Source: Desulfocapsa sp. (GTDB taxonomy: Bacteria; Desulfobacterota; Desulfobulbia; Desulfobulbales; Desulfocapsaceae). From it: a stretch of 33,278 nt of DNA. Positions within the stretch are counted from its first letter, which is position 1; every line of letters starts with the position of its first letter. Of the stretch, positions 1-33,278 are shown one piece after another. Below the pieces are notes generated by a model, which had not been told where the DNA came from, did no database searches, and saw only the letters and a list, made by a program, of their open reading frames with translations. Location: contig JAQYVF010000053.1 in NCBI GenBank assembly GCA_030145625.1, positions 1-33,278 on the forward strand, written 5' to 3'. Position numbers and translations under genes: made by a program.

Positions 1-2
1 AA

Positions 3-566
3 AATCTCCTCACCCTCACAGGAAAGCACACTTCACAGTGGTGCTGGCACCAGCACGGCTGGCTTCATCGCAATCATGAGTCCGAAGGAAAAAAGCAGGA
101 ATTTGGGCCTGGCCGTCCGGCAACAGAGCAGTACTCCGATCTCCTCAAGGGAAAGAATCGGTTATCCTCCATCATGGGGAACAACTTTTCCCCATTTTTC
201 ACACCGCCATGGAACCGCTGCAGCCTTGATACCCTGCAGGGCCTTCACGATCTCCAATTCAAGGCCGTCTCCCGAAGCTCAGGTGCAACGCCTCTTCCTC
301 CGGCAGGACTTCCTGATCTCCAGGTCAACACAGACCTCCACACACGAAAAGAAGAAAATCCGGTGGTATGCCTGAATAACCTGCTCAAAGAACTTGAACA
401 AGGACTGATTACAGGAAGAAGCGGAATCATGATCCATCACCAGCGAATGAATCAAACAGCCTTTGATTTTCTAACAGTGCTTCTGGATCTCATCGCCTCA
501 AACTCCAGTCTCTCCCCTGTTCGCTTCCAGGAAATCAGCAGAGATCAACCAAAGACAACCATCTAA
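3..566 (+). CDS. Polysaccharide deacetylase-like protein, 3' end (5' truncated by window edge)
   Basis: The frame is open from base 3 to the TAA ending at 566, so about 187 C-terminal residues are visible and the start lies outside the window. The visible part begins with a histidine-rich stretch of the type HQHGW-x-H-x-NH, followed by a K-x-EFG-x-GRP segment and then FTPPWNRC. This order resembles the metal-binding and PPWNR motifs of the bacterial polysaccharide deacetylase-like (NodB-related) proteins found near glycosyltransferases. Such enzymes remove N-acetyl groups from polysaccharide. The last 60 residues form a helical tail without clear motifs. The first motif of the family (the catalytic Asp region) would be upstream and cannot be checked. 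The family call is from recalled motif similarity; the substrate is unknown. Confidence 0.72.
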   Translation, partial: NLLTLTGKHTSQWCWHQHGWLHRNHESEGKKQEFGPGRPATEQYSDLLKGKNRLSSIMGNNFSPFFTPPWNRCSLDTLQGLHDLQFKAVSRSSGATPLPPAGLPDLQVNTDLHTRKEENPVVCLNNLLKELEQGLITGRSGIMIHHQRMNQTAFDFLTVLLDLIASNSSLSPVRFQEISRDQPKTTI

Positions 567-827
567 GAAAAAAACAGCCTCGCATTGACAAGAAAGGCTG
601 AAAAACGATATGCTTTTCTGCAGGATGAACGATTGAATGATGGTCGCAGCTCATCGGGAAAATCAGGAAGTTGCCTTGCCTTCTAAGCGGAATACGTCTT
701 ACCGATACTACAGATTCGCAGGGGAAATTTATCAACACAGCTTTCTTCCCCCTTCATCATTCATTATTCCCTGATCGACATTCGATACTCAAGAAAGTCA
801 ACCTGTGGTGCTGTTCAGCGAAAATCT

Positions 828-3800
828 ATGCCGACTTTTATTCCTTTCCCCAACTGGAACCCAGATCTCAAGAAAAATCTGTTCCTGCTTATCCTTGGCT
901 GCGCTGTGGCCTGTTCCACTCTGACATTTCTTGCCATCAAAGGACAGAACCTGTACCTCTTCAACACCCATAGACAGCACGCCGCCCTAACAGCAAATCA
1001 TATCAATTCCCTACTGACCAGACAGTTGACCACTGCCAGCAAAAAACTCGGCCAACAACCCGACGTCCTTGCCAGTGTCCTTCACCAGACACCGCCTGAC
1101 CATCCTCCTCTCACAGCACAGCTCCTAGGTATACGGGATGTCCTCTCCGTTGCCATTGTTTATGTCATGGATGCGCACGGAGTGGTTACGGCTTCCACTC
1201 CAGCCAGCAAAACAGGAGCTACCCTGACCGGCAACGACTATCGTTTTCGGCCCTATTTCACCAACGGCTTCGCAGGAAACATCACGTGTTATCCTGCAGT
1301 TGGTGTAACAACAAACAAGCGTGGACTCTATTTCAGTTCACCGATCATTGACGACAGTGGACAGCCTGTGGGAGTGGCGGTAATCAAATCCGGATTGGAA
1401 CAGATCACCGCCATCCTTGATGAAACACCCTCAGCAATTTCCCTGCTTCTCTCGGAGCAAAATATCATTTTCGCCGCTTCCAAGACCAAACAAACATGGC
1501 TTTATCATGCTGGAAGTACACTGTCATCCACGCAGAAAAAAGAGATCATCAAAAGCAGACAATTTGGCAACAATTCCTTAAATGACCTGCCTGTGGATCT
1601 CAGCAAAGCTAGTGTCCTTTTAGATGGCGCACCCTACCGAGTAGTTTCCATTCCCATAGACCTTCCGGGATGGCACCTCAGTATCCTGGAAAAACAGCCA
1701 CCACTCTATCCCATTATCTCCATCATTCTCGCCTTTTCCTTTTTCTTGACCTACCTGCTGGCCACAAACCTGATCGCCACCAGCAGCGAGAAACAACTCA
1801 AAACCGGGATGGCAACAGAAATTGAGCATCGAAAAGACGCCCAGTCCCAGTTACAGGAAAGTGAAAACCGTTACAGAACGCTCTTTGAAAATTCGCTGGA
1901 TGCCAACCTTCTCATCGACACGCCTCATATCATCGACTGCAATGAGGCGGCCCTTCGAATCTTTGGCTACGACAGTAAAAAAGAACTGCTGCAGAGACAT
2001 CCGGGGAAGCTCTCTCCCCCCCTGCAGGAAGATGGCAGTAAGTCCCTAAAAAAAGCAGAAGAAATGATGGACATAGCCATCCGCAACAGAAGCCACAAGT
2101 ATCAGTGGCGCCATCTACAAAAAGATGGAACTCCCTTTTGGGCAGAAGTCTCCATCACTACCATCTCCCTGCAGGATAAAACACTCCTTCATACCATCAT
2201 TCGTGATATCACGGAAAAAAAATATGAAGAGGAACAGCTCCAGCTCTACTTCCGTGCCGTATCTCAGTCCATAGACGGTATCTGCATCACCAGTTTGGAC
2301 GGAGTAATGCAATACACCAACCAGGCCTGGGACACTATGCACGGGTACAGAAGCGAAGAACAGCTCGGCAAAAATCTGTCAATCCATCATACTGACAAAC
2401 AGCTGGAAGAACACCTCGCAACGATGTTGCAAGAAGTCATTCGGGTTGGTCATATGATTCAAATCATCGGCCACAGGAAAAAAGACACCGCAGAATTCCA
2501 AACCCTGACCAGTATCACCGCACTTCTCGACAAGGAAGGAAATGCCTCGGGTTTTCTCGTCATCTCACGAGATATTACTGAAAGTATCGATATCGAACAA
2601 AAGTCACGGGTACTGAGCCAAGCTGTGGAACAGAATTTTGACGGAATAGTACTGACGGATTTGGACAAAAGAGTCCTTCGTGCCAACACCGCATGGGCCA
2701 ACATGCATGGCTTCAGCGACAAAGACAGCCTTATCGACCAACAGTTGACCATCTTCCACACCCATGAACAGAATAAAAATGAGCTGATCCCTTTCCTCAG
2801 AAAGGTGCGGCAAAGAGGACACCACTTTGAAGAGATAGGCCATATGCACCAGGACGGCAGCCTCTTCCCGACGGCCATGAATATCTCCCAATTTCGGGAT
2901 GAACAGAATTCCCCCATAGGCCTCTTGGTTACAGCCAGAGACATTTCCAGGCAGAAAGACACAGAACGGTCTCTGATCCGAGCCAAAGAAGAGGCAGAAG
3001 CTGCCAACCAGGCTAAAGGTGAATTTCTGGCAAACATGAGTCATGAAATCCGTACCCCCATGAACGGAATCATGGGCATGACCAGACTGCTCATGGAAAG
3101 CTCACTGTCGCCTGACCAGAAAAACCAGCTGCGGATGGTGCAATCTTCGGCCACCAGACTTCTTTCTATCATCAATGACATCCTCGACTTTTCAAAGATA
3201 GAGGCTGGAAAACTGCTGCTGGAGGAAGTTACATTCTCCCTTGAAGAAAAGCTTGATGAGCTGTTCACCCTCATGGCCCAGAAAGCTGCCGAACGTCATA
3301 TTGCTCTCAAAAAACAGATCCCCAAAGAAATTCCCAACCACCTCATCGGAGATCCCTCCCGTCTGACGCAGATTCTGATTAATCTGGTTAATAATGGACT
3401 CAAATTTACCGAAAACGGCTCAGTTTCCATCAACATCACTCTGGAAGAGTCAACGGCTAGCGACTGTCTCCTCCGTTTTGCCATCCAAGACACAGGGATA
3501 GGGATTCCAAAGGAGAAACAGGCAGTTATTTTCCAATCTTTTTCTCAGGCCGACACCTCACATACCAGAAAATATGGTGGAACCGGTCTCGGCCTCACCA
3601 TCTCCTCTCAACTCTGCCAGTTGATGGGAGGAGAAATCGGCCTGGAAAGTGAAGAGGGTACCGGGGCAACCTTTTGGTTTACCAGTCGTTTTAAACTTCC
3701 GCAGAAGACAAACAAGAGAGTGACCAGCAACTTGGGAACCGTTGTCCAAAGCGGTCTCAGCCGACAGGAAATACTCCAGGGAATGAACATTCTCCTGGCA

Positions 3801-4517
3801 GAAGATGAATTCATCAACATGACCCTGGCCCTTGCCCTGCTCGGCCAGGAAGGACTTCGGGTCACCACTGCTGTCAATGGCCGTGAGGCTGTTGAACGTT
3901 TCCAAAAAGGGTCTTTTGATGCTATACTGATGGATATACAGATGCCGGAACTGGATGGTTACCAAGCTACAGCAGCCATCCGAGCCCATGAAAAACTCCA
4001 TGCCGAACATGTCCCCATCATTGCCATGACAGCCCATGCCATGCAGGGCGATCGTGAGAAATGTCTGGCTGCAGGGATGGATGATTATATCAGCAAACCC
4101 CTGCAGCCCGAAATTATGTTCCAGGTCATTGAGCGACAGCTGGTCAACTCTGTACTTATAGCTGACGATCAACCGGCAAGTCGAACCATTACCGGAAAAA
4201 TATTCATGGACATGGGATGGCAAGTGACCCTTGCAGAAAATGAACAACAGGCCCTCTACGAATGCACCCGTTCTCAATTCGATCTCATCATTATGGATAC
4301 TCACATGTCGAAAATTGACGGCCTGGAAACGACACGACAGATCAGAAAACGGGAAGAAGAGACAGGAAAACAGACCTGTCTCATAGCTCTCACGACCCAG
4401 CCTGAAGAAGAGGACGTACAGCAATGGCTGGATGCCGGCATGGATGCCTTTCTTGAAAAACCTATTTCTACAACTACCGTCCAGGAAACCCTTGAAAAAC
4501 TCTCAATAAAACGGTAA
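828..4517 (+). CDS. Hybrid sensor histidine kinase (Cache, three PAS, HisKA, HATPase, two REC)
   Basis: Inner-membrane sensor kinase of 1229 residues. A first membrane helix (about 18-37) and a second (about 294-316) bracket a periplasmic Cache-type sensor; its RFRPYF and later RGLYFSSPI segments resemble DctB/dCache sensors of small ligands. Three PAS domains follow (about 344-460, 474-585, 596-710). The HisKA domain carries SHEIRTP with the phospho-accepting histidine at residue 739. The ATPase domain has the N box (NLVNNGLKF, near 850), the G1 box (DTGIGIP) and the G2 box (GGTGLGL). Two receiver domains end the protein, with predicted phospho-acceptors D1036 (LMDIQMPELDG) and D1157 (IMDTHMSKIDG). 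No Hpt domain is present, so the phosphorelay needs a partner in trans. No strong ribosome-binding site precedes 828, but this start gives a sensible N-terminus with the first helix intact. Confidence 0.97.
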   Translation: MPTFIPFPNWNPDLKKNLFLLILGCAVACSTLTFLAIKGQNLYLFNTHRQHAALTANHINSLLTRQLTTASKKLGQQPDVLASVLHQTPPDHPPLTAQLLGIRDVLSVAIVYVMDAHGVVTASTPASKTGATLTGNDYRFRPYFTNGFAGNITCYPAVGVTTNKRGLYFSSPIIDDSGQPVGVAVIKSGLEQITAILDETPSAISLLLSEQNIIFAASKTKQTWLYHAGSTLSSTQKKEIIKSRQFGNNSLNDLPVDLSKASVLLDGAPYRVVSIPIDLPGWHLSILEKQPPLYPIISIILAFSFFLTYLLATNLIATSSEKQLKTGMATEIEHRKDAQSQLQESENRYRTLFENSLDANLLIDTPHIIDCNEAALRIFGYDSKKELLQRHPGKLSPPLQEDGSKSLKKAEEMMDIAIRNRSHKYQWRHLQKDGTPFWAEVSITTISLQDKTLLHTIIRDITEKKYEEEQLQLYFRAVSQSIDGICITSLDGVMQYTNQAWDTMHGYRSEEQLGKNLSIHHTDKQLEEHLATMLQEVIRVGHMIQIIGHRKKDTAEFQTLTSITALLDKEGNASGFLVISRDITESIDIEQKSRVLSQAVEQNFDGIVLTDLDKRVLRANTAWANMHGFSDKDSLIDQQLTIFHTHEQNKNELIPFLRKVRQRGHHFEEIGHMHQDGSLFPTAMNISQFRDEQNSPIGLLVTARDISRQKDTERSLIRAKEEAEAANQAKGEFLANMSHEIRTPMNGIMGMTRLLMESSLSPDQKNQLRMVQSSATRLLSIINDILDFSKIEAGKLLLEEVTFSLEEKLDELFTLMAQKAAERHIALKKQIPKEIPNHLIGDPSRLTQILINLVNNGLKFTENGSVSINITLEESTASDCLLRFAIQDTGIGIPKEKQAVIFQSFSQADTSHTRKYGGTGLGLTISSQLCQLMGGEIGLESEEGTGATFWFTSRFKLPQKTNKRVTSNLGTVVQSGLSRQEILQGMNILLAEDEFINMTLALALLGQEGLRVTTAVNGREAVERFQKGSFDAILMDIQMPELDGYQATAAIRAHEKLHAEHVPIIAMTAHAMQGDREKCLAAGMDDYISKPLQPEIMFQVIERQLVNSVLIADDQPASRTITGKIFMDMGWQVTLAENEQQALYECTRSQFDLIIMDTHMSKIDGLETTRQIRKREEETGKQTCLIALTTQPEEEDVQQWLDAGMDAFLEKPISTTTVQETLEKLSIKR

Positions 4518-4602
4518 AAAAAGTTACTCTTGAGAACCTTTCTCTTAAAAGTGTCGAAATGAATACATTGTCCAGATTTTTTTGTAGAAAAGGATTAGGC
4601 TC

Positions 4603-5253
4603 ATGAGACGTCTCATCGTGCTTCCGTGGAAAAAATCCATTGAAATTGCCTACAAATCCATTCGAGCACGTTTCTTTCGCTCTCTGATCACCACCCTGAC
4701 CCTGGTTCTGGCCGTCTCTTTTCTCGCCTTCAGCCAGGTGAGCATCGACATTGCCGACAACATGCTGGCAACGGGTGACCCCTCACTCTGCCAGATGCTG
4801 ATGCGCTGCGGCTATGACATTCTTCCCGGCGACACAAGCCTTGCCGCATCACCCAAGCAACGCTGGATCATCACCCTTTCTCTGCTTGTCTGTGTTGTGG
4901 GAATCATCAATGCTCAGCTCATGTCGGTCACAGAACGATTTCGAGAAATCGGTACCATGAAATGCCTGGGGGCCCTGGATCGATTCATTGTTCGCATCTT
5001 TGTGATGGAAGCAGCCATGCAGGGATTCGCCGGTGCCCTGGTCGGAGCAGTAGTAGGGGCAATATCAGCTTTTCTTGCTGCCCTGCTTCGTTTCGGCCCA
5101 GACACCATCAACCTTCTGCCCTGGCAGGCCATCTTTCTTTCAACCCTCATAGCCCTTGTTACCGGTATCAGCCTAAGTCTGCTCGGCGTCCTCTACCCTG
5201 CAATTATGGCCGCCCGTATGCAGCCGGTGGAAGCCATGCGAGTGGAACAATAA
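4603..5253 (+). CDS. Minimal FtsX/MacB-type ABC transporter permease
   Basis: This 216-residue permease belongs to the FtsX superfamily: the C-terminal half has the ERFREIGTMKCLGA coupling segment and an AARMQPVEAMR end, both typical of MacB/LolC/E permeases. There are four predicted membrane helices, at about 28-50, 88-106, 135-160 and 170-200. What is missing is the large periplasmic domain (200 or more residues) that normally separates helix 1 from helix 2; here the connecting loop is only about 40 residues. The frame is intact, and an AGG-rich leader precedes the ATG, so this looks like a compact complete gene rather than a pseudogene. It is first in a cluster with an ATPase (5427) and a much larger permease fusion (6185), and probably forms an asymmetric heterodimer with the latter (inference). 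Confidence 0.88.
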   Translation: MRRLIVLPWKKSIEIAYKSIRARFFRSLITTLTLVLAVSFLAFSQVSIDIADNMLATGDPSLCQMLMRCGYDILPGDTSLAASPKQRWIITLSLLVCVVGIINAQLMSVTERFREIGTMKCLGALDRFIVRIFVMEAAMQGFAGALVGAVVGAISAFLAALLRFGPDTINLLPWQAIFLSTLIALVTGISLSLLGVLYPAIMAARMQPVEAMRVEQ

Positions 5254-5426
5254 TGTGACGTTGGAATCATCAGACATACGAATGCAACAGAGAGAGAAGT
5301 GAATCATATTTACTTCAAGACCAACACAAAAAATACTCAAACAGACATGCCCATGGACCATATTTTTTCTTTGTCATATTATGATTATTACAGACACCTT
5401 GAACATTCTGTCAACGAGGCCTGATA

Positions 5427-6155
5427 ATGTCTGAAAAACTTATCGTTCGCGTCACAGGCGTCACGAAAGATTTTGACCTGGGAAAAATCGTGGTCAAGGT
5501 ACTGAAAGGGATCGACCTTGAAATCGAAACCGGAAAATATATCTCCATCATGGGCCCCTCCGGTTCAGGAAAATCTACTCTTTTCAATATGATTGGTGGC
5601 CTGGACAAACCTACCAAAGGCAAGGTTTTTATCGACGAAGTGGACATTGCCCAACTCGATGCCTATGAACTTGCATGGCTGCGCTGCCGAAAAATTGGCT
5701 ACATCTTCCAGACCTTTAATCTCATCCCGGTCATGACCGCCCTTGAAAATGTCACCCTTCCCATGACCTTTGCCGGAATGCCAAGCGAAACTGCAGTGAG
5801 TCGGGGGATGAAACTTCTCAGTCAGGTCGGACTTGAAGGAAGACACGCACATAAACCCGCTGAACTCTCCGGCGGCCAGCAACAACGAGTTGCCGTGGCC
5901 AGGGCACTGGCCAACAGTCCATCCATCATCCTGGCCGATGAACCCACCGGCAACCTTGACCTCTCCACCGGAGAAGAGATTATCGCCCTGTTGAAACAAC
6001 TCAGCCAGGAACAGGGAACGACAGTTATCTCCGCCACCCATGACTTCAAGATGCTCAACGTCTCAGACCAGGTAATCTGGATACGAGATGGACGTGTGGA
6101 CAAGATACAGGAACGCACTGAGCTGGAAATCCACACTGGAGGAATGAGCAGCTGA
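5427..6155 (+). CDS. ABC transporter ATP-binding protein, MacB/LolD type
   Basis: A 242-residue nucleotide-binding subunit with every canonical motif: Walker A GPSGSGKST, Q-loop QTFNLIP, signature LSGGQQQR, Walker B ILADEPTGNLD and the switch histidine in SATHD. The NLIPVMTALENV segment and the ADEPTGNLD Walker B place it in the MacB/LolD/FtsE group, which energises FtsX-type permeases to move lipoproteins, peptides or other amphipathic substrates in the envelope or to transmit force across it. A GAGG site lies 8-9 bases before the ATG. The gene is 29 bases upstream of the permease-peptidase fusion and 173 bases downstream of the small permease, so it probably serves both. The 173-base gap leaves room for an additional promoter, but none is convincing. 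Confidence 0.96.
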   Translation: MSEKLIVRVTGVTKDFDLGKIVVKVLKGIDLEIETGKYISIMGPSGSGKSTLFNMIGGLDKPTKGKVFIDEVDIAQLDAYELAWLRCRKIGYIFQTFNLIPVMTALENVTLPMTFAGMPSETAVSRGMKLLSQVGLEGRHAHKPAELSGGQQQRVAVARALANSPSIILADEPTGNLDLSTGEEIIALLKQLSQEQGTTVISATHDFKMLNVSDQVIWIRDGRVDKIQERTELEIHTGGMSS

Positions 6156-6184
6156 GCCTCTGCATACGCTGTCTGCCGACACCC

Positions 6185-9100
6185 ATGCCCTTCTCTCAAC
6201 TCTCCCTCTTCAGGATCATTTCCCCCCTCCTTCTGCTCCTGACTCTTCTCCCCTCCTGTGCAGCCGCCTCTCCCCTGCTTTCCTTAAAAGAGCAGATAAG
6301 TAAACTGAGCAGCCATCCGGAGAGAATCACAGGCAGTAAAGGATGCACCAGTGCTGCATCCTTTATCCGGGATCAATTTAATGGTATGGGCCTGACTGCT
6401 GAGACCTATCACTTTCCCGTATCTGTTCGTCATATTACAGGGGCAAATCTGCAGGTGGGAGCAAAGAGTATCTCCCTCGACAATTTACTCTATAATGCCA
6501 TTACGCCAGAAGCCACCAATGGCAAACTGAGCGGCCCGCTCTACTATGTCGGATCCGGAAAATGGTCGGAAATGCAAGGGGCTCGGATTGAGAATTCCAT
6601 TGTCCTCATGGATTCCGATTCCGGTCAAAACTGGCAGCATCTTGCATCATTAGGCGCACAAGCAATTATTTATCTCAACCGGGGCAAGCAGCAATCGAAA
6701 TACCTCTTCCAGGAAAAGGAAGAACTCACCCCTATTCAGCTCCCCTGCTTCTGGATGGAAGAAGAAGAGTTCTCTGCGATCTTTCCCGCCAGTACTCTCA
6801 CCAACCCCGGACTGCTTGCCAAGAATGTTACAATCAACTCCCAGGTTCACTGGCAGGAGACCATGGCCGAGAACATCTATGCCCTGATTCCCGGCTCTGA
6901 CCCGGACCTGAAAAATGAACTTTTGCTTGTGGAAGCCTTCTATGACAGTTCCGGATTCGTCGCCGGCCGTGCTCCGGGAGCAGACGAAGCTGCCTCCATT
7001 GCCACCCTGCTGCACACTGCTCGTACCCTGCAGGAGCACTCTCCTGCAAGATCAGTACTCCTGGTTGCCACCAGTGGCCACAGCCAATCCCTGGCCGGCA
7101 TGCGCGATCTCATCTGGAGCATCAGCAGCAAATCAAAAACCTTAAGAAAACAAAAAAAGCAGCTCAAAACTTCTATACAAACAACCCTGAAAAACCTGGA
7201 GATCCTGGAAAATCTGAGCTGGCCTCTACAGGAAGATGAGGAACGCGATACAATCCTTGCCGAGGCAATGGCGGATCACCTGAAGCTTTCCGTGGATTCC
7301 GTTTCCCGTGAACTGATCAGCCTCCGCTTACAACAGGACAACAGTAGTGCCGGCAAAGAAGCGATCAAAAAACTCTCCAAAACCCGCCTCCTCTATCGAC
7401 GCATCGGCTGGCGCAACTCCTTCCATGACATGGGGGCAGAAGAGACCAAACTCTTTCAAGAAGCCATCCCCCAGGCCATCACAAGTAACAAAAACAGAAA
7501 AATTGAACTCAAAGCCCACTCGAACGCCCTGAAGAGTGCCAAAAATTTTAGAGACTTAGTAAATGAGTATGATGTGGCAGCCATGGTTTCCCTGCATCTC
7601 TCCAGTCACGGAAATGGCCTGGGTGCATTTCACAAGGGTTTTCTTTACAATCTGAAAGCGGGGGTCAACCGAACCGGAATTTATTCTGATATAGCCGATC
7701 TGCTTGACAAATCCTCAAGTAACAGTTCCAGCACCACCCCCTACATCGACACCCTCAGACCCAGCCGTCTCCGCTCCTGGGACTCCTGGTTTCTTGACCA
7801 ACCCTCCTTAGGTGGAGAGGTCACATCCCTAGCAGGTTTTCTTGGCATCAGTTTGGTAAGCACCGGAGATGCCCGCGCAGCCTGGGGAACCCCTTGGGAC
7901 ACACCAAAAAATATCGACTGGACAAATCTTGACAACCAGGCGCGTCTGGTCAGTGATATGGTACAGACCATGGCCGGAACAGCCAAACTGCATTCCGGCA
8001 AACTTCCCCGCAAAGGTTTTTCAACCGTTAGCGGACGAGCCAATCTTCTTCTGCAGGGAGAGCTCTTCGCCGACTATCCTGCGGCAAAGACTACCCTGCT
8101 TGCCTATCAAGGCTTGAAGAAATTTTACACCACTGTCGATACATCGGGGACTTTTCAGATCAAGGGGGTCGCAGACAAAAAACATGTCCTGGACAAGGTC
8201 ATCATCGAAGGCTATCGCTTTGATGAGAAAACAGGACAGGTGCTCTGGGCCATTGATAAGAAGGAGACCGGAAAAAACAATTACCGCCTCAAAATCAGGA
8301 AACAGGAAGTCAAGACCGATCTCATCCTCTTCAGCTGCAAAGAGACCACCATCTTTGGCCTGCTCGAACCTCGCAACTTTCATTACCTGACTAAAATTCA
8401 ACTCCTGGACGGCCGCCGCGATGCCCCGCCTCAGCATTACTGGTACAGCCGTATCGACACACGCAGTTCCACCATGGCCTCCATCTATACGGAATCTGGG
8501 ACCTGGCTTAAGGCCACCCTGTCAGACAATGTGCTTACCCGCAAGCTGATCCTCACCAACGGTACACCACAGACCCCCATGGGATTCGGCTATTCGGTTG
8601 ACCAGTACGGCGCCATCCACAACACAATCTATCAAACTGCCCGAGATATCTGGACTCTTCTTGAACCCAGGATTGAAAACCTGGAGAGCCACGGCATCTT
8701 TGACTCCAAAATCAGTGAACTGAAGAAACGTGGTTTAAATGCCCTGCACAGGACCGAGGCCAGCCTGGCTGAATATGACTACGAGACCTTCAGCAGTGCG
8801 GCATCAGAATCTCTGGCCCTGGCCGACCGGGTCTATGTGCAGGTGGAAAAAACCCAGAAGGATGTCCTCTTTGGGGTACTCTTCTACATTGCCCTGTTTG
8901 TTCCCTTTGCCTTTTGCATGGAGCGCTTCCTCTTTAATTTTGCCAACATCTATAAACGGATCGTGGCCTTCAGCGCAATCCTGCTTATCCTCATCGCTGT
9001 TATTCGCCAGGTCCATCCCGCCTTTCAACTTGCATACAGCCCCACAGTGGTCATTCTCGCCTTCTTTATCATCGGCCTGTCACTGATGGTCAGCCTCATC

Positions 9101-11005
9101 ATCTTTTTCCGTTTCGAAGAAGAGATGATACTCCTGCAACGCCGGGCCAGTCACAAACGTCCTGCGGAAATCAGTCACTGGAAGGCCTTTACCGCAGCCT
9201 TTTTTCTGGGTGTGTCCAACCTGCGACGGAGAAGAATTCGTACGATTCTCACCTGCCTGACCCTTATCATTCTCACCTTTACCATCATGAGCTTCACCAC
9301 GGTAAAATCAGGAAAACGTCAGAGCAGGCTCTTTTTCCAGGAAAGCGCCCCGTATCAGGGACTGCTTCTGAAAAAGGTGGACTGGCAGAGCCTGCCGGTG
9401 GAAGCGGTAAGTATTCTTGTAGAGGGGTTTCAGGATGCCAGTGGCATCGCTCCCCGTATCTGGCTTGAAGCAAAAAATTCCACCCAGGCCGTACATGTTC
9501 CGCTTCAGCATAACAACAACAGTGCAGAGCTCCAGGGACTTATCGGACTCTCACCATCTGAAACCGAGGTCACAGGACTTGACAAGCTGCTCACTGCAGG
9601 ACGCTGGTTCACCAGTAATGACCGCCTGGCCATCATACTGGACCGCAATATGGCTCAGGCACTTAACGTTCCGACCGACGGCACTGGAAAAATCAAAGTC
9701 TGGGGCCAGGACTTTACCGTGATCGGCAGTTTTGATGGAGCATCCTTTGATCAGGCCCTGGACCTCGACGGTGAATCACTGACCCCGGTCACCTTCCCGG
9801 AGGAATCAGGGGCCGCGATCACCGAAGTCGAGCAGGAAGCAATGGAATCAGGAGATGACATCCGATCTTTTCAAAGCCGCTACCATCATATTCCCGCCTC
9901 ACAGGTAGCCATCATTCCGGCCACTACTCTTCTTACCATGGGCGGAAAGCTGAAGAATCTGGCGGTTCTTCCCCAGGGTAAAGATTCCATCAGCGACACT
10001 GCAGAAAGACTGGTGGACCGCTTTAGCATGGCAATCTTTGCCGGAGAAAAAGATGGGGTATGGCTCTACAACCAGAGTGACGCCATAAAATACAGCGGAC
10101 TACCCAACATACTGATCCCACTACTCATCTCTATCTTCATTGTCCTTAACACCATGATCAGCTCGGTATACGAGCGAAAAAATGAGATTGGCATCTACAC
10201 CTCAGTGGGGCTTGCCCCCTCCCATGTCTCCTTTCTCTTTGTCGCCGAGGCCCTTGCCCTGGCCGTCATATCCGTGGTCCTTGGCTACCTGCTCGCCCAG
10301 ATATCGGCCTCACTCTTTGCCGATACCAGACTATGGGCAGGACTCACGGTGAACTACTCCTCCATGGCAGGTGTTGCCGCTATGGTTCTGGTTATCGGAG
10401 TGGTCCTGCTTTCAGTAATTTATCCGTCTCGAGTGGCAGCCCAGATCGCCATCCCTGATGTCAACAGCACCTTTACTCTGCCCAAACCCGTTAATAACCG
10501 AATCACCATCACCCTGCCCTTTTTCATGAAATACGACGAGCATGATTCCATCGGAGGATTCATCTACAGCTATTTCAGCTCCCACCAGGATGTCTCCCAC
10601 GGAATTTTTTCCACCGGTCCGGTGGAGCTGGTGTTTGCCTGTGGCAACATAGATCAGATGAAAAAGCGACTACAAGATGCTAAAAATCCACACGAAGTTT
10701 ACTACACCTATATCCGGTCAAAAGTATGGCTTGCCCCTTTTGACTTTGGTATCATGCAATGGGTGGATATCCAATTCTGTCCCGTTGAAGGAGATGAAGC
10801 CTACCTGGAGATCAAAGTCACCATGGAACGTCGCTCCGGCGAGGAACAGGTCTGGCAGCGAATCAACACCTCCTTTCTCCATAACTTACGAAAACAGTTA
10901 CTGGTCTGGCGCTCCATTGATGATGCGAGCCATAAACACTTTGCTGAACAGTTCAACCAAATCGCAGCCAAGAGTCAGGCCACAGGAGAAGAACGCCATG
11001 CATAG
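6185..11005 (+). CDS. Fusion of degenerate M28 peptidase-like ectodomain with FtsX-type ABC permease
   Basis: A 1606-residue envelope protein. Residues 1-28 form a signal peptide (LLPSCAAA; a lipobox is possible but has Pro at -2). Residues about 30-310 and 455-605 resemble an M28 metallopeptidase, interrupted by a helical, Lys/Glu-rich segment (315-450). The PGADEAAS motif keeps Asp267, but the usual HYD is F252-Y-D254 and the usual catalytic/metal Glu-Glu pair is replaced by H299-S300, so catalysis is unlikely. Residues 610-880 are beta-rich. Membrane helices follow at about 898-918, 928-946, 954-976 and 1016-1038, then a MacB-like periplasmic region (1040-1300), then helices near 1303, 1348 and 1393 with the FtsX coupling segment YERKNEIGIYTSVG. 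A 190-residue tail ends the protein. It probably pairs with the 4603 permease and the 5427 ATPase. Confidence 0.85.
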   Translation: MPFSQLSLFRIISPLLLLLTLLPSCAAASPLLSLKEQISKLSSHPERITGSKGCTSAASFIRDQFNGMGLTAETYHFPVSVRHITGANLQVGAKSISLDNLLYNAITPEATNGKLSGPLYYVGSGKWSEMQGARIENSIVLMDSDSGQNWQHLASLGAQAIIYLNRGKQQSKYLFQEKEELTPIQLPCFWMEEEEFSAIFPASTLTNPGLLAKNVTINSQVHWQETMAENIYALIPGSDPDLKNELLLVEAFYDSSGFVAGRAPGADEAASIATLLHTARTLQEHSPARSVLLVATSGHSQSLAGMRDLIWSISSKSKTLRKQKKQLKTSIQTTLKNLEILENLSWPLQEDEERDTILAEAMADHLKLSVDSVSRELISLRLQQDNSSAGKEAIKKLSKTRLLYRRIGWRNSFHDMGAEETKLFQEAIPQAITSNKNRKIELKAHSNALKSAKNFRDLVNEYDVAAMVSLHLSSHGNGLGAFHKGFLYNLKAGVNRTGIYSDIADLLDKSSSNSSSTTPYIDTLRPSRLRSWDSWFLDQPSLGGEVTSLAGFLGISLVSTGDARAAWGTPWDTPKNIDWTNLDNQARLVSDMVQTMAGTAKLHSGKLPRKGFSTVSGRANLLLQGELFADYPAAKTTLLAYQGLKKFYTTVDTSGTFQIKGVADKKHVLDKVIIEGYRFDEKTGQVLWAIDKKETGKNNYRLKIRKQEVKTDLILFSCKETTIFGLLEPRNFHYLTKIQLLDGRRDAPPQHYWYSRIDTRSSTMASIYTESGTWLKATLSDNVLTRKLILTNGTPQTPMGFGYSVDQYGAIHNTIYQTARDIWTLLEPRIENLESHGIFDSKISELKKRGLNALHRTEASLAEYDYETFSSAASESLALADRVYVQVEKTQKDVLFGVLFYIALFVPFAFCMERFLFNFANIYKRIVAFSAILLILIAVIRQVHPAFQLAYSPTVVILAFFIIGLSLMVSLIIFFRFEEEMILLQRRASHKRPAEISHWKAFTAAFFLGVSNLRRRRIRTILTCLTLIILTFTIMSFTTVKSGKRQSRLFFQESAPYQGLLLKKVDWQSLPVEAVSILVEGFQDASGIAPRIWLEAKNSTQAVHVPLQHNNNSAELQGLIGLSPSETEVTGLDKLLTAGRWFTSNDRLAIILDRNMAQALNVPTDGTGKIKVWGQDFTVIGSFDGASFDQALDLDGESLTPVTFPEESGAAITEVEQEAMESGDDIRSFQSRYHHIPASQVAIIPATTLLTMGGKLKNLAVLPQGKDSISDTAERLVDRFSMAIFAGEKDGVWLYNQSDAIKYSGLPNILIPLLISIFIVLNTMISSVYERKNEIGIYTSVGLAPSHVSFLFVAEALALAVISVVLGYLLAQISASLFADTRLWAGLTVNYSSMAGVAAMVLVIGVVLLSVIYPSRVAAQIAIPDVNSTFTLPKPVNNRITITLPFFMKYDEHDSIGGFIYSYFSSHQDVSHGIFSTGPVELVFACGNIDQMKKRLQDAKNPHEVYYTYIRSKVWLAPFDFGIMQWVDIQFCPVEGDEAYLEIKVTMERRSGEEQVWQRINTSFLHNLRKQLLVWRSIDDASHKHFAEQFNQIAAKSQATGEERHA

Positions 11006-11049
11006 CCTGAAGTTATCAGCATCACAGATCCTCCAAGGGTATGATTATC

Positions 11050-13047
11050 ATGCATGAGCAACAGAAAACAGGATCAACCATTCGCCTGCGTGCCTTTTTC
11101 ATCGGTATAATTTTCGCCGTTGCCATCTGTCTGCTCACGCCCTTTAACAATATCTACCAGCAGGCAACACCTCTCGGTGGCGGACATTTTCCCCTGGCAC
11201 CCTTTTTCATTTTTCTCCTGCTCACCATCCTTACTGCTCTAACGGCTAAAGTCTTCCGCTCTACATCCCCATTTTTCTCCGGAAGCGAGCTGTTGATTAT
11301 CTGGATAGAAATGGTCATTGGTTCAGGAATCGCCTATACCGGACTTGCCCGGACCTTCCTCCTCAATATCACAGCTCCCATCCATTACGCCTCGGTCAGT
11401 AACCAATGGCAAGAGAGCCTGCACAGCGTCCTCCCCTCCGGGATTACTCCAACCGATAACAGGGCCATCGAGATGCTTTATACCGGGCTTGCCGGAGGAA
11501 GGGATATGAGCTGGCTGGAAGTGGCTTCTGCCATCCCCTGGCAGCCGTGGCTCACTCCGCTCATGCTCTGGAGCTGTTTTGTTCTTTTGTCCTACGGATT
11601 CATGCTCTTCATCATCAACCTCCTCTCCCGCCAATGGATCCATAATGAACGAATAAATTTCCCCCTGCTTCGCGTCCCGGAAATGTTGAGCAAATCCTTT
11701 GATGAAGGAAAACTCAGCACTTTTTTCAGTAATCGCTTCCTCCTGGCTGGCCTCCTTTTTCCGGTTTGCCTCCACCTCCTGAACGGCTTTCACTTTTATT
11801 ATCCCTCTGTGCCCCAGTTGCCAACATTGATCCTGGCCGGCCCCTACTTTCCGGACTTCGGTCTTTTCTCCGGCTTTCAGAAACTCAAGATATACATTTA
11901 TCCGGCCTTTATCGGCTTTGCCTTTCTTACTTCTCGGCAGATCTCTTTCAGCTTCTGGTTCTTCTTTATTATCGGCGGACTCTTTTTCGGTATTCTTGGC
12001 ATGCTCGGCTATACCATCCCCGCCTCGGAGTTGGGTATCACTTTTGGTCCTACGCTGGCCAGACCTGAAGAAACACAGATGATCGGTGCTTACGGCATCT
12101 TCTTTTTCTTTCTCCTCTGGCTGGCAAGGGGTCACCTCCTTGAGGTAACCAGAGAATCCCTTTTTCTTGTAAAACCCAGTAAATCACGAACTGAATGGTT
12201 CGATGTCCGTTTTTCTTTCTGGGGCTGCATCTTCTGTTTCGGGGCTCTGCTCTACTGGGCCACCTGGCTGGGCCTGGATCTCTCCACAGCCTTCCTTTTC
12301 TTCTCTGCGGCATTTATGATCATGCTGGTAGCGACCAGGATTATCTGTCAGGGTGGCCTTGCCTACTTCACTCTACCCATCGCCCCCATGGACGGCTTGA
12401 TGGCTATCAGTGGAACCAAACTCTTCAGCGGGGTAAACGGATTGATTTGCGGAATGTGTCAGAAGGCACTTTTTGTCGACCTTCGTGAATCCCTGATGCC
12501 CTCACTCCTGCACGCCCGTAAACTGAGTCATAGCAGCAGTACCGGGCTCCTGATCTTTTCAGGTCTCTTTTTCACCATTCTTGCAAGTCTTGTGGCCTCA
12601 ATTCTTGCTATGATGACCCTCTACTATCGATATGGAATCAGAGAGTTACAGATGGAATGGGCAAACCGGACCACGGTGACGGTCTTTGAAAATGTGCACA
12701 GACTGCTCACAGCTCCCATGGAACCAGGGAGCTGGATTACCTTTTTTGCCATATGCGGGGCAGTGGTCATGCTGATCCTGGTCATCTGTTACCACCGTTT
12801 CTACTGGTGGCCAATCCACCCACTGGGCTATCTGACTGCATACAGTTCAGCCATGCGTATCCTCTGGGTCAGTTTCTTTGTCGGCTGGGCCTGTAATGCA
12901 CTCTGCATGCGTTACGGCGGTGTCTCTCTTTTTAAAAAGGTTCAGTTTTTCTTTATTGGACTCATCATAGGTGACTTTCTGATGGGAGGAGGCTGGGCTA
13001 TTGTGGGACTCTTTACCGATTCCGGTTACCAGGTACTCCCTGACTAA
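11050..13047 (+). CDS. Polytopic membrane protein, DUF6785-like
   Basis: A roughly 665-residue integral membrane protein with about 14 predicted helices. Its N-terminus (NIYQQATPLGGGHFPLAPF, then GSGIAYTGLARTFLLNITAP) matches my recollection of the DUF6785/DUF6784 family, transporter-like proteins often found beside OPT-like peptide transporters; no substrate is established. An in-frame ATG exists at 11041, but an AAGGG site at 11035-11039 would touch it, whereas it sits 10 bases ahead of the ATG at 11050, so the latter is chosen. The gene follows the permease-peptidase fusion by 44 bases and precedes another large polytopic gene by 88 bases, in line with one transcript. The family name is from memory; membrane topology is seen directly. 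Confidence 0.78.
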   Translation: MHEQQKTGSTIRLRAFFIGIIFAVAICLLTPFNNIYQQATPLGGGHFPLAPFFIFLLLTILTALTAKVFRSTSPFFSGSELLIIWIEMVIGSGIAYTGLARTFLLNITAPIHYASVSNQWQESLHSVLPSGITPTDNRAIEMLYTGLAGGRDMSWLEVASAIPWQPWLTPLMLWSCFVLLSYGFMLFIINLLSRQWIHNERINFPLLRVPEMLSKSFDEGKLSTFFSNRFLLAGLLFPVCLHLLNGFHFYYPSVPQLPTLILAGPYFPDFGLFSGFQKLKIYIYPAFIGFAFLTSRQISFSFWFFFIIGGLFFGILGMLGYTIPASELGITFGPTLARPEETQMIGAYGIFFFFLLWLARGHLLEVTRESLFLVKPSKSRTEWFDVRFSFWGCIFCFGALLYWATWLGLDLSTAFLFFSAAFMIMLVATRIICQGGLAYFTLPIAPMDGLMAISGTKLFSGVNGLICGMCQKALFVDLRESLMPSLLHARKLSHSSSTGLLIFSGLFFTILASLVASILAMMTLYYRYGIRELQMEWANRTTVTVFENVHRLLTAPMEPGSWITFFAICGAVVMLILVICYHRFYWWPIHPLGYLTAYSSAMRILWVSFFVGWACNALCMRYGGVSLFKKVQFFFIGLIIGDFLMGGGWAIVGLFTDSGYQVLPD

Positions 13048-13135
13048 AAAAGCTAGAGGGAGAACGGTTGGAGACTAAAGGAAAAAACAACTCTACCTTC
13101 AGCCTTCCACCCTAATCATCTGAGAATTTAATATT

Positions 13136-15094
13136 ATGTATGATGACAAAGAACTAAAAGAATATCGTGACCTCCTTAAACCTCCAGACCATTTTGAAGA
13201 GGGGTTTGACTGGAAAACCGTTGTCGGGGCCATATTCATCGGTTTCCTGATGATGCCGGGTTCCATGTACCTGCAGCTGGTGATTGGCCAGGGAATCGGA
13301 CCGGCAGCACGCTGGGTAACCATCATCCTTTTTGCCGAGGTAGCCAAAAGGGCGCATTCTGAACTGAAACAGCAAGAGATCTTTCTCCTCTACTACATGG
13401 CCGGTGCTGCCCTAGCCTCACCCTTTTCCGGCCTTCTCTGGAATCAGTATCTGGTCCAATCCGACGCGGCAAAGATGCTGGGACTGGCCGAATTTATCCC
13501 TTCCTGGGTAGCCCCTGGTGCGGAGTCCCAGTCCATGGTGGAGAGAACCTTTTTCCATAGGGACTGGTTGATCCCCATACTCCTTCTGGTCGGGGCCCAA
13601 ATTATTCAGCGTATTGACCATTTTGGTCTCGGCTATGCCCTGTACCGCATCACCTCTGATGTTGAAAAACTGCCCTTTCCCATGGCCCCTGTAGCAGCGC
13701 TGGGCACCATGGCACTTGCCGAATCCACCGAAGAAAAGAAAAAAAGCTGGAAATGGCGGGTCTTTTCCATTGGCGGGGTCATAGGTCTGGTCTTCGGTGC
13801 CTTCTATGTCCTCCTTCCCATTGCCTCGGGCCTGATCTTCAACGAACCCATCCGTCTCATTCCCATCCCCTGGATTGAACTGACTGAACACACAGAAGGC
13901 ATACTGCCGGCAGTGGCAACAGGAATTCAGCTGGACCTGGGGCTGGTCTTTATTGGCATGGTGCTGCCGTTTTGGGCCGTCATCGGCGGACTCATTGGAC
14001 TTGTCATTACCATTATTCTCAACCCAATCCTGTATAGCCATGGCATTCTGCAGCGCTGGCATCCCGGCATGGCCACTGTGGATACAGTCTTTGCCAATAA
14101 CTTTGATTTTTACATGAGCTTTGGTATCGGACTGGGACTGGCCATTGGTGTCATTGGGATCTGGTCCGTATTCCGATCCTACCGCAGCACGAAGGAACAT
14201 ATGGGCACCCTGAAAGATCTCTTTCAGCCTCCGGCCGGACGAGGAGATTTTAACTTCTGGATCTCAATTGCAATCTACTTCTTCTCCACCCTTGCCTATG
14301 TAGGACTCTGCGTCTGGCTGGTTCCCTCATTCCCCTGGATCTTTTTCCTGGCCTACGGATTTATTTATACCCCCATTATCTCCTATATCACCGCCAGAAT
14401 GGAGGGCATTGCCGGGCAATTTGTCAGCCTCCCCCTGGTTCGAGAGGCCAGTTTCATAGCAGGAGCACGTTTTTTCGGCTATCAGGGACTGGAAATCTGG
14501 TATGCGCCGATTCCCATCCACAACTACGGTGAGGCCACCGTACAATTCAGACAGATTGAGCTTACCGGAACCTCCATTCGAGGGATTATTAAAGCGGAAA
14601 TCGTGGTCTTTCCCATTGTCATGGTGGCCAGCCTGCTCTTTTCTCAATTTATCTGGAGACTGGCCCCCATCCCCTCCAGCCACTACCCTTTCGCCCAGGA
14701 ATTATGGCACCTGCAGGCCCTCAACACCCTGCTGATGCAGACCTCTACCCTGGAAGGAAACTCCATGTTCTACCAGGCCCTGAATGCAGGCACGGTATTT
14801 TCCGGTCTTGGTTTTGGCCTGATCATGTATTTTGTCCTCAGTCTCTTTGGCCTCCCAATCCTTCTTATCTATGGAGTAGTCAGGGGACTCGGCCAATCCA
14901 CTCCGCACGGCCTGATCCTTGAGGTATTGGGCGCCTTTCTCGGCCGCTACTTTTTCCTCAAGCGCTACGGTCCCATGTGGCGGCAATATGCCCCGGTACT
15001 CCTGGCAGGATTTTCCTGCGGTATGGGCCTTACCGGCATGTTAGCCATGGGCCTGGCCCTGATCATGAAATCCCTGGGGCACATGGCCTATTAA
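13136..15094 (+). CDS. OPT-like oligopeptide transporter family membrane protein
   Basis: A 652-residue polytopic protein with about 12-14 hydrophobic helices and a short cytoplasmic N-terminus rich in charges (DDKELKEYRDLLKPP). Segments such as IFIGFLMMPGSMYLQLVIGQGIGPAARWV and the YALYRITSDVEKLPFPMAPVAALG stretch recall OPT-superfamily and related 'peptide transporter' proteins, which import oligopeptides or metal chelates using the proton gradient. It is the last gene of the cluster that starts at 4603; a hairpin just after the stop (15118-15141) may end the transcript. With the preceding DUF6785-like gene it makes a pair of similar size, perhaps two subunits of one carrier (inference). 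There is no clear ribosome-binding site before the ATG. Confidence 0.7.
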   Translation: MYDDKELKEYRDLLKPPDHFEEGFDWKTVVGAIFIGFLMMPGSMYLQLVIGQGIGPAARWVTIILFAEVAKRAHSELKQQEIFLLYYMAGAALASPFSGLLWNQYLVQSDAAKMLGLAEFIPSWVAPGAESQSMVERTFFHRDWLIPILLLVGAQIIQRIDHFGLGYALYRITSDVEKLPFPMAPVAALGTMALAESTEEKKKSWKWRVFSIGGVIGLVFGAFYVLLPIASGLIFNEPIRLIPIPWIELTEHTEGILPAVATGIQLDLGLVFIGMVLPFWAVIGGLIGLVITIILNPILYSHGILQRWHPGMATVDTVFANNFDFYMSFGIGLGLAIGVIGIWSVFRSYRSTKEHMGTLKDLFQPPAGRGDFNFWISIAIYFFSTLAYVGLCVWLVPSFPWIFFLAYGFIYTPIISYITARMEGIAGQFVSLPLVREASFIAGARFFGYQGLEIWYAPIPIHNYGEATVQFRQIELTGTSIRGIIKAEIVVFPIVMVASLLFSQFIWRLAPIPSSHYPFAQELWHLQALNTLLMQTSTLEGNSMFYQALNAGTVFSGLGFGLIMYFVLSLFGLPILLIYGVVRGLGQSTPHGLILEVLGAFLGRYFFLKRYGPMWRQYAPVLLAGFSCGMGLTGMLAMGLALIMKSLGHMAY

Positions 15095-15423
15095 TATCTT
15101 CATGGTAACAGCGATAGAGGAAGAGTTCGACAACGCTTCCTTTCCTTCGACATCATGAAGATTTAATCAGGCCAACACCCTTTGCACGCCCTATAAATTC
15201 ACACCCTGAGGTTTTACAAGTTCGATATTTTAATGGTGTTTTTTTAAAACCAATCCCTTAGGAATCGCTCATCACTCTCGAACAGAACCTCCTGGAAAAA
15301 AATTTGGATATTTTTTTACTGATGATTATGGTATGTTACAGATCATCAGAGATGAATTAACATTTTCCCTGATGGCAGTTTGTAAAGATCAAGGGCAACA
15401 ACCAGGAAAGCCACCACAAAAAA
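15095..15423. other. Intergenic stretch between transporter cluster and adenylate cyclase
   Basis: No gene is supported in these 329 bases. The stretch holds the hairpin at 15118-15141 and, further on, a possible sigma-70 promoter: TTGGAT at 15304-15309 and TATGGT at 15327-15332 with a 17-base spacer. A GGTTTT-type T/A run occurs near 15235-15250. The promoter is a weak pattern match and should be read as a candidate for the cyclase gene only. Confidence 0.4.
15118..15141 (+). terminator. Hairpin after the transporter cluster, possible terminator
   Basis: A 10-base stem with one mismatch (AGGAAGAGTT against AACGCTTCCT) closes a CGAC tetraloop 24 bases after the stop codon at 15094. The tail is pyrimidine-rich (TTCCTTC) but is not a clean T-run, so a factor-independent terminator is plausible rather than sure. 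Confidence 0.45.
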
Positions 15424-17046
15424 GTGTCTTCTTCCTCTTATACAACTGGAAAGTCACCAGTAGCTCTTCGATCTTTGCTGCTGAAAACTCATCTTTTCCC
15501 TTTCCTGATATCTCTCCGAAGGATTTCCGGAAAGCTGCTAAATAAAGAGCACAAACTGGACGATACGACTTTTATGAGAGTTACAGCGCCACATATCCTC
15601 AACAAGAACCACTTTCTGTCCACTTTTTTTTCCAAGGCCCGTTCTCTGCCCATTGCCGTTAAACTGGCACTTATCATTACCACTGTCATTATCGTCGGCA
15701 TGGGCTTACTCAGCCTTTTTATCCTCGGTAACCAAAGCACCGTTTTTGACCAGCAGACAGACGCCTATGCCTCTGCTCTCGGCGATCAACTCTCCGCTGC
15801 AGCCATCGAACCGGTTCTGGCCGGAGACATCCTGGCCATTGATCAACTGACCACCAACCTGGCAAACAATGAAGGGATAGAGGGAGTCGCCATATTCTCC
15901 GATCAATCAACAATGCTCTCTTCAGTCGGGATAAACCCAGAACAGGACCCTGCCCTTTTTCTTCCCAAACAGCCACTGTACTGGCAGATCGGTGAGAGCC
16001 AAAAAATCGGTCTCACCTCCTATGTCAGCAAGATCAACTTCCGGGACCTGACTGTTGGCTACTGTCTCATCACCTTTGACCGTTCATTCATGAATACCGC
16101 CTATGGCAACACCATTCGAACCATTTCGGCAATCACAGCCCTGATGGTTTTTTTGGGCATCATAGTCGCAGCTTTTCTCAGCAAACAATTATCCAGGCCC
16201 ATTCAGCATCTTGTGGAGGGTAGCCGAGAAATTTCCCGTGGAAATTATCTTTATCGCTTTCATGAACGTCGTCAAGATGAGCTGGGTCAGCTTATGGGAT
16301 CCCTGAATACCATGACTGAAGGATTGTTGCGCAAAGAACAGGTAGAACGAACATTTTCCCGCTATGTCTCACCCAATGTGGCCTGCGCCCTGATGAACAA
16401 TATGGAACAGATCCATCTCGGTGGCAGTCATGTGGAAGCCACGGTGCTCTTTGCCGACATATCTGGTTTCACCAGTCTCAGTGAAGGACTGGAACCCACA
16501 GCAATCAATAGTCTGCTCAACGAATATTTCACCCTGATTGATCAGGTTGCCGGCAAACATGGCGGCCATATCGACAAATACATTGGAGATTGCGCCATGA
16601 TCCTCTTCGGCGTCCCCCTCCTAGATAAAGACCATGGCCTCAATGGCATCAACTGTGGTGTCGAGATCCAACAGGTAATCAAGGAATATAATCTCACTCG
16701 CCTGAAACAAGAAAAAATCACCGTTGAATTCAGTATAGGCATTAACAGTGGAACTATGCTGGCCGGAAATATGGGTTCAGAAAGACGCATGGAATATACG
16801 GTGGTCGGCAATGCCGTCAACCTCGCCTCCCGCCTCTCTTCCATAGCCACTGCCGGTCAGGTAATCGTTACCAGGGAATTACACGATAGTCTTGGCCTTT
16901 CCACACAGTTCGAAACCTCCCAAGCAGGAACAATTGCACTACGGGGAAAAACAGAACCGGTAGAAGTGTGGCGCATTGAGCTCCCACTGAGCATACTTGC
17001 CACCCCTGAACTCTTTGACACAATCCCACCCGGCCTGGTTCACTGA
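15424..17046 (+). CDS. Membrane-bound class III adenylate cyclase (HAMP-CHD)
   Basis: Up to 540 residues. A membrane helix at about 77-98 and another at about 233-254 enclose a periplasmic sensor; a HAMP linker (255-307) leads to a class III cyclase domain (about 330-510). Predicted metal-binding aspartates are D345 (in FADISGF) and D389 (in KYIGDCAM), 44 residues apart as is usual in the family. The nucleotide-binding segment MGSERRMEYTVVGNAVNLASR is well preserved, which favours an active ATP-to-cAMP enzyme. The start is uncertain: GTG 15424 has AGGAAAG 13 bases upstream, while the in-frame ATG 15574 (residue 51) has no ribosome-binding site but begins closer to the first helix. The TPR lipoprotein follows 7 bases later, and a cAMP-binding-type protein gene lies about 1.1 kb away on the other strand. 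Confidence 0.93.
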   Translation: MSSSSYTTGKSPVALRSLLLKTHLFPFLISLRRISGKLLNKEHKLDDTTFMRVTAPHILNKNHFLSTFFSKARSLPIAVKLALIITTVIIVGMGLLSLFILGNQSTVFDQQTDAYASALGDQLSAAAIEPVLAGDILAIDQLTTNLANNEGIEGVAIFSDQSTMLSSVGINPEQDPALFLPKQPLYWQIGESQKIGLTSYVSKINFRDLTVGYCLITFDRSFMNTAYGNTIRTISAITALMVFLGIIVAAFLSKQLSRPIQHLVEGSREISRGNYLYRFHERRQDELGQLMGSLNTMTEGLLRKEQVERTFSRYVSPNVACALMNNMEQIHLGGSHVEATVLFADISGFTSLSEGLEPTAINSLLNEYFTLIDQVAGKHGGHIDKYIGDCAMILFGVPLLDKDHGLNGINCGVEIQQVIKEYNLTRLKQEKITVEFSIGINSGTMLAGNMGSERRMEYTVVGNAVNLASRLSSIATAGQVIVTRELHDSLGLSTQFETSQAGTIALRGKTEPVEVWRIELPLSILATPELFDTIPPGLVH

Positions 17047-17053
17047 TACAATT

Positions 17054-18118
17054 ATGAAGTCCTCTCTTTTTCTCCTTGCTCTTCTTTTGCTCCTGCACGG
17101 CTGTGCCCCTCTCGGTCATATCGATCCAGGAATAGACCGTGTTCAATTGGTCGATCAATACCTTGCAAAACATGAGTACAGTAAGGCTCTCGCCCTCATT
17201 GCCGACATCTCCAAAAAAGATCCTCAGGCCCTGCAACTGGAAAAAAAACGAAAAACGATACTCGACCAACTGCAAACATTTGAACAACAGACAATAGCCA
17301 TTGCCCTCAAACAGGAACGCAAAAACGACTGGCCGGGAGCCAAACTCACCTATGAAGAGGCACTGAAAAAACTCAACACCTCCAAGCCCCTGGATGAAGC
17401 GCAGGAGTCCATGCTCAAACGTTTTCAGAGTAGAATGGACGCACTGAAACATGAAGAACTCATCATAACCGGAGAGTGGCTCAGAAAAAAACTTCCTCTG
17501 CTGCGCAGCCTCCATGCAAGTGATCCTGGGGACTTGATCATTCAATGGAGATATTCCCGTACCGAAAATGAGGCCAAAGAGACTGCCCAGGAGTTGCTCA
17601 AGAGCGGCAAGCAGATGCTCGATGCAAATAATCTTGCCATGGCCCAGCGCATCTTGCCCCTAGCCGTGGAACTGGATCCTGCTCTCAGTACCGACGCCAC
17701 AGTTACACGCCTGGATAACAAGCTACAAGCGAGAAAAGATAAAAAGTTGAAGGATAGGCGTAGAGTCGCTCAGAAAAAAGACGAACAAACGATTGAGGAA
17801 TTCAACAGGGCCATGGCCCAAAACAAGCTGGCAGAGGCCCGCCTGCATCTCAACCAACTGACTCCGGCGACAAAGGCATCCATGGCCGCAGAACTGATGC
17901 AAGAGCGCTTGGACAGGGCCATGGCCGAGTATATCCAGGAAGAACTCTCCATTGGCAACTCTTTTTATCGGGCGGGTGAATATAAACAGGCGATCAAGGC
18001 CTGGGAGAATATCCTGAGGCTCGAACCTGACAACGAGACGGTCCAAAGCAAAGTAAAAAGGGCAAAAAAGGTGGTTAGAAAATTAAACACCTTGCAGGAA
18101 CGACAGAAAGAACAGTAA
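17054..18118 (+). CDS. Lipoprotein with TPR-like helical repeats
   Basis: The protein has 354 residues. The ATG at 17054 is chosen over an upstream in-frame start at 16997 because it gives a classic lipoprotein signal: MKSS, a leucine-rich core, then LHGC with the lipidated cysteine at residue 17. The mature part is almost entirely alpha-helical and rich in Lys, Glu and Leu, with TPR-like pairs near the start (HEYSKALALIADISKKDP) and at the end (FYRAGEYKQAIKAWENILRLEPDN). TPR lipoproteins usually hold envelope protein complexes together. It is 7 bases after the cyclase stop, so the two are very probably co-transcribed and may act together, for example with this protein tied to the cyclase's periplasmic sensor (inference). 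Its stop lies 9 bases from the stop of the convergent CNBD gene. Confidence 0.85.
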   Translation: MKSSLFLLALLLLLHGCAPLGHIDPGIDRVQLVDQYLAKHEYSKALALIADISKKDPQALQLEKKRKTILDQLQTFEQQTIAIALKQERKNDWPGAKLTYEEALKKLNTSKPLDEAQESMLKRFQSRMDALKHEELIITGEWLRKKLPLLRSLHASDPGDLIIQWRYSRTENEAKETAQELLKSGKQMLDANNLAMAQRILPLAVELDPALSTDATVTRLDNKLQARKDKKLKDRRRVAQKKDEQTIEEFNRAMAQNKLAEARLHLNQLTPATKASMAAELMQERLDRAMAEYIQEELSIGNSFYRAGEYKQAIKAWENILRLEPDNETVQSKVKRAKKVVRKLNTLQERQKEQ

Positions 18119-18127
18119 GTGATCGTC

Positions 18128-18664
18128 TCACTCATCCTCCGGCGGATCTTCCCGCCAAGCCTCCGGCGAAATATGACTAATCAGGTAATTCCTCTGATCG
18201 GCAAAGCGGTTGATATGAAGCTTGATAATCTTCTGCACCGCAATCGAATACGAATCGGAGAAACGCTCCATGACCTTGGTAAAGGCCTCGCGACTGATGG
18301 TCAGCAGGACTACATCTGTCCAGGCCCTGGCTGAAAATGGCCAGTCAAATTCAGCCAGCAGTGCCAGTTCACCAAAGTAATTAATGGAGTCTGCACCAAG
18401 CAGCTGCAAATGGAAACGGCGTCCCTTATGACTTTGATAAATATCAACCTTACCCGACATAATAAGAAAGATGCGATCGCAACGCACATCTGCGTTTACA
18501 ATAAGATCCCCTCTATAATATTCTTCTCTTTTGGCAAGATAGGCGAACATCTTTGTGACTCCGGCCGGTGCACCGGAGAAAATAGGCAGCCTGTTTAAAA
18601 ACTCCTGTGTGCCCGTGATCTTGCTCAAGGCATTCGGATCAAGAGTCTGCTCTGGCGAGGTCAT
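18128..18664 (-). CDS. Cyclic nucleotide-binding domain protein without HTH
   Basis: A 178-residue protein with one CRP-type cyclic nucleotide-binding fold (about 25-145): FLNRLPIFSGAP, then YYRGDLIVNADVRCDRIFLIMSGKVDIY, then NYFGELALLAEFDWPFSARAWTDV, where the GELAL segment matches the phosphate-binding cassette with an Arg in SARA. The C-terminal 35 residues are too short for, and unlike, a winged-helix DNA-binding domain, so this is a regulator of protein partners rather than a transcription factor. The start is placed at 18664 (MTSPEQ) because AAAAGGAG lies 6 bases ahead; an in-frame ATG at 18715 has no such site. The gene overlaps the end of the ABC transporter gene by 26 bases, which suggests translational coupling and a shared function. 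Confidence 0.88.
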   Translation of the reverse strand: MTSPEQTLDPNALSKITGTQEFLNRLPIFSGAPAGVTKMFAYLAKREEYYRGDLIVNADVRCDRIFLIMSGKVDIYQSHKGRRFHLQLLGADSINYFGELALLAEFDWPFSARAWTDVVLLTISREAFTKVMERFSDSYSIAVQKIIKLHINRFADQRNYLISHISPEAWREDPPEDE

Positions 18665-21203
18665 AAAATGCTCCTTTTCGCTCCATGAGTTCATCATATG
18701 TTCCCTGTTCAACAATTCGTCCTGCCTTCAGAACAACGATCCGATCATACGCCGGAGTCAAGTCAAGTCGGTGGATAACGGCAATCACCGTCTTTTTTCC
18801 CTTATAGCCGGTTTCAAGCAGCCCCTGGATGCGGGCCTGGGAAGTATTGTCAAGACTAGCCGTTGCCTCATCCATTATCAGGATAGGGGCATCTTTAAGA
18901 AATGCCCTGGCAATAGCAAGCTTCTGCTTCTGACCTCCCGACAGGCGATCACCTTTGCTACCTACCTCGAAATTCAGTCCGATATCCATCACCTCATCGA
19001 GAAGCTTTTCATCCTGAAAGGCCTGTTCTGCAATATCTCGCAGTTGTTCATCAAGGATGTTTTCCGATTTCACGGCACCAAACAGGATATTATCGAGTAA
19101 AGTATGGGTGTACATGTACTCACTGGGGCAAAAAGGAATAAAATCCATTTGCTCACCGGACTTACAGGTCTTGAGACAAGGAGTCCACATCTCAAGTCCA
19201 TTGCCATGGTCTGTATCTATATGAATCACAATTTCCTGAAATCGACGTCTTGCCCCAAGAATTTTTGCCTCCATGGCAGAAGGCAAAGAGATAATAGAAT
19301 GTTTTTCGGGGATAAATCGCAGGGCCAGGATGAGCAGCAGGCGACGTGCTTCTTTATCCTTCGGTTGTGGCCCGTTCAATCTGTCAATTAGTTGGGCATA
19401 GGTTGTAAACTCTTCAAGTTCCATTGGATTATCCCGGAAGAAAAATTCATCATCCTGGAAATCGGCCAGCAGGGCAACTGACTGTGTGGCAATGGCATAG
19501 CCCAGGGTCAACAAGGGTTTTTCCAGCTTCATTTCCCGTAGCAGTTCCATGAAGCTGCTGTGATCAGGTAGGTGTTCAATGACAAATTCCCCACTTAAAC
19601 TGTCACCAAAGACGATATTGTCACGAATGCTGGAATAATAGAGATAGGCCGAAGCATCATAAAACTCAATGGACTTCTCAAAATCCTTCTTTAAGCTGGT
19701 TTGGATAATCTGCCGCATACGCAGAAATTTTTCCCTGAACGGTTTACATTGCTCGGGCGTCAGTACCGCCTGCAGACCAAAGCGAATGATATCGTCCTGT
19801 AGACCAACTTGACGGATCACAGAAAGTACTTGAGAACGGTCAGGGACATGATTCTCGTCAACTATTGCCTGGATGCCATAAAGCAGATTCTCCCGAATGG
19901 TACCCGAAAAGATAAAGGGCTGCTGGGCAATCATGGCAACATTGCTGCTGACATCAAGTTTACTGAGCTCATCCATGTGATGATTGTCAATACTAATAGT
20001 ACCCTGGCTGGCATCATAGAGCTGTGCAATGAGGAGAGAAAGCGTCGATTTTCCTGATCCGGAATAGCCAACAAAGGCGATCTGTTCATTGGCCGCAATG
20101 TCCAGGTTAATACCTTCAAGCAGTTTTATACCACTGGGAACCGAAAAGGTAATATTTTTCATGCTGATATTACCCTGGAGTGTAAACGGATCACGACTGG
20201 AAGGCAGTAAGGCATGAGCAGGATCGAGATCGAAGATCTTCATAATCTGTTGATACCTTACCTGAGCGTCCTGATAGCTTTGATAATATTCAATAATTTC
20301 CTTCCACGGATCATACACCTTTTCATAAGCGGAAAGAAAGGCCACCAGTGCACCGAGGGTGAACTGACCATTAATTGCCATGTAACCGCCCACAAGGAAA
20401 AGGATAAAAGGTCCCATGGATTGAAAAAGATTGTTGGCAAACTTAATACCATACTTAATGACAAACAATTTCTTCAACAGGGCATATAGCTGTTGAATAT
20501 AGGAAGAAAGCTTTTTCTCTTCCAGACGATAACTGGCGTTCCCATGGATCTCATGAATTCCCGAGATGGATTCGTTCACCACATTAGCCATGGATCTAGT
20601 TGTCTTAACGCGTTTTTTGTTGAGCCTGTTGTACTTTTTCTGTAGAAAAGGGATAACAATAATCTCGAGAGGATATACCCCCATGCTCAAAAGAGCCAGC
20701 AAGGGGTTGAGATTAAACATGAAGCCTATGAACACAATAAATGTAAGCACACTGGTAATGGGGATGGCAATTGCACCACCCAGGAAGAAACCGATGGCAT
20801 TCAGTTCCGCGGTCATGGCCGAGATCACAGTCCCCGGTTGCATTTTCCGATAGAACTGTAAAGGCAGCTGTAAAACGTGATGGTAAAGTTCTGTGCGCAT
20901 CTCCACCAGAATTTTCTGCCCGATATAGAGTTGCATGACATTAATGGCGTATTTCAGCAGCCCTGCAATGGTGACCGCACCTATATACAGCCCGCAATAA
21001 AGAAAAAGCAGATGCGTATCTTTGAGATAAATAGCCTGATTAATGATGCGCTTCTGCATCTCAAGGGGAAAGACCTTAAAAAAGAGACTGATGACAATAA
21101 CCAGCAACAAAAATAACTGCATGGGCCGGTGGCGCCTGAGAATCCAGTAAAAAAGTGACCGTTCGGTGATGCGGACACTGTTATCTGCTGCAGTTTTTTT
21201 CAT
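18639..21203 (-). CDS. ABC exporter (membrane domain plus ATPase) with a large insertion in the ATPase domain
   Basis: An 854-residue half-transporter of the type IV/ABC-B exporter fold. Residues 1-330 hold six predicted helices; the ATPase domain follows with Walker A GYSGSGKST (about 378-386), Q-loop QQPFIFSG (about 425), signature LSGGQKQ (about 752), Walker B ILIMDEATASLD (about 773) and the switch His in VIHRLD. Usual relatives are 570-600 residues and separate Q-loop and signature by about 55-60 residues; here the separation is about 327. Inside the extra region the post-Q-loop pattern recurs: SGTIRENLLYG (about 431), YSSIRDNIVFG (about 522) and THTLLDNILFG (about 698). All catalytic motifs are intact and the frame is uninterrupted, so the protein is probably active. 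The CNBD gene overlaps its 3' end. The substrate is unknown. Confidence 0.93.
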   Translation of the reverse strand: MKKTAADNSVRITERSLFYWILRRHRPMQLFLLLVIVISLFFKVFPLEMQKRIINQAIYLKDTHLLFLYCGLYIGAVTIAGLLKYAINVMQLYIGQKILVEMRTELYHHVLQLPLQFYRKMQPGTVISAMTAELNAIGFFLGGAIAIPITSVLTFIVFIGFMFNLNPLLALLSMGVYPLEIIVIPFLQKKYNRLNKKRVKTTRSMANVVNESISGIHEIHGNASYRLEEKKLSSYIQQLYALLKKLFVIKYGIKFANNLFQSMGPFILFLVGGYMAINGQFTLGALVAFLSAYEKVYDPWKEIIEYYQSYQDAQVRYQQIMKIFDLDPAHALLPSSRDPFTLQGNISMKNITFSVPSGIKLLEGINLDIAANEQIAFVGYSGSGKSTLSLLIAQLYDASQGTISIDNHHMDELSKLDVSSNVAMIAQQPFIFSGTIRENLLYGIQAIVDENHVPDRSQVLSVIRQVGLQDDIIRFGLQAVLTPEQCKPFREKFLRMRQIIQTSLKKDFEKSIEFYDASAYLYYSSIRDNIVFGDSLSGEFVIEHLPDHSSFMELLREMKLEKPLLTLGYAIATQSVALLADFQDDEFFFRDNPMELEEFTTYAQLIDRLNGPQPKDKEARRLLLILALRFIPEKHSIISLPSAMEAKILGARRRFQEIVIHIDTDHGNGLEMWTPCLKTCKSGEQMDFIPFCPSEYMYTHTLLDNILFGAVKSENILDEQLRDIAEQAFQDEKLLDEVMDIGLNFEVGSKGDRLSGGQKQKLAIARAFLKDAPILIMDEATASLDNTSQARIQGLLETGYKGKKTVIAVIHRLDLTPAYDRIVVLKAGRIVEQGTYDELMERKGAFYDLARADS

Positions 21204-21546
21204 GCCGGGTAAAAAATCTGAGAGGGATACCTGGAGTGGTTACAATAGATCATGCACAACTCTTTAAGAGATTGTCACTGGATTTACAAAAAATTGCAAG
21301 ATGTATTGTAACGAATTGCAAGGGAACACTCAGCAAAGCCAAACACTCTTCTCTTCTATGAGCGATTGCAACCGGCGTAAGACGATCAGGGCGTATTTAC
21401 TCTGGAATGAAGCTCTATTCCATGATACATGGTAAGAGAGCTTCTCCTTTTTTGAGAGCTCATTTTGTATTGACTTCAAAGAAGGGTTGCCAACATGAGC
21501 CACTGACCCCATCTTAAACGTTTTTTTCAGCACAGGAGTCCTTTTT
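21204..21546. other. Divergent intergenic region with repeated TTGCAA boxes and an orphan hairpin
   Basis: The 343 bases between the minus-strand ABC gene and the plus-strand 21547 gene contain two AATTGCAAG boxes (21292-21300 and 21314-21322), with a third related GATTGCAA near 21363. They may be operator half-sites for one or both promoters, but no protein can be named. A terminator-like hairpin at 21409-21453 lies further on. No coding frame of interest is present. Confidence 0.4.
21409..21453 (+). terminator. Terminator-like hairpin without an upstream gene (attenuator or small RNA end)
   Basis: An 8-base outer stem (GAAGCTCT 21409-21416 against AGAGCTTC 21437-21444) and a 5-base inner stem (CCATG against CATGG) are followed by TCC and six T residues (21448-21453). 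This is the form of a factor-independent terminator on the plus strand, yet the only gene on that strand begins 94 bases downstream. It may therefore end a short leader or small RNA started in the 21204-21400 region, or act as an attenuator. Confidence 0.5.
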
Positions 21547-22146
21547 GTGAAGAATTTGGCCTTGACCGGCATTATACTTTTTTCCCTGTTTCTCCTTTTT
21601 CTCCCCAGCATGTCCTCGGCAAAAGAGGTCCCCCATGAGGTAGGAGGGTTTGTCTTGGGCAGCAATGTCACCGACTATCCGGACATAGAGTACTCAAACT
21701 TTCTCAAAGAAGTGGTCATTTACGATTGGCACGGGTTTGACAAAGGAATCATCTCTTACGGTATTTGTGAATTCCCCGGAGAGATTGTCAGGATCAAATT
21801 GAAATATGATGATTCCAGTAAGAAGTTTTTCAAAAAACTACTAAAAAAATACAAAAAAAAATATGGTAAACCAACCGAGTGGAAGGGAGACTCCTTTGGC
21901 ATTCTCCACATCTGGAAATGGAAGTTTATTGACAAGAACAATAATCGGGTTCATATGATCCTTCAGCATAACACCAGAAACTCAAATGAAAACATAGGCA
22001 ACATGGTCAAACTCTATTATCCTGATCGGATTGAACTGGAACAGCTTTGCTTCACCAAGAAATGCAATACAGTGGCAGAAAAGAATGAAATGATGAAGCA
22101 GATGAAACCGAAAAAAGACGAATGGGATTATCTGATTCCAAAATGA
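21547..22146 (+). CDS. Uncharacterised exported protein
   Basis: The protein has 199 residues with a Sec signal peptide (MKNLALTGIILFSLFLLFLPSMSSA, cut near residue 25). The start is GTG, supported by AGGAG at 21534-21538, 8 bases upstream. The mature protein has a Lys-rich middle (SSKKFFKKLLKKYKKKYGKP), a Trp-rich stretch (ILHIWKWKFID) and two Cys near the C-terminus (QLCFTKKC) plus one in YGICEFPG. I do not recognise the family. It leads a tight three-gene group with the 22154 and 23001 genes (7-base gap, then a 20-base overlap), so a role with the PqqD-like protein is possible but unproven. It is expected in the periplasm. Confidence 0.8.
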   Translation: MKNLALTGIILFSLFLLFLPSMSSAKEVPHEVGGFVLGSNVTDYPDIEYSNFLKEVVIYDWHGFDKGIISYGICEFPGEIVRIKLKYDDSSKKFFKKLLKKYKKKYGKPTEWKGDSFGILHIWKWKFIDKNNNRVHMILQHNTRNSNENIGNMVKLYYPDRIELEQLCFTKKCNTVAEKNEMMKQMKPKKDEWDYLIPK

Positions 22147-22153
22147 TCATGCA

Positions 22154-23020
22154 GTGACACCTTTCATCAACACATGGCGGACCATTGGCTGGAACGGTCT
22201 TATTCTCTCTTGTCCTGAAAAATGGGAAACCATTGTCTCCGGCAACCGACACCTCCTCTTTGAAGAAGACTTTGCCCCGATTTTTGAATTGCGTTGGCAG
22301 AACAACAACAAAAGCCCTGCAGAATCCATTCTTCGCAACCTGCAAAAGCAAACCGGTCTCTGCAGGCAGAAACATATATCCAGCAACTGGAATCAATTAG
22401 AAAAAGTCTATGAAATCATTCCACTAACAACAGAACAAAGCGATGAACAAAAGGGGGCTCTTCTCACCTGTCGACACTGTGGCACCAGCCTCCTTCTCTA
22501 TTTTTTTCATGCCCATTCCATGCAGCATCCTGAGTTACAACAAGTCCTTTCTTCCTTGAGCTGCCATAGCCCGGAAAAAAGAGACACATTATGGTCTATC
22601 CAGGATTTTCGAATTCTGCTTCCCCACAGGTATCAACTCAGCAGTCACAGCTTTGCTGCCGGCCTGACCCGGCTCACATTTATCGACTCCGGGCTCACCA
22701 TGCATCTTTGTCGCCTTGCACAGGCCTCCCTTCGCCTGCAGACGACAACACTCTCCGAGCTCATGCTCATCCTCAGCGGAATTCCTGTTTTAAAACAAGA
22801 AATTTCCCAAAAACCCCATTCAGTAAGACACAGTAATCATCCGTCCATTTTCCGGCAGATTCTCACTCGCCTCAAACGGAAACCACCTTTTCACAAGATG
22901 ATTTTACGCCACCATCCGGAATATGATCGTCTGACCGGATTATTTTTTGAGGACAAAAAACCCATCCCCAAGGAGCAGGTCAACACCATCCTGGAAAGTT
23001 ATGAAATTTTCCCCCTCTAA
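22154..23020 (+). CDS. Uncharacterised protein in a PqqD-like gene group
   Basis: The protein has 288 residues and no signal peptide. It starts from GTG 22154, 7 bases after the preceding stop; no ribosome-binding site is visible, so translation is probably coupled. Early segments (WRTIGWNGLILSCPEKWE, then LLFEEDFAPIFELRW) look like a beta-sheet domain. A CRHCG pair of cysteines near residue 103 and several His residues could bind metal, though only a single CxxC is present. The C-terminal third is basic. I do not recognise a characterised family. Its end overlaps the PqqD-like gene by 20 bases, a strong sign that the two products work together. Confidence 0.75.
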   Translation: MTPFINTWRTIGWNGLILSCPEKWETIVSGNRHLLFEEDFAPIFELRWQNNNKSPAESILRNLQKQTGLCRQKHISSNWNQLEKVYEIIPLTTEQSDEQKGALLTCRHCGTSLLLYFFHAHSMQHPELQQVLSSLSCHSPEKRDTLWSIQDFRILLPHRYQLSSHSFAAGLTRLTFIDSGLTMHLCRLAQASLRLQTTTLSELMLILSGIPVLKQEISQKPHSVRHSNHPSIFRQILTRLKRKPPFHKMILRHHPEYDRLTGLFFEDKKPIPKEQVNTILESYEIFPL

Positions 23021-23381
23021 TCACTCCTCTTCCCTCAATCGAACTCAAGCCCTGGCGTGCGTCCCCACACAAAACGACACCATCCAATGGCAACAGCTCG
23101 ACAGTGGAGAAATCCTCTTCACCTATCCCCTTCCTCTCAATCCTTTCTTTAAAGCGCTGCATCGAAAATTTGGCAGAAGTCAGGAAGACAACCCCATCAA
23201 AAAGCTGCAACTGGATGAGATGGGAAGTTTTGTCTGGCTGCAAATTGACGGCAAGAAAACAGTGCGGAAAATCATTCGGCACTTTGCCGAAGAATACAAG
23301 GTAACTGGTCAGGAAGCAGAACACGCCGTCACAGCATTCCTTAAAACCTTAGGACAGAGAGGATTTATAGCGCTCTCTTGA
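23001..23381 (+). CDS. PqqD-like protein
   Basis: This 126-residue protein has a C-terminal half (about 68-125) with the PqqD pattern: LDEMGSFVWLQIDGKKTVRKI, then a helix (FAEEYKVTGQEAEHAVTAFL) and GFIAL at the end. PqqD-family proteins are RiPP recognition elements: they bind a leader peptide and present it to a radical SAM or other modifying enzyme. The ATG at 23001 is preferred to 22947 because the longer form adds a low-complexity basic stretch lying inside the previous gene. No radical SAM gene and no obvious precursor peptide gene is seen next to it, so it may act in something other than PQQ-type maturation. Its only close partners are the two uncharacterised genes upstream. Confidence 0.82.
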   Translation: MKFSPSNHSSSLNRTQALACVPTQNDTIQWQQLDSGEILFTYPLPLNPFFKALHRKFGRSQEDNPIKKLQLDEMGSFVWLQIDGKKTVRKIIRHFAEEYKVTGQEAEHAVTAFLKTLGQRGFIALS

Positions 23382-23813
23382 AGAGCTACGTGGTTAAAAT
23401 AACAACAGAGAAGTCGTTACCAATAGTTTGGATATCTCCCAAATGGACTGCAACAATAAGATGGACGGTGCCTGTAATAGGGGCATCGCCTGTATGAATT
23501 ACGATAATAGGGCAAACGATGCCTGTAATAGGGGGTACCTATCATAGGAATGACGACAATATGGGCATCTTCAATACACGTGTTAAACAACGCTGAAGAA
23601 ATGTATTAGCTAGTTGTATCGACGTTTTTCTTTTACATCTTTTCCGTTTTACAATGGGAGGAATGTAAAAAATTCTATTTGTGGGATAAACATGAGAACA
23701 GCACTTTAGCAAGGGAGCATACTGATTTTCATAATTTTTCGAGAAGTTACACCTACCAACAAGAAACAGCGAGGAGCCCACTTATTCAAACACCTTCATA
23801 AGGAATTCCGTGC
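23382..23813. other. Convergent intergenic region with a short Cys/Asn-rich repeat frame
   Basis: These 432 bases lie between the ends of the PqqD-like gene and the sigma-54 activator gene. Around 23443-23547 the phrase TGCCTGTAATAGGGG occurs twice with degenerate relatives between, forming a 34-codon open frame from ATG 23443 whose product repeats ACNRG (MDGACNRG... NDACNRGY). There is no convincing ribosome-binding site. The rest shows no gene. Confidence 0.35.
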
Positions 23814-25379
23814 TTAACTTGGAAATACCGATCTTTTTTTATAGGAAATCCCAAGCTTATCCATTTTCTTTCTCAAGGTATTAGGATGAATATGCAAGAG
23901 TTCCGCAGCTCCCCCAGATCCGGCAATTTTCCCCCCCGACACTTTCAATGCTTTTCTAATATGTTTTCTTATTGATTCTTCCAGAGAAGAAAGCCCTTCA
24001 GGAGATTTTTGACGTCCTGTGGTCAATATGTTTTTCTGTGATAAAATACCTAGAAAAGGCTTAAAGTCGAGGCATCCTTTCTCATGCAGAAGAAGGGCTC
24101 TTTCAACAGTGTTTTCCAATTCTCTGATGTTTCCCGGCCATCCGTAATCACATAACCGATCAAGTGCACCTGCTCCCAAGCGAGGTCGATTTTCAATCTT
24201 TAATTGCATGCATTTTTTTTCAATAAAATAATGGACAAGGGCCGGAATATCCTCCTGCCTTTGTCTAAGAGGTGGAATGTGAATGGGGAAAACATTTATC
24301 CTGTAGTAGAGATCCTGTCGGAATAAACCCTCGTCAACCATCACTTCAAGATTTCTATGGGTGGCAAAAATGAAGCGGGTATCCACTGGAATAACCTTTG
24401 TGCCACCCACCCTCTCGATTTCATGATTCTGAAGGACATGGAGGAGGCGAACCTGAGCCTGGGGAGGCAACTCACCCACCTCGTCAAGAAAGAGGCTGCC
24501 GTTGTCAGCCCGCTCAAACCGTCCCCTTTTTTGCCTGGATGCCCCAGTAAAGGCACCCTTTTCATGACCGAATAGTTCACTGTCAACAAGGCTATTGGGA
24601 ATGGCTCCACAATTTACTCTGATAAAAGGTCCCTGCTGCCGAAGTGATGAATAATGAATAGCGTTTGCTATGACATCCTTGCCCACCCCGGTTTCACCAA
24701 GAAGAAGAACAGGACTGTTTCGGCTGGCAACCTGCCTAACCTTGTCCATTACTGCTCGCAGACCAAAATCAGCTCCAATAATTTCCGCAGCAGCAAGGCC
24801 TCGAAGTTCCTGCTGTAAATAACGGTAATCATCAGAGAGCATATCTTTCAGTTTGATAATTTCCTCATGCTTAAGGGCGTTGGCCAGGGCGATGGCAAAA
24901 GGTTCCCGTAAAAGGAGGAGGAGTTCGGCATGCTCTCTGGTATAGCAGTTGTTCCCATCGATTTTTACCCCCAGCTCACCGATAAGCTTGCCTTCAAGTT
25001 CCAAGCGGAGGAACATGATAGAAATATCAGGCGACATCCCCGTCTGCTTGCAAAACTTTTTTATCCTGGGATCCTTGTCCGGTTCATTAATCATCCAGAT
25101 TGATTTAAGTCCCGGAATTTCCCGACCCTCCATTCTCCAGTCGATTTCCGGAAAGGGCAAGAAGGAGTGGGGACCCGGAGCAAATTGATCAGAGGCCGTT
25201 TGCACCACTTCAACCATGTCCAGGTCAGCTCGATAAATTGAAAGATGTATGGTGTCTACAGGAATAAAATCCTTGATATAGTCGAGAGAGCGTCTCATGC
25301 CTTCTTTTATATCAAGGGTACCGCATATCCGCACAACCGCCTGCCTAAGAAATGTATTTTTATCTTGTTTCATCTCCAT
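23814..25379 (-). CDS. GAF-domain sigma-54-dependent transcriptional activator (bacterial enhancer-binding protein)
   Basis: The activator has 521 residues. The N-terminal 185 residues form a GAF-type sensor, so it probably answers a small molecule or redox signal rather than phosphorylation. The AAA+ domain (about 200-430) has Walker A GETGVGKD (about 227-234), the sigma-54 contact loop GAFTGA (about 273-278), Walker B GSLFLDEVGELP and the RQDLYYRINVFP arginine-finger region. A Fis-type helix-turn-helix ends the protein (GGAAELLHIHPNTLRKKMDKLGI). It activates RNA polymerase with sigma-54 from upstream sites. Candidate sites lie in its own upstream region (25426-25487), and a -24/-12 promoter points away from it toward the 25741 gene. 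ATG 25373, two codons later, is an equally possible start. Confidence 0.94.
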   Translation of the reverse strand: MEMKQDKNTFLRQAVVRICGTLDIKEGMRRSLDYIKDFIPVDTIHLSIYRADLDMVEVVQTASDQFAPGPHSFLPFPEIDWRMEGREIPGLKSIWMINEPDKDPRIKKFCKQTGMSPDISIMFLRLELEGKLIGELGVKIDGNNCYTREHAELLLLLREPFAIALANALKHEEIIKLKDMLSDDYRYLQQELRGLAAAEIIGADFGLRAVMDKVRQVASRNSPVLLLGETGVGKDVIANAIHYSSLRQQGPFIRVNCGAIPNSLVDSELFGHEKGAFTGASRQKRGRFERADNGSLFLDEVGELPPQAQVRLLHVLQNHEIERVGGTKVIPVDTRFIFATHRNLEVMVDEGLFRQDLYYRINVFPIHIPPLRQRQEDIPALVHYFIEKKCMQLKIENRPRLGAGALDRLCDYGWPGNIRELENTVERALLLHEKGCLDFKPFLGILSQKNILTTGRQKSPEGLSSLEESIRKHIRKALKVSGGKIAGSGGAAELLHIHPNTLRKKMDKLGISYKKRSVFPS

Positions 25380-25425
25380 CCATCACTATTCAAAAACAAA
25401 ACCACATCATCCCATAAAAACATTC

Positions 25426-25437
25426 ACCCTATAGGGT
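25426..25437. promoter_or_regulatory. Perfect palindrome, candidate activator-binding site 1
   Basis: ACCCTATAGGGT is a perfect 12-base palindrome located 47 bases ahead of the activator start and centred 112 bases upstream of the -24 GG of the sigma-54 promoter at 25542. It is the best copy of a motif that recurs twice in the next 50 bases. The position suits an enhancer site for the divergent regulator. Confidence 0.6.
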
Positions 25438-25453
25438 AAAAATCCACATTTAT

Positions 25454-25487
25454 ACCCCATGGCGCATAACAAAACACCCCATAGGGT
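25454..25487. promoter_or_regulatory. Candidate activator-binding sites 2 and 3
   Basis: ACCCCATAGGGT (25476-25487) differs from site 1 at one base and is followed by the same TAAA. Between the two lies a half-match, ACCCCATGGCGC (25454-25465). Site centres fall 28 and 22 bases apart. Together with site 1 they form an array typical of enhancer-binding protein targets. Autoregulation of the activator gene is also possible. Confidence 0.5.
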
Positions 25488-25541
25488 AAACCACGAGTTC
25501 AATAAACATACAACTATTAGAATTTTCAATAGAAATATGAT

Positions 25542-25557
25542 TGGCACAGATATAGCT
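25542..25557 (+). promoter_or_regulatory. Sigma-54 (-24/-12) promoter
   Basis: TGGCACAGATATAGCT matches the TGGCAC-N5-TTGC consensus with GG at 25543-25544 and GC exactly 12 bases later at 25555-25556. One base of the -12 element deviates (TAGC for TTGC). It reads toward the 25741 gene, with a transcription start expected near 25568, just inside the repeat element copy at 25566. Confidence 0.65.
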
Positions 25558-25565
25558 AGTATTAA

Positions 25566-25705
25566 GGGTACCTTGAAAATTAGAATTTTCGTTCAAAATC
25601 GAGACATGAGGAAAATTTTACCATAGGCATATGCTTGATATTCCGAGGATACAATTTATCTCATAACGAAGAGTTTGGGCGAAAAGGCAATTTTGCAAGG
25701 TGGCC
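25566..25705 (+). repeat. Short interspersed element, copy 1 (MITE-like)
   Basis: A 140-base noncoding element starting GGGTACCTTGAAAA and ending TTTTGCAAGGTGGCC; the ends are imperfect inverted repeats of each other (shared core ACCTTG-AAAA). TTAA flanks both sides, consistent with a 4-base target duplication. It shares long near-identical blocks with copy 3 (28954), such as GATATTCCGAGGATA and CATAACGAAGAGTTTGGGC, and weaker ones with copy 2 (26188). It occupies most of the predicted leader of the 25741 gene. Confidence 0.78.
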
Positions 25706-25740
25706 TTAAGTTATAGAAAACATGGAGGCGTAAATACATT

Positions 25741-26022
25741 ATGAAAAAAGTAGAAATCATCACCCTTCGTTCAACCTGGCAATCGAGACAGTTTGAAGCT
25801 ATCGACATTCTACGACAAATACAAAGTGGACATTGCAGTCAGCAACCCTCGGCAATACATTTCTACTCCCATGCAGAGCTGGAAAGCGATATCAGTTTTC
25901 ACCTGCATTGGAAACTGGTGATCGGCGAACGAGCAAAAAGTAATTTCGGAATCCAACTGGCTAATGCTTTACGAGAATATGGACTCGTTTATCACGGTAT
26001 CTGGCAGAAGGTGCCAGTATAA
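25741..26022 (+). CDS. Small uncharacterised protein, probable sigma-54 target
   Basis: A 93-residue soluble protein without signal peptide or membrane helix. It starts at ATG 25741 with GGAGG at 25724-25728, a long 12-base spacing. The sequence begins MKKVEIITLRSTW and continues with an alternating pattern of strands and helices (AIHFYSHAELESDISFHLHWKLV, then a helix IQLANALREYGLVYHGIW), as in small ferredoxin-like alpha/beta folds. I recall similar small hypothetical proteins in desulfobacteria but no function. It lies downstream of the sigma-54 promoter and divergent from the GAF activator, so it is the likely target of that regulator. Repeat element copies lie on both sides (25566-25705 and 26188-26329). 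Confidence 0.75.
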   Translation: MKKVEIITLRSTWQSRQFEAIDILRQIQSGHCSQQPSAIHFYSHAELESDISFHLHWKLVIGERAKSNFGIQLANALREYGLVYHGIWQKVPV

Positions 26023-26030
26023 CATCTGGG

Positions 26031-26138
26031 GTAACTATTCAGCAGCACTCCATCTTCGTCCATTTAGGTCTTCTCGAATAGCACTAGTATGCTTCGAAGT
26101 CCTAAATGGACGAATATAAAGCACTGCTGAATAGTTAC
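26031..26138. repeat. Long imperfect palindrome inside the 152-base element
   Basis: The outer arms GTAACTATTCAGCAG (26031-26045) and CTGCTGAATAGTTAC (26124-26138) pair perfectly, as do the inner arms TTCGTCCATTTAGG (26055-26068) and CCTAAATGGACGAA (26101-26114). The 32-base centre contains further pairing (CTTC/CGAA against TTCGAAG). It starts 9 bases after the stop of the 25741 gene and might end or stabilise its transcript. Confidence 0.8.
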
Positions 26139-26182
26139 AGAGCGGTTGTTTGCCAATTATTGGGCATTACCTGAATAGTTAC
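26031..26182. mobile_element. Nonautonomous transposable element with GTAACTATTCAG ends and 8-base target duplication
   Basis: The element begins GTAACTATTCAG (26031-26042) and ends with the exact reverse complement CTGAATAGTTAC (26171-26182). CATCTGGG flanks it directly on both sides (26023-26030, 26183-26190), an exact 8-base target duplication. Ends starting GTAA and 8-base duplications are known for the IS66 family, so it may be an IS66-related MITE; this assignment is inference. A further inward copy of the end at 26127-26138 makes most of the element a long hairpin. There is no coding capacity. Confidence 0.75.
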
Positions 26183-26187
26183 CATCT

Positions 26188-26329
26188 GGGTACCTTGAAA
26201 AATTAGTTTTTTTGTTCACGATCGAGGAGCAGACGAAAAAATAAGCGCAGTATGTAGTTTATATGTAGGCATTATTTTTTTTGGCTGTGACGAAGAGCTT
26301 GGGCAAAAAGGAAATTTTACGAGGTGGCC
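26188..26329 (+). repeat. Short interspersed element, copy 2 (diverged)
   Basis: A 142-base copy starting GGGTACCTTGAAAA and ending ATTTTACGAGGTGGCC. Internal blocks such as GACGAAGAGCTTGGGC are recognisable, but the middle differs from copies 1 and 3. ATCT lies after the right end, and the same ATCT lies before the left end; the adjoining CATCTGGG was later duplicated by the 152-base element. Its right end places a GAGGTGG stretch 6 bases ahead of an ATG at 26334. Confidence 0.7.
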
Positions 26330-26333
26330 ATCT

Positions 26334-26447
26334 ATGAATAATCAAGAGATGATGCCTGTGTTTCTTACACGTGAAAGAAATAGAGGAAATGGCTGGTACA
26401 GTAATTCTTTCCTACTGATTTATAGAAAAAACCAAGAGGAACAATAG
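26334..26447 (+). CDS. Possible small protein of 37 residues
   Basis: The open frame starts at ATG 26334, preceded at good distance by GAGGTGG that is part of repeat element copy 2. The product starts MNNQEMMPVFLTRERN and is polar and basic, with no recognisable domain. The frame may be a chance product or the remnant of a gene whose front was replaced by the element. It ends 77 bases before the HD-GYP gene. Confidence 0.25.
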   Translation: MNNQEMMPVFLTRERNRGNGWYSNSFLLIYRKNQEEQ

Positions 26448-26524
26448 ACTGAGCTGCATATCGAAGAGATTCCAAAAAAGCAATAACGCCTGCAATCAAG
26501 TATCATGGCCGAGGAAACAAAGTT

Positions 26525-27826
26525 ATGAACTCAGTCGATCCCCGGAGAATCCACAGGAGTCTGCTTGTTAGAATTTGCCTAATGGGCCTTGTTATCTCAT
26601 GTATTGTTGGCGCAGGTGTCTGGCAGATGGAGAAAGACAGAATCGGCCAAGAGATCCTGTGGAATGCAAAAAACAGCTTCAAACATTTCAACAACCAAAT
26701 CCGATCACTTTTAAACACTCCGAATAATTTAAATCCCGACCTTCTCCAGCAACAACTGATCACCACAGGAAAAGAGCAAAAGCAGAATCAATCAGGCGGG
26801 TTTGTTTCCATGGCTATTTATACCCTCAGCGGAGAACTGGTGACCATGATCACCGATACTGCCTATAAAAACAGTGAACTTGTCCGGGACAAAGCAGGAC
26901 GATTAAATAAAGAAATTAAAACTGACAACACCATGAAGTTCAGTATAATTCAAATTGAGGAGACCCCTTACATGCAAATTATCTCACCCTTGAAAAATGA
27001 TCTGGGTGAGTTAGCAGCCTATGGAGAAACCTTTTTTGCCGTGGCCCCTGAAACCCTGAAAAAGACCAGGATAAAGGCAATCAAACTCGCCAGTGTCGCC
27101 ATTCTCATCGTTGTGTTCACAACCAGTCTCCTCTATCCCATAGTTGTCACCCTGCTCAACCGGGTGTCTTCCTTGTCGGCCAAGCTCTTTGAATCCAACC
27201 TTGAAATGCTCAAAGTATTGGGAAGTGCTGTAGCCAAAAGGGACAGTGATACAGATTCACACAACTACCGGGTGACCATCATCTCAGTAAAACTTGCAGA
27301 AGACTTAAGGCTATCCAAACCAAAAATCCAGCAATTAATCAAAGGGGCCTTTCTCCATGATATCGGAAAAATCGGTATTGAAGATAAGATCCTGCACAAA
27401 CCCAGCCGCCTCAATGAAAATGAATTCATGGCTATGAAAAACCACGTGCCCTATGGAATTGATATTGTAAACAAGGCAGAATGGCTCAAAGAGGCAATAG
27501 ATATTGTCGGGTCTCACCATGAAAAATTTGATGGGAGCGGGTACGGCAACGGACTAAAAAAAGAACAAATACCAGAGATTGCCAGAATCTTCTCGATTGC
27601 CGATGTCTTTGATGCCCTGACCTCCAGCCGACCCTATAAGGCCCCCTTCTCCTTTGAAAAGGCCATGGGTATCATTAAGACCGGAAGCGGCAACCACTTT
27701 GATCCGGTTTATGTGATTGCCTTTGAAAAAATTGCATTTTCCCTGTTTGCAACCTATGCAAAAAGAGAAGATACCAAACTCAAAAAAGAACTGGCTACCA
27801 TAATACAAGAATACTTCTACGGATAA
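26525..27826 (+). CDS. Membrane-anchored HD-GYP-type phosphodiesterase
   Basis: A 433-residue protein with a membrane helix at about 18-36, a periplasmic region to about 180, a second helix at about 183-207 and a cytoplasmic HD-GYP domain (about 225-425). The metal ligands are present: HDIGKIG with H278/D279, HVPYGIDIV, H331-H332, and the DVFDALTSSRPYK segment. HD-GYP enzymes hydrolyse the second messenger c-di-GMP. The signature is HHEKFDGSGYG, so the Pro of the usual GYP is replaced by Gly341; activity is still likely because the ligands are kept. A GAGG site is 10 bases upstream of the ATG. The GGDEF gene at 29307 would supply the opposing activity. Confidence 0.92.
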   Translation: MNSVDPRRIHRSLLVRICLMGLVISCIVGAGVWQMEKDRIGQEILWNAKNSFKHFNNQIRSLLNTPNNLNPDLLQQQLITTGKEQKQNQSGGFVSMAIYTLSGELVTMITDTAYKNSELVRDKAGRLNKEIKTDNTMKFSIIQIEETPYMQIISPLKNDLGELAAYGETFFAVAPETLKKTRIKAIKLASVAILIVVFTTSLLYPIVVTLLNRVSSLSAKLFESNLEMLKVLGSAVAKRDSDTDSHNYRVTIISVKLAEDLRLSKPKIQQLIKGAFLHDIGKIGIEDKILHKPSRLNENEFMAMKNHVPYGIDIVNKAEWLKEAIDIVGSHHEKFDGSGYGNGLKKEQIPEIARIFSIADVFDALTSSRPYKAPFSFEKAMGIIKTGSGNHFDPVYVIAFEKIAFSLFATYAKREDTKLKKELATIIQEYFYG

Positions 27827-28063
27827 AACAGGCAAAAAAGTATTCTACCATCTCCATCAATTCAAGGGTGATTCAAATTAGCCAAGCGACAGGGTAACGC
27901 ACTGGGCCATCTGTTTTTTCACTGCTAGACAGAAGTTCAATCAGGGTTAATATGAAATCACAGGCGGTTCCATCCCCCCCCGGCAAAGAGTCTGTCGGAT
28001 TTAGAGAATCACAGTGAGAATTTGAAAAATCGAGACCAGATTTTCATGGATTTGAGGCTGCTT

Positions 28064-28930
28064 TCATCTGCGCGATGTTCCATATCGCTCTTCTGCCTTA
28101 TAATAGTCATCAAAGCCGACAATCTTGCGGACTTCCTGAAAAGGCATCAGCCCCTGAGGATTTCTTCCCGCCTGCAGATCTTGCAAGGTTGTTGCCATTG
28201 CCTGGATGGATGCAGAAATCAAAGCTAATGGATAGGCTGCTATCTTGAATCCGATTTCGTGGAGTTCAATAGGCGAAAGGAGTGGTGTTTTTCCACCATC
28301 AATAATGTTTGCCATGTGCACACCAGCCACCTCTTTGCAGATAGTCTGCATTTCTTCTACACTTTCAGAGGCTTCGACAAATAGGATGTCAGCACCCAAC
28401 TCAGAAAATTTATTGGCTCTGCTGATGGCCTCCCCTAACCCATGAACTGCCCTTGCATCGGTACGGGCAATAATGAGGATATCCTGCCCTTCGTTCCGGG
28501 CATGGACCGCAGCTCCTACCCGTTCGTAGGCCTCATTCTGCGAAACAACCAACTTCCCCTTGGTATGCCCACATCGTTTTGGAGAAACCTGATCTTCTAT
28601 CATGATCGCTGCAAAACCGACATGACCATAGCCATTCACGGTACGATGCACATTCAGGGCATTCCCATACCCCGTATCTCCGTCACCTAACACAGGTATT
28701 GAGACAGTGCTGCATATATTCCTTCCCTGATCAACCATTTCACCGTAGGAAATCAGCCCCGTATCCGGCAAGCCAAGAGGGGTAGCGGCAACGCAAAATC
28801 CGGACATGAAGGTCAGAGCAAATCCAGCCTGCTCAATCATTTTTGCTGACAAACCATCATAACAGCATGGCATAATGTTACATTGGTCCTGAGCTAACAG
28901 GTGGCGAAGTTGTTGTGCTGGAGTAGACAT
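28064..28930 (-). CDS. Isocitrate lyase/PEP mutase family enzyme
   Basis: The enzyme has 288 residues, the usual size for this TIM-barrel family. The key motifs are VLGDGDTGYGN (metal-binding Asp residues), EDQVSPKRCGHTKGK (the KKCGH-x-x-GK loop with the catalytic Cys, here KRCGH) and IIARTDAR. The family includes methylisocitrate lyase, 2,3-dimethylmalate lyase, oxaloacetate decarboxylase and PEP mutase; the CGH loop favours a carbon-carbon lyase over a phosphonate-forming mutase, but the substrate cannot be fixed. The start MSTPAQQL at 28930 agrees with family alignments as I recall them; an upstream in-frame ATG at 28981 lies inside repeat copy 3 and would add an unrelated hydrophobic stretch. 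There is no clear ribosome-binding site for either start. The gene stands alone and converges with the HD-GYP gene. Confidence 0.9.
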   Translation of the reverse strand: MSTPAQQLRHLLAQDQCNIMPCCYDGLSAKMIEQAGFALTFMSGFCVAATPLGLPDTGLISYGEMVDQGRNICSTVSIPVLGDGDTGYGNALNVHRTVNGYGHVGFAAIMIEDQVSPKRCGHTKGKLVVSQNEAYERVGAAVHARNEGQDILIIARTDARAVHGLGEAISRANKFSELGADILFVEASESVEEMQTICKEVAGVHMANIIDGGKTPLLSPIELHEIGFKIAAYPLALISASIQAMATTLQDLQAGRNPQGLMPFQEVRKIVGFDDYYKAEERYGTSRR

Positions 28931-29306
28931 ATCACAAAGTAGAAGTATTAAAAGGGTACCTTGAAAAGGTATAATTTTCATTCAAAATCGAGGCATGAGA
29001 AAAATTTTACCGCAGGTGCCCCGCAGGAATCACCCTAACTACGGGTACAAGTGCCCTTGTGGTGCATCCAATTGATATTCCGAGGATAAAACTTTACTCA
29101 TAACGAAGAGTTTGGGCGGAAAGGCAATTTTACAAGGTGGCCTAAAGGTGACATGCATAACGTATGCAGCATCCCTGATGGGAAATGACATTGAGTTTTT
29201 TTTAAAAAAAAGATAGCGTTAAAGGGTAATACTTAAATCACCTCTGAATCTTTATTCAGGTAAACAGAACCGTCATACGGCTCACCCATGTATTTTCCTT
29301 GAACTT
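28931..29306. other. Intergenic region between the divergent PEP mutase-family and GGDEF genes
   Basis: Half of these 376 bases is repeat element copy 3 (28954-29142), which begins 23 bases from the start codon of the minus-strand gene. The remainder (29143-29306) has a T8A8 palindrome near 29192-29209 but no recognisable riboswitch: I looked for a c-di-GMP aptamer before the GGDEF gene and saw none. Confidence 0.5.
28954..29142 (+). repeat. Short interspersed element, copy 3, with an extra internal hairpin segment
   Basis: A 189-base copy starting GGGTACCTTGAAAA and ending TTTTACAAGGTGGCC. It matches copy 1 closely on both flanks, but its middle (about 29012-29073) carries roughly 50 extra bases. 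This segment is GC-rich and self-complementary (CACC...GGTG around ACAAG-TGCC-CTTGT), like a REP-type hairpin. TAAA flanks the right end and, one base off, the left end. The element sits directly upstream of the PEP mutase-family gene. Confidence 0.75.
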
Positions 29307-31391
29307 TTGACACCTCTTGCCAAAAACTTAGCAGTAAGCTTTACCCACCAACACGTCCTCCCTGATCAAAAGGAAGTATTTCAACTGAGCGAGTTGCCGT
29401 CAAAGACTGAAGCAAAAGATGATCTTGTAACCGTAGCGTATCTCACTCTTTTTTTTGTCTTAAATTGCTCTATCTCTTTTTTCCGCACCTATAATCCACT
29501 CTGGAAACAAACTTTCTTTTCCACCTGTCTCTGCTCACAACAGCGGCTCCCCTTGCTCTTTTCGTTCGCTTTTTTTACCCTGGCCCTCCTTTTCTGCAGT
29601 GTGACCAGCGCTGTTGCCAGTGCTGACTATGACTGCGTCAGCCTAAAAGAGGGACAGTCAATCTACAACCTGAACGGTGCAGTCAGTTATTACGAAGATC
29701 ACAACTCCAGTCTATCACTAGAGGAGATCCTGAAAAACCGTACTCTATCATGGACTTCCCTGCCCGGAGATGCTCCTAGTTTTGGTTTCAGCAGCTCTGC
29801 TTATTGGCTGAAATTTGAAATATGTGCCCCACAACCTGAGGGGGAAAGGGTTGTGCTTGAAGTAGCTTATCCACTCCTTGATTCAATTCATCTCTATGGT
29901 GTCACAGACCGAACCATCGTCTATAAGTACCATACAGGAGATAATTTCATTTTCAGTCAACGACCTGAAAACCATCGTAATTTTCTCTTTTTTCTTCCTA
30001 ACTCCCAACAGGAAATCTTAAGTATCTATCTACGTATCCAGACCGATAGCGCCGTTCAGGTTCCACTGCAGCTCTACACATCAACTGGTTTTTTTAAAAA
30101 AAATCAGAATATGCTCTTTATACAGGGTGGATATTTCGGCATTATTCTGGCAATGATACTATACAATGCAATCCTGTTCTGTTCTCTACGTGAATGGCCG
30201 TACCTGTTCTATATCCTCTTCACCGTCAGTTATTTCAGCTTTCAGGGTGTCCTTCAAGGCTTTTTCCAGCAATTCATTTTTGATTCAATCTGGTGGCAGA
30301 ACCATGCATTACTTCTGTTTGGTTTCAGTTCCATCTTGTTTGCAAATTTGTTTGCCGATTCTTTCTTAAATCTATCGAACAAAAACCCGTTTATATCTCG
30401 CAGCTTACGTTGGATTGGATTGCTATCAGCACTGAGCGCCATGCTTGCCTCCACACTACCGTATGCGCCCATGGTTAAATTAATGCTCGCCTTAGCGATC
30501 TTCAGCTCCCTGTTGATAATGTCCGCTGGATCCAAACTCTGGTGGATCGGTCATCTGCCCGCGCGAATTTTCACATTGGCATGGTCAACACTGCTAATTT
30601 CTTTTATTTTAGCTTCACTCAACAAATTTGGACTGCTTCCAAGGGTTTTCTGGACTGAAAACATCATGCAGATAGGCGGAGTCCTTGAGGTTATATTGTT
30701 GTCGATAGCTCTAGGTGAGCGAATAAATGAAGAAAAACGCCAGCGCATTCTCGCCGAACAGAGCCTGACCACATCTTTGGAAGAAATGGTCCAGACAAGA
30801 ACGTCAGAATTAAACCATGCACTGAAGCAACTGAAAACAGCAAATGCCATTCTTGACAAGGCAAGTCTCACCGACAGCTTGACACAGCTCGCCAATCGAA
30901 GATCCTTCGATAAGGAAACAAAAATTGAACACAAGAATGCCACGCGTGGAGGTTATCCTCTTTCCCTTATCATGATTGACATAGACCACTTCAAGAGAAT
31001 TAATGATACCCATGGACACCAGGTTGGCGACCAGGTATTGCAGAAGGTGGCCAAAACTCTTTGCTCTTTTGCCACCCGCTCTCGGGATAATGTGTTTCGC
31101 TATGGTGGAGAAGAGTTTGCGATTATGCTCTACAACACCTCACTACCTGGAGCTATAAACGTGGCGGAAAAGATACGAAGTGCAATTGAAACATCCCCCC
31201 TCGACCTTCAGGATGAATTAGACGCCATAACTATCAGTGCAGGTGTCAGTGTATATGACCCAAAAGAAGCCAACACGCTGCTCTGCGATATGGATGAGTT
31301 GATTCGTCAAGCCGACTCACATCTCTATCGAGCCAAGACGAATGGGCGCAATAGGGTCGAAGCATCAGATGTCAGCCCACCTGAAAGCTAA
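29307..31391 (+). CDS. Membrane diguanylate cyclase (7TMR-DISM extracellular, 7TM, GGDEF)
   Basis: Up to 694 residues. A signal-peptide-like helix (about 80-103, ending SAVASA) precedes a beta-rich 7TMR-DISMED2-type sensor (about 110-240), a block of about seven membrane helices (about 270-465), a coiled coil (about 475-525) and a GGDEF domain (about 530-685). The active site is YGGEEF near residue 600, and an RxxD inhibitory site (RSRD) lies at the expected distance before it, so the enzyme should make c-di-GMP and be product-inhibited. The start is unresolved: no ATG occurs in frame before the sensor, the longest frame begins at TTG 29307, and a downstream GTG or TTG near the signal helix is possible. 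The first 75 residues may not be translated. Confidence 0.9.
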   Translation: MTPLAKNLAVSFTHQHVLPDQKEVFQLSELPSKTEAKDDLVTVAYLTLFFVLNCSISFFRTYNPLWKQTFFSTCLCSQQRLPLLFSFAFFTLALLFCSVTSAVASADYDCVSLKEGQSIYNLNGAVSYYEDHNSSLSLEEILKNRTLSWTSLPGDAPSFGFSSSAYWLKFEICAPQPEGERVVLEVAYPLLDSIHLYGVTDRTIVYKYHTGDNFIFSQRPENHRNFLFFLPNSQQEILSIYLRIQTDSAVQVPLQLYTSTGFFKKNQNMLFIQGGYFGIILAMILYNAILFCSLREWPYLFYILFTVSYFSFQGVLQGFFQQFIFDSIWWQNHALLLFGFSSILFANLFADSFLNLSNKNPFISRSLRWIGLLSALSAMLASTLPYAPMVKLMLALAIFSSLLIMSAGSKLWWIGHLPARIFTLAWSTLLISFILASLNKFGLLPRVFWTENIMQIGGVLEVILLSIALGERINEEKRQRILAEQSLTTSLEEMVQTRTSELNHALKQLKTANAILDKASLTDSLTQLANRRSFDKETKIEHKNATRGGYPLSLIMIDIDHFKRINDTHGHQVGDQVLQKVAKTLCSFATRSRDNVFRYGGEEFAIMLYNTSLPGAINVAEKIRSAIETSPLDLQDELDAITISAGVSVYDPKEANTLLCDMDELIRQADSHLYRAKTNGRNRVEASDVSPPES

Positions 31392-31852
31392 AACACATTT
31401 TCGCCATTATTTTGGAGAAATCCGTTTTTACAAAACTTGCAGATCCAGCCAACTCGCCTTTTTTATTTTAAGGTTCTGCAGAAATAACATACACAACCCA
31501 CCCCACCTGCAATTTCGACAATCCAATCCTGACAAAAACACGACAAATAGATAGTTAGACACACTCACCCAATAACTTTTTCTGTCTTTTTGTTTGCACC
31601 CTTTACAGAGATATTTTTTTAAAAAAACATGGTCCCAACAGAGGCTACAGAAAACGGTATATGGTTAATGAAGAGCCCTCTCCCCAGTCACAACTTTCAG
31701 CCCTTCCACATTGTGACACCTTATGATACCGTTTATTTAGATTCAGGCTTTGAGTGGCTATGTTGTAATCAGCAAACAGTTGGAAAAAAATTGCATGCTA
31801 TAGCTGACCATAAGATCAAAACTGCTTGGAAAAGGGCAAGGGGAGATCGAAA
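31392..31852. other. Intergenic region before the chemoreceptor gene
   Basis: I see no supported gene in these 461 bases. They are AT-rich, with a T7A7 palindrome near 31613-31626 and T-rich runs at 31578-31600. A 99-codon frame (31629-31928) overlaps the chemoreceptor start and lacks coding character. No flagellar sigma-28 promoter is evident. Confidence 0.5.
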
Positions 31853-33278
31853 ATGTTTAAATTCAAACACATCAGAGTTAAAATTGTCGGACTGGCAGGA
31901 ATCTGTTTATTGGCCATGGCGGGATTAATTGTTGGTTTTTCTGCCTACAATATGCACAATGAGGCCCAAAAGGCCATGGACCAGGCAATCATCGCCGCTC
32001 AGGAGAAGTCTGCCGACATTGCTGCAAGAATATCCGCCCAGATCACCTCTGAATTGGAGTCCGCCCTGAATACAGCCAGGGTGATGTCCCATACCCTATC
32101 CGGCATCAAACGCCAGAAAAATGCCTTGGAACTGACTCGCGAAGAGGCCAACACCATTTTAGAGACCGTTTTGCTGGGGAATCCTAAAATTTTGGGCACT
32201 TATACCGCCTGGGAGCCCGATGCTTTTGACAGCATGGACAGTAAGTATAAAAACGATACCGGCCATGATGCCACCGGTCGCTTCATACCCTATCTGAACC
32301 GAGGGGCGAGCGACACGGTCGAGCTCGAACCGCTGGTGGCTTATGAGACCGAAGGAGATGGCGACTATTATCTGCTCCCCAGGAAAACAGGTAGAGAAGC
32401 AATTATTGATCCTTATATTTATGAAGTTCAGGGGCAGGATGTGCTAATCACCTCTCTGGTGGTACCCATCATCGAAAACCGGCAATTCCATGGGATTGCC
32501 GGAGTAGATGTGACGTTGGATTTCCTGCAAACACTGACCAAAGAGGGTCAAAACCTCTATGACGGCACCGCCAAGATCGTCTTAATCAGCAACAACGGCA
32601 CCTTGGCCGGCGTGACCGGACAACCCGAGTTGGTGGGAAAAAATTTCCAAACACTGGGCGAGCAATATACATCATACCTGCCCATCATTCAAAAAGGAGA
32701 GCATGTGGTGCGCATGGAAGATGAAAATATCGTCGCCTTCATCCCCATAAACCTCGGAAACACGCAAACACCATGGAGTGTCCACCTGGTAATTCCACGT
32801 CATAAAGCAACCGCCGTTGCCAATGCCATGATGCAAAATGCCATCGGCAATATATGGCAGATGGTAATAATGGGTGTTGTCTGCGCCGTACTGACCCTTG
32901 CCTGTCTTTGGTTGGTTGGCGGCAGCATCACCAAACCCATTCTCAATGTAGTGGAGGGCTTAAAAGATGCCGCCGAGGGAGACGGCGATCTAACCAAACG
33001 ACTGTCAGTAAGCAGTAATGATGAGGTCGGTGATCTGGCCAATTGGTTCAACATTTTCATCGAAAAGGTACAACTTATCATTAAGGATCTGGCTGGCAAT
33101 GCCAAACAATTGGGAGAATCATCATCAGGCCTTTACAATATATCCAGCCAACTCAGCCAGGGTTCCGAGGAAACTCTGGGAAAAACAACTTCTGTTGCCT
33201 CAGCCTCCGAGGAGATGAGTGCCAATATGAACTCCGTTGCCGCAGCCATGGAACAGACGTCCCAGAACATTTCCATCG
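31853..33278 (+). CDS. Methyl-accepting chemotaxis protein with dCache sensor (3' end beyond window)
   Basis: The frame runs from ATG 31853 to the window end without a stop (475 codons), so the gene is cut off by the edge. GGGGAG lies 8 bases before the start. The first helix (about 9-29) leads to a periplasmic double-Cache domain (about 35-325) with YTAWEPDAFDSMD, GRFIPYLNRG, DYYLLPRKTGREAIIDPY and GIAGVDVTLDFL, all typical of dCache chemoreceptors for amino acids or other small ligands. The second helix (about 334-356) is followed by HAMP (about 357-412, starting GGSITKPI) and the beginning of the methyl-accepting coiled coil (SVASASEEMSANMNSVAAAMEQTSQN). The CheA/CheW-contacting tip is outside the window. 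The exact ligand cannot be read from what I see. Confidence 0.95.
   Translation, partial: MFKFKHIRVKIVGLAGICLLAMAGLIVGFSAYNMHNEAQKAMDQAIIAAQEKSADIAARISAQITSELESALNTARVMSHTLSGIKRQKNALELTREEANTILETVLLGNPKILGTYTAWEPDAFDSMDSKYKNDTGHDATGRFIPYLNRGASDTVELEPLVAYETEGDGDYYLLPRKTGREAIIDPYIYEVQGQDVLITSLVVPIIENRQFHGIAGVDVTLDFLQTLTKEGQNLYDGTAKIVLISNNGTLAGVTGQPELVGKNFQTLGEQYTSYLPIIQKGEHVVRMEDENIVAFIPINLGNTQTPWSVHLVIPRHKATAVANAMMQNAIGNIWQMVIMGVVCAVLTLACLWLVGGSITKPILNVVEGLKDAAEGDGDLTKRLSVSSNDEVGDLANWFNIFIEKVQLIIKDLAGNAKQLGESSSGLYNISSQLSQGSEETLGKTTSVASASEEMSANMNSVAAAMEQTSQNISI

Follow-up and report, generated by a model that had tools for sequence, protein, structure and literature searches.

Across transporters, the ABC ATPase domain is regarded as all but invariant, and a gene of Desulfocapsa sp. 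raises the question of what such a domain gains when about 270 residues are added to its interior, and where these residues come from. The gene lies in the stretch of DNA analysed here (33,278 nucleotides, referred to below as the window) and is followed directly by a gene for a protein with a cyclic-nucleotide-binding domain (CNBD). As set out below, the part of the ATPase domain that couples ATP to the membrane domain appears to have been multiplied beside intact catalytic residues.

Architecture of the exporter

The 854-residue protein belongs to the type IV (MsbA-like) ABC half-exporters, and its ATPase motifs are intact. A transmembrane domain is followed in the chain by an ABC ATPase domain (PF00005, E 3.6e-28), which is the type IV (B-family) architecture. 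The features of the locus, all on the minus strand, are as follows.

18128-18664, minus strand: CNBD protein, proposed partner of the exporter (178 aa; PF00027, E 3.6e-16)
18639-21203, minus strand: ABC half-exporter with an apparently triplicated helical subdomain (854 aa; frame open in 43 aligned homologues)
20331-21113, minus strand: transmembrane domain PF00664 (residues 31-291; E 9.1e-33)
20043-20069, minus strand: Walker A, GYSGSGKST (residues 379-387; Lys conserved in 44/44 rows)
19680-19940, minus strand: helical unit 1 (residues 422-508), with a strand, the Q-loop, SGTIRENLLYG (19875-19907), a helical hairpin and a trailing helix
19218-19679, minus strand: helical unit 2 (residues 509-662), with YSSIRDNIVFG (19605-19637), a hairpin, extra helices (about 581-640) and a trailing helix
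18879-19163, minus strand: helical unit 3 (residues 681-775), with THTLLDNILFG (19077-19109), a hairpin and the true LSGGQ
18930-18944, minus strand: signature LSGGQ (residues 754-758; present in 44/44 rows)
18867-18884, minus strand: Walker B region ILIMDE with the catalytic Glu (residues 774-779; Asp-Glu conserved in 44/44 rows)

Walker A begins at residue 379, the Q-loop lies in AQQPF (QQPF at 427), LSGGQ is at 754, LIMDEA at 775 and the switch histidine in AVIHR at 808. The original prediction held that all five motifs are intact, and this is the case both in the window protein and in every one of the 44 rows of the family alignment. The 43 homologues in that alignment are a chosen part of the homologue matches; L009 (the window itself), L026 (a frame split in two), L027 (a truncated version of L059) and other rows that repeat longer loci in shortened form were dropped beforehand. 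The catalytic residues are also intact in 28 of 28 rows of a second set (window included), where only mild variants occur (MSGGQ in L102, DEV in L104 and GKTT in L105). What sets the protein apart is the distance between the Q-loop and the signature, which is 327 residues, as had been predicted, compared with about 55-59 in 11 ordinary exporters.

The predicted model of the exporter shows that the canonical ATPase fold is complete despite the insert. The model matches PCAT1 in Foldseek (TMt 0.92) and SAV1866 in VIA (Z 33.3, 553 residues aligned), with VIA Z values of 31.6-33.3 across the 50 rows listed, and the ComA ATPase domain can be superposed on it over its full 239 residues at 1.4 A.

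Of 257 genomes of the class, 77 encode a member of the family, as do 28 of 395 genomes sampled across the phylum (own genome included); members were found via the arm formed by the extra residues, and these figures therefore take no account of proteins that have lost it. Scanning of contigs with two unspecific patterns gave 10 family members among the 32 loci listed, a figure that sets no bound on the distribution of the family. The PADLOC matches were discounted, since they seemed to reflect no more than a general ABC or CNBD resemblance. A literature search whose coverage stopped short of subscription journals and preprints found nothing on this exporter family or its neighbours.

Origin of the additional residues

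The phrase that follows the Q-loop occurs three times in the exporter, at residues 433, 523 and 699, which bears out the threefold repeat originally proposed. All 43 aligned homologues have an open frame and, as read in that alignment, three copies of the phrase, and the window protein is thus neither a chimera nor the product of a frameshift; an artefact is ruled out on the same grounds. Each copy holds columns that are invariant across the aligned rows.

Alignment of the single protein with itself gave a score of 63 for segments 1 and 2, compared with 25.9+-4.4 for shuffled sequence (none of 2000 shuffles scored as high), and scores of 44 for segments 1 and 3 and 45 for segments 2 and 3, which were reached by fractions of 0.0005 and 0.002 of the shuffles, respectively. 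The self-alignment that the original prediction had proposed as a check thus came out better than shuffled sequence for all three pairs, and taken alone it is suggestive but short. Profile-profile comparison across the 44 rows matched copies 1 and 2 (E 1.8e-8), 1 and 3 (E 7.9e-8) and 2 and 3 (E 3.8e-9), whereas the linker blocks gave no match to copy 1. E-values in these comparisons ranged overall from 3e-12 to 3e-7. The scores were 41.8-48.4, and none of the 60 column-shuffled controls run for each pair exceeded 21.8.

An HMM was built from the 11 ordinary exporters, cut before LSGGQ, and applied to the 44 family members at E<=0.01. These exporters, like those used as a control, were taken from scan matches and hence chosen with some similarity to the query, and the HMM recognised copy 1 in 44, copy 2 in 21 and copy 3 in 43 of the 44 members, compared with none for the linker and none in each shuffled set. 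The unit 2 of the window itself matched with E 0.0019. When the threshold was relaxed to E<=1, unit 2 was recognised in 40 of the 44 members, and its shuffled versions, which gave 0/44 at the stricter threshold, in 2/44.

The structure of the middle copy was less informative. Unit 2 folded alone formed no strands and gave no Foldseek match at E<=1, while in VIA just 4 of 123 candidate chains reached Z>=2. All four are ABC ATPase domains, matched with middling scores (Z 5.1-6.6) over 70-73 residues at 2.3-2.8 A, and the matches cover what we take to be the region between Q-loop and signature. Taken together, the profile-profile and HMM comparisons support a true triplication of the ABC-alpha helical subdomain, with weaker agreement from the predicted fold of unit 2, so the repeated duplication foreseen for this protein is supported. 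The roughly 270 extra residues would then hold two further copies of this subdomain. Unit 2 lacks a working signature, and the functional LSGGQ sits in copy 3.

Units 1 and 2 end in trailing helices that resemble one another (E 7.4e-6, with 0 of 60 controls as high). Against the true signature helix these gave no match, their scores being reached by 37 of 60 and 6 of 60 controls, respectively. The sequence comparison thus did not support a degenerate signature helix at the end of units 1 and 2, which is suggested only by position and by the range of the unit 2 VIA matches.

The CNBD protein and the alphaproteobacterial relatives

Counted from the ATG used here, the frame of the CNBD protein shares 26 bases with the 3' end of the exporter gene. 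A CNBD frame lies directly downstream of the exporter at 60 of the 68 Desulfobacterota loci scored, compared with 0 of 28 ordinary exporter ORFs. This count is made up of 40 of 48 loci (the window, L029-L068 where scored, L069 and L073-L078) together with all 20 loci that were fetched out of the 35 main matches in the phylum sample. L014 and L021 were left out since they lie near contig ends, outside the ORF list, and each locus was counted once, L017 being covered by L069 while L070, L071 and L072 repeat L055, L059 and L060.

The arm occurs at eight loci (L029, L031, L035, L044, L047, L048, L064 and L065) where no CNBD frame lies just downstream. At four of these (L047, L048, L064 and L065) an RsbW-like HATPase frame takes that place, and in L047 a CNBD frame is found further away on the opposite strand. 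Several family members have SpoIIE-HAMP or RsbW-like frames on their flanks, but no RsbW-like frame was seen within the limited flanks fetched for the window-type loci L030, L032-L034, L036-L039 and L049-L063.

Divergence of the CNBD protein is correlated with that of the transporter (r 0.85-0.89, 60 pairs). A mirror-tree analysis of all 60 pairs did not single out the arm as coevolving with the CNBD protein, as the partial correlation was 0.50 with the membrane domain versus 0.31 with the arm; the arm was ahead (0.31 versus 0.26) only in a subset of 16 rows. The closer tracking of the membrane domain and the eight loci named above speak against an arm made for the CNBD protein only.

The ligand of the desulfobacterial CNBD proteins may not be a conventional one. 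At the positions that we take to be the Glu and Arg of the phosphate-binding cassette, the protein from the window has the Glu and a Trp in place of the Arg, in agreement with an alignment to cGMP-dependent kinase 1, and both residues are kept in 1 of the 38 desulfobacterial CNBDs examined (window included). Judged from these residues, ordinary binding of cAMP or cGMP by the desulfobacterial proteins is doubtful.

Relatives with all three copies are encoded on alphaproteobacterial plasmids, among them pSymB of S. meliloti, and the family thus extends, through this rhizobial branch, to plant symbionts. All 12 alphaproteobacterial records read have kept the three phrases and lost catalytic residues, and the signature is changed; ATP hydrolysis appears to have been lost. 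The CNBD is fused to the C-terminus of the exporter in 2 of the 12 records (Ruegeria and Azospirillum) and is encoded separately, directly downstream, in 9. The nine separate CNBDs all have the Glu and Arg of the phosphate-binding cassette, and in the two fused CNBDs the pair is Asp and Arg. The proposed link between the arm and the neighbouring CNBD protein thus holds in part: adjacency and fusion argue for a tie between the two proteins, whereas the loci without the CNBD frame and the divergence data do not bind it to the arm in particular.

Possible roles of the multiplied subdomain

Gating by the CNBD partner is the mechanism that we favour. The exporter would be an ATP-competent homodimer with ATPase activity in which two tandem duplications of ABC-alpha left copy 1 after the Q-loop, copy 2 as an extra arm and copy 3 with the working LSGGQ. 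The CNBD protein encoded downstream would be a dedicated partner, as adjacency and fusion suggest, and would most likely bind the transporter from the cytoplasm. Its movement, dependent on ligand or state, could be relayed by the enlarged helical region to the membrane domain and so time transport. As a whole, a homodimeric exporter of this kind under the control of its CNBD partner has about an even chance of being right.

The strongest competitor, although unlikely, is that the extra units form a platform for other cytoplasmic partners, such as an RsbW-like kinase, a SpoIIE phosphatase or glycan enzymes, with the CNBD protein binding elsewhere, for example at the membrane domain or the C-terminus. 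The arm persists at the eight loci without the CNBD frame, four of them with an RsbW-like frame instead, and RsbW-like or SpoIIE-HAMP frames lie beside other members; CNBD divergence over all pairs follows the membrane domain best, and the fused CNBD is at the C-terminus. No alternative partner is as constant as the CNBD protein, however, and the RsbW-like frame was not seen at the window-type loci listed.

Altered coupling mechanics, in which the spare post-Q-loop phrases touch the coupling helices of the transmembrane domain, a contact suggested in the original prediction, and do so independently of the CNBD protein, are improbable. It is indeed the post-Q-loop element that recurs, with an Asn conserved in every copy even where catalytic residues are lost. 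Yet retention of the copies in the alphaproteobacterial relatives, whose catalytic residues are gone, means that they hardly serve ATP coupling alone.

We consider it very unlikely that the duplicated helices are near-neutral padding tolerated in an otherwise ordinary exporter. The arm does evolve faster than the ATPase core (mean identity about 39% versus 58-60%), and losses would have escaped a search made through the arm, but each copy has invariant columns, the length varies little across the Desulfobacterota and the copies persist in alphaproteobacteria. That the insert is an unrelated domain whose likeness to the subdomain comes from a short convergent phrase is scarcely credible, given the profile-profile matches with their shuffled controls, the hits of the ordinary-exporter HMM and VIA matches of unit 2 to ABC ATPase domains only, even though unit 2 lacks strands in its model and a Foldseek match.

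To return to CNBD-dependent gating, the alphaproteobacterial relatives have apparently lost hydrolysis while retaining the three units together with a CNBD that has the usual cyclic-nucleotide residues, which suggests that the family has in common a conformational control tied to the CNBD and not the turnover of ATP. A bolder version, which we regard as a long shot, is that the tripled subdomain and the CNBD together form a gating unit which throttles an ATP-driven exporter in the Desulfobacterota, while in alphaproteobacteria cyclic nucleotide alone, with no ATP turnover, switches the transporter fold, which would act as an ABC-fold channel, flippase or regulator. As a natural experiment, the rhizobial branch tells ATP turnover and a regulatory role of the arm apart, and since it occurs in a genetically tractable laboratory organism, gating of an ABC fold by a CNBD can be tested there directly.

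Among known systems, the type IV exporters MsbA, SAV1866 and TM287-288 share the transmembrane domain and, judging from the predicted model, the complete canonical ATPase domain, but differ in lacking the extra residues between Q-loop and signature. MsbA (TIGR02203) is the best NCBIfam model for the exporter, and its score of 318.3 bits is below the equivalog cut-off of 602 bits, so the protein was not identified as a lipid A exporter. The CNBD partner from S. meliloti matches TIGR03896, a CNBD family named 'bacteriocin-type transport-associated protein', at 47.8 bits, below the cut-off of 161; by its name this family ties CNBD proteins to export systems, and we count it, with NHLM ABC transporters, among the related systems. 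Large insertions are also found in the ABC ATPases UvrA, Rad50/SMC and ABCF; those of UvrA and Rad50/SMC lie ahead of the signature, after Walker A or the Q-loop. These proteins are not transporters, and what they have inserted is not known to repeat the helical subdomain but consists of zinc, DNA-binding, coiled-coil or ribosome-contacting elements. CFTR and SUR are ABC-fold proteins used for gating or regulation and not only for pumping, and in this respect they resemble the role proposed for the alphaproteobacterial branch; they are eukaryotic, with other regulatory insertions and, to our knowledge, neither a CNBD partner nor a triplicated helical subdomain.

Triplication of the helical subdomain in the exporter

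The exporter, an ABC half-exporter, is encoded as follows:

18639-21203, minus strand: exporter ORF, 854 aa, comprising a membrane domain (PF00664) and an ABC ATPase domain

The original prediction held that Walker A, the Q-loop, the signature, Walker B and the switch His are all intact in this sequence and that the Q-loop and signature are unusually far apart. Both points stand, the gap being 327 residues compared with about 55-59 in 11 ordinary exporters. The top NCBIfam model for the protein is MsbA, which scores 318 bits against a cut-off of 602. The AlphaFold2 model has a mean pLDDT of 83.7, with the lowest values at residues 666-685, and is matched by ordinary exporters in both Foldseek (TMt up to 0.92) and VIA (SAV1866, Z 33.3 over 553 residues). 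Since the ComA ATPase domain fits the model across all 239 of its residues at 1.4 A in VIA, the exporter is predicted to hold a complete canonical ATPase domain to which the insert is additional.

The helical subdomain of the ATPase domain is present in three copies, units 1 (residues 422-508), 2 (509-662) and 3 (681-775). A threefold repeat had been proposed from the single exporter sequence, and on self-alignment its three segments do score above shuffles. In hhalign comparisons based on 44 rows (the exporter and 43 aligned homologues), units 1 and 2 match at E 1.8e-8, units 1 and 3 at 7.9e-8 and units 2 and 3 at 3.8e-9, the last pair reaching 3e-12 (probability 97.6) when the units are extended; the linker blocks gave no match to unit 1. 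Profile scores between units are 41.8-48.4, as against at most 21.8 in column-shuffled controls (60 per pair). A profile of 11 ordinary exporters, all of other groups, taken from loci found by a pattern scan of genome contigs and cut before LSGGQ, detects unit 1 in 44/44 rows, unit 2 in 21/44 and unit 3 in 43/44 at E<=0.01; at this threshold the middle linker and every shuffled set score 0/44.

In the full model the units parallel one another in secondary structure, each having one strand, a short helix and additional helices. Folded in isolation, unit 2 has a pLDDT of 86.7 and lacks the strands, and Foldseek returned no match to it at E<=1. VIA gave Z>=2 for only four of 123 candidate chains, all of them ABC ATPase domains (MRP1, CFTR and two of MsbA; Z 5.1-6.6, 70-73 residues, 2.3-2.8 A), and the chain ranges matched presumably extend from the Q-loop up to the signature helix. 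The Z values being middling, the weight of these model-based matches lies in their specificity. Sequence comparison lent no support to a degenerate signature helix in either unit 1 or unit 2.

Distribution and catalytic residues

Counting the window's own genome, the insert is present in 40 of 96 relatives, in 77 of the 257 genomes from the class Desulfobulbia and in 28 of 395 genomes sampled over the phylum. There are two paralogue groups, class A (the window type) and class B, which is about 40% identical and has a shorter match to the insert. Named members include MAGs labelled Desulfocapsa, as well as Desulfogranum mediterraneum, Desulfogranum marinum, Solidesulfovibrio aerotolerans, Desulfopila aestuarii and Desulfamplus magnetovallimortis.

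A tblastn search of plasmids with the insert found 11 rhizobial records, and a rhizobial insert used as query found 254, chiefly from Rhizobium and Sinorhizobium. The insert profile matches all 12 alphaproteobacterial records taken from these hits and examined in detail (E 2.4e-12 to 3.6e-40), several of which are closely related and so not independent. All 12 keep the three phrase copies that mark the units, and the ordinary-exporter profile, run on three of them, detected each of the three units at E 9e-8 to 0.01. Judged from sequence, catalytic residues are intact in Desulfobacterota, being retained in 44/44 rows and in 28/28 rows of a second set that includes the window (three with mild variants), and are lost in the alphaproteobacterial records examined. 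The Walker A Lys, Q-loop Gln and catalytic Glu are missing from 12/12, and the signature is altered in 12/12, least in S. meliloti (LTSGQ) and S. fredii (LTAGQ); the Ruegeria relative retains the Walker B Asp. One copy is short:

L132:5377-7056: S. fredii NGR234 copy, open frame of 560 aa versus about 905 aa in relatives

Genes next to the exporter

A gene for a protein with a cyclic-nucleotide-binding domain (CNBD, PF00027) overlaps the 3' end of the exporter gene in the window, and such genes are frequent neighbours of the family. Counted as stop-to-stop frames, a same-strand CNBD immediately follows the exporter in 40 of the 48 distinct loci, window included, and in 20/20 phylum-sample loci fetched (20 of 35 main matches), or 60/68 in total. 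Across 22 loci with 28 ordinary ABC ORFs the same CNBD profile, which more distant CNBDs would escape, found none within 1 kb of these ORFs. In four of the eight exceptions (L047, L048, L064 and L065) an RsbW-like HATPase frame occupies the CNBD place; L047 has a CNBD frame further away on the opposite strand. SpoIIE-like, exporter, CNBD and RsbW-like frames are consecutive at L045, L066, L067, L076 and L077, domains of loci of these types having been assigned in L067, L047 and L065, and the row suggests a partner-switching circuit. In alphaproteobacteria the CNBD is directly downstream in 9/12 records, was looked for and not found at the Methylobacterium locus, and is fused to two relatives that lack the catalytic residues:

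L126:5426-8521: Ruegeria, CNBD fused at the C-terminus
L127:5402-8464: Azospirillum, CNBD fused at the C-terminus

The cyclic-nucleotide cassette retains both its Glu and its Arg in 9/9 separate alphaproteobacterial CNBDs and in 1 of 38 desulfobacterial CNBDs examined, the window protein having Trp in place of the Arg. The standard ligand site is therefore found in the branch that has lost the catalytic residues and is mostly absent from the branch that retains them.

Other features of the window were noted. The CNBD protein (18128-18664, minus strand) gives a weak match, 42.9 bits against a cut-off of 400, to the shell model of family 2B encapsulins. A conserved module (6185-15094 and 21547-23381), which has a single direction in other genera, comprises an M28 peptidase-FtsX fusion (1606 aa), a DUF6785/DUF6784 membrane protein and a 652-aa membrane protein, followed by the exporter, the CNBD protein, 199-aa and 288-aa proteins and a PqqD-like protein. 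The 652-aa protein (13136-15094, plus strand) has no Pfam match at E<=0.01 and is about 88-97% identical between genera of the Desulfocapsaceae, far above its neighbours. Near the CNBD gene is a HAMP and class III nucleotide cyclase gene (15424-17046, plus strand), with a 373-aa TPR protein in between; this pair recurs at L049-L051 and was not seen at the other window-type loci fetched.

Possible role of the arm

Divergence of the CNBD correlates strongly with that of the transporter (r 0.85-0.89, 60 pairs), with partial correlations of 0.50 for the membrane domain, 0.31 for the arm (the insert) and 0.25 for the ATPase core; in a 16-row subset the arm (0.31) exceeds the membrane domain (0.26). 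The CNBD protein is inferred to bind the transporter; its state would be relayed by the enlarged helical part to the membrane domain, and this would gate transport. The arm persists in members without catalytic residues, an argument against a role in ATP turnover only. Its persistence at loci without an adjacent CNBD is likewise an argument against a role for the CNBD only, unless a CNBD is encoded elsewhere in those genomes. The rhizobial protein might pair with an active half-transporter. Glycosyltransferase genes lie upstream in all five annotated rhizobial records (in S. meliloti a single gene on the opposite strand intervenes) and also neighbour the exporter at L078 and L102, from which one could only guess at a glycan or glycolipid substrate.

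The inserted units as such were matched by no Pfam model, the best 25 NCBIfam models in each list are all of ABC transport proteins, and a search of literature listings showed nothing on this family.
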